A model generated the notes under the pieces. The model was not told where the DNA came from, searched no databases, and saw only the letters and a program-made list of their open reading frames with translations. From Cyanobacteria bacterium MAG CAR3_bin_5 (lineage in GTDB: Bacteria > Cyanobacteriota > Cyanobacteriia > PCC-6307 > Cyanobiaceae), in the NCBI GenBank assembly GCA_026709085.1, contig JAPOTR010000024.1, positions 1 through 64,000 on the forward strand: a DNA stretch of 64,000 nucleotides, in the 5' to 3' direction. Each line of letters opens with the position of its first letter. Positions within the stretch are counted from its first letter, which is position 1. The translations under genes were made by a program, and so were the position numbers. This document shows positions 1 through 64,000 of this stretch, piece by piece.

Positions 1-430
1 GCCCTCTTCTCCTGTTCTTCCTTGACGCTGGCGCTTCTATGATGGCGGCATCCAGATACTACCTTCCTTCAGCAGCAAACCTTCCTTGCCAGATCCTCGT
101 TGATCCTCTCAAACAGCTTCCTCCCCAGTCCATGACGCTCCAAGCTGATGCCACAAAAGCGACGCACACTCTCCACCTCATAGAGCATGTCCTCCATGGC
201 TGGATCGCTCAGATGTAGAACAGTTGCACCCAATGCACCCGCATGGGCTCTAAGGGGTAGGGCGCTCTACCCTTGTCTCCACAGGGGGAGGAGGGCTGGA
301 TCTCCTCTAACAGCATGGACCACGGGATCAGTACCTCCATCCTCTCAAGGAATCTCTCTCGCCGCCTCTTCCGCTTCTTGTTCTCGTACTCCACCTCAGC
401 AACGCTCCTCTCCTTCCTTCCATGACACAC
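1..430 (-). pseudogene. IS5-group transposase remnant
   Basis: The minus-strand reading is colinear with the intact transposase at 6453-7400: it has the RRERFLERMEVL and PYPLE stretches near the N-terminus, then DPAMEDMLYE and LERHGLG. It is interrupted by a stop after QLFYI, lacks roughly 17 residues between the GI and LERHGLG stretches, and shifts frame before the first catalytic Asp region. It cannot make an active enzyme. Confidence 0.8.
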
Positions 431-483
431 ACAATCGCAAACTGCCTCTATCCTAACACAAACGCCTTTTCAGAGGTTCCTTA
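1..483 (-). mobile_element. IS5-family element, degraded, one end present
   Basis: The right border carries the terminal sequence TTCAGAGGTTCC followed by TTA (469-483), the same end that closes the intact IS at 6381-7569. Inside lies a broken transposase on the minus strand. The other end lies outside the window. The four bases just beyond the end, TTAG, fit the YTAR target preference known for the IS5 group. The copy looks old and immobile. Confidence 0.75.
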
Positions 484-1445
484 GAGAGTTAAAGTTGTAA
501 TCATCACGCAACAGAAGACAAAACGTGAGACTATCACATCAGATTTGTGCAAGCACTTACGGATTTACTAAGAAAACTGACACAAAGAAAGACGGGACAG
601 TTGTTGTCATGCTATTATTCTGCACAGAATAATTGAGAGATACAGAACAAGGTAGAATAATATATAGCGAATTACTTCAATAGTCATTTTGTCAATAGTC
701 AAAGAGCATGTACGGTCGTGGATGCTGTCGATTAAGCGTTCAACACCCAACCGCCTTCACACAGCTTGTAATTTCCATGCCTGTTGCGGGGAGTGGTCAT
801 GTGCCAGGATCGCTTCACCACCCTCAAGCAGAGGTTGAACGGATGGCCAAGGAACCGAACGACCCAAGCCTGTTTCCGTGGGGTTTTCCACGTGGTCTGG
901 CGCCACAAGCCTCGCCTGAAGCTCGCTTGCCGCCCCTTCGCAGCCGGCCATCCGCCAAGAACACAAGTGGCCAAGGCGGATGGGGCTAAGCGAGAAGATC
1001 AGTGACGGCAATTGCCTGATGGCAAAGTGGATGCTGGCAAGACCCTATCCCTACCCTTCCAGAGCACAGACCGCTCATTGGTCAGTTCGCCACGCAACAG
1101 ATCCCTGGCTTTGCAGTCTCCATGAGCTGGGCAGTGGCGAGTCCAGCGGCTATGCACTCACCACAACCCGCCTTGGACCCAATCCCAAGCTGTTGAGTGG
1201 AGGGGAGCAGCGTCCCACTCGTCAGTGTTCAGAGCCATTGCTGCCGTGACATCACCACCCCCCGGCCTTATTACGGCTGAGGCGGGGAAGATGGTTTCCG
1301 GTTTAATCCTGTGGCGGGCAAATGACTTTCACTGGTGGGATGGCCAAAGAATCATTCTCATCAAGAATCTGCATATGGGTTTCAATTCTTTGGTTACATG
1401 ACGAGATGAGAACATTGCGAAAATCGAGGATTGATCTTGCCAGAC
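484..1445. other. gene-poor stretch, no recognised feature
   Basis: About 960 bp lie between two transposase remnants. Bases 480-700 are clearly AT-rich compared with the rest of the window, which suggests foreign or decayed DNA. The short open frames at 708-1250 overlap each other on both strands and none shows a domain I recognise. I see no tRNA, repeat array or convincing promoter here. Confidence 0.5.
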
Positions 1446-1990
1446 TCAACCAGGGACCTCACCCCAGACCCCACGAGGGACTTGCCCTGGTGGGGTCTGC
1501 GCCAGGGCCGGGATCGACAACACGCCGGCCACCATGGCGACGACAACAACGGCATGGGCTTTGAGCAGCGTCAGTCCTTGCTCTGCCAGGCGCCCCTTGA
1601 TGATCTCAACAACACCGTGCCCGGTCCGTGACGTTCCAGCAGCTGACGGACGGGGTCGCCGCCGCTCTGTCGCGACGGATACCGGTAAAGCGCCCCACGT
1701 TCTCCACCAACACCATCCTCCATCGCTGATCGCTGAGGTTGTAGGACAGGTAGACGCAATGCACCCGCAGCTCGACCCCAACGGGTACGACTCGCCCCTT
1801 GCCGGCTTGCGGACCCTACGGCTTGATCGCTCCGCCAGCTTCTCCCACGGTATCAGATCGCATCCTTCCAGAACAGATCTGGCCCCGCCTTGTCCTTCTT
1901 GCTCTCCTACTCAAGCTCCACAAAACTCCAACCATCCCCTCTCCCCTAACACACCACACCCCCAACGGGCTCGCTCAGAGATGCCTTAAG
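1446..1990 (-). pseudogene. second IS5-group transposase remnant, frameshifted
   Basis: Read on the minus strand through several frames, this stretch follows the intact transposase at 6453-7400: GISER near 1980, a PWEKL-like stretch, then LRVHC, SYNLSD, GRFTGIR, LLERHGPGTVL and the start of the LTEAGL-like region near 1450. Several frameshifts and at least one stop separate these pieces. No terminal repeat is recognisable. It is more diverged than the copy at the window edge. Confidence 0.65.
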
Positions 1991-2021
1991 GTGTCCTGAT
2001 GTTCCCATCAACCATGGCGCC

Positions 2022-2606
2022 ATGGTTTCCAGTACGCCAACAAGTCAGTCTGATGGCCAGGCTCCGCCAACGGCAACTCCACCAGGACGGGACACCACAT
2101 GGCGTCAATGGTTGGAGCCCATGGTGGTGGTCACCCTGCTTTCTGCAGTGCTGGTGATCCTGGTCAGTGTGGGATCGGCAGGGTTCCAGGCATTGAAGAG
2201 TGACATCAGCAACCTGAAGAGCGATATGGTGGCCAGTGAGACCAGACAGCGGGAAGATATGAAAGACCTCAGAGCGGATTTCAAGGAATATGTTGGCGAG
2301 ATCAGGGCGGACAATGCCGACATCAAGACGGATATTGCCGTTCTCAAGGCGGACAATGCCGACATCAAAGCGGATATTGCCGTTCTCAAGGCGGACAATG
2401 CCGACATCAAGACGGATATTGCCAGCCTTAAGGGCGATGTTGCCGTTCTCAAGGGGGATAATGCCGACGTCAAGACGGATATTGCTGTTCTCAAGGGGGA
2501 TGTCGCCGGCCTTAAGGGGGATGTTGCCGACATCAAGGGGGAGATCAGGGCGTTGAACGGCAAGATGGATCGGCTGCTGGAAGGCTTCCTGGCGGCCAGG
2601 TCTTGA
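2022..2606 (+). CDS. membrane-anchored heptad-repeat coiled-coil protein
   Basis: This 194-residue protein has a low-complexity N-terminus (about 1-30), one hydrophobic segment (about 33-55, VVVTLLSAVLVILVSVGSAGF) and a long heptad-repeat tail. Units alternate between ADNADIK and TDIAVLK types, continue as GDVAVLK/GDVADIK variants and end in KMDRLLEGF. At DNA level the units are 21 bp and pair into near-identical 42-bp repeats (about 2305-2545). The repeat predicts a parallel coiled coil exposed on one side of the membrane. The RQRE-M-RAD and MDRLLE blocks are shared with the 79-residue protein at 47653-47892. Function is unknown; a scaffold or spacer role is inference. ATG start at 2022. Confidence 0.75.
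   Translation: MVSSTPTSQSDGQAPPTATPPGRDTTWRQWLEPMVVVTLLSAVLVILVSVGSAGFQALKSDISNLKSDMVASETRQREDMKDLRADFKEYVGEIRADNADIKTDIAVLKADNADIKADIAVLKADNADIKTDIASLKGDVAVLKGDNADVKTDIAVLKGDVAGLKGDVADIKGEIRALNGKMDRLLEGFLAARS
2305..2545 (+). repeat. in-frame 21/42-bp tandem repeat inside the coiled-coil gene
   Basis: Three nearly exact 42-bp copies begin with GCGGACAATGCCGACATCAA and are followed by five or six 21-bp units that keep the GA(T/C)-(T/A)T(T/C)GCC and CTCAAG/CTTAAG cores. Each 21-bp unit is one heptad, so copy-number change keeps the frame and lengthens the coiled coil by whole heptads. Confidence 0.85.
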
Positions 2607-2667
2607 ATTGTCCGTCTTCCCCGCCGTCCCTTGCCGGTTGGGCCATGGATTCTGCCAAGCTGGTCTG

Positions 2668-3324
2668 ATGCCCCTCCGACTCCCTGAATCCGCCCCCCTG
2701 CCGTCCCCGTCCCGTGCTGCGGCGTTATTGGAGGTGCCGGTGGCCCGGTTGCGGCCCACTCAGATGTGTGTGGGTTTGGCCGAGGTGCGGCAACGGGTGC
2801 GGGAGTTCAAGGATGAGTCCTTGAAGGAGCGGCGCGCCTATCTCAAGCGCAAGCCGGTTCCTCTGGTGCGCAACGGCGCCGGTCATTTGTGGATGGTGGA
2901 TCGCCACCACCGTCTCCGCGCCCTGCTGCAGATGGATCCGGAGGCCACCGCCTTTGGCTACGTGGCCTTGGAGGTGGCCGCAACAGAGAACCGCCTCACC
3001 CTCCAGACACTCCGGCAGCGGGGCTGGCTCTATCTCTACAACCGCCGTGGCCACGGCCCCTTTCCGCCGGAGCACTTGCCGCAGCAGGTGAGCACGTTAC
3101 AGGACGACGCCTACCGCAGCCTGGTGTGGCGTCTCAAACGGGAGGGTTACATTGCCGCGGCCCCGTTGGCGCCCTTCCATGAATTTCGTTGGGGGGCCTG
3201 GTTGCGCCGTTGTTCCCTGCCGGCGTTTCATTCCCTTTACCTGGAGCCCGCCCTGCCCACGGCCCGACGTCTGGTGTGCTCCCCGGCCGCTTCAGTCCTG
3301 GCGGGATGGCAGGGGCGCCATTGA
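2668..3324 (+). CDS. ParB-like domain protein
   Basis: This 218-residue protein contains a ParB/sulfiredoxin-like fold: LRPTQMCVGLAEV early, the linker VREFKDESLKERRAYLKRKPVPLV, and the WMVDRHHRLRAL motif where ParB-type nucleases carry their conserved Arg. This matches the family usually called putative ParB-like nuclease (PF08857). The C-terminal half (LQDDAYRSLVWRLKREGY) also belongs to that family. It is unlikely to be the chromosome-partitioning ParB because there is no HTH domain and no parA beside it. I chose the ATG at 2668; a TTG at 2608 would add 20 residues of no clear character. Confidence 0.75.
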   Translation: MPLRLPESAPLPSPSRAAALLEVPVARLRPTQMCVGLAEVRQRVREFKDESLKERRAYLKRKPVPLVRNGAGHLWMVDRHHRLRALLQMDPEATAFGYVALEVAATENRLTLQTLRQRGWLYLYNRRGHGPFPPEHLPQQVSTLQDDAYRSLVWRLKREGYIAAAPLAPFHEFRWGAWLRRCSLPAFHSLYLEPALPTARRLVCSPAASVLAGWQGRH

Positions 3325-4176
3325 AGGCGGCACAGGGTCCAGGGGCGGCGCCGGGAGACGCCATGAACTACTGTACACCACCGTAGTGTCCCCGTCCTGC
3401 CCCTTCAGCCGCAGGCCGCCGCTTGGGGTGAGGCCCACCACGTGTACGGGGGCGCCCGTGGGGCCTGGCAGCGGACCTGGGGGCAGCCAAAGCCGGGCCT
3501 GGCAGGCCTGCGCCAGGGCGTCCGGCTGCTCCAGCAACACCATGGCCCGCTCACAGGCCAACAAGGCTGCCGCCTGTGCCCGGGGCAGGGACGGAGTGCG
3601 CGTCCCCAGATGTTGCCGCAGGGCCACAGCGCCGGCAGGGACGGCATTGGCCACGTTCAACCCCAACCCCAGGCCCAGTTGCCGGGGGACGCCGCCCCGC
3701 AGTTGACGGTGAATCAGCAACCCGGCCAGCTTGCGCTCCCCCAGCAGAACATCGTTGGGCCATTTGAAGGTAACAGTCAATCCCAGCCTTTCCAGCCACT
3801 CCATCACCGCCACCGCCACCGCCAACCCCAGCCCCTCCGTCTGCAACCGTGTCGCCGCCACGGATCTGGGCAGGGGCCATGCGGCGCTGAGCCACACCCC
3901 GCCCGGCGGCGCCCGCCAGGGGCGGCCCCACTGCCCCCGACCATAGCGCTGCTGGCGGGCCACCACCCCGCAGGCGCCGTTGTGGCCGCCCCCATGTCGG
4001 GTCCACCGTTGCGCGAGGGACTCGGTGCTGGCGCAGGTGCTCACCACCCGCAATCGCCACGGCCAGGTGGCCCCCTGCACCCGCAGAGCAGCCGCAATGG
4101 CGCCGCAGCCCAACAGGGGATAGCGGCTCGCCATGACGGCAGCCTGGCGGCGGGTCGCCGTTGTCTGTGGCGCCAT
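3292..4176 (-). CDS. birA: biotin--[acetyl-CoA-carboxylase] ligase
   Basis: Biotin-protein ligase activates biotin to biotinyl-AMP and transfers it to the carrier protein of acetyl-CoA carboxylase. Visible family features are ASTESLA (substrate loop), the biotin-binding region YGRGQWGRPWRAPPGGVWLS with the GRG(Q)xxRxW signature, and KWPNDVLLGERKLAGLL with the catalytic Lys. There is no N-terminal HTH, so this is the monofunctional type usual in cyanobacteria. The product is 294 residues from the ATG at 4176, six bases after the upstream aminotransferase stop; an ATG at 4134 is a shorter option. The reading frame runs open to 4683, but that part is antisense to the aminotransferase. A biotin transporter gene (18674-19240) also lies in this window. 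Confidence 0.85.
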   Translation of the reverse strand: MAPQTTATRRQAAVMASRYPLLGCGAIAAALRVQGATWPWRLRVVSTCASTESLAQRWTRHGGGHNGACGVVARQQRYGRGQWGRPWRAPPGGVWLSAAWPLPRSVAATRLQTEGLGLAVAVAVMEWLERLGLTVTFKWPNDVLLGERKLAGLLIHRQLRGGVPRQLGLGLGLNVANAVPAGAVALRQHLGTRTPSLPRAQAAALLACERAMVLLEQPDALAQACQARLWLPPGPLPGPTGAPVHVVGLTPSGGLRLKGQDGDTTVVYSSSWRLPAPPLDPVPPSMAPLPSRQD

Positions 4177-4181
4177 GGGGG

Positions 4182-5411
4182 TCAGAGGGTCTTGAGCCAG
4201 GTCCCCACCCGCTGCGCCGCCTCCGTCAAGCGGGGTTCTTCCGCCACCAGGGCCATGCGCACATGGTCCTGTCCCCCCAACCCGAAACCACTGCCGGGAG
4301 TAAGGGCCACCCCCGTGTCCCGCACCAGCTTGAGACAGAAGGACAGGCTGTCCATGGGGACCGCGGCGCCGGGCAGGCGATCCCAGAGATAGAGGGCCAT
4401 GGGGCGAGGAGCCATGGGCCAGCCTGCAGTGGCCAGGGCCTGCGCCATGTGGTCCCGGCGGCGACGGTAGAGGCTGCGCAGCCGGGCCGGCCAATCCGCC
4501 AATTCGTCCAGGGCCACCATGGCCCCCGCCTGGATGGCCAGGGATTGATTGAAATCGATCCACCCCTTCACCTGTTTGAGGGCCCGGATCAGGGGCGCTG
4601 CCCCCACCGCAAAGGCAATGCGGAATCCACCCATGCACCAGCTTTTGGAAAAGGAGAAAAATTCGATACCCCGCTCCTGCCAACCCGGCGAACGGAGCAG
4701 ACAGGGGGCCTCCCCCTCCAGGGCCAGGTCCACGTAGGGATTGTCGTGGGCGATCAGGATGTCATGGCGGCTGGCCATGGCCATGGCTTCGTCCAGCCAG
4801 TCCTGCTCCCCCACGGTGGCGGTGGGGTTGTGGGGAAAGCCGAACACCATCAGCCGCAAGGATTCCCGCTCCCCATGGCTGAGGGAGGCAAAGGGGGGGC
4901 GCCAGCCGTCCTCCGGGCGCAGGGGCAGCCGTTGGATCCGGGCGGAGGCCAGTTGCAGACCACCGAGATGGGAGGGGTAGCCGGGATCCAGGAGCAGGGC
5001 GTGGTCACCGGGCTCCAGCACCGCCAGGGGGAAATGGGCCGTGCCTTCCTGGGAACCCACCAGCAGCAGCACCTGGGTGTCCGGGTCCGGGGCCACGGCA
5101 AAGCGGCGCCGGACCCAGGCGGCCACGCTCACCCGCAAGGGACGAGTGGCGGCATGGAGGCAATAGGCGGCGCTGGAGTGCTGCCCCAGCGTCCGGGCCA
5201 TGGCGGCCGTCACCTGGGGCGGGGGCGGCTGGTCGGTACACCCCAGGGAAAGATCAATCAGGCGGTGGCCGTGGTGACGGCGGGCCTCCGCCTTGGCCCG
5301 ATCCATGGCGCTGAACACGTCGCTGCGCCCGCCAAAGCGGCGCGCCAAAGCGGACGGCGGTTGGGTCGCTGCGGGAGACCGGCCAGGGAATCGGGGCTCA
5401 GAGATGGGCAT
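4182..5411 (-). CDS. class I/II aminotransferase
   Basis: A PLP-dependent aminotransferase of 409 residues. Marks of the fold are DLSLGCTDQPPP near the N-terminus, SQEGTAHFPLAVLEPGD, DPGYPSH, the FGFPHNPTATVG motif that contacts PLP, HDNPYVDL with the PLP Asp, and FSFSKSW with the Schiff-base Lys. The C-terminal LTPGSGFGLGG and RMAL stretches supply the substrate-binding Arg. It is closest in style to the LL-diaminopimelate/N-succinyl-DAP group, but the substrate cannot be fixed from sequence. The ATG at 5411 overlaps the thioredoxin stop by 14 bases, so the trx-aminotransferase-birA genes probably form one transcript. Confidence 0.85.
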   Translation of the reverse strand: MPISEPRFPGRSPAATQPPSALARRFGGRSDVFSAMDRAKAEARRHHGHRLIDLSLGCTDQPPPPQVTAAMARTLGQHSSAAYCLHAATRPLRVSVAAWVRRRFAVAPDPDTQVLLLVGSQEGTAHFPLAVLEPGDHALLLDPGYPSHLGGLQLASARIQRLPLRPEDGWRPPFASLSHGERESLRLMVFGFPHNPTATVGEQDWLDEAMAMASRHDILIAHDNPYVDLALEGEAPCLLRSPGWQERGIEFFSFSKSWCMGGFRIAFAVGAAPLIRALKQVKGWIDFNQSLAIQAGAMVALDELADWPARLRSLYRRRRDHMAQALATAGWPMAPRPMALYLWDRLPGAAVPMDSLSFCLKLVRDTGVALTPGSGFGLGGQDHVRMALVAEEPRLTEAAQRVGTWLKTL

Positions 5412-5778
5412 CCAGAAAGGCCTTGAGCTGCTTTTGGGAGAGGGCGCCTTCATGGCGAGCAATCACCTCCCCCCCACGGAACACCACCAGAGAGGGAATT
5501 CCCTGAACCTTGTATTGATCTCGCGTCACGGGATTGGGATCCACCTCCATCTTCATCACCAGCAACCCGTCCCCATAGGCGCCGTCCGCCCAGTCCATCA
5601 AAGGCGCCATCAGGCGGCACGGCCCACACCACGGGGCCCAGAAATCCACCAGCACCGGCAGATCGGCACGGAGGACGGCGGCCTCAAATTCCCCATCGGT
5701 GACATCCTTGACGGCCACGGCATGTTGGCAGGTCCCGGGATTGTAGGCCAAGCCGGGGGCATCACCAGGGCAAGGCAT
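5398..5778 (-). CDS. thioredoxin
   Basis: A thioredoxin-fold disulfide reductase of 126 residues with the WCGPC redox centre at residues 50-54, preceded by VLVDFWAP. The cis-proline loop is GIPSLVVFRGG, and the C-terminal helix is typical. I prefer the ATG at 5778; the open frame extends to 5898 but adds no thioredoxin sequence. Cyanobacteria have several thioredoxins, so I give no trx letter. It overlaps the aminotransferase start, which suggests co-transcription. Confidence 0.85.
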   Translation of the reverse strand: MPCPGDAPGLAYNPGTCQHAVAVKDVTDGEFEAAVLRADLPVLVDFWAPWCGPCRLMAPLMDWADGAYGDGLLVMKMEVDPNPVTRDQYKVQGIPSLVVFRGGEVIARHEGALSQKQLKAFLDAHL

Positions 5779-6054
5779 CTTCAGGGAAGGGGGGGCTGGT
5801 GCATCCCTCAGCGGCAGGAAGTCAACGCGGCGCGCCCGCCAGGATCCTGGCGTAGACACATCTCCAAGGTATGTTACATTATTTATTACGGATCGCAACC
5901 TTCTTCACGCACAAGCAGGGACAGTCTGATCCCTTCCCGTAGTCTCTGTCATGGCGTGACATCCTTGGTGGTTCCAGCTATCGGTTGGGTGGTTTGAGTT
6001 ATCCGGAGATTACACCACCTTCAAGTTCCACTAAATTTGAGGCACAGCCCTTCT

Positions 6055-6380
6055 ATGACCACTCCACCACTTAACGGGTCACAGACTGCATTCTGCGAAG
6101 CGCCAATAGGAAATATTCGCTTGCTAGCCCCGGCAGGATATGGCAAAACGTTGTCTATTTTACATCGTTGTCTACACTTGGCCCACTCTCCTAAAGGAGG
6201 TCGACCGCGATTCCTCATCGTTGCTTTTACCCGGGCAGCCAGGGATGAATTGCAGCTCCGGCTGAACAAGGACGATCAATTCGAGATGCTTAAAGATACT
6301 ACAGACATTGCAACTTTGAATTCCTGGGGATTCCGCCGCATCAAAACAGCAGCATTCAGTCCACGACTAATTACCACTAA
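6055..6380 (+). pseudogene. UvrD/Rep-type helicase, N-terminal stump cut by IS
   Basis: The frame starting MTTPPLNGSQTAF holds the Q-motif-like start, a Walker A motif APAGYGKT and motif Ia (VAFTRAARDEL) of superfamily 1 UvrD-like helicases, then TLNSWGFRRI. It is broken at about residue 109, where the IS5-family element begins (6381), and the frame runs a few codons into the IS. Nothing resembling the remaining 500 or more residues appears past the IS, so the insertion was accompanied or followed by deletion. Non-functional. Confidence 0.75.
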
Positions 6381-7569
6381 GGCACCTCTGAAGAAGTGAT
6401 GGGGGTGTTAGGATGGAGTGAGAGACTGAGATCTGGAAGGAGGCCCGCTGGCATGGAGGGGATTGAGAGGAGCTTTGCGGACCTTGAGTACGAGAGCAAG
6501 AAGGGCAAGACGCGCCGTGAGAGGTTTCTGGAGCGGATGGAGGTACTGGCGCCTTGGGAGAAGCTGTTGGAGCAGATCAGGCCCTACTACCCCACTGCTG
6601 GCAAGGGGAGAGTGCCCTATCCGTTGGAGGGGATGCTGCGGGTGCATTGTGTCCAACTCTTCTACAACGTCAGCGATCCGGCTATGGAGGACATGCTCTA
6701 CGAGATTGAGAGCGTGCGCCGCTTTACCGGCATCCGCCTGGAGAAGGCGCTGGACAAGACAACGATCCTCACCTTCCGCCATCTGTTGGAGCGTCATGGC
6801 CTGGGCAAGGTGCTGTTCGAGACCATCAAGGAGCATCTGACAGAAGCGGGTCTGGTGCTGAAGGAAGGAACGATCATGGATGCCGGCATCAGCGCGTCGC
6901 CGGCATCGAGAAAGAACCGGAAAAGAGCACGTGATCCTGAGATAAAGCAGACCAGGAAGGGAAACCAGTGGCGCTTCGGCATGAAGCTGCATATTGGAGT
7001 GGATGATCAAACAGGTGTGGCCCATAGTTTGGCGACCACTGCCAACGTGCATGACCTGGCGCCGTCAGAGGAGTTGCTGCACGGAGAGGAAGAGCGTGTC
7101 TGGGGAGATGCCGGGTATCAGGGGATTGAGAAGGGTGAAGAGCATAAGGATCGGCAAGTGGCCTGGCACGTTGCCATGAGGCCAGGCCAACGGAGGAAGC
7201 TGGCCAGAGAGCCAGTGGAGAAGCTGATGGAAGAATGCAAGTCCAGTGTGAGGGCCAAGGTGGAACATCTATTTTTCTATGTGAAGCAGATGTTTGGCTA
7301 TAAAAATACCCGCTACCGATGCCTAGCGAAGAACGAGAATCAGTTGGCGCTGCTGCTTGGATTTGCCAACTTACTGCGTGGGGAGTCTTGTCTGGTGTGA
7401 GTCCCATGGGATCCGTGTGTCTGGTTACGATCAATCAGACACAAGCTCAATCCTTGAGCCTGTGTCTGACCCCGTTTTTGGCCAGTTTTCCAGTTTTGAC
7501 TGGCTTAGCCCGCCTATGGCCATGCAAATCCTGTATGGCCCGCTTTTGAAGCCCAATTCAGAGGTTCCT
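6381..7569 (+). mobile_element. IS5-family insertion sequence, apparently intact
   Basis: A 1189-bp element is bounded by imperfect terminal inverted repeats: GGCACCTCTGAA (6381-6392) and TTCAGAGGTTCC (7558-7569), extended by TAA/TTA on the outside. It carries one full-length transposase. The left flank CTAA fits the IS5-group target YTAR, but the right flank TTAT is not a matching duplication, so the two flanks probably no longer belong together. Related remnants lie at 1-483 and 1446-1990. Confidence 0.85.
6453..7400 (+). CDS. IS5-group transposase
   Basis: A DDE transposase of 315 residues from the ATG at 6453. It is colinear with IS5-group enzymes: EYESKKGKTRRERFLERM, MLRVHCVQLFYNVSDPAMED, then the catalytic residues in DAGISASPASRKN (first Asp), WGDAGYQGIEK (second Asp) and RAKVEHLFFYVKQMFG (Glu). 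QTRKGNQWRFGMKLHIGVD and LAKNENQLALLLGFANL are also characteristic. The full length and preserved triad suggest it may still be active. An upstream in-frame start at 6396 lies within the IS end region and is less likely. Confidence 0.9.
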   Translation: MEGIERSFADLEYESKKGKTRRERFLERMEVLAPWEKLLEQIRPYYPTAGKGRVPYPLEGMLRVHCVQLFYNVSDPAMEDMLYEIESVRRFTGIRLEKALDKTTILTFRHLLERHGLGKVLFETIKEHLTEAGLVLKEGTIMDAGISASPASRKNRKRARDPEIKQTRKGNQWRFGMKLHIGVDDQTGVAHSLATTANVHDLAPSEELLHGEEERVWGDAGYQGIEKGEEHKDRQVAWHVAMRPGQRRKLAREPVEKLMEECKSSVRAKVEHLFFYVKQMFGYKNTRYRCLAKNENQLALLLGFANLLRGESCLV

Positions 7570-7584
7570 TATGAGATTGGGGGA

Positions 7585-8394
7585 TTAGAGCTTGAATTGC
7601 AGGGTGTCGTAATCCTGCAGGCAGGAATCTTTTTTAATCAGGGCGCAATGGATATAAGCAGTGGCTTTTTCTAAAGTATTATGTACAGCTTCTTCAATAG
7701 GCGGGTCCACTTCCTTATTAGATTGACCTCCTTGAAAACTGACAATCCCTAAATTGACGGAACCGCCTCCTCCCTTTACTTCTGCGTGTGCAACTCCCCT
7801 GATGGTGGCTTCCCGTTTCACTTCTTGGGTCTGGGTATCTATAATTCTTATATTCATGCTAATAGCGGACTCCACCTTGCTACGTCCCCCTCTAACGCCA
7901 AAGATAAGGACTCTACCCCCACCGCTTTTGATTTCTTCCTTGGTTTCTTTATAGGAAGTGACTTCTGCTAATAGGGTATATTTAGAATTATCTGTTTTCC
8001 TAACAGATATATCCCCGGTTGCTGTAACCATTTTAGAAAGGAGACTGGTAAGCTGACGGGCTACCGTATCATTCCACCAGTAAATGGCGCCCCGTCTATC
8101 TTCAATTTCTACAGCGGATATTCCTCCGATAGAGATACCTTCAAACTGGGGAACCGTGACTTGGGGAATGGATACGGTAGGTTTTCCGAATAGGGACAAT
8201 CGGTCTGATCCCTGCTGATCCGGGGAAGCCCCTTGCTGACTTTCTTCCTGGCTGGCGTCCTGGTGGTCCTGGTCCTGCCCCTGACTGACCTCTTGGGACT
8301 GATCTGGGGAAGCCTCGTACTGGCCTAAAGAAGGTCCTATCCCCAGGGCAAGCAGAAAGGCCATGAGGAAGGAAGCCAGGAAAGGGAAGCGCAT
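7585..8394 (-). CDS. CsgG-family secreted protein
   Basis: This 269-residue protein has a signal peptide (MRFPFLASFLMAFLLALGIG, about 1-24), a Gln/Asp/Ser-rich linker (about 26-65) and a CsgG/curli-assembly-like domain: AVEIEDRRGAIYWWNDTVARQLTSLL, a Gly-rich segment GGGRVLIFGVRGGRSK, then SMNIRIIDTQTQEVKREATI. Such domains build outer-membrane secretion pores or related periplasmic lipoproteins. I see no Cys lipobox, so it may be secreted rather than lipidated. No curli subunit genes are nearby. I chose the ATG at 8394; the longer frame to 8694 lacks a plausible N-terminus. Confidence 0.7.
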   Translation of the reverse strand: MRFPFLASFLMAFLLALGIGPSLGQYEASPDQSQEVSQGQDQDHQDASQEESQQGASPDQQGSDRLSLFGKPTVSIPQVTVPQFEGISIGGISAVEIEDRRGAIYWWNDTVARQLTSLLSKMVTATGDISVRKTDNSKYTLLAEVTSYKETKEEIKSGGGRVLIFGVRGGRSKVESAISMNIRIIDTQTQEVKREATIRGVAHAEVKGGGGSVNLGIVSFQGGQSNKEVDPPIEEAVHNTLEKATAYIHCALIKKDSCLQDYDTLQFKL

Positions 8395-8517
8395 AGGGCC
8401 AAGGGGAAAACACAAGGTGTTATGGCAGAAAGTTGTCTTGTGGCCAGGAGAACGGGTAAATGTTAAGAAAGAAAACAGTATGCGGGAAGGAGGACCCTGC
8501 TTGAGGATTCCTTTCTG

Positions 8518-8760
8518 GTGCTGATCATCGATGAGGTGCAGCAGGCCGTCAATAGTGAAGACGGCAATCAGATGCTCCTTGCCCTGAAGGCGGCCCGGGA
8601 TACCGTTAATCTCCAACCCACCATGCTGAGCAGTTTCCTGTTCATCGGTACGGGGTCGCACTGTGCCCAAGTCAATGAACTCACCGCCAGGCATAACCAG
8701 GCATTTGCGGAGGCTGCGTCTCTCCTCTATTCTGTTCTGGGGGAGAACTTACATACATAA
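8518..8760 (+). pseudogene. AAA-family ATPase fragment
   Basis: The 80-codon frame begins mid-domain with a Walker B-like LIIDEVQQAVNS, followed by ALKAARDTVNLQPTMLSSFLFIGTGSH, which resembles the sensor-1 strand of AAA ATPases. There is no Walker A upstream and the frame stops about 65 residues later. It is a scrap of a larger ATPase gene, lying between two unrelated minus-strand genes. Confidence 0.55.
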
Positions 8761-8820
8761 GTTGACCGTCTGGCCTTATACCTTGAGCAACAAACGTTTC
8801 CCTGTCTCACGCTCCGTCTA

Positions 8821-10110
8821 TCAGGAAACCGAAGATCTGGTTAAGTTGTGATTCTTGATCTGATGTTTGATTACCAAGTCGGAAACCTTAAACTCTTGAC
8901 TCAGGTCATTGATTACCTCTTCGTCTGTTCCTTTGTGATCGGCAAGTCGAGGTCGCAAAGAGTTAGATGGAGCCAGAAGTTCTGCCGCAAAAGCTCTGGA
9001 TTGTGCCTGGCGTGCTGTGTCCATGGTTGTAAGTATTCCTGGCCTGGTTTCTGATCGTCCTATATAATCACCGAGGGCTCGGGCAAGAAGGAATCGCTCG
9101 GCGACACCTTCTTTGCGTACGATAGCACAGATTGGTGTATCGGCTAAGACGAATCCTTCCACACGATTGGACGGCATGTCTGTTTTCCAGTAAGACAAGG
9201 CAGGCTGCCTTGACGACGTGAAGTTAAACCATCCATCGCCACAGCCTAATTCGTGACGAAGGCACCTGGCCAGCGCATAGCCCTGTTTCCAGGGCTTAAC
9301 CATTCGCATTGTTGGCAACCCATTGCGGATGGCAGCCCATTCATTTTCACTTCCCGCATAGTTGCGCTCAAGCGTTTTCCAGGTATGATCCAGCCATGAG
9401 AAAGCCTCACGGAAGTTGGCTTCTTCCAGGCTTGCCCAAATATCCTCACGGATTGACGACTCGGTATGGTCCCAGAAATTGATGATTGTCTTTGCTGTAT
9501 CCTGGTGGAGATGAAAAGGGTCCATTCCGAGCAGTGCAGCAGCACGACAGAATTCACGCTCTTCAAGGTCAAGGGTCTCGACAGCTTGCCACGATTCCTT
9601 AAGGTCAGACACAATCGCACCGTGTTGGTGGCCAAAACTGTTCATTCGGTCAAGCACGGCTTCGATAACGTGTTTTAGTTTTGCCTGCAATTGATTGCTG
9701 TCAACGTACTCTTTACCACTTGTTATGAACTCAATTTGAGCGTGGTCAGGCTGCCAACAGGTCCACTGCAATTTTTGTTTGCCATCCACTGATGGAGTCA
9801 TAGTTAGCTTGGGAAAAATAAATCCGTCTCCAGCGAATGCAAGCGTGTGTCGTTGCTCAAAGCCGTACTTTTGCCTATACCTGTCCGGTATTTCATGCCA
9901 GATGTGACACCAGTTACTAACCAACCATTGTGCCATGCTGAGAAGAGGGACCACAACATGATCCCGATAAGTATCTCTCGTATGGTCATGTACAGATGTG
10001 ACCGTTTCTCCGGCAACCTGAATCGATAATTGTGCCATGGTCTGATTCATGGCCATATCCGGGGAAGGGTCAGCGTCCACCCAGTCGAATTCAAAATGGA
10101 TCGTCATCAT
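8821..10110 (-). CDS. ImmA/IrrE-like protein lacking the zinc motif
   Basis: This 429-residue protein has a C-terminal third that follows ImmA/IrrE metallopeptidases: ERFLLARALGDYIGR (about 338-352) stands where the family has RRFxxAHELGHxxxH, and SRAFAAELLAPSNSLR (about 371-386) matches the ExxAxxFAxxLLMP helix. The HExxH Zn ligands are replaced (RALGD), so proteolysis is unlikely. The N-terminal 300 residues are unrecognised. Its start overlaps the stop of the upstream 146-residue gene by four bases (10107-10110), implying translational coupling. ImmA/IrrE proteins usually act with regulators or in toxin-antitoxin, phage and stress switches; the role here is unknown. Confidence 0.65.
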   Translation of the reverse strand: MMTIHFEFDWVDADPSPDMAMNQTMAQLSIQVAGETVTSVHDHTRDTYRDHVVVPLLSMAQWLVSNWCHIWHEIPDRYRQKYGFEQRHTLAFAGDGFIFPKLTMTPSVDGKQKLQWTCWQPDHAQIEFITSGKEYVDSNQLQAKLKHVIEAVLDRMNSFGHQHGAIVSDLKESWQAVETLDLEEREFCRAAALLGMDPFHLHQDTAKTIINFWDHTESSIREDIWASLEEANFREAFSWLDHTWKTLERNYAGSENEWAAIRNGLPTMRMVKPWKQGYALARCLRHELGCGDGWFNFTSSRQPALSYWKTDMPSNRVEGFVLADTPICAIVRKEGVAERFLLARALGDYIGRSETRPGILTTMDTARQAQSRAFAAELLAPSNSLRPRLADHKGTDEEVINDLSQEFKVSDLVIKHQIKNHNLTRSSVS

Positions 10111-10547
10111 GGCAGTCCTTGAACCTCCTCTCCGAGTTGCAGCGGGTAACCGTGATACTTGCCAGACCTTGGCGAATTCTCACGGGCCATATAGATGATC
10201 CCTGTATGGGTATCCTTATACCAGACTTTGGCAGGGTAATAGGGGGAATCCTGGCCCCAGTCACCAGCATGTCCAGCCTCTACTGCCTGACGAAGCATAG
10301 CTTCGACACGGACATGGTCGTTGGCCAACTCAGGAGGGCATACACTCTTGTCCGGATGGCGTCTTGACAAACCTTCCAGAGTGCGACCAGCCTCTCTGTC
10401 GGCAGCGCTGATACCGGAAGGCCTGTGGCGAGATGATCCCTCGTAGCGGCACGACAGGGCCATCCGCTGCAGGTTAGCGCCAGCCGGTGGAGATTCCACC
10501 TTGCATGGTTTTGACTTCCTCGGTCTTGACCTAGGTTGCCTGGGCAT
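10107..10547 (-). CDS. hypothetical protein coupled to ImmA/IrrE-like gene
   Basis: A 146-residue protein with a basic N-terminus (PRQPRSRPRKSKPCK), a middle Arg/Glu-rich helical stretch (SAADREAGRTLEGLSRRHPDKS) and a C-terminal domain with KVWYKDTHTGIIYMARE and RSGKYHGYPLQ. I do not recognise the family. It overlaps the downstream ImmA/IrrE-like gene by ATGA, so the two are probably one functional unit. An upstream ATG at 10577 would add ten residues. The basic N-terminus suggests nucleic-acid contact, but this is a guess. Confidence 0.55.
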   Translation of the reverse strand: MPRQPRSRPRKSKPCKVESPPAGANLQRMALSCRYEGSSRHRPSGISAADREAGRTLEGLSRRHPDKSVCPPELANDHVRVEAMLRQAVEAGHAGDWGQDSPYYPAKVWYKDTHTGIIYMARENSPRSGKYHGYPLQLGEEVQGLP

Positions 10548-10671
10548 GAAACGAGGCGCGAAAGGTTTCCCAAGCATAGTCCACTTTTTCCGGCCATGCT
10601 ACGGAGGGCGCTATGTAAGCGCCTTCAATCGAGGGCACCCCCCAGAAACCTTCAACCCCTCGAAAGATCAC
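10531..10671 (-). CDS. possible small ORF upstream of the ImmA/IrrE-like pair
   Basis: A 46-codon frame from a GTG at 10671 reads VIFRGVEGFWGVPSIEGAYI and ends YAWETFRASFHAQAT, overlapping the next gene by 17 bases. Its composition looks protein-like rather than random GC-rich antisense. It could be a short first gene of the operon, or the tail of a larger gene that has lost its front. No family recognised. Confidence 0.3.
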   Translation of the reverse strand: MIFRGVEGFWGVPSIEGAYIAPSVAWPEKVDYAWETFRASFHAQAT

Positions 10672-10759
10672 GTTCCCTTTTGACGGGCCATCCGCGCCGC
10701 GCCGTAGCCCCTTCCCGGGAATGCCCGGGGCTTCCCCTGCTGACCCTGGGGACGGTTCA

Positions 10760-12019
10760 TCAACATTGTCCTGACCGGGGCAATTTCCGTTCAACCCAGG
10801 CTTGCCAGCGGCGGCGCTCCCATTTGCCCTGGGCATTGGGGGCAAGCCGGGGGCAGTGGATCCATTGCTTCGGGCGCTCCGGCGGCGGACGGCGGGATAC
10901 GGCCTTGTCCAGCGCCGCCATGGATACGGTTCCCCGGTACAGGCCCACCAGCCGTTGGCCCCAGTGGACATCCTCCACACCCACCACCAGCACCGCCGCC
11001 AGACCGTCAAGACCCGCAAGGCCGGCTTCGATCACCTCGGGAAACACCGTCTCCCCACCACTGTTGATGGCCCCGTCCAGCCGGCCCAACACCTGCAAAC
11101 CCCGTCTCCCCAGTCGGACCCGATCCGTGGTGCGCCACCAACCGTTCCGCAAGGGCAGGGGCTGTAGTTCCCCGTCCACGAGAAAGCCGGGGGTGAGCAC
11201 CGGGGTGCGGATCTCCAGGACATCGGTTGCGCCGGGGGCCGCTGCACTGCGCAGCGCCACGTGGGACAGGGGCAGGCCGCAACTCTCCACACCGGCCAGG
11301 AACTGACGGGGATCAAGGGCGGTGACCATGGCGCCGGTCTCCGTGCTCCCGTAGCAGGGGGAGAGAGGGAGACCGGCGCGGCGCGCCTGTTGCCGCAGCG
11401 CCGGCGCCAGGGGGGCGCCACCCACCCAGCAGCAGGCCAGTTGTTGCAACCGGTCCACACCACCGGTCTCCCCCAGGAGCCGCTGCAACTGGGTGGGCAC
11501 CAGAGACAATCCCCACCCAGGCAGCAAGGGGCGTTGTCCCCTCTCCCGCCATTGGCGGCGGGGCAGGAAGCGGTGGGGAATGCCCAGGGCCCGGCTGCGC
11601 AGGGGGGGCATCAGGCCACTGACGTGGTGAAGCGGCAGGGGATTGGCGAGGCCGGACAACGGCAAAGGTTCCTGCCCGGCCCCACCGGCCGGCCAACCCA
11701 CCAGCGCCCGGGCCGCCTGCTGCAGGTGGTCCAGGGGTTGGAGACACCAGCGGCGCCGGCCCCGGCTTCCCCCACTACCCAGCACCACCGCAGCCCCGGA
11801 TCCCGTAGACAGGAGGGGGCGGGTATCCCCAGGGCCAAGGCGCTCCGCCCCCCGACCCTGGTGGCGCCAGCCGGGCCGCAGGGCCACCCGCAGCATGGCT
11901 TCTTCCTCCGGACGGCAGAGGCCCACAACGGCTTCCGAGGCCAGAAGGGTTTGCAGGCGTTGCCAGTCCGCAGCCGGTTCCGGGCCACAGACGAGAAGAT
12001 GGCGTTCCTGCTCCGCCAT
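10760..12019 (-). CDS. menE: o-succinylbenzoate--CoA ligase
   Basis: An adenylate-forming enzyme that converts o-succinylbenzoate to its CoA ester in phylloquinone (vitamin K1) synthesis, making the electron carrier of photosystem I. Visible ANL-superfamily motifs are the P-loop-like LLSTGSGAAVVLGSGG, SPCYGSTETGAMVT (A5 motif), WWRTTDRVRLGRRGLQVLGRLDGAINSGGE (A7/A8) and the C-terminal PNAQGKWERR with the catalytic Lys. The 419-residue length is short for the family, as is usual for picocyanobacterial MenE. menC ends 17 bases upstream. A GTG at 12028 is an alternative start. Confidence 0.85.
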   Translation of the reverse strand: MAEQERHLLVCGPEPAADWQRLQTLLASEAVVGLCRPEEEAMLRVALRPGWRHQGRGAERLGPGDTRPLLSTGSGAAVVLGSGGSRGRRRWCLQPLDHLQQAARALVGWPAGGAGQEPLPLSGLANPLPLHHVSGLMPPLRSRALGIPHRFLPRRQWRERGQRPLLPGWGLSLVPTQLQRLLGETGGVDRLQQLACCWVGGAPLAPALRQQARRAGLPLSPCYGSTETGAMVTALDPRQFLAGVESCGLPLSHVALRSAAAPGATDVLEIRTPVLTPGFLVDGELQPLPLRNGWWRTTDRVRLGRRGLQVLGRLDGAINSGGETVFPEVIEAGLAGLDGLAAVLVVGVEDVHWGQRLVGLYRGTVSMAALDKAVSRRPPPERPKQWIHCPRLAPNAQGKWERRRWQAWVERKLPRSGQC

Positions 12020-12036
12020 GGCCCCCACCCGACCCG

Positions 12037-13029
12037 TCAGGCCGTTGCCCCCAGGCCGGGGGCCGGGCTGCCCCCAACCGCCGCCAGCCTGGCCAGGTCA
12101 TGGACCATAGCCCGACCCAGGGGCCCTTCAAAACCGGTGGAAACGACACAGCGACCAGGCCAGGCCCGCAGGAGACCCGCCAGCCGGCGGGGATCCCCAA
12201 GCTGGGAGGGTTTGATCACCAGCAGCGGCCTGTTGTTGAGAGGCGCCCGGAGCAACTGCTCCACCTGATCCAACTGGGTGAGGGACTCGTCCAGGGCCAA
12301 CTGCACACCGGGGATGGGGGGATCGGACAGCAGCCGCTCCAGCAGTGGATCCGTCGGGGCCAACGGCTGCTCCAGCCAACGGATGCGGGGATCAGCAGCG
12401 GCCTCCAGCCAGGGGGCAAGCTCCGCGGCCTTCAGGCGGCCGTTGGCATCCAGGCGCAATTCACCCTCTACGGACGCCAGCCGGGACAACAACGCCGCCA
12501 GCAGCGGTTGCTCCTGACGCCAGGGGAGGGCGCCGATTTTCCACTTCCAGCAGCGCCAGCCCCGGGCCAAGCCCCGCTCCAATGCCGTCAGCGCCGGGGG
12601 GCCGGCAGGCAGGATGCCCACCGTGGACCAGGCAGGCTCGGCAGCAGGGTTGCCGCCAGTGCCGTCGGGCCGGGGTGGGCCGTTGTGGCGGTGACGCTGT
12701 TGCTCCAGACGCCACAGGGCGCTGCCCAGGGCAAAGGCCGTACAGGGATGGCCACAGGCCATGTGGCGAAGCCAGTGGTCCAGGCGCCGGCGTCCCTCCG
12801 TGGCATCCAAAGGCTCCAACTGGCGCCGCAACGCCTCAAGGTGGCCCCCGTGGAGAGGATCGGCCCCGGATCGCCCCCGTTCGGGCAGGGGGCTGATTTC
12901 TCCTGCAGCCTGCCGCCCACGGGGATCTTCCAGCTCCACCTGCAACCCCTGATCACGCCCTTGTTCCCCGTCACGACGCCAGCGCCACAGGGAGAACGGC
13001 CGCCAGCACAAGCGCCAATGATCCGGCAT
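12037..13029 (-). CDS. menC: o-succinylbenzoate synthase
   Basis: An enolase-superfamily dehydratase that makes o-succinylbenzoate from SHCHC. The catalytic framework is present: K162 and K164 in CWKWKIG, metal ligands D194 (LRLDANGR), E220 (WLEQPL) and D247/E248 (LALDESL), and the second general acid/base K273 (VIKPSQLG). The product is 330 residues. It begins three bases after the menA stop and is followed closely by menE, so menA-menC-menE read as one operon. Confidence 0.9.
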   Translation of the reverse strand: MPDHWRLCWRPFSLWRWRRDGEQGRDQGLQVELEDPRGRQAAGEISPLPERGRSGADPLHGGHLEALRRQLEPLDATEGRRRLDHWLRHMACGHPCTAFALGSALWRLEQQRHRHNGPPRPDGTGGNPAAEPAWSTVGILPAGPPALTALERGLARGWRCWKWKIGALPWRQEQPLLAALLSRLASVEGELRLDANGRLKAAELAPWLEAAADPRIRWLEQPLAPTDPLLERLLSDPPIPGVQLALDESLTQLDQVEQLLRAPLNNRPLLVIKPSQLGDPRRLAGLLRAWPGRCVVSTGFEGPLGRAMVHDLARLAAVGGSPAPGLGATA

Positions 13030-13032
13030 CCC

Positions 13033-14064
13033 TCAACTGGCCACAGGCCACCGTCCTAGCGCCAATCCACCGGCAAACAACACACCGTTCACCATCTGGA
13101 AGCGCAGGGCCAGAAACTTGCCGTGACCGATGCGCTCCGGCTGGTTGTGGCGCCGCGCCAACAGGCGGATCAGGGGGAACGCCGCCGGCAGGCTGGCCAG
13201 CGCCACCAGGGTCGTGGCGGGCCACACCCTCCCCCAGGCAACGGGAACCACTTCCGCCAGCAGGACAAGGGCCACCAGGCAGGGCACAAGGGCGGCAGCC
13301 CGGGCCGTGCCCAGCCGTTGCACCGGTGAACGCTTGCCATGGGCAACGTCGTCCTCCACCTGGTGAAAGTGGGAGCAGAACAACACCAGGGTTGTGGCCA
13401 GGGCCGGGCCACAACCCAACTGACCGGCCAGGAACAGATCCAGTGGTCCGCCACCGCCACCCTCCAGCCCCGGGGCGGGGGCGCCGAGGCCCACCAGGGC
13501 CGCGGCGGTGGCCAGAGGACCGAACGCCAACCAGCAGAGGGGCTCCCCCAAGCCCTGATACCCCAGCCGGAAGGGAGGTCCCTGGTAGAGATAGCCACAG
13601 CAGCAGGCGGCCAGCACCAGCACCAGCGCCCACCAACTGCTGGCCATGGCCACCCGGGCCATGAGCACCAGACCCAGCAGACAACAGACCTGGGCGACAA
13701 CAAACACCATTCCGGGGGCGCCGGTAAGCTGGATCACGGAATGGGGCTTGCGAATATCGATTCCGGTTTGGGCGTCGAAGTAATCATTGCAAAGATTTTC
13801 CCACGCCAGCAGCAGCACGGCGGCCAGCAGGAAGACAACCAACTGCTGGAGTTGCAGACGCCATGCGGCGCGACCGGGGCCCAGCAGCCAGCCAGCGGCC
13901 ACAAGGGCCGGCATCACGGCCACCCCGTACATGGGCCATTTCACGGCAGCCCACCAGAGACGGGGCCGTTTTTCTGGCGCGTCCTTGGGGCTCAAGGGCT
14001 TCCGGGCATGGCGTCCATGGATAAATTGTACAATCCAGCGGGACCATTCATTTCTGATCCCCAT
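13033..14064 (-). CDS. menA: 1,4-dihydroxy-2-naphthoate phytyltransferase
   Basis: A UbiA-family membrane prenyltransferase that attaches the phytyl chain to DHNA in phylloquinone synthesis. The first Asp-rich motif is ENLCNDYFDAQTGID, and the second lies in FCSHFHQVEDDVAHGKRS. About eight to nine hydrophobic segments are spread over 343 residues. The ATG at 14064 gives an N-terminus MGIRNEWSRW; it lies only 16 bases from the divergent menF start, so a start further inside is possible. Confidence 0.9.
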   Translation of the reverse strand: MGIRNEWSRWIVQFIHGRHARKPLSPKDAPEKRPRLWWAAVKWPMYGVAVMPALVAAGWLLGPGRAAWRLQLQQLVVFLLAAVLLLAWENLCNDYFDAQTGIDIRKPHSVIQLTGAPGMVFVVAQVCCLLGLVLMARVAMASSWWALVLVLAACCCGYLYQGPPFRLGYQGLGEPLCWLAFGPLATAAALVGLGAPAPGLEGGGGGPLDLFLAGQLGCGPALATTLVLFCSHFHQVEDDVAHGKRSPVQRLGTARAAALVPCLVALVLLAEVVPVAWGRVWPATTLVALASLPAAFPLIRLLARRHNQPERIGHGKFLALRFQMVNGVLFAGGLALGRWPVAS

Positions 14065-14080
14065 TCCCCGGTTTGCCGCC

Positions 14081-15454
14081 ATGTCCTTCCGGAGCCTACT
14101 GACCATGGCCCAGGAGGGGGCCCAGCGCCTGGGCGAGGAGGGAGTGCTCTGTCTTGGCGTACCCATTGCACCGCTGGATCCCCTGCCGGCCGTGCCCCGG
14201 TTGTCCCAGGGGAACGACTTCACCTGGATCTGGGATGGATGGCCGGGGTTGACGTTGGCGGCCACAGGGGTGGAGCAGAGCCTGGAGTTGCGGGGACCAC
14301 GGCGGTTTCCCCTGGCCCAGCGCTTTATCGAGACGAGCCTGAATCGGCTGATCTGTCCCCATGGAACCGGACGAGCCGTGCAACGGCCACGGCTGGTGCT
14401 GGCCTTCAGTTTTTTCGGTCACGCCGACGGGGACGGAGTCCCGGGGGTGACCATCGTGCTGCCCCGCTGGCAATTGGGGCGACAGGGCCGTCACTGCTGG
14501 CTCCTCCATCAGCGCAGCCTCGGCGGGACCGTCACGGCCCGATCCATGGCGGAAGCCCTCTGGGAGCAGGCGCAGGCCCTGGGGCAATCCCCGCCGCCAC
14601 CCCTTTGTCTGCCCAGGCTGGTGGCCAGCAGTGACTCCTGGCACCAGCCCTTCCAAAGCAGTGTGAAACAGGCTCTGGATCTGATCAACGAAGGTCGGTT
14701 GGGGAAATTGGTGCTGGCGGCCCAACAGGACCTGCTGTTGAGCAACCCCTTGAACCCCATTGACCTGCTCCGCAGCCTGCGACGCCATCAGCCCGGCAGT
14801 TGCCGTTTTCTCTGGCGCCCCGCCAATCGCCAGGGCGGCAACGCCGTGGTGGGGGCATCGCCGGAGCGGCTCCTGGAGTTGCGCTCGGGCCGCCTCCGCT
14901 GTGACGGCCTGGCGGGGACTGCGGGGGTCGGTGGGGACGGAGGGCAACAACTGCTGAGGTCCGGCAAGAACCGCCATGAGCACGAGTTGGTGGTCAACGC
15001 CATCGTTCAATCTCTACGCTCCCAGGGACTGGCCCCCCAGCGTCGCCCCTGTCCGCGCTTGGCGCGGCACGGGAATCTGATGCATCTCCATACCCTCATC
15101 CAGGCCGATGCCCAGGGGCATCGGGTGCTGGATCTGGCGGAGGCGCTCCATCCCACACCGGCAGTGGCCGGGTTGCCGCGGCGGGAAGCGCTGAGCTGGC
15201 TCCGCAGTCTGGAAAAGTTTCCCCGGGGATACTATGGCGCACCCCTCGGCTGGGTTGATTTTTGTCGGGATGCGGATCTACGGGTGGCCATCCGCTGTGG
15301 CCAACTGCAAGGGCAACACCTGAAGCTCACCGCCGGGGCCGGCATTGTCATGGGATCGTCTCCGGGGCGTGAGCAGGAAGAGGTGGAACTCAAACTTTCC
15401 GTGCTGCAACGGCAGTTCACCCTTACCCGTACTCTCCAACCCCTGCAGCGGTGA
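14081..15454 (+). CDS. menF: isochorismate synthase
   Basis: A chorismate-utilising enzyme making isochorismate, the first step of phylloquinone synthesis. The C-terminal catalytic domain shows KLVLAAQQDLLL, VVGASPERLLELRSGRL, CDGLAGTAGVGGDG, KNRHEHELVVNAI and the terminal GYYGAPLGWVD and LTAGAGIVMGSSPGREQEE. The product is 457 residues from ATG 14081; the frame upstream to 13787 is antisense to menA. It is divergent from menA-menC-menE, so all four men genes can be controlled from one tiny intergenic space. menD and menB are not in this window. Confidence 0.9.
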   Translation: MSFRSLLTMAQEGAQRLGEEGVLCLGVPIAPLDPLPAVPRLSQGNDFTWIWDGWPGLTLAATGVEQSLELRGPRRFPLAQRFIETSLNRLICPHGTGRAVQRPRLVLAFSFFGHADGDGVPGVTIVLPRWQLGRQGRHCWLLHQRSLGGTVTARSMAEALWEQAQALGQSPPPPLCLPRLVASSDSWHQPFQSSVKQALDLINEGRLGKLVLAAQQDLLLSNPLNPIDLLRSLRRHQPGSCRFLWRPANRQGGNAVVGASPERLLELRSGRLRCDGLAGTAGVGGDGGQQLLRSGKNRHEHELVVNAIVQSLRSQGLAPQRRPCPRLARHGNLMHLHTLIQADAQGHRVLDLAEALHPTPAVAGLPRREALSWLRSLEKFPRGYYGAPLGWVDFCRDADLRVAIRCGQLQGQHLKLTAGAGIVMGSSPGREQEEVELKLSVLQRQFTLTRTLQPLQR

Positions 15455-15475
15455 GCAGGAGACGGGCCGGAGCCG

Positions 15476-16663
15476 TCAGGTGCGAATCTGGACGGGCATC
15501 ACCAGGTAGGTGAACTGCACGTCCCCCCCCACCGGTCGCAGCACAACGGGATTGACGGGCTCGTTCAGTTGGAATTGCACCTCCGGCGCCGGGAGCACCT
15601 TGAGGCCGTCCAGCAGGTAGCGCACGTTGAAGGCCACGTCAATATCGGCCCCGTCTCCATCGATGAGGGGAACCGACTCATCCCCACGGCCCACGTCCTG
15701 CACTTCGGCGCAAATGCCCAGGTTTTGCTCGGCGGTGGCGACGGAAAGCTTCACCACGCTGTTCTGCTGATCCGCCAGGACCGCCACCCGCTCCAGGGCA
15801 GTGAGCAGGAGCACCCGATCAACGGTGAACGAGCGGCTGAACGCCTCGGGAACGAGTTGGTTGTATTTGGGATACACCCCGTCCAGGGTGCGGCTGGTGA
15901 CCACTTGATCCGCCCGGAGAAACACCACCTGCCCCTGGTCGTGATAGAGGTCGATGGTCTCCTCGCTGCGGGCCGCCAGGAGGTGCTCCAGCTCCCGCAG
16001 AGACCGTGCGGGAATCGTGACCGCAAAACCCTCGTCGGCCACACCGCTATTGGCATTGGCCCGGGTCAACACGGCAAGGCGGTGGCCGTCGGTGGCGGCA
16101 AACTCCAGACGGTCCGGGGACACCGCCAAATGAACACCCGTCAGGATCTGCTTGGCATCATCGGAACTGGTGGCAAAGAGGGTGCGGGCCAGGCCGTCCC
16201 GCAGGGCCGCCGCAGGCAAAGGGACCGCCACAGGACTCTGGGCCATGGGCAACTCCGGGAAGTCCTCCGCCGGCATCCCTCGGACGGTATACGCCCCCGT
16301 CCGCGCCGTCAGTTGGAACGACAGCCCTGGCCCCGCCTCATTATCGGCCTCATCATCGGCTGAATCCGGGCCGGGGCTGGTGGGGGACTGGAGCGATAAG
16401 GGGCTATCGGTGGCGAGACGGGAGACAATATCCCCCAGGAGCCGGGAGGGGAGGGTGATGGCGCCGGATTGCTCCACCGCGGCCTCGAACGTGGTCTGGA
16501 TACCGAGGCTCAGGTCAAAGCCGGTGAGGCTCACCTTGCCGGTTCCCTCATCAGCCGTGAGCAGCACGTTGGCCAACACCGGATGGGTGGGGCGGCTGGC
16601 CACAGCACGGCTGACGCACTGAAGGTTGCTGTTGAGGGCAGCCTGCGAGCAGGTCAGCTTCAT
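15476..16663 (-). CDS. dnaN: DNA polymerase III beta sliding clamp
   Basis: The ring-shaped processivity clamp of replicative polymerase, 395 residues. Features are MKLTCSQAALNSNLQCVSRAV at the start, RPTHPVLANVLL, GFDLSLGIQT, the central FATSSDDAKQILTGVHL and ATDGHRLAVL, and the C-terminal PVNPVVLRPVGGDVQFTYLVMPVQ. Residues about 90-125 hold a Pro/Asp-rich insertion (SPTSPGPDSADDEADNEAG) in the first domain. It faces away from the probable replication origin immediately upstream; in cyanobacteria oriC commonly lies next to dnaN. Confidence 0.95.
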   Translation of the reverse strand: MKLTCSQAALNSNLQCVSRAVASRPTHPVLANVLLTADEGTGKVSLTGFDLSLGIQTTFEAAVEQSGAITLPSRLLGDIVSRLATDSPLSLQSPTSPGPDSADDEADNEAGPGLSFQLTARTGAYTVRGMPAEDFPELPMAQSPVAVPLPAAALRDGLARTLFATSSDDAKQILTGVHLAVSPDRLEFAATDGHRLAVLTRANANSGVADEGFAVTIPARSLRELEHLLAARSEETIDLYHDQGQVVFLRADQVVTSRTLDGVYPKYNQLVPEAFSRSFTVDRVLLLTALERVAVLADQQNSVVKLSVATAEQNLGICAEVQDVGRGDESVPLIDGDGADIDVAFNVRYLLDGLKVLPAPEVQFQLNEPVNPVVLRPVGGDVQFTYLVMPVQIRT

Positions 16664-16800
16664 GGGGGGGCAAACGGGGATGACAGCAGGTTAGGGGAAG
16701 GATCCCGGCAAGTCCACCATCATGCCTGACGGCGCGGCCACTGGCAAGGATGGCATCCTTATTCCCCGTGATCCCCCCACGACGGATAAGAGAGATGAAA

Positions 16801-17099
16801 TCAATTAACAACCAACAGCCGTAGTAGGGGCTGTGGAAATTGTGGAAAACTCACCACATATCCCTTGGGAACAGGGCTTTGGCGCAAGATCAGGTGTGGA
16901 AAGCTTGTGGAAAGTCTGTGGAAAGCTTGTGGAAAGTTCAGCCTGCCCTCGGGTTCTTCCCCTCTTTCCTCAAGGCGGATCGTCCATTTTCCACAGACTT
17001 TCCACAAGCTTTCCACAGGTTTCTCCACCATGGAGCCAGAGTGTTCCGGCCCAGCTTTCCGCCTCATCCGTTTCACTCCACTCAACCCGTGCGTTTCCC
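16801..17099. other. probable chromosomal replication origin (oriC)
   Basis: Between divergent dnaN and the M16-like gene sit nine copies of the DnaA-box core TGTGGAAA/TTTCCACA. Six are in the TGTGGAAA orientation (starting at 16832, 16841, 16895, 16906, 16917, 16928) and three in the opposite orientation (16988, 16999, 17010). Two match the nine-base TTTTCCACA form (16841-16849 and 16987-16995). Within each main array the boxes repeat every 11 bp. An AT-rich patch (about 16790-16815) could be the unwinding element. Position next to dnaN agrees with known cyanobacterial origins. Confidence 0.85.
16895..17017. repeat. 30-bp perfect inverted repeat of phased DnaA boxes
   Basis: Bases 16895-16924 (three boxes joined by GCT and GTC spacers) recur as an exact reverse complement at 16988-17017. 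A fourth box (16928-16935) follows the left arm. The arms are separated by 63 bp. The 11-bp period puts successive boxes on the same helix face. Confidence 0.9.
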
Positions 17100-18377
17100 A
17101 TGCGTCTTGACCTGCACCACCGTCATCAGCGCGTAGAGCTGCTGGTTCAGCAGCGGCGCCATATGAGGGTGGTGGCCCTGTGCTGGTGGATTGCCGGGGG
17201 CAGCGCCGGGGATCCACCGGGGCAACGGGGACAGGCCCACCTGTTGGCCGGCGCCGTTCAGCGGGGCACAGTTCGTGAGGATGCCGTAGCTCTGGCGGAA
17301 GAGTTGGAGTCTCGCGGCGCCTATTTCGCGGCCGGCGCCCGGGAGGACGGGGTGGTGTTGTGTCTGGGCTGCATGGCTGCGGATGCGGCGCCTCTCCTGG
17401 ACAGGGTGCGGGAGATGGTCCAGACGCCGCGGCTGGCGCCCCGGGAGGTGCGGCGAGAGCAGCAGCTCACCCTGCAAGCCCTGGATCAACAACGGGAAGA
17501 TCCCCTGCAGCTTGCCCTGGGGGAGTTGCGCCGTCTGCTGTACGGCCATGGGGGATACGGCCACGCCCCCCTTGGCGCGAACAAAGCGGAGGTGGCGGCA
17601 CTGACCCCCAGCCACTTGCGCCAGGCCCATCAAGGCTGGGGAAGCAGCCCCATGGTCATTGCCGCGGCGGGCCGTCTGGATCAGGGCGCCACAGCCCACC
17701 TGACGGCCCTGGCGGAGGACCTGCCCCCCGGCCATGGCTCCACCCCCCCGCCACCACCCGCGGCCCTGCCCACCACGGCAGCCACCATGGCCTTCCATCC
17801 CCAGGACACGGAGCAGGTGGCGCTGCTCCTGGGGGCGGCCACCTGTGGACTCAATCACCAGGACCAAGCTGTCTTGCGCCTGCTGCAATGCCATCTCGGC
17901 GCCGGGATGAGCGCCCGGCTGCCCCAGGTGATCCGGGAAACCCACGGTCTGGCCTATGAGGTGGGGGCGTTGTTCCCTGTGCGTCGGCAGAGCGCCCCGT
18001 TCACTGTGTATCTCTCCACCAGCCGGGAGCGGGCCGCCCTGGCGCTGGAACTCCTGCTGGCGGAGTGGCGGCGGCTCCTGGAGACGCCCCTTCAGCCCGA
18101 GGAATTGGGTTTGGCCCGGGCCAAGTTGCAGGGGCGGGAGTTGGCGGCGTTGCAGACCAGCGGCCAGGTGGCGGAACGGCTGGCCCTGTTGCGGGGGTAC
18201 GGCATGGCTGCGGACGGGGCGGAACAGCAATTGGCCCGGTTGGCGCAGCGGGACGGGGCCGACTGTCAGCGGGTGGCGCGCCACTGGCTTGCCCAACCCC
18301 GTCTGGCGGTGGCGGGCCCCCAGGCCCTGGCGGCGCCCCTGGAGAACATCTGGTCTCAGAGGACGGACTCCACCTGA
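17100..18377 (+). CDS. M16-family peptidase-like protein, inactive type
   Basis: This 425-residue protein has the architecture of M16 (insulinase/pitrilysin) half-proteases: an N-terminal domain with GQAHLLAGAVQRGT, ESRGAYFAAGAREDGVVL, and a second domain with QVIRETHGLAYEVGALF. In active members the first motif is HFLEH; here it reads HLLAG, so the zinc ligand and catalytic Glu are absent. Cyanobacteria often pair an active and an inactive M16 subunit; the partner is not next to it. The ATG at 17100 starts just past the last DnaA box. The frame upstream runs through the origin and is not coding. Confidence 0.8.
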   Translation: MRLDLHHRHQRVELLVQQRRHMRVVALCWWIAGGSAGDPPGQRGQAHLLAGAVQRGTVREDAVALAEELESRGAYFAAGAREDGVVLCLGCMAADAAPLLDRVREMVQTPRLAPREVRREQQLTLQALDQQREDPLQLALGELRRLLYGHGGYGHAPLGANKAEVAALTPSHLRQAHQGWGSSPMVIAAAGRLDQGATAHLTALAEDLPPGHGSTPPPPPAALPTTAATMAFHPQDTEQVALLLGAATCGLNHQDQAVLRLLQCHLGAGMSARLPQVIRETHGLAYEVGALFPVRRQSAPFTVYLSTSRERAALALELLLAEWRRLLETPLQPEELGLARAKLQGRELAALQTSGQVAERLALLRGYGMAADGAEQQLARLAQRDGADCQRVARHWLAQPRLAVAGPQALAAPLENIWSQRTDST

Positions 18378-18592
18378 TCCGCATCCAGGAGAAACGTGCC
18401 CCGCCGGAAGCGCACCGCCAGCATGTTCCGGGGGCGCAACTCCACCACCACCCCCTCATCCCCCGTCTCCACCAGATCCGGTGGACGGAGCATGGGCATG
18501 GGGTCTGCTGTTTTCAGGTAGGGTTGAGTCTCGATCAGGCGAACCAATGCCCCTGTGTCAAAAGCCGGGCATGGCCCATCGGCCTGCTCCAT
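18356..18592 (-). CDS. sipA: SipA-like regulator (DUF3148)
   Basis: A 78-residue protein with the conserved core PYLKTADPMPMLRPPDLV and MLAVRFRRGTFLLDADQVE, which matches the small cyanobacterial SipA/DUF3148 family. In Synechococcus elongatus SipA binds the stress histidine kinase NblS and modulates its signalling. I chose the ATG at 18592. Its 3' end overlaps the convergent M16-like gene by 22 bases. The function here is transferred from the family, not shown. Confidence 0.75.
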   Translation of the reverse strand: MEQADGPCPAFDTGALVRLIETQPYLKTADPMPMLRPPDLVETGDEGVVVELRPRNMLAVRFRRGTFLLDADQVESVL

Positions 18593-18673
18593 GGATTCAC
18601 CAGCGCCCTGGCGCTCGAGTGTAAGCCCCGACCCGTCTTCCCGCCAGCCAGTTCCAAGTCCCTGCACCACGCC

Positions 18674-19240
18674 ATGAAGGCTTTGATCAACCTGGTGGGT
18701 GTTGTCATGGGTCTGCTGCTGACCATCGTGGCGGGGCTGCTCCAGCCCACCATGGCAGTGCCCACTCTGGAGGGACTGAGCCTGGTGGAGTTGCCCACCA
18801 GTGGCCAGTTAGGGGCAGTGCTGCTGACGTCCCTGGTCTGCGGCCCCCGGGTCGGACTCATGACCGCAGTGGCCTACCTGGCCTTCGGGCTGACCCAGTT
18901 TCCCGTCTTCTATGCCGGGGGCGGCCCGGATTACGTGCTGGAGCCGGGGTTCGGCTATTTGCTGGGCCTGATTCCCGGTGCATGGCTGGTGGGCCGGGTT
19001 GGGCGGCAGATCCCTCTGCGGGACCCCTTCAGCCTCTGGGTTGCGGCCATGGCCGGGGTTGTGGCGGTCTCCCTGTGTGGGGGCATGTACCTGCTCCTGG
19101 GGGCCGTGGCGGGCCAGTGGCCCATGTCCTGGCCGGAATCGATGATCGGCTATTGGGCGCTGCCCCTGCTGCTCCAGGCGGTCATGGCCTGCCCTGTGGC
19201 CGTTGTCGCCACGTTGCTCCGCCGTCTCCTGCTCTACTGA
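18674..19240 (+). CDS. bioY: BioY-type biotin transporter
   Basis: The substrate-binding S component of an energy-coupling-factor type biotin importer, 188 residues with about six hydrophobic segments. Family features include LPTSGQLGAVLLTSLVCGPRVG, AYLAFGLTQFPVFYAGGGPDYVLEPGFGYLLG and the later SLCGGMYLLLG region. BioY can work alone or with the shared ECF ATPases, none of which is nearby. ATG at 18674; the longer frame from 18065 is antisense to sipA and overlaps the M16-like gene. lspA follows after four bases. Confidence 0.9.
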   Translation: MKALINLVGVVMGLLLTIVAGLLQPTMAVPTLEGLSLVELPTSGQLGAVLLTSLVCGPRVGLMTAVAYLAFGLTQFPVFYAGGGPDYVLEPGFGYLLGLIPGAWLVGRVGRQIPLRDPFSLWVAAMAGVVAVSLCGGMYLLLGAVAGQWPMSWPESMIGYWALPLLLQAVMACPVAVVATLLRRLLLY

Positions 19241-19244
19241 GGCC

Positions 19245-19745
19245 GTGTCCAACCCACAACCCTCCCCCGACCCACGGAGCCGGAAGCCGCGGCTTGCCGG
19301 CCTCAGCCTGCTGGTGGCTGCTGGCGGCACGGTGCTGGATCAAGCCGGCAAGGCGCTGATGCTGGGCCAACTCCAACCGGGTCAGGTGCAACCGGCCCTA
19401 CCGGGGCTCTTGCAGTGGCGACTGGTGGAAAATACGGGTGCGGCCTTCAGCTTGTTTCACGGGGGGGTGGCGTGGCTGGGGTTGATCTCGTTGCTGGTGA
19501 GCCTGGGCCTGGTGGTGTGGCTGCTGAGTCGCCCACCCCGGCATCCGTTGAGTGCGGTGGCCTGGGGGTTGCTGCTGGCCGGCGCCCTGGGCAACGGTCT
19601 GGACCGCTGGTTCCGGGGGGCGGTGGTGGACTGGATTGAACTGACGCCCATTCCCTTCCCCGTGTTCAACCTGGCGGACGTGGCCATCAACATTGCCGTG
19701 GCTCTGCTGTTGCTGGACCCTCTGCTGCAGCGCCGCAGGCCATGA
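19245..19745 (+). CDS. lspA: prolipoprotein signal peptidase
   Basis: An inner-membrane aspartyl protease that removes signal peptides from lipoproteins. Catalytic sites are GNGLDRWFRGAVVDWIEL and FNLADVAINIAVAL, the two Asp motifs of SPase II; LDQAGKALM and LVENTGAAFSLF are also conserved. The product is 166 residues with four membrane segments. I chose GTG at 19245, directly behind the bioY stop. It overlaps the following GTPase gene by ATGA. Confidence 0.9.
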   Translation: MSNPQPSPDPRSRKPRLAGLSLLVAAGGTVLDQAGKALMLGQLQPGQVQPALPGLLQWRLVENTGAAFSLFHGGVAWLGLISLLVSLGLVVWLLSRPPRHPLSAVAWGLLLAGALGNGLDRWFRGAVVDWIELTPIPFPVFNLADVAINIAVALLLLDPLLQRRRP

Positions 19746-21382
19746 GGAAGCGGACCCGGCGGCTGATCTGGAGTGTGGCCGTGGCGCTGGCGGCCCTGCT
19801 GGCCTTCTGGATGGTGATCACCCTGTTGGCGGGTCTGGCCCAAGGCCTGCAAACCCTGGCAGGGGGCTGGGGCGTCTTCCTCTTTCTGGTGACTGTGGCG
19901 GCCCTGGGCTGGCTGGGCTGGATCACATGGCGGGGGTGGCGGCCCGGTGGGAAGTCCCCACGGTGGGCCAGGCGTTTCCGGCCGGCCCTTCCTGTTGCCT
20001 TCGACTCCAAGCGGGAGGCCGCTGGAGAACACCTGGACAGCATCGGCCAGCAGTTGGAACTGGTGCGGGATCAGGTGATGCGCCGGGCCTTGGAGCGGGA
20101 GCGCCGCCAAGTGGCGGCGGAGTTGGAACGGGGGGATCTGGTGGTGGTGGTGTTCGGTACGGGATCCAGCGGCAAAACCTCCCTGATCCGCGCCCTCCTG
20201 GGGGACGTGGTGGGCTCCGTGGATCCCGCCATGGGCTCCACCCGGGCCAGCCACAGCTATCGCCTGCCCGTGGCGGGCCTCGGACGCGGCGTGCGGCTGG
20301 TGGATACCCCAGGCATCCTGGAAAGCGGCCCCCAGGGACAGCGGCGGGAGGACATGGCGCGGCGCAGAGCGGTGCAAGGGGACCTGCTGTTGTTTGTCGT
20401 GGACGGGGACCTGCGGGACAGCGAGCTGCGCATAGCGCAGTTGTTGTTGTCCCTGGGCAAGCGCCTCCTGCTGGTGCTCAACAAATGCGACCTGCTGGGG
20501 CAACGGCAGGAACAACGGCTGTTGCAGGTGCTGCGGCAGCGCTGCGCCCCCCGGTTGCCGCCGGAAGACGTGGTGCCCGTCAGCAGTGCGCCGCCCCGGT
20601 CGAGGGGCGCCGGAGCACCCCCGCCAGCCCCGGAGGTGGCAGCCCTGCTGCGCCGTCTGGCTCAGGTGTTGCGCCTTGAAGGAGATGAACTCATGGCCGA
20701 TAACATCCTTCTGCAAAGCCACCATCTCTCCGTGGATACGGAGGCGGTGCTCACCAACCAGCGGCAGCGGGACAGCCTCGCCGTCATTGAGCGCTATGCC
20801 TGGATTGGCGGCGGAATCATCGCCCTGACGCCCTTGCCGGGGCTGGATCTCGTGGGTGCGGCTGCCGTCAACGCCCAGATGGTGCTGGAGTTGGGGCGGA
20901 TCCATGGGGTCAAGCTGGACCGGGACCAGGGGCGGGAACTGGCCCTGGCGGTGGGGCGCACCATGACGGGGCTGGGGCTGGTGAAGGGGGGCGCCATGCT
21001 GATGACCACCGCCCTCAGCGCCGCCTGGCCCGCACTGGTGGTGGCCAAGGCGCTGCAGGGAGTGAGCGCGGCATGGCTGACACGGGTTGCCGGCGCCAGC
21101 CTGATGGACTACTTCAGCCGCAATCAGGACTGGGGAGACGGGGGGATGGCTGCCGCCATCCGCAAGCACTACGACCTCAACCGCCGCCAGGACCGGTTCA
21201 ACGATTTTCTCACCATGGCGGTGGAGCGGATCGTGGAGCCGTTGCAACGGCGCCTGAAAGGTCTGCCGCCAGACCGGCCGTCCAGCCAACCACCGGCGCC
21301 GGCGCCAGTCCGGAGCGATGATCCAGAAGGAACACCAACGCCAGGTAGAGCACGGCCAGGGCAATGGAGACGATCCCTGTGA
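19742..21382 (+). CDS. membrane GTPase with DUF697 domain
   Basis: This 546-residue protein has two N-terminal membrane segments (about 8-30 and 40-60), a G domain with GTGSSGKTSLIRALL (P-loop), RLVDTPGILE (G3) and LLVLNKCDLLG (G4), and a C-terminal YcjF/DUF697-like membrane region (YAWIGGGIIALTPLPGLDLVGAAAVNAQMV). This arrangement is conserved in cyanobacteria but its role is unknown. The tail is Pro-rich. It is translationally coupled to lspA, and its last 170 bases overlap a convergent small ORF. Confidence 0.85.
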   Translation: MRKRTRRLIWSVAVALAALLAFWMVITLLAGLAQGLQTLAGGWGVFLFLVTVAALGWLGWITWRGWRPGGKSPRWARRFRPALPVAFDSKREAAGEHLDSIGQQLELVRDQVMRRALERERRQVAAELERGDLVVVVFGTGSSGKTSLIRALLGDVVGSVDPAMGSTRASHSYRLPVAGLGRGVRLVDTPGILESGPQGQRREDMARRRAVQGDLLLFVVDGDLRDSELRIAQLLLSLGKRLLLVLNKCDLLGQRQEQRLLQVLRQRCAPRLPPEDVVPVSSAPPRSRGAGAPPPAPEVAALLRRLAQVLRLEGDELMADNILLQSHHLSVDTEAVLTNQRQRDSLAVIERYAWIGGGIIALTPLPGLDLVGAAAVNAQMVLELGRIHGVKLDRDQGRELALAVGRTMTGLGLVKGGAMLMTTALSAAWPALVVAKALQGVSAAWLTRVAGASLMDYFSRNQDWGDGGMAAAIRKHYDLNRRQDRFNDFLTMAVERIVEPLQRRLKGLPPDRPSSQPPAPAPVRSDDPEGTPTPGRARPGQWRRSL

Positions 21383-21410
21383 TCAAGGCCACCAGTTTGG
21401 GGCGATCCAT
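21210..21410 (-). CDS. small single-pass membrane protein
   Basis: A 66-residue protein whose first 35 residues, MDRPKLVALITGIVSIALAV then LYLALVFLLDHRSG, form one clear membrane helix with a charged cap. Similar short proteins beginning MDR-K-L occur in marine Synechococcus, as far as I recall. The C-terminal half is antisense to the end of the GTPase gene, so the protein may have been extended by loss of an earlier stop. Function unknown. Confidence 0.6.
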   Translation of the reverse strand: MDRPKLVALITGIVSIALAVLYLALVFLLDHRSGLAPAPVVGWTAGLAADLSGAVATAPRSAPPPW

Positions 21411-21816
21411 GGCTTGACGGAAAAGGCTGGCGGAGACCAGCTTGGATGGTGTCCAGTCTGTCTGAACGCGGGGGTCACCGGGAAGGGCGAGGGAACGTCA
21501 GGTTCAGGACCCACAAATCAGGGAGTGGTCCCTCTCGGCAGAGAGGGAACCCCTACCCCATGAAACCACATTCCCCGAAGCGGTCACCGCGCTCAAGCTG
21601 GAACATCTCCCGCAGGATGTTCTTCAGTTGAGCAAAGCTTTCTCTCAAGCCGGAAGTCGCGCCCGTCGCCGGCGGCGGTCCTGCTTCATCGGAATGTGAC
21701 GTACTCCATGGGTGAACGGGCAACCATCGAGGATGAACTGAAGAGAGAAAAGAGTCGTGTCCGGGGAAACAGGGCTTGTTTTGCGGGAACTCCGGATCAG
21801 GTTTGGCATGGGTACC
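21411..21816. other. intergenic stretch between small membrane protein and rpsD
   Basis: About 400 bp without a convincing gene. It holds the hairpin repeat described separately and a few short frames with no recognisable content. A terminator for rpsD would be expected near 21700-21810, but I cannot point to a clear hairpin with a T-run. Confidence 0.5.
21495..21557 (-). repeat. dispersed hairpin repeat, copy 1
   Basis: Read on the minus strand, this has a stem of TTCCCTCT / AGAGGGA followed by CACTCCCT and GTCCTGA. The same order of blocks occurs on the plus strand at 50943-51005. Each copy ends shortly before a start codon on its own strand (here the small membrane protein at 21410). Confidence 0.6.
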
Positions 21817-22425
21817 CTACACCTTGCGGGAGTAGTACTCCACCACCAGCAGTTCGTTGATCTCCAGAGCCACCCACTCCCGTTCACAACCACTCACCAC
21901 TTTGGCGATGAGCTTGTTCTTGTCCAGTTCCAGGTGGGGGGGCACGTTGGCCAGGCCGGGGAACTCCAGATTGTCCGTGGCCAGCCGCTTGCTGCCCTTG
22001 CGCTCGCGAACGGCCAGGGCGTCTCCGGCCTTGCACTGGTAGCTGGCGATGTTCACCAGGCGGCCGTTGACGGTGATGTGACCGTGGTTCACCAACTGGC
22101 GGGCGCCGGGAATGGTGGGGGCAAAGCCTAGGCGGAAACAGATGTTGTCCAGGCGGTTTTCCAGCAGCTTGAGCAGGTTGGTGCCGGTGGAGCCCTCCTG
22201 GGCGCGGGCTTTCTTGATGTAGCGCACCAGTTGGCGCTCGGAAATCCCGTAGTTGAAACGGAGTTTCTGCTTTTCTTCCAGACGAATGGCGTACTCGGAG
22301 CGCTTGCGACGGGCTTGGCCGTGCTGACCGGGGGGATAAGACCGCTTGGCGGACTTACGGGTGAGACCGGGAAGGTCTCCCAAGCGCCGCGTAATCCTCA
22401 GGCGAGGGCCACGGTATCGAGACAT
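21817..22425 (-). CDS. rpsD: 30S ribosomal protein S4
   Basis: S4 nucleates assembly of the 30S subunit by binding 16S rRNA. The 202-residue product begins [20 protein letters not shown] and has the SYPPGQHG segment, [19 protein letters not shown], and the S4 RNA-binding domain ([34 protein letters not shown]). It ends in EYYSRKV. The ATG at 22425 matches the family start; the frame upstream to 22602 is not part of it. Divergent from yidD. Confidence 0.95.
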
Positions 22426-22540
22426 GGGTGGTTCCTGATGCAGAGGTAGAGGGGAAATCTGGCACCATGGGTTCAGCAGCAGCCAGCCCGTGTCCGAGCC
22501 GCCGCCGGGGCGCAACCCCATGCCGCACCCATGGCGCCAG

Positions 22541-22801
22541 ATGGTGAGTGTAAACCCCCGGCCGGGTGATGCCGGCCCCTGGAGCCCGGTGACGCCGCTC
22601 ATTGGCTTGATCAGGCTCTATCAACGGTTCATCTCCCCCCTGTTGGGACCCCGCTGCCGCTTCAGCCCCAGTTGCAGCGCCTATGCCGTGGAAGCCCTGG
22701 CTCGCCATGGGCTGTGGCGGGGCGGGTGGTTGAGTGTCTGGCGGCTGCTGCGGTGCCACCCCTGCACGGCAGGGGGGTACGACCCCGTGCCCGACCGATG
22801 A
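22541..22801 (+). CDS. yidD: membrane protein insertion efficiency factor
   Basis: An 86-residue YidD protein, which assists YidC/Sec membrane insertion. The core [35 protein letters not shown] and [14 protein letters not shown] with its conserved cysteines is complete. ATG at 22541; a GTG at 22490 is possible but adds no conserved residues. The stop overlaps the next ATG, so translation is coupled. Confidence 0.9.
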
Positions 22802-23097
22802 ATCACTCCGCCTGGCCACCCCTCGTCCTGCTCACCCGCTCCGGGTGCTGCCTCTGCAGTGGCCTGGCGGAGCGTCTGGGTTCTCTGCTGCCCCAGGGAA
22901 CCCTGCGGCTGGTGGACGTGGACGGAGATCCGGCATTGCAACGGCGCTTCGGGCTCCTGGTGCCCCTCCTGGTGGTGGGGACAGACCCGCTCCATGATCC
23001 CGTCCTGCCCCGGGCGCCACCACGGCTCAAGGGGTTGGCGCTGCAGCGGTGGCTGGAGAAACATCTTGTTCCGTTTACCAGGTCAACCCCTGGCTGA
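22798..23097 (+). CDS. glutaredoxin-like protein (DUF836 type)
   Basis: A 99-residue thioredoxin-fold protein with a CxxC-type site in [17 protein letters not shown], a following [22 protein letters not shown] strand-loop with the cis-Pro region, and a C-terminal helix. Small glutaredoxin-like proteins of this kind commonly lie beside yidD and murE in marine Synechococcus. It overlaps yidD by ATGA and precedes murE by 54 bases. Confidence 0.8.
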
Positions 23098-23151
23098 TTG
23101 AGGCCGCAGCCCGCAAGCTTTGGGAGCCGAGTCCATCGTTGGAGTTGACCC

Positions 23152-24660
23152 ATGGCCGCACCCATGCGCCTTCATCGCCTGCTGGAGACTGCGGCGATTC
23201 CCGTCCCTGCCTCTGTGGCGGATCGGGAGATTCGGGCGGTCTCGGGGGATTCCAGACGGCTGCCGGCCGGGTCCTTGTTTGTGGGGGCGCCGGGGGCCCA
23301 GGTGGATGGCGGCGACTACTGGGCCGCCAGCTTGGCGGGTGGCGCTGCGGTTGCCGTGATCGGTCCCCGGGCGGCGGGTAAGCGTCCACCGGGACCGACA
23401 GATCCAGTGGTGGTGGTGGAGGATCCCGCCGTCTGTCTGGGACGGCTGGCCTCGGCCTTCTGGGGACACCCCAGCCGGCAACTGCAACTCATCGGCGTGA
23501 CCGGCACCAACGGCAAGACCACCACCACCCACTGGATCGAGCATCTGAGCACCGCCATGGGGACCCCCACGGCCCTGCTGGGCACCCTGGAAAATCGCTG
23601 GCCGGGAACGGTGATGACCGCCAGCCACACCACGGAGCCGGCGGACGTGGTTCATGGACACCTGGCCCAGGCGGTGGCCAACGGCGTGCAACGGGCCGCC
23701 ATGGAGGTGAGTTCCCATGCGTTGGCGCAGCAGCGGGTGGCGGGGCTGAGGTTTGCCGGGGCGGTGTTCACCAATCTGAGCCAGGACCACCTGGACTTCC
23801 ACGGGGATATGGAGTCCTATTTCCAGGCCAAGGCCAGGCTGTTCGGGGCGGACATGCTCCACGGACAGGCGGTGATCAACTGCGAAGACCGCTATGGACA
23901 GCGCCTGCATCGGCAGTTGGGCGGCAAAGCCTGGGGTTGCCGCCTGCTGCTGGACTCCCGGCCAGGGGATCAGCCGCCGTTGGCCAGGGACGGGGAACTG
24001 GTGATGTGTGACCTGGCCATGGGGGCCGGGGGGGTGGAAGGACGTCTGGTCAGCCCCATGGGGGAAGGCCGTTTCCACTCCCCCATGCTGGGGCGTTACA
24101 ACCTGATGAACCTGCTCCAGGCGGTGGGGGTGCTGCTGAGTTGCGGGGCGCCCCTGGGGCCGCTGCTGGAGCACGTGCCCCGCTTTGGCGGGGTGCCGGG
24201 CCGGATGGAGTCCATCGGGGCGCCGGATCTCACGGTTGTGGTGGACTATGCCCACACTCCCGACGGCCTGAACAGTGCGTTACAGGCCCTGCGCCCCTTT
24301 GTGGCGGGGCGGCTGATCTGTGTGTTCGGGTGTGGCGGGGATCGGGACCGGGGCAAGCGTCCCTTCATGGGGGCAGCAGCGGCAGAGTTGGCCGATGAAC
24401 TGGTGATCACCTCCGATAATCCCCGCACGGAAGATCCCGAGCGCATCCTGGAGGAGATTTGTGCAGGTCTGCCCGCTGAAATCCCCCATCACCGGGAACT
24501 GGACCGCAGCCTGGCCATTCACAGGGCCGTGGTTCAGGCGGCGCCGGGGGATACGGTGCTCATTGCCGGCAAGGGCCATGAAAGGGTCCAGATCATTGGC
24601 CATGAACAACGGCCCTTTGATGATCGCCGTGTTGCGGCAGCGGCCATTGCCCAGCGCTGA
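23152..24660 (+). CDS. murE: UDP-MurNAc-tripeptide synthetase
   Basis: A Mur ligase that adds the third amino acid, meso-diaminopimelate in this lineage, to UDP-MurNAc-L-Ala-D-Glu in peptidoglycan synthesis. The 502-residue protein has SGDSRRLPAGSLFVG near the N-terminus, the ATP loop GTNGKTTT (118-125), EVSSHALAQQRV, FTNLSQDHLDFHG and the DNPRTEDP motif that signals diaminopimelate specificity. dapA and asd, which feed diaminopimelate synthesis, also occur in the window. Confidence 0.95.
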   Translation: MAAPMRLHRLLETAAIPVPASVADREIRAVSGDSRRLPAGSLFVGAPGAQVDGGDYWAASLAGGAAVAVIGPRAAGKRPPGPTDPVVVVEDPAVCLGRLASAFWGHPSRQLQLIGVTGTNGKTTTTHWIEHLSTAMGTPTALLGTLENRWPGTVMTASHTTEPADVVHGHLAQAVANGVQRAAMEVSSHALAQQRVAGLRFAGAVFTNLSQDHLDFHGDMESYFQAKARLFGADMLHGQAVINCEDRYGQRLHRQLGGKAWGCRLLLDSRPGDQPPLARDGELVMCDLAMGAGGVEGRLVSPMGEGRFHSPMLGRYNLMNLLQAVGVLLSCGAPLGPLLEHVPRFGGVPGRMESIGAPDLTVVVDYAHTPDGLNSALQALRPFVAGRLICVFGCGGDRDRGKRPFMGAAAAELADELVITSDNPRTEDPERILEEICAGLPAEIPHHRELDRSLAIHRAVVQAAPGDTVLIAGKGHERVQIIGHEQRPFDDRRVAAAAIAQR

Positions 24661-24699
24661 ACCCCCCGGTGGCCCGCCAGCATCCCGGACGGACGGCCC

Positions 24700-25044
24700 T
24701 CAACCGGGGGTCATGGAAATCTGATCATCGGCATCATCTTCCAGTGCGTTGGCCTCCAGACCCTCCTCCTCCACGAGGGCATCGGCTGTGAACTCGATCA
24801 TCCGCAGTCGGGCGTGATGGTTGCCTTGACGGGCATCCTCGAACATGGCTTGGATATGGAGTCGGTCAAAGCCGGTTTGCCGCAGGATTTTCACCACGTT
24901 CAAGTCAGGGAGAAGGGCACCGGTCAACGCCAGATTCACCCGGTGTTCCGCCACGGCAAATGCGTTGGCAAAGCATTGACCATCACTGCGGGTTTCCATG
25001 GCAGCCAGGGGGTGGAAGAAGCGGGGGCAGCTTTTGGAAGACAT
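24700..25044 (-). CDS. conserved hypothetical protein
   Basis: A 114-residue protein starting MSSKSCPRFFHPLAAMETRS, with a middle AEHRVNLALTGALLPDLNVVKILRQTGFDRLHIQAMFEDAR and an acidic tail (EEEGLEANALEDDADD). It is soluble and has no signal peptide. I recognise no domain. The ATG at 25044 looks better than one eight codons upstream. It is convergent with murE. Confidence 0.6.
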   Translation of the reverse strand: MSSKSCPRFFHPLAAMETRSDGQCFANAFAVAEHRVNLALTGALLPDLNVVKILRQTGFDRLHIQAMFEDARQGNHHARLRMIEFTADALVEEEGLEANALEDDADDQISMTPG

Positions 25045-25078
25045 GAACACCCTGCAAAAGTGATTCAAACCTTAAGCC

Positions 25079-26293
25079 TTAAGCAAATCTGAAATTTGTC
25101 ACAAAGGAAGCAATGTCAGAGACCAAACCGTCCAGTTCCGTGGGCAACGTGGTCACGTGGCAGCAGGCCCGGACGCAGTGGGGCTTCTCAAATCTTCGTA
25201 ACACCAAGCCCCGCTCCGCCAAGGCGCGGACCACCTGCAGAGGTCTGTGGCCCTGCACCCGGAAGCTCACCAGACCGGCGGGTGGGGGCTCCGGCAACAG
25301 GGTCTCCACCCCGTCCAGTTGTCGCAAGCCACGCCAAAGGCGGCCACTGCGGGCCTGAACGAGGGCAAGCCGCTGACGGGGATCACCCACCGCCGCCAGG
25401 CTACGGAGAGACTGGAGCAGTCCCGCCGTCAAGGGGTAGCAGCCGGTGGCAACTTCATAACGGCGGGCATCCTCGTGGAAGCGAAGGGGATGGTCCGGAT
25501 CCCCCGCCAGCCCCCGCCAGCCGATCAGGGTGGGGGCGCCCACGTCAAGCAACCGCCGGGAAACCACCACGGCCCCCAGGCCCTCCGGCCCACAGAACCA
25601 CTTGTGGCCCGTGAACGCATACAGATCTGCCGCCGCCACTGCGTCTTCCAAGGGCATGACCCCAGCGGACTGGGCCCCATCCACCAGCAGCCACGGCTGG
25701 TTGGCGTGCTCCCTGAGCCGTTGCCCCACGGCAGGGATGGGCATGGCGGCCCCCGTGTTCCACAGCAGATGGCTGAGCACCACCAGTCGTGTGCGGGGTT
25801 GCAGGGCCTTGTCCAGGCGCTCCAGCACCTGGTCTTCCCTGACACAATCCTGTACGGAAAGCGTCCCCACGTTGAGGTGTTCCCGGCGGGCGATTTCACG
25901 GCAGGCGGCAACAACGCCGGGGTGTTCCCCATCGCTGATGAGCACCTGATCACCGGCCCGCCAAGGCAGCCCCCACAGGGGAAGCACACAGCCGGAGGTG
26001 ACGTTTTCCGTAAATGCCAGGCGCTGGGGCGGAACACCGCACAGGTCCGCCAATGCCTGGCGCAGGGAGGCGATCAACCCCTTCACATAGCCGGAAACCG
26101 GCTCCGCAAAAGGCCCCAACTCCTGGATGCGGCGCCAGCTTGCCGCCATGGCTTCCAGAGACGCGGTGGGCAACGGTCCCTGGCCACCGTAGTTGAAGTA
26201 GATCTTGTTGGCCAGGGCAGGCATGTCCTGCCGTAACGCAATGACGGCCGCCTCCCGGGAGAGGGGGGCATCAGATCCACTGGCCAATGACAA
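25079..26293 (-). CDS. class V aminotransferase (cysteine desulfurase / C-S lyase type)
   Basis: A PLP enzyme of 404 residues. Family marks are IYFNYGGQGPLPTAS, FTENVTSGCVLPLWGLPW, DGEHPGVVA, VLSHLLWNTGA, VDGAQSAGV with the PLP Asp, and FTGHKWFCGPEGLG with the Schiff-base Lys. It resembles the cyanobacterial cyst(e)ine C-S lyase (C-DES) more than IscS/SufS, since no active-site Cys loop is evident. Likely roles are sulfur mobilisation from cystine or a related lyase reaction. Its start overlaps the end of a small membrane ORF by 23 bases. Confidence 0.85.
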   Translation of the reverse strand: MSLASGSDAPLSREAAVIALRQDMPALANKIYFNYGGQGPLPTASLEAMAASWRRIQELGPFAEPVSGYVKGLIASLRQALADLCGVPPQRLAFTENVTSGCVLPLWGLPWRAGDQVLISDGEHPGVVAACREIARREHLNVGTLSVQDCVREDQVLERLDKALQPRTRLVVLSHLLWNTGAAMPIPAVGQRLREHANQPWLLVDGAQSAGVMPLEDAVAAADLYAFTGHKWFCGPEGLGAVVVSRRLLDVGAPTLIGWRGLAGDPDHPLRFHEDARRYEVATGCYPLTAGLLQSLRSLAAVGDPRQRLALVQARSGRLWRGLRQLDGVETLLPEPPPAGLVSFRVQGHRPLQVVRALAERGLVLRRFEKPHCVRACCHVTTLPTELDGLVSDIASFVTNFRFA

Positions 26294-26450
26294 CCGCGCT
26301 GACAGCGGAGAAGATGGTAATCCCCAACGCGATCAGAGGATTCTGTCCATGGGAGACTGAATAGGAGGTGACCACGCCGGCGGCCAGAGCGGCAACGGCC
26401 AATTGAGACGCGATGGCCTGTCCATCGAACCCTGGTTTCCCTGATTTCAC
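26271..26450 (-). CDS. small membrane protein, GTG start
   Basis: A 59-residue frame from GTG 26450 reads VKSGKPGFDGQAIASQLAVA, then a hydrophobic stretch AALAAGVVTSYSVSHGQNPL and IALGITIFSAVSAVVIGQWI before the stop. Two membrane segments are predicted. The frame does not depend on another gene and the composition is protein-like. It probably shares a transcript with the downstream aminotransferase. Function unknown. Confidence 0.6.
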   Translation of the reverse strand: MKSGKPGFDGQAIASQLAVAALAAGVVTSYSVSHGQNPLIALGITIFSAVSAVVIGQWI

Positions 26451-26566
26451 GGAGGGGCAAGCAAAAGTAGCGAGACGCTACATAGACCCACAACCCCGTG
26501 GACTTGAACGACCCGGGATTGATTACGCAACTTCAGATCTCTTGATCTTTCTTATATTTATCAGGA

Positions 26567-27391
26567 TCAGGACCCATGAGTAGGGGGTTGGAAGAGGCGC
26601 CCTGCTGCGGCCGCCAGACCCTCCATGTCATGGGGGCTGGCCTCCGCATCCACGCGGCCCAGCAGACTGTGGCAGGTTCGGCTGGTTTCCGGACCAATGG
26701 ATACCACCTTTGCCCCCGCAAGACGGGACCGCCAGTGCTCCCCCAGGTGGGCCGTCAGCAGGGTGACGGTGTTGCGCACGATTTTGCTGCTGGTGAAGGT
26801 GATCACGTCCACGTGGTCCTGGGCCAGGGCCGTCGCTGCTGCAGCCGGGATGGTGGCGGGACAGCGGGATTCGTAGGCCGGCGCCTCCACCACCACGGCC
26901 CCCTGGCGGCGGAATTGCTGCGCCAGGAGGGGGCGGCCCCCGCTCTGCACCCGGGGCAGCAGCAACCGGCGGCCCTGGACGGGTTCCGGGAAACAGGCCA
27001 GCAGGCTATCGGCCACAAAGTCCTGGGGAACAAAAGGCATGGGCCAGCCCTGGCGTTGGATGAACCGGGCTGTTTTGCGGCCCACCGCCGCCAACCGGGG
27101 CCGGCCCGCCCCATCACCCAGGTGAAGATCCATGTGGTCAAGCCGTTGGCGCACCGCCGCCACTCCGTTGGCGCTGGAGAAAATCAACCAGTGGAAGCCC
27201 TCCAGGGACTGCAACGCGGCATCCAATGGCCCCCAGTCGTCAGGAGGGCCGATCACCAGGGCCGGCAGCTCGATCACCTGAGCCCCTGCTGCGCTAAACA
27301 GGGTGCGGGCCGCTGAAGACGCATCAGCCGCCCGGGTCAACAGCACCCGGCGCCCCGACAGGGGCTGGGGAGAGGGGGCGTCAGGCGTCAT
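26567..27391 (-). CDS. hemD: uroporphyrinogen-III synthase
   Basis: Closes hydroxymethylbilane to uroporphyrinogen III, the precursor of heme, chlorophyll and cobalamin. The 274-residue protein has [63 protein letters not shown] and the C-terminal [18 protein letters not shown], which together match the two-domain HemD fold. It overlaps purE by 11 bases. Confidence 0.9.
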
Positions 27392-27962
27392 GGGAACCGC
27401 CTGGGGTCAGGGTGGCTGCCGGATCCGGGCGGTTGTTCCGCCGCCGCTGGCGGAGCCGTGCATCCTTCTCCCGCACCATGACCCCCAGGCCGTCCCGGTA
27501 TTGACGCAGTTGACTGGTCAATCGGGGGTCCGACGTGGCCAGGATCTGCAAAGCCAGCAATCCGGCATTGGTCCCGTTGCCGATGGCCACGGTGGCCACG
27601 GGCACGCCAGCGGGCATCTGGGCGATGGAGTAGAGGGAGTCCACCCCCGCCAGGGCCTTGCTCTGCACCGGCACCCCGATCACCGGCAGCACCGTCAGGG
27701 AGGCCACCATCCCCGGCAGATGAGCCGCCCCGCCGGCCCCGGCGATGATCACCTTCAAACCCCGCTCGGCGGCAGTGCGGCCATAGTCCACCATTTCCAG
27801 GGGCGTGCGATGGGCCGAGAGGATCCGCACCTCGCAGCCCACCCCGAAACGCCGGACCATGGCCGCCGCCGGCTCCATGGTGGGCAGATCCGAATCACTG
27901 CCCATCACGATGCCCACAGGAGGGGCGCTACCTGGGGTTGGGAAGGGTCCGTGTTCATCCAT
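27381..27962 (-). CDS. purE: 5-(carboxyamino)imidazole ribonucleotide mutase
   Basis: Converts N5-CAIR to CAIR in purine synthesis. The signature [72 protein letters not shown] and [20 protein letters not shown] make class I PurE clear. The 193-residue length includes a basic C-terminal tail. Coupled to hemD by overlap. Confidence 0.95.
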
Positions 27963-27968
27963 GGGGGC

Positions 27969-28296
27969 CTACGGGTTGGGGCTCTTGGTGCAGGCTACCG
28001 ACCTGACCTCAACGATGCTGATGCCGTCGTAGTTGTCATCGGCGGCGGTGGCAGTGTGGCTGAGGGTGGCGCTGCGGTGGCTGATCGGACACGCTCTGGC
28101 TGATGCTCTGCTCCACGTTGTCGTCCACACCGGTGACGGTCACCGGCTGGGCCGTGGACCCGTTCCCCGTCATGAAGGTATGGTGCTGTCGCCGGGGTCG
28201 GTCCATGACAAGGTGACCTACTCGGCGCCCGCTGTGGCCGTGCGTGGGCTTGGCTGGGGCGCTCACCTGCGCCTCAACCTTGAAAACCGGGGACAT
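27969..28296 (-). pseudogene. Calx-beta-like surface repeat, remnant
   Basis: The minus strand reads PVTVTGVDDNVEQSISQ in one frame and then ATLSHTATAADDNYDGISI in another, the TVTGVDDN and HTATAADDNYDGI blocks being typical of tandem Calx-beta/cadherin-like adhesin repeats. A single frameshift (about 28060) separates the halves and no start or membrane anchor is present. It is a leftover of a large secreted protein gene, lying beside and opposite to the barrel remnant that follows. Confidence 0.5.
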
Positions 28297-28342
28297 GGCC
28301 AGGAGGTAGTGCTTGGCCCCAGATCTTGCAATGCGCCCCTTA

Positions 28343-29045
28343 TATGTTTTCCGCCGGAATAGAAAAACTCAAGTTGGCCCGAATGATTATGGCCTGCTCA
28401 TTGATGGGGGCGATGCGGGGGTGAGCCTCGCCACCACCACCGATCTATTGACAATGACCACCACCCAGGACGTGGAGGGGCTGGCAGGTTCCGAGGGCAG
28501 CGCTTCCCGCCGCCGGTTGGGGCTGGAGGCCGTCCGCCCCTTCCCCGTCCCCAATGACCCATCCCTCCTCCCCTCTCTGGAAGCGGGTATCCGCCATCGC
28601 CCGGCATCACCCCCGCCACGGCATCAGCGCCGAACTCAGGGGCTGCTACCCACGTGGCGGAAGCCTTCCGCCAACAGGGCATGGCCCTCTTCTTCGCCTG
28701 GCGCCCTGCCCAACCAACCGGAGATCCTCCCTCTCCCTACACCATGCCGTGGGCAGCGCCGCAGCAGGGAGTATCGATGACCTGCTGCCCTGCCGTCATG
28801 GAAGGGTGGACGGACACGGCAGCAATGGGCGCCGCTTTAAAGCCCAACCGGCCTATGGCTCCCCACCGCCAATGACCAACTCACCATGACGCCAGCAGTG
28901 GCACTGGCGCTCTCCCCCACTACCAACACCACCATCCTCCTCTGGTCCCTGGCGCCTTACTCCCCCCAGCAGGGTCACATCCAACCGTGGCAGTCTCTCT
29001 GGAAGGAGAGCGAGAGGAACACTCCTCCCCCACACTCCATTCCCT
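28343..29045 (+). pseudogene. autotransporter-like beta-barrel remnant
   Basis: Translation in shifting plus-strand frames follows the barrel at 49551-50634: LLIDGGDAGVSLATTTDLLT, DVEGLAGSEGSASRRRLGLE, PSLLPSLEAGIRH, then after a frameshift VAEAFRQQGMALFFAWRPAQ, and finally VALALSPTTNTTILLWSLAPYS. At least two frameshifts and internal deletions are evident. It is a dead copy of the same surface-protein family found at 49.5-50.9 kb. Confidence 0.65.
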
Positions 29046-29144
29046 CAATCTACGTTGGATGCAGCCGGCAGGCACATCAGCGTTGCGACAGCCCTGCCGA
29101 AGGGCGCAGCAAGATGGGGGCCACCACGGATATGGATCCTGAAG

Positions 29145-30299
29145 CTAGCCGGAAGGTGTGCGGGTAGCCGTTGCCGATAGGCCTTGAGCATCACCCGTTG
29201 CAGATTGCCCTGGCAGGTGGGCGGCGGCCCCCAGAGATTTGGCGGTGTCGGCGGCGATGGGGCGTAGGGAATTGGCCATGACTGCCGAGCCTTCGCTGAG
29301 CTTCTTGCGTACAAGGTTGTCAATGGTCTGCCGGAGCGCCTCGTCCTGCTCCAGACAGCGGACGGTGTTGTCACGCCCCTGACCCAGATTGTCCCCTCCA
29401 TAGCTGTACCAGCCTCCTTTCCGCACCATCACACCTGTCTCCTCAGCCAGATCCAGCAGGCAGCCCACGGCATTGATGCCGCGGCCGAATTCAATATCGA
29501 ATTCCGCAATCCGAAAAGGTGGAGCCACCTTGTTCTTGGCTACTTTCACCTTGGCGCGGATGCCGTATTCCTTGCCGGAGCGTTTCAGGGTCTGGATGCG
29601 GCGAATGTCCAGGCGCACCGAGGCATAGAACTTGAGGGCGTTTCCCCCGGTTGTGGTCTCGGGGTTACCGTAGACCACGCCGATTTTCAGGCGCAGTTGG
29701 TTCAGGAAAATGACCGTACAGCCGGACTTGCCAATGTTTCCCGTAATCTTGCGCATGGCCTGGCTCATGAGCCGTGCCTGACTGCCCACCGACACGTCCC
29801 CCATCTCCCCCTCGATCTCTGATCGGGGCGTGAGGGCCGCCACGGAATCCACCACGATCAACGCCACGGCGCCGGAACGCACCAGTTGATCCACGATCTC
29901 CAGAGCCATTTCCCCTGTATCCGGCTGGGAAATCAGCAGGTTTTCCACGTCTACCCCCAGAGCGGCGGCATAGCCGGGATCCAGGGCGTGTTCCGCATCC
30001 ACAAAGGCGGCCACCCCCCCTGTTTTCTGGACCTGGGCAATGGCGTGGAGGGTCAGGGTGGTTTTACCGGAACTCTCCGGACCATAGATTTCCACCACGC
30101 GACCTTTGGGATAGCCCCCCCCCAAAGCCAGATCCAGAGGCAGGGCGCCGGTGGAGAAAGTCTCCACCCGCATCCGGGAGGCATCCCCCAGGCGCATGAT
30201 GGATCCTTTGCCAAAGCTGCGCTCAATCTGGTTCAACACCAGCCCAAGGGCCTTATCGCGGGACTGGGCATCAGCGGAGGAGTTGGAGTGAACGGCCAT
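29145..30299 (-). CDS. recA: recombinase A
   Basis: Forms filaments on single-stranded DNA, drives strand exchange and stimulates LexA-type self-cleavage. The 384-residue protein has [16 protein letters not shown], Walker A GPESSGKT (73-80), Walker [25 protein letters not shown], loop L2 [38 protein letters not shown] and a variable C-terminal tail. ATG at 30299; the frame upstream to 30380 adds hydrophobic sequence unlike RecA. Confidence 0.95.
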
Positions 30300-30392
30300 G
30301 GTGAAAGAGATGGGTCTTGGGAGGATGTATTCCCACGTTTGCCAGGGTTGCCACACCTGGAGGAGGTACATTTGAACCATAACAGCCCGGCC

Positions 30393-31148
30393 TCAGGTGG
30401 GCCAGGCCGGGAATGGAGCACAGAAGGTGGCGTGATCCAGCCAACGGGCGGGCGGGCGAAGCTGCTGCCGGTCAGCATGACGCAAGTAGCCCCAGGCTGC
30501 CAGGTAACAACCGATCCCCCCGAGCCGGGGATCCGCCATCACCGTTTCAAGGGTGGGGAGTCGGTCCTCCACAAACCAGACGGGTTGCCCCCGCTCCAGC
30601 AGGCGCTGCAATACCCGGGTCTTGGGGCCGTCCTCCCGGCCGTGGATAGCGGTGGGCCGGAGACCGTCCTGCTTCACCAGGGCGGCGGCAAACTCTTTCC
30701 CCTTGGTGGTGACCACAACCCAATCCACCCCCTCCTCGGCGTCACAGCGGCGCAACCGCTCCGCCACGCCGGGATAGAGACGGTGCCGGGCCAGCCACCC
30801 CTGGGGATCCTGCAACAGGCAATCCCTGCGGTGGCCCTCCAAGGCGGTCTGGAGCGCCACCGAGGACTGCCCCAGCCGCCCCTGCCACTGCCGCAGTGCG
30901 CCCGGATAATCCTGGAGAAACGCTGCCTCGGCGGCGCCGTGGGCCAAGGCCCAGGCCACCACCACCATCTCCCAGCCCGTATGCACCCAGGGACGAATGC
31001 GCCGGAACGCCGGGGGGACCTCCCCATGGGAGCCCATCCGTGGGGCGCCAAACCCCTGGGCCACATGGAAGCTGCTCCTCCAGTACTCTTCCATGCCATC
31101 CACAAGGACCCCGTCAAGATCCAGGGCAAGAATGGCGGGGCGGTTCAT
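30393..31148 (-). CDS. HAD-family hydrolase
   Basis: A 251-residue haloacid-dehalogenase-like phosphatase: LALDLDGVLVDG is motif I with both catalytic Asp residues, VVVTTKGKEFAA carries the motif II Thr and the motif III region follows in PVWFVEDRLPTLETV. A long cap region (EVPPAFRRIRPWVHTGWEM and on) sits between motifs I and II. The substrate is unknown. It lies between recA and rnj on the same strand. Confidence 0.8.
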   Translation of the reverse strand: MNRPAILALDLDGVLVDGMEEYWRSSFHVAQGFGAPRMGSHGEVPPAFRRIRPWVHTGWEMVVVAWALAHGAAEAAFLQDYPGALRQWQGRLGQSSVALQTALEGHRRDCLLQDPQGWLARHRLYPGVAERLRRCDAEEGVDWVVVTTKGKEFAAALVKQDGLRPTAIHGREDGPKTRVLQRLLERGQPVWFVEDRLPTLETVMADPRLGGIGCYLAAWGYLRHADRQQLRPPARWLDHATFCAPFPAWPT

Positions 31149-31183
31149 CAGATGCGGGCTGGGGGTGCTGTGGCGGTAACCCG

Positions 31184-33214
31184 TCAGGCGGTGCTGGCGC
31201 GGCTGCGGCTGCGGCTGCGGCGCGTACGCACCGTCTCTGCTGCTGTTGGCTCCGCCCCGTTGGGATTGACCTCGGGCCCGGGGCTGACCAGAGCGGACGG
31301 TGAAGTGGATGAAGACGCCATGGCGCTGGCGCTGTCGGCGTCCAAGCGACGGCGATCCGTGAGGGCCGGGTTTCTGCTTTGACCATTGGCGCTACCGTTC
31401 CGTTGAAGTGGACGGACGCCGTTGGGAAGAGCCCCGCCACGACCGGGGCGCGCCAGGGAACCCTTCTCCTCGGTGGCGGGGGCTTTGTAGACGGCTGTGG
31501 ATCCCTTGGGGGCCGGTTGCGCCACCACGATGATCAAGGGCGCAACTTCCAACTCTCGCCGCACCCGCCGCTGCAGTCCCAACTCCACCTCCCGCTGCAG
31601 ACCGACCCAGTCCACGTCCTGAAGATCGTCCCCACCGCGGCAAAGTTGTTGCCAGCGGTTGTCCAGCACCCATTGCACCTCATGGTCGGCCCAGTTGGCA
31701 AAGTACCGGGGCGCAAGGGAAGTGGCCACGCCCCGCAGGGTTACCCGCGCCGGCGCCCCCATGTGGCCTGCGCTGCTGATGCTCACATGGGCAACCAGGA
31801 CGCCATCCTCCGCCAACTGCTGACGCTCCTTCAGCACCTGGGTGTTGACCACCCCCTTGCGGGAGCTGTCCAGAAGCTCGATGCCGGCCTTTACCGGCTC
31901 ACCGCGGCGGATGGATTCCGGCGTCAACTCCACCACGTCACCGTTCTCGATCACCAACATGCGCTCCGCCGGCATCCCCATGGACCGGGCTGTTTTGCAG
32001 TGCTGCACCAACATGCGATGTTCCCCGTGGACCGGGACAAAGAACCTGGGGCGGGTGAGGGCAAGCATCAATTTCTCGTCTTCCTGGGAGCCATGGCCGG
32101 ACACGTGGATGCCCTTGTCCTTGCCGTAGATCACCGTGGCTCCCTGCATCATGAGCTGGTCGATGACGTTGACCACGGCAATGGTGTTGCCGGGGATGGG
32201 GCTGGCGGAAAAGATGACCGTGTCCGTGGTCTTGAGCTGTACATGGGGATGTTCAGCCCGGGCAATTCGACTCAAGGCGGCCAGGTGTTCCCCCTGGCTG
32301 CCGGTCATGAGCAGCAGCAATTCCCGATCCGGCAGATCCCGCAACTGCTTCATGGTGAGGAAGATGTCGTCGGGACAACGGATGTAGCCCAACTCCCGAG
32401 CCTTGGCAATCACGTTGAGCATGGAGCGTCCCAGCAACCCGACGCGACGGCCATGCTTGAGGGCCAGTTCGAGGATCATGCTGACCCGGTGAACCGAACT
32501 GGCAAAGGTGGTCATCAGGACACGACCTTCCGCCTGGGCAATGTGGCGATCCAGGTTGGGGAACACGGCCCGCTCCGGTGGCGTAAAGCCGGGCAGCTCC
32601 GCATTGGTGGAGTCGCTCAGCAGACAGAGGACTCCTTTTTCCCCGTACTGGGCCAGTCGATGCAGATCAAACCGCTCCCCGTCCACGGGGGTATGGTCAA
32701 ACTTGAAGTCCCCCGTAAAAACAATGACGCCCACCGGCGTGGTAATTGCCAGGGAGAAACTGTCGGCAATGGAATGGGTATTGCGAATGAACTCCACGCT
32801 GAAGTGCTTCCCCACCTTCACCACGTCCCTGGGACGGACGGTCCTGGTTTTGGTGCGGTCGCTCACCCCCGCTTCCTTCATCTTGCCGTCCAGGAGAGAC
32901 AGAGCCAGGCGTGGACCGTAGATGATGGGAATGGTGAAATGTCTCAGGTGGTGCGCGATGCCGCCAATGTGATCTTCATGGCCGTGGGTGACAATCATGC
33001 CGCGGATGCGCTGTTCGTTTTCCCGCAGGTACGTGGTATCAGGCATGACCACGTTGACCCCGTGCATGTCTTCACTGGGGAAGGAGAGGCCGGCATCCAC
33101 CAGCATCAACTCGTTCCCGTACTCAAAGACACAGGTATTTTTTCCGATCTCGTGGAGGCCGCCAAGGGGGATGATGCGCAGAGGCTCAACCGAGCCGTTC
33201 GGGGTTTGGGTCAT
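31184..33214 (-). CDS. rnj: ribonuclease J
   Basis: A metallo-beta-lactamase/beta-CASP RNase with endo- and 5'-exonuclease activity, central to RNA turnover in cyanobacteria. The 676-residue protein has LRIIPLGGLHEIGKN, metal site THGHEDHIGG, VIFTGDFKFDHTPVDG, beta-CASP stretches TFASSVHRV and MTGSQGE, and VSGHGSQEDEKL with PVHGEHRML. The last 70 residues form an Arg/Ser-rich tail (RTRRSRSRSRASTA) that could contact RNA. dapA lies 20 bases upstream on the same strand. Confidence 0.95.
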   Translation of the reverse strand: MTQTPNGSVEPLRIIPLGGLHEIGKNTCVFEYGNELMLVDAGLSFPSEDMHGVNVVMPDTTYLRENEQRIRGMIVTHGHEDHIGGIAHHLRHFTIPIIYGPRLALSLLDGKMKEAGVSDRTKTRTVRPRDVVKVGKHFSVEFIRNTHSIADSFSLAITTPVGVIVFTGDFKFDHTPVDGERFDLHRLAQYGEKGVLCLLSDSTNAELPGFTPPERAVFPNLDRHIAQAEGRVLMTTFASSVHRVSMILELALKHGRRVGLLGRSMLNVIAKARELGYIRCPDDIFLTMKQLRDLPDRELLLLMTGSQGEHLAALSRIARAEHPHVQLKTTDTVIFSASPIPGNTIAVVNVIDQLMMQGATVIYGKDKGIHVSGHGSQEDEKLMLALTRPRFFVPVHGEHRMLVQHCKTARSMGMPAERMLVIENGDVVELTPESIRRGEPVKAGIELLDSSRKGVVNTQVLKERQQLAEDGVLVAHVSISSAGHMGAPARVTLRGVATSLAPRYFANWADHEVQWVLDNRWQQLCRGGDDLQDVDWVGLQREVELGLQRRVRRELEVAPLIIVVAQPAPKGSTAVYKAPATEEKGSLARPGRGGALPNGVRPLQRNGSANGQSRNPALTDRRRLDADSASAMASSSTSPSALVSPGPEVNPNGAEPTAAETVRTRRSRSRSRASTA

Positions 33215-33233
33215 GGGCGAAGCTATGGGGAAT

Positions 33234-34163
33234 TTAAAGAGTCTGTCCAGCCGGAGTCGAGGCGGCTTCCAGACTCTGCATCAGGTCATGCAGGTGGGCT
33301 TTGAGGCTCGCGTCTGCGGCAGGAAGGGGGAGCCGTGGGGCGCCAACGGACCATCCCCGTTGTTCCAACGCTGCTTTGACGGGTATGGGATTGGGCTGGA
33401 GGAACAATGCGCGCATCAGAGGCAGAAGCTGGTCATGGTGGGCGAGGGCTGCGGCTACTTCCCCTGAAAGGTAGCTCCGGATCATGGCTCGGAGGCGCAA
33501 CCCTTCCAGATGACTGACCACACTCACCACACCGACGGCGCCAAGGCTGAGCATGGGCAGGGTGAGGGTGTCGTCACCGCTATAGACCGCCAGGGAGTGT
33601 CCACAGGCAGCCCGCAAATTTGTGACTTCCTCCACCGTGCCGCTGGCGGCTTTGAAGGCCCGCACGTTGCTGCAACTGAGCAGACGGCTGACAGTCTCCG
33701 GACGAAGAGAGCAGCCGGTACGGCTGGGGATATTGTAGAGCATGAGGGGCAAATCCGGGACCGCATCGGCAATGGTGCGGAAATGGGCCTCCAAGCCGGC
33801 CTGGGGAGGCTTGTTGTAGTAAGGCACCACCAGGAGGGCTCCGTCCGCACCCAGAGCCGCTGCCCGACGGCTGGCGGCCACGGCCTCCTCCGTGCAGTTG
33901 CTCCCCGTCCCCGCCAGAACCATGGCTCGTGTACCCACGGTGGTCTTCACTTCCCGCAGTAGCTCGTCCTGCTCCTGCCAACTGAGGGTGGGTGATTCTC
34001 CTGTGGTGCCGCACACCAGCACCCCGTCACTGCCCGTAGTGACCAGATGGTCCGCCAGCCGGGCTGCAGTGGCCAGATCCAGGGCGCCTTCCCCGTCAAA
34101 GGGGGTCACCATGGCGGTAACGATGCGCCCGAAGACGGGGGGGACGGAAGAGGGGGTGTTCAT
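33234..34163 (-). CDS. dapA: 4-hydroxy-tetrahydrodipicolinate synthase
   Basis: Condenses pyruvate with aspartate semialdehyde on the lysine/diaminopimelate path. The 309-residue TIM barrel has [47 protein letters not shown] and [13 protein letters not shown] with the catalytic Tyr, and the Schiff-base Lys in VRAFKAASG. Its start overlaps the asd stop by four bases, so the two consecutive pathway steps are translationally coupled. Confidence 0.95.
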
Positions 34164-35233
34164 GATTCCAGCGCGGCAGCGCCTTGGTTGAGTTGCTTGG
34201 GAGACGGGTGCTTGAGCCAGCCGTGACGCACCACGGCTTCAGCAATCTGCACCGCGTTGAGGGCTGCTCCCTTGCGAATCTGATCCCCACAGAGCCAGAG
34301 CTCCAAGCCGTTGGGGTTGCTCAAATCCTGGCGGACGCGACCCACGGCCACGGCATCCTTCCCGGTCACGTCACTGGGCATGGGAAAGCGATTGCCGGCC
34401 CAGTCGTCAATCATCATCACGCCAGGGGCCTCCGCCAGAACCTGCCGGGCGGCATCCATCGGCACAGGAGCGTCGAATTCAATGTTGACCGCTTCCGCAT
34501 GGGCCCGCAGAACCGGCACCCTCACACAGGTGGCGCTGAGGCGCAGGTCCGGCTGCGCCAGGATCTTGCGGCTCTCCCGGAGCATTTTGAGTTCCTCCTC
34601 GCAGTACCCGTTCCCGGCGAGGGGGGAGTTGTGCAGGAAGAGGTTGAAAGCCAGGGAATGGGGCAGCACATGGCTGCGGGGTTGTCGCCCCTGGAGCACG
34701 TCCCGGCTGGTGGCCTCCAACTCCGCCATGGCCTGGGCGCCTGCGCCGCTGGCGGACTGGTAGGTGGAGACCACCACACGACGCAGGGAGGCCAGACGCC
34801 GCAACGGAGCCAGGGCCAGCAGCAGCAGAATGGTGGTGCAGTTGGGGTTGGCAATAATGCCCTGGTGACGGCGAGCCGTCACCAGGTTCACCTCCGGCAC
34901 CACCAGCGGCACCTGGGGATCCAGACGGAAAGCGCTGGAGTTGTCGATCAGCAGCGCTCCATGGGTGCCCGTGACCGGAGCCCACCGGCGGGAGACGGAT
35001 CCACCCGCGGAGGCCAGCACCAGATCAGCCCCGGCCAGCGCCTCCTCGGACACCGCCTCCACCGCCAAGCTCTCGCCCCGAAACGTGAACCGGGCGCCAG
35101 CCGAGCGGGGGGAAGCCAGGAGTCTCAGGCTGTCCAAGGGGAAATCCCGCTGCTCCAGTAGCGTGATCAGTTCACGGCCCACCGCCCCGGTGGCGCCCAG
35201 CACGGCAACAGTGGGAGAAGGGGTCAGGGGCAT
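34160..35233 (-). CDS. asd: aspartate-semialdehyde dehydrogenase
   Basis: Reduces aspartyl phosphate to aspartate semialdehyde, supplying DapA. The 357-residue protein starts with the NADP loop [21 protein letters not shown], has [22 protein letters not shown], the catalytic Cys in [38 protein letters not shown] and the later [17 protein letters not shown] with the catalytic His. It is directly coupled to dapA. Confidence 0.95.
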
Positions 35234-35510
35234 GACTTGCGGTGGTCATCAGGGGGCGGGGCGGGCTGAATCCAGCCGGAGAGATACGGTTGTGTTGAAG
35301 CCAGCCTAAGCCCCTGGCGGGCGCCGCCCATGGCGCGGTTGCCCGGGCTCAGGACTCATACCATGAAATTTTTAGGGTCGGGGTCTCCTGCAGGAGACCC
35401 ACGGGGCAACGGCATCCTCTTGGACCCGCCCTTTCTTCATGGACTAAGGTCATGGTTGAGTCCTGGTGCTAGGGCGTCTTGGCCTGGCCACCGGTAGGAT
35501 GGAGCATTGA
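35234..35510. other. divergent asd/pipX intergenic region with 20-bp palindrome
   Basis: The space between asd and pipX contains a perfect palindrome GGGTCTCCTGCAGGAGACCC at 35381-35400. It has no unpaired loop and no T-run, which argues against a plain terminator. A TAGGAT element at 35494 could be a -10 for pipX. No NtcA site (GTA-N8-TAC) stands out. Confidence 0.5.
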
Positions 35511-35798
35511 ATGTTTGGAATCACTGCATCAGTGGCTGCTGAACGCTATCTCAATCATCCAACCTTTGGCTTGCTCTATTGGGTCTGCCCAACAGGGGAC
35601 AGCCGGGATCTCTATGTCAGCCTCTATGCGCAGAGAATGTTCTTTCTGGTCACCATGCAAAACCAGGACGTTCTTTTCCAGACCATCCCCCTCATGGACG
35701 CCCGGGCCCTGGCTGAGCAAAACCTCAACCGCTCCCGTCGTACGGACCCTGACGCGGCCCTGGCTTGGCAGGATATTTTCGAGAAAACCTTCATCTAA
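35511..35798 (+). CDS. pipX: PII-interacting protein X
   Basis: PipX binds either the nitrogen sensor PII (GlnB) or the transcription factor NtcA and so links nitrogen status to gene expression. The 95-residue protein has the conserved core ERYLNHPTFGLLYWVC and DLYVSLYAQRMFFLVTMQNQ of the Tudor-like domain, followed by DARALAEQNLNRSRR helices. The first ten residues before ERYLNH may not all be translated. It is followed by pipY, the usual cyanobacterial pair. Confidence 0.9.
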   Translation: MFGITASVAAERYLNHPTFGLLYWVCPTGDSRDLYVSLYAQRMFFLVTMQNQDVLFQTIPLMDARALAEQNLNRSRRTDPDAALAWQDIFEKTFI

Positions 35799-35861
35799 TC
35801 CCTAACCCCGGTTCCAGGCAAAGAACCAGGAACAGTCCTGGGGAATCTATCCATAAGCTTT

Positions 35862-35873
35862 TGCGGGAATGAC
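35862..35873 (-). repeat. half copy of a REP-like hairpin
   Basis: The bases GCGGGAATGACG immediately before the pipY start are the reverse complement of the left half of the full hairpin at 61369-61391 (CGTCATTCCCGC). Only one arm is present. A separate small hairpin, CCAGGA / TCCTGG (35826-35841), lies just upstream between pipX and pipY. Confidence 0.45.
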
Positions 35874-36614
35874 GTGACCATTGCCAACCGTCTGGAGGCA
35901 CTCCACCACCGTTTGCCCCCTGGTGTGACCCTGCTGGCTGTGAGTAAGGGTCATCCTTGGCAGGCCATTGAAGAGGCCTACGCAGCAGGGGAGCGGCGCT
36001 TCGGTGAAAGTCGTCTTCAGGAAGCGGAGCCCAAGATGAGCGCGCTGCGGCAGCGTTGTCCCGGCCTGGAGTGGCACTTTATCGGCCAACTGCAAGCCAA
36101 CAAGGTGCGCCCCGTGGCCAAGGCCTTTGCCTGGATTCACTCCCTGGACCGCCTCAGCCTGGCGCAACGGCTGGATCGCATCGCCGGGGACGAGGGGCGT
36201 TGTCCCCAAGTCCTCCTCCAGGTCAAGCTCCGTCCGGACCCCAACAAGGGGGGGTTCCCTCCGGAGAAATTGACCAGCCACCTGGCCACGCTGGCGCACC
36301 TGTCCCATGTGAAGCTGCGGGGGCTGATGACCATGGCCCCCCTGGGGCTGGAGCCGGATCAACTCCACCATCTCTTCTCGGACTGCCGGCAACTGGCCCA
36401 GCGGTTGAGAGCCCATCTGCCGTCAGCGGTGGCCAGGGATTTCAATCAACTCTCCATGGGAATGAGCCGGGATTGGCCCCAAGCCGTTGCTGCCGGCAGT
36501 ACATTTGTCCGCATTGGCAACGATATTTTCGGTCCTCGCCAGCCGGCGGCGCCCACGGGACCCTCAACCGCGGCCCCTGTCAACTGCCTTGCAAACGGTG
36601 AAACTTGCTCCTAA
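35874..36614 (+). CDS. pipY: PipY, YggS/PLPBP-family PLP-binding protein
   Basis: Members of this family keep pyridoxal phosphate and amino-acid pools balanced and are not known enzymes. The 246-residue protein has LLAVSKGHPWQAIEEAYAAG with the PLP Lys, RRFGESRLQEAEPKM, WHFIGQLQANKVRPVA, LLQVKLRPDPNKGGF, RGLMTMAPLGL and LSMGMSRDWPQAVAAGSTFVRIGNDIFG. GTG start at 35874. It forms the conserved pipX-pipY unit. Confidence 0.9.
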   Translation: MTIANRLEALHHRLPPGVTLLAVSKGHPWQAIEEAYAAGERRFGESRLQEAEPKMSALRQRCPGLEWHFIGQLQANKVRPVAKAFAWIHSLDRLSLAQRLDRIAGDEGRCPQVLLQVKLRPDPNKGGFPPEKLTSHLATLAHLSHVKLRGLMTMAPLGLEPDQLHHLFSDCRQLAQRLRAHLPSAVARDFNQLSMGMSRDWPQAVAAGSTFVRIGNDIFGPRQPAAPTGPSTAAPVNCLANGETCS

Positions 36615-36671
36615 AGTAGAACATGAACCGTGGTGCATGTTTTGCTCCCTCCTCGATGAGGTCCCCTGGTA

Positions 36672-37322
36672 GTGCCCTTTCTCTCTCGCGTGCGCTCTAT
36701 CTTTTCTGGCGATGATGGTGAGATCATGGAAGACGATCATGCCCATGGCTATGACCGGGACGAGGCCCTGATGGGTGACGGTGGGCTTCCCGAGGAATTC
36801 TCAAGTCCTGCAAGTCCGGGCCATGAAGCCCTGAACATGCCCCAAGGTGTGGATCAGGAGTCTTTCTCCCAATCCAACGTCATTGGCATGCCGGGCATTT
36901 CCAGCAATTTGTCCGAAGTGATCTTCATGCGGCCACGGAACTTCGATGAAATGCCGCGGGCCATTCAGGCATTGCGTGAGCGCCGAACCATAATTCTTAA
37001 CCTGACCGAGATGAAGCCTGAAGAGGCACAACGGGCCGTGGATTTCGTCTCGGGCGGAAACTTTGCCACCGATGGCAGTCAGGAGCGATTGGGGGAGGGC
37101 ATTTTTCTCTTCGCTCCCAGTTGCGTCAAGGTCACCCTGGCAAAGAATGCTGAGCCAACCCCTTCTCCGGAGCCACCGGCAGCCAAGCCGGAGCCGCCTC
37201 AGCCCGTGCCCCAGCCTTCCGTCAATAACGGCAGCAATGGCTATGGGGGCCGTGAGCCGTCGTCTTTTATCCCGGACGTGAACTTCACGCCGTTCTCGGG
37301 TGAGTTTCCCCCCACCCCCTAG
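36672..37322 (+). CDS. sepF: cell division protein SepF
   Basis: SepF (Cdv2 in cyanobacteria) polymerises and helps align FtsZ at the division ring. The 216-residue protein has a short amphipathic start, an acidic linker, the conserved domain [54 protein letters not shown] and [12 protein letters not shown], then a Pro-rich tail. GTG start at 36672. It sits between pipY and proC, as in other cyanobacteria. Confidence 0.9.
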
Positions 37323-37354
37323 TGGGTCTTGGCAGGTCGGTGGGAGTTCATGCC

Positions 37355-38164
37355 ATGGGCGGTCAGTGGGGCATTCTCGGTTACGGTCAGATGGCCCAGG
37401 CCATGGTCGGCCCATGGTTGGAGAGCGGCCTTCTCCAACCGGAACAGATCGCTGCCTGCGTCCGTGACCAGGGCCGGGCCGCAGCGTTGCAGCGGCGAGA
37501 CGGGGTGGCGGTGGGGGTGGATCTCCGGCCCGTGCTGATGGCCGACCATCTGGTGCTGGCCTGCAAACCCCAGCAGTTGCACACGGTGCTGGAGACCCGC
37601 GCTGCCCTTGATCCCCCTGCCATGGAGGGTCAGGGTCTGGTGATTTCCATCCTGGCGGGTGTGTCCCTGGGGCGACTGCAGGCAGCCTTTCCCGGGCGCC
37701 CCTGTGTGCGGGCCATGCCCAACATTGCCTGTCGCATCAGAGCCGGGCTGACCGGCCTGGCCATGGCTGGCCACCTCTCCCCGGAGCAGGGGCAACGGGT
37801 GATGGCCGTGTTTACTGTTCTCGGCCAGGTGGAGCAGGTGAGTGAGGCGCAGATGGACGGGTTTCTGGCCCTGGCCGCATCGGGTCCGGCCATGGTGGCG
37901 GTGATGATGGAAGCACTGGCGGATGGGGGTGTTGCGGCGGGTCTGCCCCGGGCCCAGGCCAACAGCATTGCCCAGGTCATGGTGGCCGGCAGCACCGCAC
38001 TGCTCCAGAAGGAGCAGTTGCCCCCGTCCGCCCTCAAGGATGCCGTCTGTAGCCCTGGCGGCGCCAGCATTGCCGCCATCGCCGAACTGGAGCGGCGCGG
38101 CTTCCGCGCTGCGCTGATGGATGCAATCCTTGCAGCCCAGGGGCGCAGCCGTGAACTGGGGTGA
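37355..38164 (+). CDS. proC: pyrroline-5-carboxylate reductase
   Basis: Last step of proline synthesis. The 269-residue NAD(P)H enzyme begins MGGQWGILGYGQMAQAMVG with the Rossmann Gly pattern and has VLACKPQQL, VRAMPNIACRIRAGLTG, the FLALAASGPAMVAVMMEALADGGVAAGL dimer region and KDAVCSPGGASIAAI. I chose ATG 37355; a GTG at 37322 overlaps the sepF stop and adds eleven residues. Confidence 0.9.
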   Translation: MGGQWGILGYGQMAQAMVGPWLESGLLQPEQIAACVRDQGRAAALQRRDGVAVGVDLRPVLMADHLVLACKPQQLHTVLETRAALDPPAMEGQGLVISILAGVSLGRLQAAFPGRPCVRAMPNIACRIRAGLTGLAMAGHLSPEQGQRVMAVFTVLGQVEQVSEAQMDGFLALAASGPAMVAVMMEALADGGVAAGLPRAQANSIAQVMVAGSTALLQKEQLPPSALKDAVCSPGGASIAAIAELERRGFRAALMDAILAAQGRSRELG

Positions 38165-38201
38165 CCCTTGACATACCCCCCTGAAGGGCCGGGGTCTCAA
38201 G

Positions 38202-38819
38202 TCAAGAAGACTTCCGGCCGAGGCGAGGCTCCTGACCCGTGCGGATGCGTTGCATGTTGCCGCGGTGGCGCCAGATCACCAGCGCCATGGTTGCCAGGGC
38301 CAGCAGCGTGTAGGGAAGACGGGCAGAGGATCCCGCCATGCCCCAGGCCATCAGGATTGGCAGCAGCACACCGGCGGTCAGGCTGGCCACCGAGACCATG
38401 GGCACAGCGGCCAGCACCACCAGAAAGCTTCCCAGACAGGCCAGGGCCACCGGGGGAGAAAGGCCAAGTAAGACCCCCAGGGCGGTGGCCACCGCCTTCC
38501 CCCCACGAAATCTCAGCCAGAGAGGCCAGATGTGCCCGGCCAGGGCACAGAGACCCACCACCACATGCAGCCATGGTGTGGCCCCCCATCCCTTGGCCAG
38601 CACAATGGCTACGGTCCCTTTGGCTACGTCCACCAGGAGGGCAGCCAGGGCCGGCCACCGCCCCGCCACCCGCAACACGTTGGTTGCGCCGGTGGAGCCC
38701 GAGCCCTGTTGGCGTAGATCCACACCACGCAACCACTTCACCAGCAACCAGCCGGAGGGAATGCTCCCCAGTCCATAGGCTGCCAGGAGGCAAAGGAGCC
38801 AGAATGCTGCGGGGTTCAC
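38202..38819 (-). CDS. plsY: acyl-phosphate:glycerol-3-phosphate acyltransferase
   Basis: An integral membrane enzyme that makes lysophosphatidate from acyl phosphate at the start of phospholipid synthesis. The 205-residue protein has YGLGSIPSGWLL, RQQGSGSTGATNVLRVAG and RFRGGKAVATALGVLLGLSP, the three conserved PlsY motifs, with five or more membrane helices. The DUF3086 gene ends three bases upstream of its start. Confidence 0.95.
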   Translation of the reverse strand: MNPAAFWLLCLLAAYGLGSIPSGWLLVKWLRGVDLRQQGSGSTGATNVLRVAGRWPALAALLVDVAKGTVAIVLAKGWGATPWLHVVVGLCALAGHIWPLWLRFRGGKAVATALGVLLGLSPPVALACLGSFLVVLAAVPMVSVASLTAGVLLPILMAWGMAGSSARLPYTLLALATMALVIWRHRGNMQRIRTGQEPRLGRKSS

Positions 38820-38822
38820 GAA

Positions 38823-39731
38823 TCAGAGGGGATCACCGTCGGGATCGTCCATGGCCAGTTCCCGGGCATCCGCCGCAAAAGCAAGCCAGAGGGGAAACTG
38901 GAGGATGGGAATATCAACCACTTGCTCAGCGGCATCAATCAAAATCAAGGGTAGGCCATCCCGACTTTCCAGCCGGTCGGCCCGCTCAATCAGGGCATCG
39001 GGTCGTTCAAACAGGCTGATGCCGTTGGCGTTGGGGCCAAAATCTTCCCGGGCCAACCCCAGGCTGTCCTGCAACCCTCGCCGCCACTGACCCAGGCGCT
39101 CCGGTGTGCTGGCCAGAACCAGGGTTTGCAGTTGGTCTCCATAAAGCTCCGTGAGAACGGCAACGGCCGCGGCGGCCAGCAGCACGTTGCGGCTGCGGCT
39201 GCCCAGGCTGTTCTGTGCGCCCCGCCCCTGCTGCTGAAACAGCCAGTTGCCCAGCAATTCCCCATGGCCGGGCTCCAGGTGGCGGCGCAAGCGCCATGGG
39301 GGCGCATAGAAATCCGGAGTCTCCTGGAAGCCGCGGATCATGTCTTCAATCAAGGACTGATCCGCCAGGAAGGGGGTGGCGGCGCTGGTGTCCTGGCTGG
39401 GGGCTGTTGCCGTGGGCTGATCCAGGGGCGAAGGCTGAACCATCACCTTCCGGGGGGCCAGCTCCAGGGCCTGGGCCCGGTCGCTCAGGTCCTGGAGCGC
39501 CCCCACCAGATACTCCTGAAACCCTTGCACCCGCCGGGACAACTCATCGCAGGAACCGGCAAAGTGACGGCCAATGTCCTCCTGGAGGCGGTCACGCCGT
39601 TGTTCAAGGGTGCTGATCTCCGCCAGCAACCGTTGCCGCCGCTCCAGCAACTCGGCCAGGAACACCTCTGCCGCCGGTGAAGCCGCTTGCGGAGCCTGGG
39701 GTGTTGATGTCTCGCTTTTCCTGGGTGTCAT
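38823..39731 (-). CDS. DUF3086-type cyanobacterial protein
   Basis: A 302-residue soluble protein with an N-terminal coiled coil (EVFLAELLERRQRLLAEISTLEQRRDRLQEDIGRH, about 22-56) and a conserved C-terminal domain: DMIRGFQETPDFYAPPWRLRRHLEPGHGELLGNW and NVLLAAAAVAVLTELYGDQLQ. This fits DUF3086, found mostly in cyanobacteria. Function unknown. plsY and DUF3119 flank it with almost no gap. Confidence 0.8.
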   Translation of the reverse strand: MTPRKSETSTPQAPQAASPAAEVFLAELLERRQRLLAEISTLEQRRDRLQEDIGRHFAGSCDELSRRVQGFQEYLVGALQDLSDRAQALELAPRKVMVQPSPLDQPTATAPSQDTSAATPFLADQSLIEDMIRGFQETPDFYAPPWRLRRHLEPGHGELLGNWLFQQQGRGAQNSLGSRSRNVLLAAAAVAVLTELYGDQLQTLVLASTPERLGQWRRGLQDSLGLAREDFGPNANGISLFERPDALIERADRLESRDGLPLILIDAAEQVVDIPILQFPLWLAFAADARELAMDDPDGDPL

Positions 39732-39741
39732 GGAGGTGGAT

Positions 39742-40140
39742 TCAGACGGCGTCAGCAGAACCGGTGGCGACGTTCACGTGGCCAAGCCGCCGCTCCAGTT
39801 GTTGGCGCAGCCCCTGTCCATCAACAATCACCGGCACAAAATGAATGCCGTTCACTTCACGGAAGTAGAGGAGAACGGGCAAGGGCTTCCAGAACAGGCT
39901 CCAGCCGCGCCAGTTCCTGTAGGGGAAACGGCGCAGCACCACGGATCCATTGTGCAGTTCCAGCGCATCAGGGGTGAACACCAGGCGCAGCCGCACACTC
40001 TGAAACAGCAGAATCAGGCCCAGTAACGCCATGGCCCCACCAGCCGCCAGGTTCGCCAGACAGAGCAGACTTCCAAGCAGCAGGATGACCAGCGGCAGCC
40101 GTAGCCCCGGCGCCAGCACCACCGTCTCTTCAGCATCCAT
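39742..40140 (-). CDS. DUF3119-type membrane protein
   Basis: A 132-residue protein with two membrane segments (about 14-45, LPLVILLLGSLLCLANLAAG and AMALLGLILLFQSVRL) and a C-terminal domain FTPDALELHNGSVVLRRFPYRNW and WSLFWKPLPVLLYFRE. This fits the cyanobacterial/plastid DUF3119 family. It lies between a MlaE-type permease and DUF3086, suggesting envelope-lipid context by neighbourhood only. Confidence 0.8.
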   Translation of the reverse strand: MDAEETVVLAPGLRLPLVILLLGSLLCLANLAAGGAMALLGLILLFQSVRLRLVFTPDALELHNGSVVLRRFPYRNWRGWSLFWKPLPVLLYFREVNGIHFVPVIVDGQGLRQQLERRLGHVNVATGSADAV

Positions 40141-40187
40141 GGTTCACCCCGATTCCAAGACGGAAACCATTCTAAAGGCCGATTCAC

Positions 40188-40943
40188 TCATCCGAAAAAC
40201 ACCTGGGTCAGGCCCACGTTCACCAGGGCCAGCAAAACCAGGGTCATGACCACGGCCCCTGTGGTGCTGGCGCCCACTTCCCTGGGTCCCCCTCTGGTGG
40301 ACAGGCCCCAGCCGCAGGCCACCAGGGCAATCACCGCCCCGAACACCACCCCCTTGCAGACCATGGCGGGCACATCGCCGGGATCCATCCATGTCCGCAC
40401 GGACTGCCAGAACACCGCGGGGGGGATGCCGTAGTATTGGGCACAGCTAACGGCGCCGGAGACCATCCCCACCATAAAAAAGGCAATGGTCTGCAGGGGC
40501 GTCATCACCAGCAACGCCACCACCCTCGGAACAACGAGATATTCCACCGGATCCGTCCGCAGCATCTTGATGGCGTCCACCTGTTCGGTGACGGCCATGG
40601 TGCCCAGTTCCGCGGAATAGGCCGTCGCCACCTTGCCCGTGATCAACACCGCCGAGAGGATCGGGGCAATTTCCCGGGCCAAGCCTACCGCCAGCATGCC
40701 GCCAACGGCATCCCCCAGGCCCAGATCCGTGAGTTCCGAGGCCACCTGCACGTTGAACACGGTGCCGGCGGCAATACCCACCAGCAGCACCACCAGAAAG
40801 CTGTCGGGGCCGGCAATGTGCATCTGTGCCAGAACCTCGCTGCCGCCCCAGTGACCACGAGCCATGGCGGCAACGGTTTGTCCACTGAGCAGCAGGCTGC
40901 TGCCCAGACGCTTGAGCCATCGGGGCGTTTTCACAACGGCCAT
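40188..40943 (-). CDS. MlaE-type ABC transporter permease
   Basis: A 251-residue permease of the MlaE/TGD1 family, which moves phospholipids between envelope membranes with an MCE protein and an ATPase. Conserved stretches include LGLGDAVGGMLAVGLAREIAPILSAVLITGKVATAYSAELGTMAVTEQVDAIKMLRTDPVEYLVVPRV. ATG at 40943. The partner ATPase and MCE genes are not adjacent here. Confidence 0.85.
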   Translation of the reverse strand: MAVVKTPRWLKRLGSSLLLSGQTVAAMARGHWGGSEVLAQMHIAGPDSFLVVLLVGIAAGTVFNVQVASELTDLGLGDAVGGMLAVGLAREIAPILSAVLITGKVATAYSAELGTMAVTEQVDAIKMLRTDPVEYLVVPRVVALLVMTPLQTIAFFMVGMVSGAVSCAQYYGIPPAVFWQSVRTWMDPGDVPAMVCKGVVFGAVIALVACGWGLSTRGGPREVGASTTGAVVMTLVLLALVNVGLTQVFFG

Positions 40944-40971
40944 GGATTGGGGAGCAAAACGGTGGAAGGGT

Positions 40972-42342
40972 TCAGGTCTGTTGCGGGCTCCGCCGGGGCC
41001 AGCGGCGCATCGCCACGAGGCCCAGGGCAATGAGGGTTCCCGGCACCACACTGATGCACAGACGAATCATGACAACTGCCCCGTCGGGCTGGTCCATCCC
41101 CTGGCTGGCCAGGTAACCGCTCAACTCCAGCACAATGCCCAGGCCGAAAATACCCAGGCCAATGCCCAGCTTCTGGACCAGCACCATCCAGGCCGTGTAG
41201 AAGCCGGCGGGGTGATCGGGATCGGCGTCAATGGCGTCGGGGAGCAAGGACCAGGGGATGAGGAAGGCCGTGGCCCCCCCCAGGCCCAGAAGCATGATGG
41301 TGAGCACCAGCAGGGCCAGAAACAACCCCTGCCAGACAGCGCCCATTCCCAGGGGAAAGGGGGGCAGCAGCAGGGCCAGAACCAGCGCAACGCCCCAGAG
41401 GGCCAGCCCTCGGCGCAAGGCCGGAATCCGCCCCCGCCGCTGGGCCACCTGCCCCCAGATCCACAGCCCCGGCACCGCCGACACTTGAAACACCAGGGGC
41501 ATGGCATAGGCCCAGTTGTCCCCCAGGTGCAGCACCACCCGCAGAAACACCAGGGCCACGTTCTGCATCAGTTGCAGGCCACACCAGAGCAGCAGATAGA
41601 GCCCCAGCACCATGCGGAAGCGCCCGTTGGCGGCGATCCGCTGCAACTGCACCCGGACGGTTTCCAGATGAGCGGCCGGCCGGAGGGCGTTGCGGGCGAA
41701 GGGGCTGAGTCCAAAGGCGCAGGCCAGCCCGGACCCTGCGATCAACGCGCCCCCCAGGATGCCCAGCCGCGCATACCCCACCGCCCCTTGCCGCACCAGG
41801 AAGAAGGCCATCACCAGGCCCAGCAAACCGGCCGTGAGGGATCCGGTGAAGCGGGCCGCATTGAGATGGGTGCGCACACTTGCACTGCTGGACAGTTCAC
41901 TGGTCAGAGCGGCAAAGGGAAGATTCATGGCGGTGTAGGCCGTCATGAGCAGCACCGCCGTTACGCTGTAGTAGCCCAGGCGCTGGTCAGGGGTTTCAAA
42001 GGGAACCCACCACATGGCGGCAAAACAGAGCCCGAGGGGAACAGCGGCCCCGACGATCCACGGCAGACGGGCCCCCCAGGCGGTGTGGGTCCGGTCGCTG
42101 AGCCAGCCGATCAGTGGATCGCTCAAGCCATCCCACACCTTGAGAACCATGAGCATGGCCCCGGCCAATCCCGCTGATAGACCAGCCACCTCCGTAAAGA
42201 AGGGGAAGAGATAGAAACCCAGCACGGTGGCCGCCAACCCCGTACCGGCATCCCCCAGGCCGTAGGCCAGGTAAAGACGAAGCTGCCGCCTCACTGCCAA
42301 GGTTCCGCCCAAGGGATTAAGCTGATAGAGGCAGTGCGCCAT
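40972..42342 (-). CDS. GPH-type sugar:cation symporter (MFS_2)
   Basis: A 456-residue transporter with about twelve membrane helices. The start YLAYGLGDAGTGLAATVLGFYLFPFFTEVAGL and the loop KVWDGLSDPLIGWLSDRTHTAWGARLPW are typical of the glycoside-pentoside-hexuronide symporter family. Substrate unknown. It is separated from the tRNA-Gly gene by two bases, in opposite orientation. Confidence 0.85.
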   Translation of the reverse strand: MAHCLYQLNPLGGTLAVRRQLRLYLAYGLGDAGTGLAATVLGFYLFPFFTEVAGLSAGLAGAMLMVLKVWDGLSDPLIGWLSDRTHTAWGARLPWIVGAAVPLGLCFAAMWWVPFETPDQRLGYYSVTAVLLMTAYTAMNLPFAALTSELSSSASVRTHLNAARFTGSLTAGLLGLVMAFFLVRQGAVGYARLGILGGALIAGSGLACAFGLSPFARNALRPAAHLETVRVQLQRIAANGRFRMVLGLYLLLWCGLQLMQNVALVFLRVVLHLGDNWAYAMPLVFQVSAVPGLWIWGQVAQRRGRIPALRRGLALWGVALVLALLLPPFPLGMGAVWQGLFLALLVLTIMLLGLGGATAFLIPWSLLPDAIDADPDHPAGFYTAWMVLVQKLGIGLGIFGLGIVLELSGYLASQGMDQPDGAVVMIRLCISVVPGTLIALGLVAMRRWPRRSPQQT

Positions 42343-42344
42343 AA

Positions 42345-42415
42345 GCGGACATAGTTTAGTGGCAAAACCTCAGCCTTCCAAGCTGATGATGGGGGTTCGA
42401 TTCCCCCTGTCCGCT
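42345..42415 (+). tRNA. tRNA-Gly (anticodon UCC)
   Basis: A 71-nt cloverleaf: acceptor GCGGACA pairs with TGTCCGC, the D arm contains TTTAGTGGCAAAAC, the anticodon stem TCAGC/GCTGA encloses loop CTTCCAA with anticodon TCC, and the T arm is GGGGGTTCGATTCCCCC. Discriminator base T follows. No CCA is encoded. A TTTT run just past the 3' end may help termination. Confidence 0.97.
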
Positions 42416-42469
42416 TTTCCGTCCCGGGTCGGTCCCCGGGGTCCATGGGTGGCAAAGGGGCCACAAGCA

Positions 42470-44542
42470 TCAGTCTGAATCAGGCTCCAGGGCGGCAGGG
42501 CAGTGACGGCTGGCCACCATCAGCACCAGGCTACGGGATTCCAGGCCCACTTGGTCCCGGGGCCACGGCCCGGCGGGGGATCGGGGCATGTCGTCACCGG
42601 CCGGGAGTGCCGTATCAATGAGACGGCGCCAGCCGCTACGGCAGCCGGGCAGGTGGAATTGAATGGCCTTGTGGAATGCGTTGAGGCCGCACCAGAGCAC
42701 CGCGTCCCCGGTGGCTGTGTGAATACTCCAGGCCAGGGCATGGGACCAGGGACCGTAATCCGGCCGGTTGAGCCGTGGGCCGTGCCATTTGCGGTATGGC
42801 TGGAGCGGTTTGGCCGCGCCTTGCTCCTGGATGAGGGTGGCGGGATTCAGCCAGCTACCCAGCACCGCCCGCAGCCGCAGCAGGCGGCGAACGTAGCGCT
42901 CCATGGCCTGCTCGGCCGGGCCGTGGTTCCAGGTCATCCAGCCGATGGGGTTGTCCTGGCACCAACTGTTGTTGTTGCCTCCCTGGCTGCGGTTCACCTC
43001 GTCCCCCATCCACAACAGGGGCACCCCTGGCGCCAGCAACAGGGAGGCGGTCAGGTTGCGAACCTGGCGGCAGCGCAAGGCCTGGACGCGCTGGTCACTG
43101 CTGGGTCCCTCAACGCCGCAGTTCCAGGAGTTGTTGTGATTTTCACCATCCCGGTTGCCTTCGCCGTTGGCGAGATTGTGCTTGACGTTGTAGCTCACCA
43201 AGTCTTGCAAGGTAAAACCATCGTGGGCGGTGACGAAGTGAATGGAGCGACCGGGTTCCACATCGGCTGCGGCAAATAGATCCCGGTTGCCGCTGAGCCG
43301 TTGCCGCATGTTCCAGCAGGTGTTCTGATCCCCCTTCCAGAAACGCCGCATGTCGTCCCGCAGGCGGCCGTTCCACACGCCAAAGTCCGGGGCGGGAAAA
43401 TCGGCAAGCCGGTACAGCCCCCCGCAATCCCAGGGTTCACCCATCAGCTTGAGATCCGCCAGGAGGGGATCCGCTGCCATGGCCGTGAACAACGGCGCCT
43501 CCTTGAGAGGGGTCAGATTGTCACCCCGGGTCAGGGCTGCGGCAAGGTCGAAGCGGAAACCATCAACACCCAGCTCCACCGCCCAGCACCGCAGTGACTC
43601 CAGAATCAGGTGCTGCACGTGGGGCCGGTGGGCCGCAATGGTGTTGCCGCAACCGCTCACGTCCTGATAGCGACCGCTGCTATCGCAGAAGTAATAAAGC
43701 CGCTCCCCAAAACCCCGCCAACTGACGGTGGGACCATCGCTCCCCTCTTCAGCCGTGTGGTTGTAGACCACGTCCACAAAAACCTCCAGATTTTCCCGAT
43801 GGCACGCCGCCACGAAGGCGCGCATCTGCTGGCGGGCTTGCAGGGGGTCCTGTCCCGCCCCGTAGCCGGGATGGAGGGAAAACCAGTTGATGGGGGCATA
43901 GCCCCAGTAGTTGTGCAGGCCGGCGGGACCACTGCCCGGATCAAAGCATTGCAATGGCAGCAACTCCACGGCGGTGACCCCCAGGGATTTCAGGCGGGGC
44001 AGCAGGCGCCGTAACCCCGGCAGCGTGCCTTTCTCCCCAGGGGGAACGGGGGCGCCCTGCCCCCGGGTGAAGCCCCCCGGATGGAGTTCATAGATGACGG
44101 TATCGCGCCATGGCCGTCGCGGCCGGGGCGCCGCCATGAAATCGAACGGATGACGCTCCGTCACCACGCCCTTGAGACAGCAGTGGAGGTTGGAGCCCCG
44201 GCCCCGAGCGGCTTGGCGCTCATATACCTGCCAGCCATCAACGCCCCGGGCACAGGGGTCCAGTAACACCTTGGCCGGATTGAACCCCGCCTCCTGGGGT
44301 CCATGTACCCTGTACCCGTACCGGCAGCCCACACCAACGCCCTTCACGAATACATGCCAGACATCACCGCTGCGGTGCGCTGGCCCCAGGGGAACCACCC
44401 GGTTGGGGGCCGGGCTGCCGCCGTGATCAAACAGCAGCAACTCCATGCGGGTTGCCTGGGGCGCCACCACGGCAAAATTCACGCCGTCCTCGCCAACTTC
44501 CGCACCAAGCGGGCCGGGACGACCAAGCCAAGTCAGAGTCAC
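42470..44542 (-). CDS. glgX: glycogen debranching enzyme (isoamylase type)
   Basis: A GH13 enzyme that hydrolyses alpha-1,6 branches of glycogen. The 690-residue protein has an N-terminal CBM48-like domain (VNFAVVAPQATRMELLLFD) and the barrel regions VYNHTAEEG, DGFRFDLAAAL (nucleophile Asp), LMGEPWDCGG (acid Glu) and FVTAHDGFTLQDL (third Asp). NNNSWCQDN and MGDEVNRSQGG follow the GlgX pattern. Length fits the family. Divergent from the MBL-fold gene. Confidence 0.95.
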   Translation of the reverse strand: MTLTWLGRPGPLGAEVGEDGVNFAVVAPQATRMELLLFDHGGSPAPNRVVPLGPAHRSGDVWHVFVKGVGVGCRYGYRVHGPQEAGFNPAKVLLDPCARGVDGWQVYERQAARGRGSNLHCCLKGVVTERHPFDFMAAPRPRRPWRDTVIYELHPGGFTRGQGAPVPPGEKGTLPGLRRLLPRLKSLGVTAVELLPLQCFDPGSGPAGLHNYWGYAPINWFSLHPGYGAGQDPLQARQQMRAFVAACHRENLEVFVDVVYNHTAEEGSDGPTVSWRGFGERLYYFCDSSGRYQDVSGCGNTIAAHRPHVQHLILESLRCWAVELGVDGFRFDLAAALTRGDNLTPLKEAPLFTAMAADPLLADLKLMGEPWDCGGLYRLADFPAPDFGVWNGRLRDDMRRFWKGDQNTCWNMRQRLSGNRDLFAAADVEPGRSIHFVTAHDGFTLQDLVSYNVKHNLANGEGNRDGENHNNSWNCGVEGPSSDQRVQALRCRQVRNLTASLLLAPGVPLLWMGDEVNRSQGGNNNSWCQDNPIGWMTWNHGPAEQAMERYVRRLLRLRAVLGSWLNPATLIQEQGAAKPLQPYRKWHGPRLNRPDYGPWSHALAWSIHTATGDAVLWCGLNAFHKAIQFHLPGCRSGWRRLIDTALPAGDDMPRSPAGPWPRDQVGLESRSLVLMVASRHCPAALEPDSD

Positions 44543-44601
44543 ACCGGGTCAGGGTCACTGCTTAACCCTAGGTCCACGGCTCCGGCATCGTCAGCACGTT
44601 T

Positions 44602-45297
44602 ATGGACCCATCCCCTCCCCATTCCCTGCCACCGGGACGTTCCCCCCAGGAGGCGGGGGAAGGACTCTGGGTTTTCGCCCCCAATCGGGACAGCCGCGGC
44701 ACAGTCTCCTGGCTGCTGCGCTCCAGTGCAGGCCCCCTCCTGGTGGATGTGCCGGACCTCACCCAGGCCAACCTGGCGCTGCTGTCGCGCCAGGGAAATG
44801 GTCGGATTGTGCTGACCCATCGCATGGCCCATGGCGCCCTGCGGCGCCTGGCGCAGCACCTGGGCTGGGAGGTGTGGATGCAGGAGCAGGAAGCTTATCT
44901 GCTGCCCACCATGGCTGTGCAGACGTTTGGCCAGGAGCGGCAGCTTGCCGATGACCTGGCGCTCTACTGGACCCCCGGCCCCACCCCCGGCTCCTGTTGC
45001 CTCCACTGGCGTGGCCAGCAGAGCGTGCTCTTCTGTGGCCGCCTGCTGCAACCGCAGCCCGATGGCCGTGTGGCGCCGGTGCGCACAGCCCACACCTTCC
45101 ATTGGGGCCGCCTGCTCGCCAGCCTGGCAAGGTTGCGGCAGTGGCTGGGTCCCGATGAACCGGGCAGGATTGCCTGCAGTACGGGTCTGGTTCGTCTTGC
45201 CGGCGCTGCACTGGTGGACCATGGCGCCAGAGCCTTGGCGGATCTGAATCTGGAGGCTCTCCGGGCTGTGGGTCCCGGTCCCAACTTGCTACGGTGA
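44602..45297 (+). CDS. MBL-fold protein with degenerate metal site
   Basis: A 231-residue protein with the metallo-beta-lactamase outline: GLWVFAPNRDSRGTVSWLL, LLVDVPDLTQANL, the position of the HxHxDH motif (VLTHRMAHGALRR), LYWTPGPTPGSCCLHW and VLFCGRLLQPQPDG. Most metal ligands are missing: HRMAH replaces HxHxDH and the usual HTPGHTPGS becomes WTPGPTPGS. It may bind a ligand or metal differently. Related MBL-fold proteins occur widely in cyanobacteria. Confidence 0.75.
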   Translation: MDPSPPHSLPPGRSPQEAGEGLWVFAPNRDSRGTVSWLLRSSAGPLLVDVPDLTQANLALLSRQGNGRIVLTHRMAHGALRRLAQHLGWEVWMQEQEAYLLPTMAVQTFGQERQLADDLALYWTPGPTPGSCCLHWRGQQSVLFCGRLLQPQPDGRVAPVRTAHTFHWGRLLASLARLRQWLGPDEPGRIACSTGLVRLAGAALVDHGARALADLNLEALRAVGPGPNLLR

Positions 45298-45484
45298 GGG
45301 GAATCTTTCATATCCTCCTTCTCTCGAAGGGTGAAATCATGCCTCCAGCCCGCAAGTCCGCCAGCAAATTTCCCCATTTCCAGGCACCCTGATTGCTTCC
45401 GGGGGCATCCTCTCTTAGCATGACTTTACTGTGCATTGGTAAGGCGTTGCCCTGCTCAGCACATCTATTCCCCTCTTCTTCTTA

Positions 45485-45781
45485 ATGAACAAGGCTGACC
45501 TCGTCAACAGCGTTACTGCTGCCCTCAACGCTTCCGATGTTGACCTCAAGCGGACAGATGTTTCCCGGGTCGTCGAAGCAACCATTGACACCATTATCGA
45601 CTCCGTCGTGAATGGGGACAAGGTGTCAATTCTCGGCTTCGGATCCTTTGAGTCCCGTGAACGATCAGCCCGTCAAGGCTTGAACCCCAAGACGGGTGAG
45701 CCGATTCACATCCCGGCAAAGCGGGTGCCTGCTTTCAGTCCCGGCAAGGTATTCAAGGACCGTGTGCAGGAGGGAACCTAG
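45485..45781 (+). CDS. HU-family DNA-binding protein
   Basis: A 98-residue nucleoid protein, MNKADLVNSVTAAL at the start, GDKVSILGFGSFESRERSARQGLNPKTGEPIHIPAKRVPAFSPGK as the DNA-binding arm. It bends DNA and compacts the chromosome. The 3' end contains the ribosome-binding site AGGAGGG for the next gene (45768-45774). Confidence 0.95.
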   Translation: MNKADLVNSVTAALNASDVDLKRTDVSRVVEATIDTIIDSVVNGDKVSILGFGSFESRERSARQGLNPKTGEPIHIPAKRVPAFSPGKVFKDRVQEGT

Positions 45782-45783
45782 TC

Positions 45784-46749
45784 CTGTCGATTCGGGCGCG
45801 TTTTGCCCCAACCCCCAGCGGTCCGCTCCACCTGGGCAATCTGCGCACAGCCCTTCTGGCCTGGCTCCATTGCCGTCTTCAGGGTGGGGTCTTTCTTCTC
45901 AGGATTGACGACCTGGACCGCCCCCGCCTCCAGCCCGGCGCAGAAGACGCCATTCTGAGGGATCTGCGCTGGCTGGGTCTGGACTGGGACGAAGGTCCCG
46001 ACATCGGCGGACCCCGCGGACCCTACCGTCAAAGCGGACGTCTCTGGCGCTATCACCAGGCATTATCCAGTCTGCGGCGTTGCGGAAAGCTCTTCCCTTG
46101 CCGCTGCAGTCGCCGTCTGCTGGCTGCCGTCTCCGCTCCCCATGGACCCGCCCCCCTGTACCCGGGCACCTGCCGCAACCGCCAGGACTGGGGGCCGGAG
46201 CAGGGGAAGCTGCCAAGCTGGCGCTGGCGGGCGCCCAACCGCCGTTGCCGTGTGCCGGAAATGCTCCAACCGGCGCCGGAAGGCTGGTTGCCCACCATGA
46301 TGGGGGACGTGGTTCTGCGGCGAGCCGATGGGTTCGTTGCCTATCACCTGGCCACTGCCGTGGACGAAATGGCCATGGGCATCACCCAGGTGTTTCGCGG
46401 TGCGGATCTTCTCCCCACCACGGCTGTGCAAGTGGCCCTGATGGAAGAGTTGGGGGGAACGCCGCCCCGCTACTGGCATGGTCCCCTGCTGCTGGATCCC
46501 CATGGGCAACGGCTGGCCAAGCGGGCGGGGGCCATGGGTGTGGCGGCCCTGCGCCAGGCTGGCCGGGATGCTCCGGCGGTTGTGGGGGGCTTGGCGGCCA
46601 GTGTCGGCCTCCTTGACGGTGGGCAGCCCCGCCTCTCCGCCGCGGAACTGCTGGGGGAACTGGACCTGCCGCGCCTGGAAGCCGCCTGTCGGAGAACCAG
46701 CACCCCCCAACCTGAAGGTCTGTCTGTGGGTGCTCGCCCCACCCCCTAG
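45784..46749 (+). CDS. gluQ: glutamyl-Q tRNA(Asp) synthetase, apparent CTG start
   Basis: A truncated GluRS paralogue that attaches glutamate to the queuosine base of tRNA-Asp. The frame has RFAPTPSGPLHLGNLRTALLAWL (HIGH motif as HLGN), RIDDLDRPRLQPG, a Cys-containing zinc region CGKLFPCRCSRR, and HGQRLAKRAGAMG in place of KMSKS. No ATG, GTG or TTG lies in frame ahead of the catalytic motif; the best start is CTG at 45784, nine bases after a strong AGGAGGG. The CTG follows the HU stop by two bases. About 321 residues. Confidence 0.8.
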   Translation: MSIRARFAPTPSGPLHLGNLRTALLAWLHCRLQGGVFLLRIDDLDRPRLQPGAEDAILRDLRWLGLDWDEGPDIGGPRGPYRQSGRLWRYHQALSSLRRCGKLFPCRCSRRLLAAVSAPHGPAPLYPGTCRNRQDWGPEQGKLPSWRWRAPNRRCRVPEMLQPAPEGWLPTMMGDVVLRRADGFVAYHLATAVDEMAMGITQVFRGADLLPTTAVQVALMEELGGTPPRYWHGPLLLDPHGQRLAKRAGAMGVAALRQAGRDAPAVVGGLAASVGLLDGGQPRLSAAELLGELDLPRLEAACRRTSTPQPEGLSVGARPTP

Positions 46750-46783
46750 GCTGAAGCTCCTTGCCCATCAACAAGGTACACCC

Positions 46784-47581
46784 ATGCCTCTTCAGCGCAG
46801 CGTGGGCGCCGGCCTGCTTCTTGCCGTCCTGGCGGCTGGTCTTGCCCCCGGCCCCGGTCTTGGCCAGCCCTACACGGAGCAACAGATCAAGCGTCTGGCG
46901 CTGGATGCCCTGCGGGATTCTCCCGAACTGGTGTTGGAGATTATCCGGGAGAACCCGGAAGTGGTTACCCAGGCGGTGGCCATCTTGCAGGAGCGTGAGC
47001 GGACCCAACAGGCCCAGGCAGCCCAGGCGGCCCTGGCCACCCACCGGGACGCCCTCTTCAGCCAACCCCATGGCCCCATGCTGGGCAACCCGGACGGGGA
47101 CGTGACCATCGTCGAGTTCTTTGACTACAACTGTGGCTATTGCCGACGCAGCAGCCGTGTCATCCATGACCTGCTGGAGACGGACGATCAGGTTCGGGTG
47201 GTGCTGCGGGAATGGCCCATCCTCGGGGAAGGGAGTCGGTTTGCCGCCCGGGCTTCCCTTGCTGCCCAGCAACAGGGTGCGTACCAGGCCTTCCACTGGG
47301 CCTTGATGGATCTTCCCGGTCAGGCCACGGAGGCCAACGTCATAGACGCCGCCAGAACGTTGGGCCTGGACGTGGAGAAGCTGCGTCGCGACATGGCCGC
47401 GCCGGAGGTGGATGCCCACCTTGCCCGCTCCAACCAACTAGCCCGCGCCCTCGGATTCACCGGCACGCCCGCCTTTGTGGTGGGCAACACCGTGGCGCCG
47501 GGGTTCATCAGCCTTGAACGCTTGCAGAACCTGGTGCAGCGATCCCGCGCCGCAGGCATCCCCCGGGCTCAAGGTCCATGA
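46784..47581 (+). CDS. DsbA-family thiol oxidoreductase, periplasmic
   Basis: A 265-residue protein with a signal peptide (about 1-27, MPLQRSVGAGLLLAVLAAGL and on to GLGQ), a helical N-terminal stretch (QQIKRLALDALRDSPELVLEII) typical of ScsC/Com1-like proteins, and a thioredoxin fold with DYNCGYC (CxxC at 117-120) and the cis-Pro loop GFTGTPAFVVGN. It probably oxidises or isomerises disulfides in the periplasm. ATG at 46784; the frame upstream is antisense-like overlap with gluQ. Confidence 0.85.
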   Translation: MPLQRSVGAGLLLAVLAAGLAPGPGLGQPYTEQQIKRLALDALRDSPELVLEIIRENPEVVTQAVAILQERERTQQAQAAQAALATHRDALFSQPHGPMLGNPDGDVTIVEFFDYNCGYCRRSSRVIHDLLETDDQVRVVLREWPILGEGSRFAARASLAAQQQGAYQAFHWALMDLPGQATEANVIDAARTLGLDVEKLRRDMAAPEVDAHLARSNQLARALGFTGTPAFVVGNTVAPGFISLERLQNLVQRSRAAGIPRAQGP

Positions 47582-47652
47582 CCGGAAGACGAGGGTAGCC
47601 TCCAGGAGGAGGGCAGAGCAGAGACCATGGCCCAACCATCCTCAGCCGGACC

Positions 47653-47892
47653 CTACTTCCTGACGGTCATCAGGCTCTCCAACAGACGATCCACCTTCTC
47701 GCCCAGCGCTTTCATGTCGGCCCGCATCTCCCGCATTTCTTCGCGCTGGCGCGCCTCGTTGGCCTTCAGGTCGTCTCTGAGGGCATCCAACTGCTTGGCG
47801 GTCCTGGCTTCGCTGGACTTGATCTCCGCCCAGATCACCGCCAGGGCGCCGGTCAGCAGGGAGATCCCGCCGGTGAGCGCTGCGGAGAACAA
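47653..47892 (-). CDS. small membrane coiled-coil protein, paralogue of 2022-2606
   Basis: A 79-residue protein with one membrane segment (about 3-21, SAALTGGISLLTGALAVIW) and a coiled coil (SSEARTAKQLDALRDDLKANEARQREEMREMRADMKALGEKVDRLLESL). The RQREEMREMRADMK and KVDRLLES blocks match RQREDMKDLRADFK and KMDRLLEG of the longer protein at 2022-2606, so the two are family members, this one without heptad amplification. Confidence 0.7.
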   Translation of the reverse strand: MFSAALTGGISLLTGALAVIWAEIKSSEARTAKQLDALRDDLKANEARQREEMREMRADMKALGEKVDRLLESLMTVRK

Positions 47893-48379
47893 CCATGCAG
47901 GAGAAGACGGCCAGCCTGTCCATGGTAACGGCCTGCACCCGTCCAGGCGGGACCGTACAAACCCCGATTCCGGATAAGAGGCTCCCCTGTCCGCTGCCCC
48001 TCACCCCGGAGAAGGTTGCAAACGGGCCGGGGGGATGGGGGATAATGGCCCTGATCCTCGCCCCTGATGACCTTGACAGAACAGGGGAACTACTGTACCC
48101 CCGCAGGGGAGTTATCTGTGGTGGCGAGGCTTCGGGGAACCGGGGCCGCGCCTGTGGGCAGCGTGAACCCGGTGGAGCAAGGCAATGACTGTGTCGAGAG
48201 GTGAACATCCGCTCATGGGGGCGACGGGAAGGGAATCGCTGCCGGGCTTTGGCGGCGGGCTGGGGAAGAGTGCCAAAGGAGAAAGTGACCCTATGGACTT
48301 GACAAGGGGGAGAGGGCTGCCAACTGGTACAATCGCAGGAGCGCCCCCGTAGCGGCCTGCTCCGAGACCGGCCGATCCG
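47893..48379. other. gene-poor stretch upstream of the surface-protein remnant
   Basis: Nearly 490 bp without a gene I can support. A TTGACA (48299-48304) and TACAAT (48329-48334) are present but 24 bp apart, too far for a normal sigma-70 promoter. No RNA gene seen. Confidence 0.45.
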
Positions 48380-49216
48380 GTGGCGGGCGTTGTCTTTCCA
48401 GCCGGCGCCTTCCGGGCTTGGCTCTGGCCTCGGCATTGCTCGCCCTGCCCCTGCTGGCCGGTACGGCGCTCGAGGCCGGAGGCGCCGCAGGGGCGCTCCC
48501 CTCGGGCCTTCACCACCCTGCTGCTGGAGCTGCTGTGTCTGCCGTTGCTTTGCACCGAAGCACATGCCCAAACCACGACGCTGGTTAGTAATCCTCCAGA
48601 AGGAGCAGCTTTTTCCGCAAATATTATAGGCACGAAGTTCACAACGGGGGCAAATTCCACAGGTTACACAATTTCGTCGGTTGATATATACATCACAAGC
48701 GCCGCCCCTGTGGTCACAATCCGGGCAAATGGCACAGACCCTACCGGCACGATGATTGCCACTCTCGCCGCTCCGGCCACCATCACTGCCTGCCAACGCC
48801 GTCAACACGTTCACCGCGCCCGCCAATACGGTGCTGGCTGCGAACACAACCTACTGGCTTCGGGTTGACGCTACTAGTACCGCTGGGGTAAGTGTAACAG
48901 ACTCTGACGATGAGACCGGCGCAACGGGTTAGTCTATCGGTAATACAAGCATGTTTTTGCTGGAATATGGATAAATGATGCTTCTAGCAAAAACCGATTT
49001 ACCATCACCGGCACTGTTAATCCAACACCGGACACCACGGCGCCGACAGTGGTGGATATCGAGTACCAGATGCCGGGCAGTTCCCCCACCAATGCGGACA
49101 GTTTGACGTGGCGTGTAACGTTCAGCGAGGCGGTGGACGGGGTAGGCGCCACCGACTTCCAGCGTAGCGGCGCCACTGCCGGGCTGAGTGTGGCGGCGTT
49201 TTGTCAGAAGCAATGA
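48380..49216 (+). pseudogene. secreted surface protein, broken (anchor-type and Ig-like modules)
   Basis: The plus strand reads a signal-peptide-like LLLELLCLPLLCTEAHAQTT, then a module VSNPPEGAAFSANIIG, TGYTISSVDIYI, VVTIRANGTDPTG resembling exported choice-of-anchor domains. A frameshift near 48785 moves the reading to LPANAVNTFTAPANTVLAAN and TTYWLRVDATSTAG, which hits TAG at 48930. A third frame continues FTITGTVNPTPDTTAPTVVD and LTWRVTFSEAVDGVGATDFQ, an Ig-like bacterial surface module, up to 49216. The gene is disrupted as it stands. Confidence 0.6.
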
Positions 49217-49490
49217 ACCAAATTGCTCCAGCAAAAACATGCTTGTATTACCGATAGACCAACCCGTTGCACCGGTCTGGTTGTCAGAAGCTGTCGTATT
49301 TACCCTAGCGGTACTAGTAGCGTCAACCCGAAGCCAGTAGGTTGTGTTCGCAGCCAGCACCGTATTGGCGGGCGCGGTGAACGTGTTGACGGCGTTGGCA
49401 GGCAGTGATGGTGGCCGGAGCGGCGAGAGTGGCAATCACCGTGCCGGTAGGGTCTGTGCCGTTTTCCCGGATTGTGACCACAGGGGCGGC
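48701..49490. repeat. 264-bp inverted repeat with 262-bp centre
   Basis: Arms 48701-48964 and 49227-49490 are the same length and nearly identical as reverse complements, including a shared frameshift around GCCTGCCAACGCC. Differences cluster near 48890-48925; one changes the TAG stop in the left arm to TGG in the right arm. The 262-bp centre (48965-49226) encodes the Ig-like module. Confidence 0.85.
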
Positions 49491-49517
49491 TCCATGGCGC
49501 CCTTGCCGCTTCCTCAC
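49225..49517 (-). pseudogene. inverted second copy of the anchor-type module
   Basis: The minus strand repeats VVTIRENGTDPTGTVIATLA, the same frameshift, then NAVNTFTAPANTVLAANTTY and SIGNTSMFLLEQFG. It has no signal peptide or start of its own. It is a duplicate of the left arm in opposite orientation. Confidence 0.65.
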
Positions 49518-49550
49518 CGGGGCCTGGGGAGGCGCGGGTTGGTTCAGAAC

Positions 49551-50634
49551 TCAGAAGAGGAGGGAGAAGGAGAGTTTGAGGGAATGGTCGACGGAGGGAG
49601 TGGGAGCGGAGTGTTGTTGCCGTTCCCCTGCGAGGGAGAGTTCCCAGGGTTCCCCGTGTCCGGGCTGCTCCGAGTAGGGGGCCAGGGACCAGAGGATGCC
49701 GTAGCTTCTGCTATCCGGGGAAAGCGCCACCGCCACGCCAGGGGTGAGGGTGAGGCGGTCGTTGGCGGCGGGGAAGCCGTAGGCCACCTCCGCCTTGAAC
49801 TGCTGCCCGTTGCCGGCGGGTGCGTCCAACCCCTGGATGACGGTGGGACTCAGCAGGGCATCCATGCCGGATGCAGTGGCGCCCACGGCATGACTCACCG
49901 CCAGGGACGGCCCGCGATTGGATGGGTTGGGTTGCCAAGCGAAGGAGAGGGCCAAGCCCTGCTGACGGAACTCCTCTTCCACGTGGGTCACCAGGGAGCG
50001 GCCCTGCACCTCGGCAGTGATGCCCCGCTGTGGGTCATGCCAGGCGAGGGCGGCGCCCACTTCCAGGCCGAAGCCGGTTTCCGCATCACCCCCATCGTGG
50101 CGGATGCCCATCTCCACCGAGGGGAGGAGGGCGGCGCCGTTGGCCAGGGGAACAGGGCGTGTGGCCTCCAGCCCCACCCGGAGCCGGGAGACGTTGCCCT
50201 CGGCGGCGGCCAACCCATCCACCTCTGCGGTGGTGGTGTTGACGGCGAGCAGGTCAACCGTAGTGGCAATGCTCAACCCCTCGCCGCCCCCATCCAGCAG
50301 CAGGCCGTCCATGCCCACGGCGCCCATGGCCATGGTGGCGGCGGGTTGATATTCCCTCTCGACGCCATCCGGTTTGACCGAGAGCGTACCCCAGCCGTAG
50401 CCGGCCACGGCCCAGACGCCGAGGCGGGGGGTGAGGGCATAACGGCCATAGGGGAACAGGCCGGTGAGGGCGCCGCTGAGGGCTGCATCACCTTGGTGAT
50501 CGCCCCCTCCCCCATAGGAGCCGTTGCCCCAGGAGCGGGCGAGGGCGGCCCCGGCCTGCCACCGCTCAGTGCGCCAGTCCGCCCCCAGCAGGGCGGTGCT
50601 CACACTGCCGGACAGGGAGAGGGGGTCTTCCTGG
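49551..50634 (-). pseudogene. autotransporter-like beta-barrel, missing its N-terminal part
   Basis: About 360 codons encode a C-terminal outer-membrane barrel: GSVSTALLGADWRTERWQAG, repeated amphipathic strands (GLSIATTVDLLAVNT, SRLRVGLEATRPVPLANG, GFGLEVGAALAWHDP, GLALSFAWQPN), FKAEVAYGFPAANDRLTLTP and a terminal LKLSFSLLF with the C-terminal Phe expected by the BAM complex. No passenger or signal peptide is attached: upstream (50637-50849) the frame is merely antisense to the plus-strand barrel end. It is either a fragment or one phase of a rearranging gene. Confidence 0.65.
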
Positions 50635-50924
50635 CCATGGAAGGAGGGCAGTTCAAGGCGGAGGTGGCCTACGGCTTCCCCGCCGCCAACGACCGCCTCA
50701 CCCTCACCCCTGGCGTGGTGGTGGCCCTCTCCCCCACCAGCAGCACCTACGGCATCCTCTGGTCCCTGGCGCCCTACTCGGAGCAAGGCCAGACCGAACC
50801 GTGGGAAATCGCCCTGGAGGGGAGCGGGAAGAAAGCAACTCCGCAACATCCCCTGTGGATCATTCCCTCACGCTCTCCTTCTCCCTCCCCTTCTGAACAG
50901 CCCCTCACGCCCGGAAGCTGCTGA
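49560..50924. repeat. inverted duplication of the barrel C-terminus
   Basis: The segment encoding FKAEVAYGFPAANDRLTLTP through the end of the protein occurs twice, on the minus strand (about 49551-49811) and on the plus strand (about 50645-50924). The two flank some 830 bp of barrel core. The copies differ after TLTPG: AVALSPDSRSYGILW against VVALSPTSSTYGILW, with different tails. Confidence 0.75.
50637..50924 (+). pseudogene. barrel C-terminal end, plus-strand copy
   Basis: A 95-codon frame from ATG 50637, MEGGQFKAEVAYGFPAANDR then GVVVALSPTSSTYGILWSLA, continues into a Ser/Pro-rich tail and stops at 50924 without the terminal Phe of the other copy. It has no barrel core attached in this orientation. 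Confidence 0.55.
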
Positions 50925-50942
50925 GACCGCACGAGCCTCCCG

Positions 50943-51005
50943 TGTAGTTTCCCTCTTGCCAGAGAGGGGATCACTCCCTCAGTTTATCAGTCCTGACCCT
51001 AAACT
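50943..51005 (+). repeat. dispersed hairpin repeat, copy 2
   Basis: Blocks in order are TTTCCCTCT, GCC, AGAGAGGGGA, CACTCCCTC and GTCCTGACC, matching the minus-strand copy at 21495-21557. The stem TTCCCTCT/AGAGGGGA is followed 28 bases later by the start of the HIT-family gene. Confidence 0.6.
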
Positions 51006-51032
51006 GCTCTTGATCTTTCCCCCTTCGCTCCT

Positions 51033-51371
51033 GTGGCTGAAACCATCTTCAGCAAAATTATTCGCCGCGAGATTCCCGCAGACATTCTCTATGAAGACGA
51101 GCACTGCCTGGCCTTCCGGGATATCAGCCCCCAGGCTCCTGTCCATGTGCTGGTGATTCCCAGGCAGCCCATTGAGAGCTTAGCCACAGCGCCTGCAGAG
51201 GCGGCAGAGTTGTTGGGGCATCTGTTGCTGAAGGCGGCCCACGTGGCGCGTCAGGAAAAGCTGGAGTCGTGGCGAACCGTCATCAACACCGGCGCTGAAG
51301 CCGGCCAGACGGTTTTCCACCTGCATGTCCACGTAATCGGGGGCCGTCCCCTCACATGGCCGCCGGGATAG
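51033..51371 (+). CDS. HIT-family nucleotide-binding protein
   Basis: A 112-residue HIT protein of the HINT branch, which hydrolyses phosphoramidates of purine nucleotides. ETIFSKIIRREIPADILYEDEHCLAFRDISPQAPVHVLVIPRQPI is conserved, and the catalytic triad HLHVHVIGGR is complete. GTG start at 51033. It lies alone before the ABC transporter gene. Confidence 0.92.
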   Translation: MAETIFSKIIRREIPADILYEDEHCLAFRDISPQAPVHVLVIPRQPIESLATAPAEAAELLGHLLLKAAHVARQEKLESWRTVINTGAEAGQTVFHLHVHVIGGRPLTWPPG

Positions 51372-51428
51372 ACGTGCCGCCCCACGCTCGCCTGTATTGA
51401 CCCCGCTCCCGGCGGAAACACCATTCCC

Positions 51429-53447
51429 GTGCGCTCCCTGTTTATGCCTTTCGTCACATCCTTGCGTCACCAGTCGGGCAACTTTTTCAAGCTCACCCGC
51501 AAACTGCAACGCCTCACCCAGCCCTACTTCCTTCCCCTGGAAGAGACCGACGGCTGGCAGTTTCTTGGCCTGTTGACGGCCTTGATCTTCTGTGTTGGCG
51601 GTGTTGTGCTGTTTCTGCTCACAGCCCTCATGGCCGGGATCCACGGTATCCTTCCCCAACTGACGGACACCTATCTGGGTGGTGTGAAAGGGACGTTGGA
51701 TATCATCTGGTCAAGCTGGTGGGGCGTGCTGTTCTGTGGACTGTTTGCCGTTGGCTGCCTATCCTTTTTTGCTCTGAGACGGCAACTGCGACGGCGCCGC
51801 TGGTTGCCTTGGCTGTTGTTGGGGGGCATTATCTTCATGCTTCTGGCGGTGAACGGCATTAACGCGGGAATCACCTTTATTGCCCGGGATCTCACCAATG
51901 CTCTCACGACTGCGAATCGTGAGGACAGTTACAGGAATCTATGGATTTATGCCATCTGCTTTATTGTTGCGCTGCCTATCCGCACGTCTCAATTCTTTTT
52001 CACCGCGAAACTGGGCATTCTTTGGCGAGAGTGGCTTTCCAAAAGTCTGGTCACGGACTACATGACGGATCGCGCTTATTATCGCATCAATCCCAATGAC
52101 GAACAAGCCACCAATATTGATAATCCCGACCAAAGAATTTCAGATGACACACGAGACTTCACAGTACAAGCGCTTAGTTTGACATTAAATATTTTTGATT
52201 CTATCCTGACATTCTCATTAAACATCCTCATTTTGTGGGGCATCAGCACACAATTAACACTGGCTCTATTTGTCTATTCCTTTATCACTTCCACAATTTT
52301 GATCGTTTCCAGTCGGAATCTATTCAGGATTAGTTTCAATCAAGTGCGCTATGAGGCCGACTTCCGTTATGGATTGGTGCATGTGCGCGATAATGCCGAA
52401 TCCATTGCTTTTTACCGTGGTGAACAGCAAGAGCAGGGGGAAACAGAACGCCGCCTCGGGGTTGTGATCAAGAACTTTAACCTGCTGATCATCTGGCAAA
52501 CCATTATTCAGGTCATTCAACGCTCAACTTTTTATGGATCCAATTTTATCCCCTATGTGGTTCTCATTGAGCCAATTTTGAGTGGGGAGATAGATTACGG
52601 CAGTTTTGTCCAGGCGAGTGTGGCGTTCAGCCTGGTGGAAAGCTCCCTTTTCTTCATCATTGCCAATATCCAAGACCTGATCCGCTTCTCCGTATCCATC
52701 GGCCGTCTTGCCGACTTCCAGATCAACATCGAGGAGGCGGCCCAACAGTCCCAAGCCACCCAGCAGGCGAGTCCCAGCGGGGACGGCCTTGTGGTGCTCA
52801 ATGCCACCCTTGCCACACCCCAGACCAATCGAGTGCTGATCGAAAATCTGAACCTCAGCGTGGGGAATAACCAGCATCTTCTGGTGGTGGGGCCGTCCGG
52901 CTGCGGCAAAACCTCCCTGCTGCGCATGGTCAGCGGTCTGTGGAGCCCCAGGGAAGGGACGGTGACGTCTCCCCCGCCGGGTGAGTTGTTGTTCATTCCC
53001 CAGAAGCCCTACATGACCCTGGGAACCCTGCGGGAGCAGCTTTGCTATCCCCAGCAGCCGGATCCGGCTCTGTTCTCCGACGACCACCTGAGATCCGTCC
53101 TGGAGTTGGTGAATCTGGGGACGCTGATCCAGCGCTACCCCGATTTTAACGTGAAACAGGACTGGCCACGGCTCCTTTCCCTGGGAGAACAGCAACGTCT
53201 GGCGTTTGCCCGCCTCCTGCTTAACTCCCCCCGCTACGTGGTTCTGGACGAGGCCACCAGTGCGGTGGACGTGAAGACGGAACGCCTCCTCTACAGCCTG
53301 CTGACGGAGCGCAACATCTCCTTCATCAGCGTGGGTCACCGCCCCACCCTCACCGCCTTTCACGATAACGTTCTGGAACTGGACGGCTCCGGAGCCTGGC
53401 GGCTGCTGCCCGCCAGCGGCTACGGCATGGGGTCGGGCGAGCGATAA
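51429..53447 (+). CDS. SbmA/BacA-type ABC transporter, permease fused to ATPase
   Basis: A 672-residue exporter/importer of the ABCD class: an N-terminal membrane domain (helices at about 50-75, 95-115, 122-145, 178-195, 258-300) with SQFFFTAKLGILWREWLSKSLVTDYM, NIDNPDQRISDDTRDF and VHVRDNAESIAFYRGEQQE, then an ATPase domain with VVGPSGCGKTSLLR, signature LLSLGEQQRLAFAR and VVLDEATSAVDV. Related proteins take up B12 or peptides; the substrate here is unknown. Bases 52080-52560 are AT-richer than the surroundings. GTG start at 51429. Confidence 0.88.
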   Translation: MRSLFMPFVTSLRHQSGNFFKLTRKLQRLTQPYFLPLEETDGWQFLGLLTALIFCVGGVVLFLLTALMAGIHGILPQLTDTYLGGVKGTLDIIWSSWWGVLFCGLFAVGCLSFFALRRQLRRRRWLPWLLLGGIIFMLLAVNGINAGITFIARDLTNALTTANREDSYRNLWIYAICFIVALPIRTSQFFFTAKLGILWREWLSKSLVTDYMTDRAYYRINPNDEQATNIDNPDQRISDDTRDFTVQALSLTLNIFDSILTFSLNILILWGISTQLTLALFVYSFITSTILIVSSRNLFRISFNQVRYEADFRYGLVHVRDNAESIAFYRGEQQEQGETERRLGVVIKNFNLLIIWQTIIQVIQRSTFYGSNFIPYVVLIEPILSGEIDYGSFVQASVAFSLVESSLFFIIANIQDLIRFSVSIGRLADFQINIEEAAQQSQATQQASPSGDGLVVLNATLATPQTNRVLIENLNLSVGNNQHLLVVGPSGCGKTSLLRMVSGLWSPREGTVTSPPPGELLFIPQKPYMTLGTLREQLCYPQQPDPALFSDDHLRSVLELVNLGTLIQRYPDFNVKQDWPRLLSLGEQQRLAFARLLLNSPRYVVLDEATSAVDVKTERLLYSLLTERNISFISVGHRPTLTAFHDNVLELDGSGAWRLLPASGYGMGSGER

Positions 53448-53544
53448 AGAAACAGTTAATTGGGGAATGTCGGCCCACGGTGCTGTGGGTCGCGGCCAAT
53501 TTCACATCCAGCACATTAAGCTGGATTGATCCAGTGTTTCCTCC

Positions 53545-53760
53545 ATGCCAGATTCTGTCACTGCCGATCCCGGTAACCCGGCGCCGGAGGAAGCTTCACC
53601 ACCCCCGTCCAGCGCCACCACCAACGAGGCGCCAGCCTTCGGGTGGAGCAGTTATGCGGAGCGCATCAATGGGCGTTTTGCCATGGTGGGCATTCTGGTG
53701 ATTGTGGTCATTGAAGTCTGCACCGGCGCCACGGTGATTCACTGGCTGGGCCTGGGCTGA
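53545..53760 (+). CDS. high-light-inducible protein
   Basis: A 71-residue Hlip of the chlorophyll a/b-binding superfamily. A Pro/Ala-rich N-terminus (1-30) leads to AFGWSSYAERINGRFAMVGI, the ExxNGRxAMxGF-type pigment-binding helix, and ends TVIHWLGLG. Hlips protect photosystems under excess light. It is preceded by the ABC transporter gene on the same strand. Confidence 0.9.
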   Translation: MPDSVTADPGNPAPEEASPPPSSATTNEAPAFGWSSYAERINGRFAMVGILVIVVIEVCTGATVIHWLGLG

Positions 53761-54033
53761 GGCTTGAATCCGGGCTAAGCCCATGGCGGGCATGGATCGC
53801 CCTGCCCCATGTCTATGGCCCACGCTCCAGCCACAGCAGCCACGGCGACAATCATTGGGGAGACCGAAGGCATCGGGCAGGGGAGAAATTCCAACCCATT
53901 GTGCCCACCACCTGTCTCCATGGGGGGTGTTCCTGAGCGCAGCAGCCTTCACGGGCAACGGAGAAGCACCCTGCGCTGTTGGCGCTTGACTCCCACCCTG
54001 CCGCACGTACGACAGGAACTCCCCAGCCAAACC

Positions 54034-54486
54034 ATGATGCCCACATCACAGGACAGGACCAACTTCCCGGAGGATTTCCTTGATGCCATGGACAGGCATT
54101 GGCAGGATGCCGAGCTTCTTCGCAGGAAGGAGCGGCTGGCCAACGCGGATCATCTCTATGGACTGTCGGCTGAATGTGGGCTCAAGGCGCTCATGAAGAA
54201 GCTTGGGATGAGGATGCAAGGTAATAGGCCACAAGATCGAGGCGACAGGAAACACGTTCATGCTCTCTGGGGTCGTTACGAAAGCTATCGTGATCACTAC
54301 ATCGAGGGTCCCAGGTTCTCCCTCCCTTGGCAGCCTGATAATATCCCCTTTGCAAATTGGGACATTAGTGATCGCTACGCCAACCGCAACCGCTTCACGG
54401 AAGAGCGGCTGGAAGGGCATCGATCAGGGGCAAAAGATGTGAAGCAATTGGTTGCCAGACTGGAAAGAGAGGGGTTATTCCCATGA
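54034..54486 (+). CDS. HEPN-like protein, first gene of a three-gene operon
   Basis: A 150-residue all-helical protein. The helix NADHLYGLSAECGLKALMKKLG resembles the first long helix of HEPN domains (ADxAxxxAxECxLKAL), KHVHALWGRY resembles the family's H-x-L region, and the last helix (RLEGHRSGAKDVKQLVARLE) fits the tail. A clear Rx4-6H RNase motif is not evident; REGH-like residues (RLEGH) are the nearest. ATG at 54034 (a second ATG follows). Its stop overlaps the next start as ATGA. HEPN proteins often act as RNA-cutting or regulatory parts of toxin and defence modules. Confidence 0.6.
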   Translation: MMPTSQDRTNFPEDFLDAMDRHWQDAELLRRKERLANADHLYGLSAECGLKALMKKLGMRMQGNRPQDRGDRKHVHALWGRYESYRDHYIEGPRFSLPWQPDNIPFANWDISDRYANRNRFTEERLEGHRSGAKDVKQLVARLEREGLFP

Positions 54487-55850
54487 CCACGATCACCTTC
54501 GACACTATCCTGTCTGAGTTGGCAGACTTTCTCCAGGCCCAAAGACCTGCCGTGGAGCCTTACCTGCCGCTCCTGGTCAATCGTGATCTCAATGGCCGCG
54601 TACGGATCATCCTGGGTGAGAAACATGAGAAAGATCAACGTGGAGAGGACGCCCCCCTTCGACATCTCGCAGCGTCCATCCATCAACGTTTAACTCCCCA
54701 CACCACCAGCACCCCCGAGCGGATCTGGCTCTTCGAGGACGACTTCGACGCCGTAATGGAGTCATCACAGCCATTCCGTCTACGGGATTGCGAAGGCAAC
54801 ATCATCTCTGATGTCTTCGTCGCGGATCGGCTGGCCAGCGAAGCCACTTGGTCCAGCATCAAGACGCAGGCAAGCCGTGGCGGCATACCCCGGGTTGTCT
54901 TCTACGCCATGAAGGGGGGTGTGGGGCGCTCCACCGCTGTGGCGGCTTGCGCCTCTGCCCTGGCCCAGGCAGGCCGTCGGGTGTTGGTGCTGGATCTGGA
55001 TCTGGAGTCCCCCGGCCTTTCCGCCTCCTTGCTGCCGCGGGACCGTCAGCCGGCTTTCGGGATCACCGATTGGCTGGTAGAGGATCTGGTCGACAACGGT
55101 GATGCCGTCAGCGGCGCCCTCTCTGCCCTCTGTCCCCTCTCCGGCGCCGGAGGCGAGATCCGGGTGGTTCCCGCCCACGGGAGGGAGCCGGGCGAGTATC
55201 TGAGCAAGCTGGGCCGCATCTGGATGCCAAAGTTTGTGGATGGTGACTGTCGGCAGATCTGGTCGGAACGGTTGGGGCGTCTGATTCGGGAACTGGAGCA
55301 GGAGCACCAGCCCGATATGGTCCTCATGGACTCCCGCGCCGGCATCGACGAAGTGGCCTCCGCCTGCGTCACCGACCTGGGCGCCAGCCGCATCTATCTC
55401 TTTGCCCTGGACAGCCAGCAGACATGGGCAGGCTATCGCATCCTCTTCCAGCACTGGCGGCGCCATGGCGGGGCCCTGCAGATTCGGGATTGCCTCCAAA
55501 TTGTGGGCGCCCTGATTCCTACATGGGGTGATGGAGCTAGCAGGGAAGCCAGCAACGTCCTGCGCGAGCAGGCTTACGATCTGTTTCTGGAGACCCTCTA
55601 CGATGAGACGCCCGCCGCGCCGAGTGAGGGGCCTGACAATGCCAGCCGCGGCGGCCTTGACAGCATCTTCAGCTTCGACCTGAAGGATCAGGATGCCCCC
55701 CACCACCCCTGTTGCATTCCCTGGAACCAGAACTTTGCGGCCATTCAGTCGCACTACGACCGGTTGGATGGCATGGATTCCCGCTTGGCGGACCTGGTCT
55801 ACGGTGGTTTGGTCGCTGACCTGGACAGTTTGTTGAGGGCGGCGCCATGA
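54483..55850 (+). CDS. KGGVGR-motif MinD/ParA-like ATPase
   Basis: A 455-residue protein with an N-terminal 130-residue domain (HLAASIHQRL, ERIWLFEDDF, a possible sensor or adaptor region) and a deviant-Walker-A ATPase: VVFYAMKGGVGRSTAVAACA (KGGVGRST at 144-151), VLVLDLDLESPGLS (A' motif), DMVLMDSRAGIDEVA (Walker B, D283). The change from KGGVGKT to KGGVGRS defines a variant ATPase group seen mainly in uncharacterised gene clusters. Middle residues ASLLPRDRQP to GALSAL are typical for it. It overlaps both neighbours by ATGA. Confidence 0.8.
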   Translation: MTTITFDTILSELADFLQAQRPAVEPYLPLLVNRDLNGRVRIILGEKHEKDQRGEDAPLRHLAASIHQRLTPHTTSTPERIWLFEDDFDAVMESSQPFRLRDCEGNIISDVFVADRLASEATWSSIKTQASRGGIPRVVFYAMKGGVGRSTAVAACASALAQAGRRVLVLDLDLESPGLSASLLPRDRQPAFGITDWLVEDLVDNGDAVSGALSALCPLSGAGGEIRVVPAHGREPGEYLSKLGRIWMPKFVDGDCRQIWSERLGRLIRELEQEHQPDMVLMDSRAGIDEVASACVTDLGASRIYLFALDSQQTWAGYRILFQHWRRHGGALQIRDCLQIVGALIPTWGDGASREASNVLREQAYDLFLETLYDETPAAPSEGPDNASRGGLDSIFSFDLKDQDAPHHPCCIPWNQNFAAIQSHYDRLDGMDSRLADLVYGGLVADLDSLLRAAP

Positions 55851-57391
55851 CCTCCTCAGCCATACTCCCTGCCGAGTTGCGCAGAGACCTGATCAACGCC
55901 TTGCCGGCTGACGTGGCCCAGGAAAGTGAGAACATCTCGCCAAACCAACTCTATCTTCCCTGGAGTCACAGCAGGGCGCTGCGGCTGGAAAGTTCACTGG
56001 TTATCGGTGCCCGCGGTGTGGGCAAGTCGGTCTGGAGCCAGGCCTTGCAGAATCAAGCGCAGCAGGAAGACGGGGAGATTCTGCCGGCAAACCTGTTCCC
56101 CTACCTGCTCCAGGTACAGCCTGGCTTCGGTACATCCCTCAGGAGCGCCAGTTATCCACCCCCGGAAACATTCGAAGCACTGCTGAGCCAGCACAACCGC
56201 TCGGCCTACGCAGTCTGGCAAGCAGTGCTCTGCCGTGCCCTTTCCACCACAATGGAGTATCAGCAAGCCATCCCCATGGGCAACTGGCGGGAGACCGTGG
56301 CCTGGGTGGTGGCGAATGACGGAGAGTCCGTAGCGGCGCTGATTGAGCAGGCCGACAACTGGTTGCAGGAGCGCAATAAGGGGTTTCTGCTGGTGTTCGA
56401 TGCCCTGGACCGGGTCAGCAGCACGGGCCGCTGGCGGATTGTGGATCAAGCCATCCGGGATCTGCTGCGGCTGGCGTTGCAACTCAAGGCCAGCCGACGG
56501 TTGCACGCCAAGGTGTTCCTGCGCACGGATCAGTACGAACGGGGCAATTTCGCCGGCATCCCGGACCTATCCAAGTTGCAGGCCACCCGGGTGGAACTCG
56601 TCTGGTCCAGAATTGACCTGCATGGCCTGCTCTGGCAAAGGCTCACAAACGCCCCCTCCCCAACCTCTACTGCTACGCGGGATCAGTTCAGGGCTTGGTG
56701 TCAAGCTGCGGTTGCCAGTCAGCGCTCCCTGTTCGACCTTGATCCGTTGGTTACAGCAACGGCCGGCAACGGCGCCCGTTGGTCGTTGCCCAGGGCGCTC
56801 CAGCAGAATGATCAACTCCAAAGAGCCCTATTTGAAAAGCTGGCAGGTCCCTGGATGGGTAAGGACCGCCGTCGCGGTGTGCCTTACCTCTGGATTGTGA
56901 ATCATCTTGCCGATGGTCAAGAGCAGGCCAGCCCGCGATCTTTCCTGGCGGCAATTCGCGAAGCAGCGACGGACTCCCTGCAGCGCTATGGGGACTACCC
57001 CCTAGCACTTCACTATGAAAGCCTCAAGCGTGGTGTCCAGGCTGCCTCTCAGATTCGCATCAATGAATTGGCCGAGGACCACCCTTGGATGAAGGAGTTA
57101 ATGAAGCCTTTAAAAGGTCTCCTCGTTCCCTGTGCGCCGGATCAGCTTGAAGATCGTTGGCAGACGAAGTTTGGCCAGATCCCTGATGGGGTCCCTCATT
57201 TACCGGAGCGGCTGCCGGATCGCCTCAGCAAGCAGGGTCTTCAGGGGGTGATGGACTATCTGGAACAGTTGGGGTTGATCACCTTTATGCTGGATGGACG
57301 CATCAATATGCCGGATCTTTACCGTCTGGGCTTCCGCCTTGGCCGCAGGGGCGGCATCAAGCCAGCCTTGCGGAGTTACCAAGCCACCTGA
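55847..57391 (+). CDS. P-loop ATPase, third gene of the operon
   Basis: A 514-residue protein with SSLVIGARGVGKSVWSQAL (Walker A 54-61), LLVFDALDRV (Walker B, 181-190) and AKVFLRTDQYERG, a sensor-like strand, then a long helical C-terminal region (SFLAAIREAATDS, LHYESLKRGVQAASQIRINELAE, KPLKGLLVPCAP, QGVMDYLEQLGLI) with winged-helix-like ending. It resembles STAND-like or Sll1717-type ATPases that act as switches. No nuclease or TIR effector is fused. It ends near a 16-bp palindrome. Confidence 0.7.
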   Translation: MTSSAILPAELRRDLINALPADVAQESENISPNQLYLPWSHSRALRLESSLVIGARGVGKSVWSQALQNQAQQEDGEILPANLFPYLLQVQPGFGTSLRSASYPPPETFEALLSQHNRSAYAVWQAVLCRALSTTMEYQQAIPMGNWRETVAWVVANDGESVAALIEQADNWLQERNKGFLLVFDALDRVSSTGRWRIVDQAIRDLLRLALQLKASRRLHAKVFLRTDQYERGNFAGIPDLSKLQATRVELVWSRIDLHGLLWQRLTNAPSPTSTATRDQFRAWCQAAVASQRSLFDLDPLVTATAGNGARWSLPRALQQNDQLQRALFEKLAGPWMGKDRRRGVPYLWIVNHLADGQEQASPRSFLAAIREAATDSLQRYGDYPLALHYESLKRGVQAASQIRINELAEDHPWMKELMKPLKGLLVPCAPDQLEDRWQTKFGQIPDGVPHLPERLPDRLSKQGLQGVMDYLEQLGLITFMLDGRINMPDLYRLGFRLGRRGGIKPALRSYQAT

Positions 57392-57405
57392 TGGATGCAT
57401 CCATC
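57390..57405. promoter_or_regulatory. 16-bp palindrome at the operon end
   Basis: GATGGATGCATCCATC at 57390-57405 is a perfect palindrome overlapping the stop codon of the P-loop ATPase gene. It has no loop or T-run. It could be an operator or protein-binding site; a role in termination is not supported. Confidence 0.35.
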
Positions 57406-57876
57406 CCAATACCAAATCCCAGCTCCACACCATACCAGGCATCTCTGATCTTAGCCAGAATTCGGATAATCCAAGTCCCTACTCCCATTGTTATTGTACC
57501 AATCCGCAAGGACTGTCCGATCATCCATCACGCTGGCTCTAGCGCCGCCATGAATCCACAGACCAGCCATGATCTACGAACAAGATGACTTCGGCCGTCT
57601 TGCCATCGGGTGGTTCAGAGACTTGGTGAACTTGGAGGGGGCAACAGGGATAACGACTGGGGGGATTTTTGTACCAATCCTGAGACATCGCCTCTAAAAA
57701 CCGGTCGCTCGTATTTCGTCAAATATGTCACTTTATGTGACATGCTTGATCTTATGGGCAAACGAATCCAGCGGGGCTTCTTCATGTAACCACCACCAGT
57801 GCCCACGGGTGGCGACCCTGAACGCAGCAACAAGAGTGGCTTTTCATGACAAGTTGCTGCGCCCGTCGTCGACGGG
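57392..57876. other. gene-free stretch between operon and mutS
   Basis: About 485 bp with no supportable gene. A plus-strand frame reading TGRSYFVKYVTLCDMLDLMG looks protein-like but has no start or family match. The region includes the operator-like palindrome at 57725-57743. No clear terminator for either flanking gene. Confidence 0.5.
57725..57743. promoter_or_regulatory. operator-like inverted repeat
   Basis: ATGTCAC and GTGACAT flank TTTAT as perfect 7-bp arms. The half-site TGTCAC differs from the NtcA (GTA-N8-TAC) and CRP (TGTGA-N6-TCACA) patterns. It lies about 130 bp past the mutS stop in the gene-poor spacer, so its target is unclear. Confidence 0.4.
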
Positions 57877-60510
57877 TCACTTCCCCTGCAGCGGCACTTC
57901 CATCGGCTCCACCCCCAGGTGACTATTGGCCTCAATGGTGCTGAGCACCTGACGGGCCCGCAGCACCACGGAGTTGGGAATTCCCGCCAGGCGGGCGGCT
58001 TCAATGCCGTAGCTGCGGTCTGCGCCACCCGGTCGCACCTGGTGGAGAAACACCAGTTTGTCATTTTCTTCCACCACAACCACTTGGTGGTTCGTCACGT
58101 TGGGGAGCCGTCGGGCCAGGTGGTTGAGTTCGTGATAGTGGGTGGCAAAGACGGTGCGGGACCCCAGGCGGGTGGCCAGGTCTTCGGCGACGGCCCAGGC
58201 AATGGCCAGCCCGTCGAAGGTGGCGGTGCCGCGGCCGATCTCGTCCAGCAACACCAGGGAGCGATCCGTGGCGTGGTGGAGGATGTTGGCGGTTTCGCTC
58301 ATCTCCACCATGAAAGTGGACTGCCCTGCCGCCAGATCGTCTACGGTGCCAACCCGGGAAAAGATCCGGTCACAGAGGCCAAGCCGTGCTGCGGTTGCCG
58401 GCACGTAACTCCCCATCTGGGCCAGAAGCTGGAGGAGTCCCGTCTGGCGCAGGTAGCAGCTTTTGCCGCTGGCATTGGGACCGGTGAGGATGATCAGGTC
58501 GGCGCCCTGGGCTTGACCGAGGGCAAGGTGGTTGGCCACAAAGGCGCCCTGCACCAGGTTTTGCTCCACCACCGGGTGACGGCCTGCGGTGATGGCCATG
58601 GCGCGGCTGCCATCCATTCGGGGACGGCAATAGTTGTGGGTGGCCGCCAATTCCGCCAGACCCACCAGGGCATCCAGGGCCGCCACGGCTGCGGCATGGC
58701 GGCGGATGGGACCGGCCTGCTCCCCCACCTGCTGGCGTAGAGCGCAGAACAGGTCGTATTCCCGCTGGGCCGTGCGGGAGCGTAAGGACAGGATGCGGCC
58801 CTCCCGGTCCTTCAGTTCCGGTGTGACAAAGCGTTCCTCGTTGGCCAGGGTCTGGCGGCGAATGTAGCGCTCCGGCGCCTGGTGGGACCGGCTCTTGCTG
58901 ATGCTGATGTAATAGCCAAAGCTGCGGTGCAGGTTCAGACGCAGGCTGCCGATGCCCGTGGCCTGCCGTTCCCGTTGCTCCAGTTGGTTCAGCCAGGCGT
59001 GGTCCTCCTCCAGCCGTTGGCGCAGCTTGTCCAGACCATCGTCCACCCCGTCCTGGATCAGGCCCCCTTCCAGCAGGGACAGGGGCGGACTGCTCACCAG
59101 CGTCCGTCGGGTGGTCTCCATGAGGGCAACCAGGGCGGGAGCCCGGTGGCGCAAGGGTTGGAAGTAGGAGCCATGGGCATCGCGGAGCAGGCCCGCCAAC
59201 TGCCCCAGCCGCTCCAGGCCGTCCGCCAGGGCCACCAGATCCCGGGCCCCCGCCGCGCCACTGGCCGCTCGTCCCGCCAGCCGCTCCAGATCCCCCATGG
59301 GGCGCAGCACCCGGCGCAGGGCTTGTCGCAATTGGGGTGTGGCAACCAGCGCGGCAATGGTCTCCTGTCGTGCGGCAATGGCCCGGAGGTCCACCAGGGG
59401 CCGCTGCAACCAGCGGCGCAGGCAGCGGCCCCCCATGGCTGTGAGAGTGCGATCAATGGCCCAGAGCAGGGAGCCCTGCCACTGGCCGTCCCGCTGGGTT
59501 TCCGTCAACTCCAGGTGGCGGTGGGTTTGCTGGTCGATCTGCAGGTGTTGCTCCAGGGAATAGGTCCTGGGCATGGCCAGGGGAACGGTCATGCCCCGCT
59601 GGGTGTCTTGCAGATAGTGCAACAGCCCCCCACAGGCGCCGAGGGCCAGGGGAAGCGCATTCAGCCCCAGCCCGGAGACCCCCGCCAACTGGAAGCGCTC
59701 CTGCAGCACGGCCGTCGCCGCCATGCGCTGGAATGCACGGCGGGGCACTGTGCCCACCGCCAGACCAGCGGGGCGCCAGGGAGGGGGTTCTGTGTCTGTC
59801 GCACCCTCCCCGGGGTCACCCCCATGGGGAAGCAGCAGTTCAGCCACCCGCAGGCGGAGCAACTCCTGGTTCAACTGGCTGCTGCTGCGCACCTGGGTGG
59901 CCTGGAATTCCCCCGTGGACACGTCCGCCACGGCAAGACCCCAAACCGGCCCATGGCCGTTGTCACCGGCAAGCACCGCCGCCAGCCAGTTGTTGCGCCG
60001 GGCGCTCAGCATCCCTTCTTCCAGCACCGTCCCAGGGGTGAGCACCCGGGTGATGTCCCGCCGCAAGAGGCCCCCTTGGCTGGGGGTGGCCTCCAGTTGA
60101 TCACAGATGGCCACACTGCGTCCATGGCGGAGAAGCTGGGTGGCGTAGCGCTCAAGAGCATGGTGGGGAATGCCGGCCATGGGCACCCGGCCGATGGCGC
60201 GCCCCCCCTCCTTGCCCGTCAGGGTCAGCTCCAGCATGGCGGCGGCGGTCACGGCATCCTCGAAGAAGCACTCGTAGAAGTCCCCCAGGCGATACAGGAG
60301 CAGGCGCTGAGGATGTTGGCGCTTGAGTTCCACGTAGTGGCGCAACATGGGCGCCAGGGCCGGGACGGGCACCTGGCTGTGGTGGCTCCAGCGGGGACCC
60401 TGACTCACGGCCTCCTCACCGGCGCTCTGCTGGCGCCGGGGCGCGGTCCTGGTTTCCAGACCGGCCAGGGCCAACTGTTGATTGTGCTGGGGCGCTGCTT
60501 CGTCACCCAT
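57877..60510 (-). CDS. mutS: DNA mismatch repair protein MutS
   Basis: Recognises mismatches and starts repair. The 877-residue protein has the N-terminal mismatch domain [21 protein letters not shown] (Phe-x-Glu), the lever domain, [21 protein letters not shown] (Walker A), [36 protein letters not shown] (Walker B) and [12 protein letters not shown] at 60510; a second ATG at 60528 would add six residues. The N-terminal 50 residues are lineage-specific. Confidence 0.95.
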
Positions 60511-60617
60511 CCCGGCCAACTCCCACAAGCTGTTGCGGATCGTAGGCAGAAAACCTCAAATGCACGGTTTTCATGGAAGACTACTCCGTGGAGTTTTCTG
60601 TTCCCTGCTGCGTACCC

Positions 60618-60806
60618 ATGCAGATTCTCAATGTGTTCACTGTTTTCCTCCTGGTGGTCATGAGCTTTGCCATGGTGGTGGCTGTGCCGGTGCTCTATGC
60701 CAGCGGTGAAGACAGCGGTCGCTCCAACCGGTTAATTCTTCTGGGCAGTGCGGTCTGGATCGGCCTGGTGCTGCTGAATTGGGGCATGAGTGTCTTTGTC
60801 GCCTGA
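60618..60806 (+). CDS. psbZ: photosystem II subunit PsbZ
   Basis: A 62-residue PSII core subunit, MQILNVFTVFLLVVMSFAMV then VAVPVLYASGEDSGRSNRLI, with two membrane helices ending LLNWGMSVFVA. It stabilises PSII supercomplexes and dimer contacts with antenna. ATG at 60618. It is divergent from mutS and directly upstream of ribH. Confidence 0.95.
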   Translation: MQILNVFTVFLLVVMSFAMVVAVPVLYASGEDSGRSNRLILLGSAVWIGLVLLNWGMSVFVA

Positions 60807-60838
60807 GACAGGCTGCATGATCCAGGAGCAACCCCCCA

Positions 60839-61330
60839 GTGACCACGTTTGAAGGGAGCTTTTCCGCTTCGGAGTTGAGCCGTGTCCGTATTGCCCTGGT
60901 GGTGGGCCGTTTCAATGACCTCATCACCACCCGGTTGTTGTCCGGCTGCCTTGACTGCCTGACCCGCCATGGCATTGACACCAGCAACACCAGTGCCCAG
61001 TTGGATACGGTCTGGGTGCCAGGGAGCTTTGAAATTCCCGTGGTGGCTCAACACCTGGCCCGTAGCGGCCGCTATCAGGTGATCATTGCCCTGGGGGCGG
61101 TGATCCGCGGCGACACGCCCCATTTTGACGTGGTCATTGCCGAGGTGTCCAAGGGTGTGGCCGGTGTGGCCCGGGACAGCGGCATCCCGGTGATCTTTGG
61201 CGTTCTGACCACCGATACCCTGCAGCAGGCCCTGGAGCGGGCCGGCATCAAGAGCAATCTGGGCTGGACCTACGGCCTTGAAGCCCTGGAGATGGCCAGC
61301 CTGATGGCAGTGCTGCCCCCCCGCCCGTAG
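60839..61330 (+). CDS. ribH: 6,7-dimethyl-8-ribityllumazine synthase
   Basis: Penultimate step of riboflavin synthesis; assembles into pentamers or icosahedral shells. The 163-residue protein has [84 protein letters not shown] and a conserved C-terminus. GTG start at 60839. Confidence 0.95.
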
Positions 61331-61368
61331 ACTCAGAACCCATAGCAATGCCCAGCCCCTTGCCCTTC

Positions 61369-61391
61369 GTCATTCCCGCGAAAGCGGGAAT
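61369..61391. repeat. REP-like hairpin
   Basis: ATTCCCGC GAAA GCGGGAAT (61372-61391) is a perfect 8-bp stem with a GNRA-type tetraloop, embedded in GTCATTCCCGCGAAAGCGGG followed by AATCCA. Such sequences are known in many bacterial genomes as dispersed hairpin repeats. There is no T-run, but it may still shape the end of the ribH transcript. A half copy is at 35862-35873. Confidence 0.75.
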
Positions 61392-61486
61392 CCATTGTCA
61401 GCGCCAACGCCCCACCCCGACTCGACAGCCAAAGCTCCCAAGGGTGGAAAGTCCTTAATATCAATCACAACGGCAACAACAGTCAC

Positions 61487-62863
61487 ATGGGATGTGGTGG
61501 GGAGGGGCGGGCAGCGCGGTTGCCCATCAAAGCTGCTGGCAAGGGGGTAGTTCCCACCACCCATGCATCACGCGCCCCTGCCCCAGGCACTGCCGATGAC
61601 CATGGCCTGGCCGCCTCCAACCTGGGACGTGGGCCGGCTCCCGCCCTGGCCACTCCTGGGCTGTGTTCCCACACTCAGCCAGAGGAGCCCACTCCGGGGG
61701 GCCTCCTTCAAGACTCCAGAGCCTGGGTCGAGGTGGATGAAGGGGCCATTATCCACAACACCCGCTTGCTGCGTCGGAGAATTGGTCCCCACGTAAAACT
61801 CATGGCCGTAGTCAAGGCCAACGGCTACGGCCATGGCGACGGTACCACGGCCAAAGCTGCCCGGACGGGGGGCGCCGATGCCTTTGCAGTGGCCAGTCTG
61901 GCGGAAGCCGTTGGCCTCCGTCACCAGGGGCTGCAGGAGCCGATTCTGGTGCTGGGTCACCTGAGCCTGGTTGACGAGGCCCATGCCTGTCTGCGCTGGC
62001 GTTTGCTGCCCACCATCAGCACCCTGGATCAAGCCCGGTTGTTTCATACGGTGGCGAGCCGTTCAGGCGCCTGTCTGCCTGTCCACGTGAATCTGGACAC
62101 AGGCATGGCCCGTCTGGGTGTTCCGTGGCAGGAGGGGGCGGCATTGATTCAGGCAATCCTGCGCCTGGAGGGTCTCCGGGTGGAGGGAATCTACTCCCAC
62201 CTGGCAGCTGCCGATGCCGTTGATCCCGGCCTGACGCAGCAGCAGCAACAACGTTTTGATCAGGTGTTGGCTGCACTGACCAACGGACACCCCCCAAGGT
62301 TCTGCCGGCACCTGGCCAATTCCGCCGCCGCCATGACCGATTCCGGCCTTCACTACGACATGGTGCGGGTTGGGCTGGCCCTCTATGGCCATGCTTCGGC
62401 AGAACACCTGGAGGGCAGACTGCCTCTGCGGCCGGCCATGGCGGTGCGGGCAAGGGTCACCATCCTCAAAACCGTTCCTGCCGGCACAGGCGTCAGCTAC
62501 GACCACCGCTACCACACCCAACGCCCCAGCCGTCTGGCGGTGGTGGCCATTGGCTATGCCGATGGTGTGCCACGGCTTCTCTCCGGCCGCATGGGTGTTC
62601 TCCATGGGGGGCGCTGGCTACCCCAGGTGGGGTCCATCACCATGGATCAGGTCATGATTGACGCCACCGACCATCCCCAACTGCACACAGGCGCCGTGGT
62701 CACCCTGCTGGGCAAGGACGGCGCCGCATCCATCAGCCCGCGCCAGTGGAGCCGGACCTGCGGCACCATCCCCTGGGACATTCTTTGTGGCTTCTCCAGT
62801 CGTCTGCCCCGGTTACGTGCTGGCCATTCAACGGGGCATGGTGGCCAATCGGCCGTAAGCTGA
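61487..62863 (+). CDS. alr: alanine racemase
   Basis: A PLP enzyme making D-alanine for peptidoglycan. The frame has WVEVDEGAIIHNTRLL, LMAVVKANGYGHGDG (PLP Lys), VNLDTGMARLGV, IYSHLAAAD, ANSAAAM, VRVGLALYG, GVSYDHRYHTQRP (catalytic Tyr) and GSITMDQVMID. About 70 residues precede the conserved part and look like non-family sequence (GKGVVPTTHASRAPAPGT), so the true start may lie further in. The ATG at 61487 is the outermost start. 458 residues as drawn. Confidence 0.85.
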   Translation: MGCGGEGRAARLPIKAAGKGVVPTTHASRAPAPGTADDHGLAASNLGRGPAPALATPGLCSHTQPEEPTPGGLLQDSRAWVEVDEGAIIHNTRLLRRRIGPHVKLMAVVKANGYGHGDGTTAKAARTGGADAFAVASLAEAVGLRHQGLQEPILVLGHLSLVDEAHACLRWRLLPTISTLDQARLFHTVASRSGACLPVHVNLDTGMARLGVPWQEGAALIQAILRLEGLRVEGIYSHLAAADAVDPGLTQQQQQRFDQVLAALTNGHPPRFCRHLANSAAAMTDSGLHYDMVRVGLALYGHASAEHLEGRLPLRPAMAVRARVTILKTVPAGTGVSYDHRYHTQRPSRLAVVAIGYADGVPRLLSGRMGVLHGGRWLPQVGSITMDQVMIDATDHPQLHTGAVVTLLGKDGAASISPRQWSRTCGTIPWDILCGFSSRLPRLRAGHSTGHGGQSAVS

Positions 62864-62880
62864 TAGGCTGAAGTGCCACT

Positions 62881-62969
62881 GGAGAGGTGGCTGAGTGGTT
62901 GAAAGCGGCTCCCTGCTAAGGAGTTACAGGAGGCAACTTCTGTCGAGGGTTCGAATCCCTCCCTCTCCG
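62881..62969 (+). tRNA. tRNA-Ser (anticodon GCU)
   Basis: An 89-nt class II tRNA: acceptor GGAGAGG pairs with CCTCTCC, the D arm has CTGAGTGGTTGAAAG, the anticodon stem CTCC(C)/GGAG encloses loop CTGCTAA with anticodon GCT, a long variable arm follows (TTACAGGAGGCAACTTCTGTC), and the T arm is GAGGGTTCGAATCCCTC. It reads AGC/AGU codons. No CCA is encoded. Confidence 0.97.
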
Positions 62970-62988
62970 TTCCTTCCGATCCCCGTCC

Positions 62989-64000
62989 TCAGCCCTTGGA
63001 AAAGCGCAGCGTCCGGGGCTGCCCCCATGGGCCTTCCACCCGGAGGTCGGGCTGATTGAAGGCCATGTGGCGCAGGATCCAGAAAACACGCTCCACCTGC
63101 TCCGGCGCACCGACGGCCTGGGCAATTTCCGTAACCGTGCGGGGGGTGGCATCCAGACGGGCCGCCACCTGCTTTTGCAGACTCAGCACAGCGGCAGCAG
63201 CCTTTTTGCCCGCTTCCACGCCGGGCTGGTGGTAGGCGTTGACGTTCACCAACTCCCCATAAAACCCCACTGCCCGCTCAAACAGGGCCACCAGGGCCCC
63301 CAACTCCCGTGGGCCGAGGCGCTCCATGGTGATGGTGATGCTTTGGCGGCCGCCTTCGGTGAGGGCGGTGCGGGTACCCTGGAGGAATCCGTCCAGCAGG
63401 TCCCCGGGGGTGTCCTCCTCTTCCAGGGCGGCACCGGCGGCGGGATCCTTGAGGACTTCGATAAAGGTGACAAAGAAGTTATCGATTCCATCCCGAAGCT
63501 GCTGCACATAGGCGTGTTGGTCCGTGCTGCCCTTGTTGCCGTAGACCGCGATGCCCTGATGCACCACCACCCCGTCCCGGTCGCAGCGCTTGCCGAGGGA
63601 TTCCATCACCAACTGCTGCAGGTAGCGGCTGAACACCTCCAGGCGGTCCCGATAGGGCAGAACCACCATGTCCCGCGCCCCCCGCCCTGAGCCGGCCACA
63701 AACCAACCGGCAGCCATGAGCGCAGCAGGATTGCCGCAGAGCACGGGCTCCCGGGTGACGCTGTCCATGGCCGCCGCCCCGGCAAGAAAGTCCTCCATCG
63801 GCACACCTGCCAGCAGGCCGGGCAGCAGGCCGACGGCAGAGGTGATGCTGGTGCGCCCTCCCACCCAGTCATGGAGCGCGAAGCGTCGTAGCCAGCCTTC
63901 CGAGGCAGCCTGCTGATCCAGCTTGCTGCCCGGGACGGTAATGGCCACCGCCTGGGCTGGCCAGTGGCTTCCCGACTGCTCCAGACGGCGGCGGGTCTGC
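62989..64000 (-). CDS. pgi: glucose-6-phosphate isomerase, N-terminus outside window
   Basis: Interconverts glucose-6-phosphate and fructose-6-phosphate. The visible C-terminal 337 residues include [41 protein letters not shown], a long FLAGAAAMD helix, [55 protein letters not shown], and [17 protein letters not shown] with the catalytic Lys region. The frame runs off the window at 64000. Confidence 0.93.

Follow-up and report, generated by a model that had tools for sequence, protein, structure and literature searches.

The origins of the cyanobacteria Synechococcus elongatus PCC 7942, Anabaena PCC 7120 and Cyanothece ATCC 51142 lie next to dnaN and contain TTTTCCACA DnaA boxes and an AT-rich stretch, with dnaA not beside dnaN (PMC4674748, PMC7198777). 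The S. elongatus origin was mapped near dnaN (PMC7198777), and S. elongatus DnaA opens its own box-plus-trio substrate in vitro (PMC8287927). However, some cyanobacteria are independent of DnaA and use several origins (PMC7198777), which counts against the reading proposed below. The basal unwinding system (BUS) is composed of tandem boxes, a GC-rich region of about 4 bp, 3'-GAT-5' trios and an adjacent melting region (PMC8287927). In E. coli oriC, oppositely oriented arrays contain 9-mers 2 bp apart, which corresponds to an 11-bp pitch (PMC6070618, and Rozgaja 2011 cited there).

The locus analyzed here resembles all of these systems. It lies in a stretch of 64,000 nucleotides, referred to as the window, which is part of one 82-kb contig in a genome of 67 contigs and 2.37 Mb. 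The window dnaN is most similar to dnaN of Candidatus Synechococcus spongiarum and related MAGs, and the genome itself falls within the Candidatus Synechococcus spongiarum group of sponge-symbiont cyanobacteria. A cluster of TTTTCCACA-type DnaA boxes is located directly upstream of dnaN, with a counterpart at the orthologous place in relatives. On the sequence evidence, this region is very probably the chromosomal origin (oriC) of a Candidatus Synechococcus spongiarum-type cyanobacterium. The initial annotation had already proposed an oriC beside dnaN, and the proposal is supported by the position of dnaN, conservation in the genus, the anatomy of the unwinding module, an intact dnaA on another contig and the change of skew sign at the corresponding site of a complete family genome. 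The features of the region are as follows.

15476..16663, minus strand: dnaN, sliding clamp (DNA polymerase III beta); ORF with three DNA_pol3_beta Pfam domains (PF00712/PF02767/PF02768)
16785..16826, no strand: AT-rich, least stable stretch, the probable DNA unwinding element; nearest-neighbour stability minimum of the intergenic region
16819..16827, plus strand: DnaA-trios, CCGTAGTAG 5' to 3' on the plus strand, equal to 3'-GATGATGCC-5'; two canonical, the third degenerate
16828..16831, no strand: GGGC spacer between trios and box, from the sequence
16832..16849, minus strand: tandem DnaA box pair, 9 bp apart (ATTTCCACA, TTTTCCACA), from the sequence
16850..16894, no strand: spacer that sets the conserved start-to-start distance at 54 bp, about five turns of the helix, from the sequence and the phylum comparison
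16895..16936, minus strand: dnaN-proximal array of four co-directional DnaA boxes at 11-bp pitch, all CTTTCCACA, from the sequence
16937..16986, no strand: gap between the opposed arrays, from the sequence
16987..17017, plus strand: distal array of three opposed DnaA boxes at 11-bp pitch; arm of the perfect 30-bp inverted repeat, in lattice register
17100..18377, plus strand: peptidase M16-family gene (PF00675/PF05193), on the other side of the origin and transcribed away from it

Since dnaN is read leftwards and the M16 gene rightwards, neither flanking gene is transcribed towards the arrays. Adjoining dnaN, positions 10760-15454 hold what resembles a quinone (phylloquinone) biosynthesis cluster, with genes for a UbiA prenyltransferase and a chorismate-binding enzyme plus additional ORFs. 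The start of the M16 gene is conserved in the close relative SH4 (L122 1501-1540 against window 17061-17100), but the origin is not beside it; in several other relatives a thrC-like coding sequence occupies the M16 side of the origin. The neighbor of the origin is rearranged in the window lineage. No origin was recovered from SH4, the closest relative, as its dnaN contig ends short of the origin and its M16 contig is without one.

The nine TGTGGAAA boxes of the initial annotation are all present and perfect at the positions claimed, with starts at 16832, 16841, 16895, 16906, 16917 and 16928 on the plus strand and at 16988, 16999 and 17010 on the minus strand. These nine perfect TGTGGAAA/TTTCCACA boxes span 16832 to 17017, and no perfect box occurs outside this cluster in the 64-kb window. 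The box-start pitch is exactly 11 bp in both arrays, and 16895-16924 and 16988-17017 are 100% reverse complements over 30 nt, 63 nt apart, as had been described. First-order Markov simulation of the 436-bp intergenic region (20,000 runs) produced at most two boxes, against the nine observed. The cluster is the sole occurrence of phased box pairs in the window genome, and no other copies of the repeats were found there. The DnaA boxes sit on one helix face and make up two arrays of opposite orientation. The window differs from the three described cyanobacterial origins in its uniform arrays, which form a perfect 30-bp inverted repeat, and in having CTTTCCACA in 6 of 9 boxes. The comparison with E. 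coli differs in another way, as its arrayed sites are of low affinity whereas those of the window, judged by sequence only, are TTTTCCACA or CTTTCCACA, nearly all consensus or one step away.

Towards dnaN, boxes 16841 and 16832 are followed by four G/C bases, CTACTAC-GG and then the least stable intergenic DNA, whose weakest 40-mer starts at 16787 and ranks in the lowest 0.7% of the window for stability. The complement of CTACTAC, 3'-GATGATG-5', corresponds to DnaA-trios of the BUS type as defined in PMC8287927. The trios end at 16827 and the spacer (16828-16831) separates them from the box (16832-16840), a distance within the published 16 bp. Three consecutive 3'-NAN-5' trios are not found, the reading from the box side being 3'-GAT GAT GCC GAC AAC-5'; because GCC breaks the run after two canonical trios, as in much of the family, we call the module BUS-like and not a strict match to the published rule. 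It also differs from BUS in that the phased arrays reach beyond it. The AT-rich stretch annotated at about 16790-16815, outside the arrays, is real and corresponds to the stability minimum. It is part of the origin, as boxes 16832/16841, GGGC and TAGTAG form an unwinding module that the initial annotation had missed. A CTACGG element follows a box pair throughout the genus and in much of the family, including genera with drifted boxes (TTTTCCCCA among other forms); in other families the trio element is CTACTACTA. Upstream of dnaN in many family genera (L046-L083), boxes have drifted to TTTTCCCCA or TTTTCCACC and the trio core is retained.

In order to follow the layout beyond the window, origins of the genus were compared, in which dnaN orthologs were found in all 10 genomes. 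Eight relatives (L009-L014, L016, L028) contain the same parts in the same order before dnaN, namely an opposed distal array, a proximal array, a tandem pair and trios. The origins differ in spacer sequence and box number, and L014 has a degraded first box in its tandem pair. Across the nine genus origins, same-strand spacings between successive boxes cluster at 11-12, 20-23 and 32-33 bp (best periodicity R 0.88, which none of 5000 null draws reached), although related sequences such as these are not independent samples. In five genus origins other than that of the window, 53-54 bp separate the last box of the array from the tandem pair; in L011 and L016 the interval is a full turn longer, 65-66 bp. 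Two extra co-directional boxes are present in L028 as in the window. Both array arms of the window have the same spacer bases, which is not the case in the related origin L010; a recent copying of one arm onto the other is the probable cause.

The same core was searched for across the phylum in 373 genomes, using a pattern with fixed CCACA cores and a gap left free over 31 lengths. It matched 35 places in 34 genomes, a lower bound and not a census, since only intact cores can match and most of the window's family, like other genomes whose boxes are degenerate, escapes the pattern. The core span was 78-81 bp in 32 of 35 matches (79 bp, n=20; 78 bp, n=9; 80 bp, n=1; 81 bp, n=2), and it is 79 bp in the window. 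Among the three outliers (67, 70 and 71 bp), the 67-bp match resembles a genuine origin shortened by one turn, and those at 70 and 71 bp appear to be chance matches. A reversed control pattern gave no matches in the 373 genomes. The distance from array pair to tandem pair, 54 bp in the window, is 53-56 bp in 26 origins outside the genus, and the core geometry of 11 bp, 54 bp, 9 bp and trios recurs in other cyanobacteria. Many cyanobacteria share a spacing rule of one helical turn per site, in which two co-directional boxes 11 bp apart, of which 16895 and 16906 in the proximal array are the widely conserved pair, stand about 54 bp from a pair 9 bp apart. This second pair in turn abuts the GC spacer, the DnaA-trios and the unwinding region.

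Additionally, the opposed boxes of 12 families, anchored on the core, fall on a common lattice with a period of 10.6 bp (R 0.83, reached by 0 of 2000 shuffles that moved each family independently). Since the anchoring loci were picked for the 11-bp pair and not for opposed boxes, the lattice is not produced by the way they were selected; these loci were recognized by core and trios and not by an adjacent dnaN. The distal boxes of the window, at -92, -103 and -114, are 0.8, 0.4 and 0.0 bp off the lattice. Other families usually have, 18-19 bp ahead of the 11-bp pair, an opposed box (for example L088, L128 and L129) that is lacking in the window, where two more co-directional boxes occupy its place. 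These extra boxes, the homogenized arrays with their perfect 30-bp repeat and the strictly uniform 11-bp pitch are specific to the window, and to that extent the description of the locus as "unusually tidy for a bacterial origin" was apt. However, phased opposed arrays on one lattice are common to many cyanobacterial families, and E. coli oriC is comparable, so the tidiness of the window is a strict form of a helical scaffold held in common.

These features suggest a mechanism in which DnaA would bind the strong boxes co-operatively, the 11-bp pitch stacking neighboring protomers as a filament on one DNA face. The proximal array, held 54 bp (five turns) from the tandem pair that itself lies beside the GC spacer and trios, would together with this pair hand DnaA to the single-stranded trios at about 16827 and leftwards. 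DnaA on the trios would then melt roughly 16785-16826 for helicase loading. We infer that the distal opposed array may carry a second DnaA filament facing the first, either stabilizing the complex or serving a second helicase. The perfect 30-bp repeat would reflect recent homogenization of one array by the other, probably tolerated because phase and not spacer sequence matters.

The arrays might instead act mainly as a DnaA titration or regulatory cluster, either datA-like or controlling dnaN transcription, with initiation elsewhere or at multiple sites. DnaA boxes upstream of dnaN could indeed regulate it, multiple-origin initiation occurs in some cyanobacteria (PMC7198777), and GC skew within the window is weak with no clear inflection on this draft contig. 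As an origin locator, the skew of the window and of two genus contigs was discarded because the signal is too weak. In the complete family genome G032, however, skew changes sign at the equivalent site upstream of dnaN, sampled 20-kb stretches having negative skew on one side (10 kb to 0.8 Mb) and positive skew on the other (10 kb to 1.2 Mb). With the pair, GC spacer, trios and weak DNA of the unwinding module present and conserved in place, and no second phased cluster in the genome, we consider this explanation improbable.

A vestigial origin, in a symbiont that like some other cyanobacteria has passed beyond reliance on DnaA, is less probable still. The loss of DnaA dependence has precedents (PMC7198777) and the DnaA recognition helix is altered in the genus, but the dnaA reading frame is open in 10 of 10 genus genomes; in the window genome dnaA lies on another contig as an intact, full-length ORF with domain IV. 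The boxes are also more numerous and nearer to consensus than in most family members, the opposite of decay. Long, perfect inverted repeats typically mark element ends or sites for other regulators, which could point to a non-DnaA factor or a mobile-element remnant. This we regard as the least probable explanation, as every unit either matches the known cyanobacterial DnaA box TTTTCCACA or differs from it by one step, the lattice is conserved across many families and the repeat is single copy in the genome. A chromosomal origin driven by DnaA, well supported by comparison, is the reading we retain.

The altered recognition helix was examined together with the boxes. Outside the genus, the helix reads FGGKDH[ST]TV in 22 of 22 motifs recovered from 30 family loci. 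Within it, G001 and G005 retain GGKDH, the window genome, SH4, G002 and G008 have FGRKDH, and G003, G004, G006 and G007 have FGGKNH; the latter two forms are each limited to one clade in a DnaA tree built without domain IV. Arginine at the first changed site is also present in solved DnaA sequences (chains 1l8q and 2hcb). Boxes starting with C make up 13 of 28 in the FGRKDH group and 2 of 56 elsewhere, and G at box position 5 is found in 9 of 35 boxes of the FGGKNH group and 0 of 49 elsewhere, although 7 of these 9 come from one genome (L016) and each helix or box change is one tree event, so that Fisher values overstate the evidence. The L016 origin (G007) carries seven TTTTGCACA boxes in place of TTTTCCACA, and L012 and L013 have single position-5 G boxes; all three genomes encode DnaA with FGGKNH and not FGGKDH. 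Position 5 of the box matters for H. pylori DnaA and not for E. coli DnaA (PMC5043019).

Genome-wide, TTTTCCACA occurs 5 times in G007 and 17-38 times in other genomes. A global box shift judged by genome-wide TTTTGCACA and TTTTCCACA counts was set aside, being suggestive only in G007 with numbers that are too small. In L028 (G001), the most basal genus genome, many array boxes are TTATCCACA, an E. coli-like form. G021 is the only one of 41 family genomes without a Bac_DnaA_C match, which could be an assembly gap or DnaA loss, and has one TTTTCCACA box upstream of dnaN.

Box sequence may drift together with recognition-helix substitutions in the genus, which we offer as a lead only; array homogenization alone could also spread a base. 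A tentative reading, which we hold with some doubt, combines one rigid helical scaffold common to cyanobacterial origins, a 10.6-bp lattice fixed to the unwinding module with mostly whole-turn length changes, with a natural re-specification of the initiator in the sponge-symbiont genus, giving FGRKDH with CTTTCCACA in the window lineage and FGGKNH with TTTTGCACA in its sister lineage. Our literature search, which was incomplete and had most subscription journals outside its reach, found no account of cyanobacterial box phasing or DnaA D433N and no earlier description of the shared scaffold or of DnaA/box co-change.

Bacterial origins seem too varied to be read by rule. A phase-locked layout common to many cyanobacterial families would provide a ruler for locating origins in draft genomes, and a fixed layout predicts that half-turn and full-turn insertions act differently. 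The parts that merit further attention are the common scaffold and a possible co-change of the boxes with DnaA, and this symbiont genus may offer a natural experiment on the joint change of an initiator and its sites.
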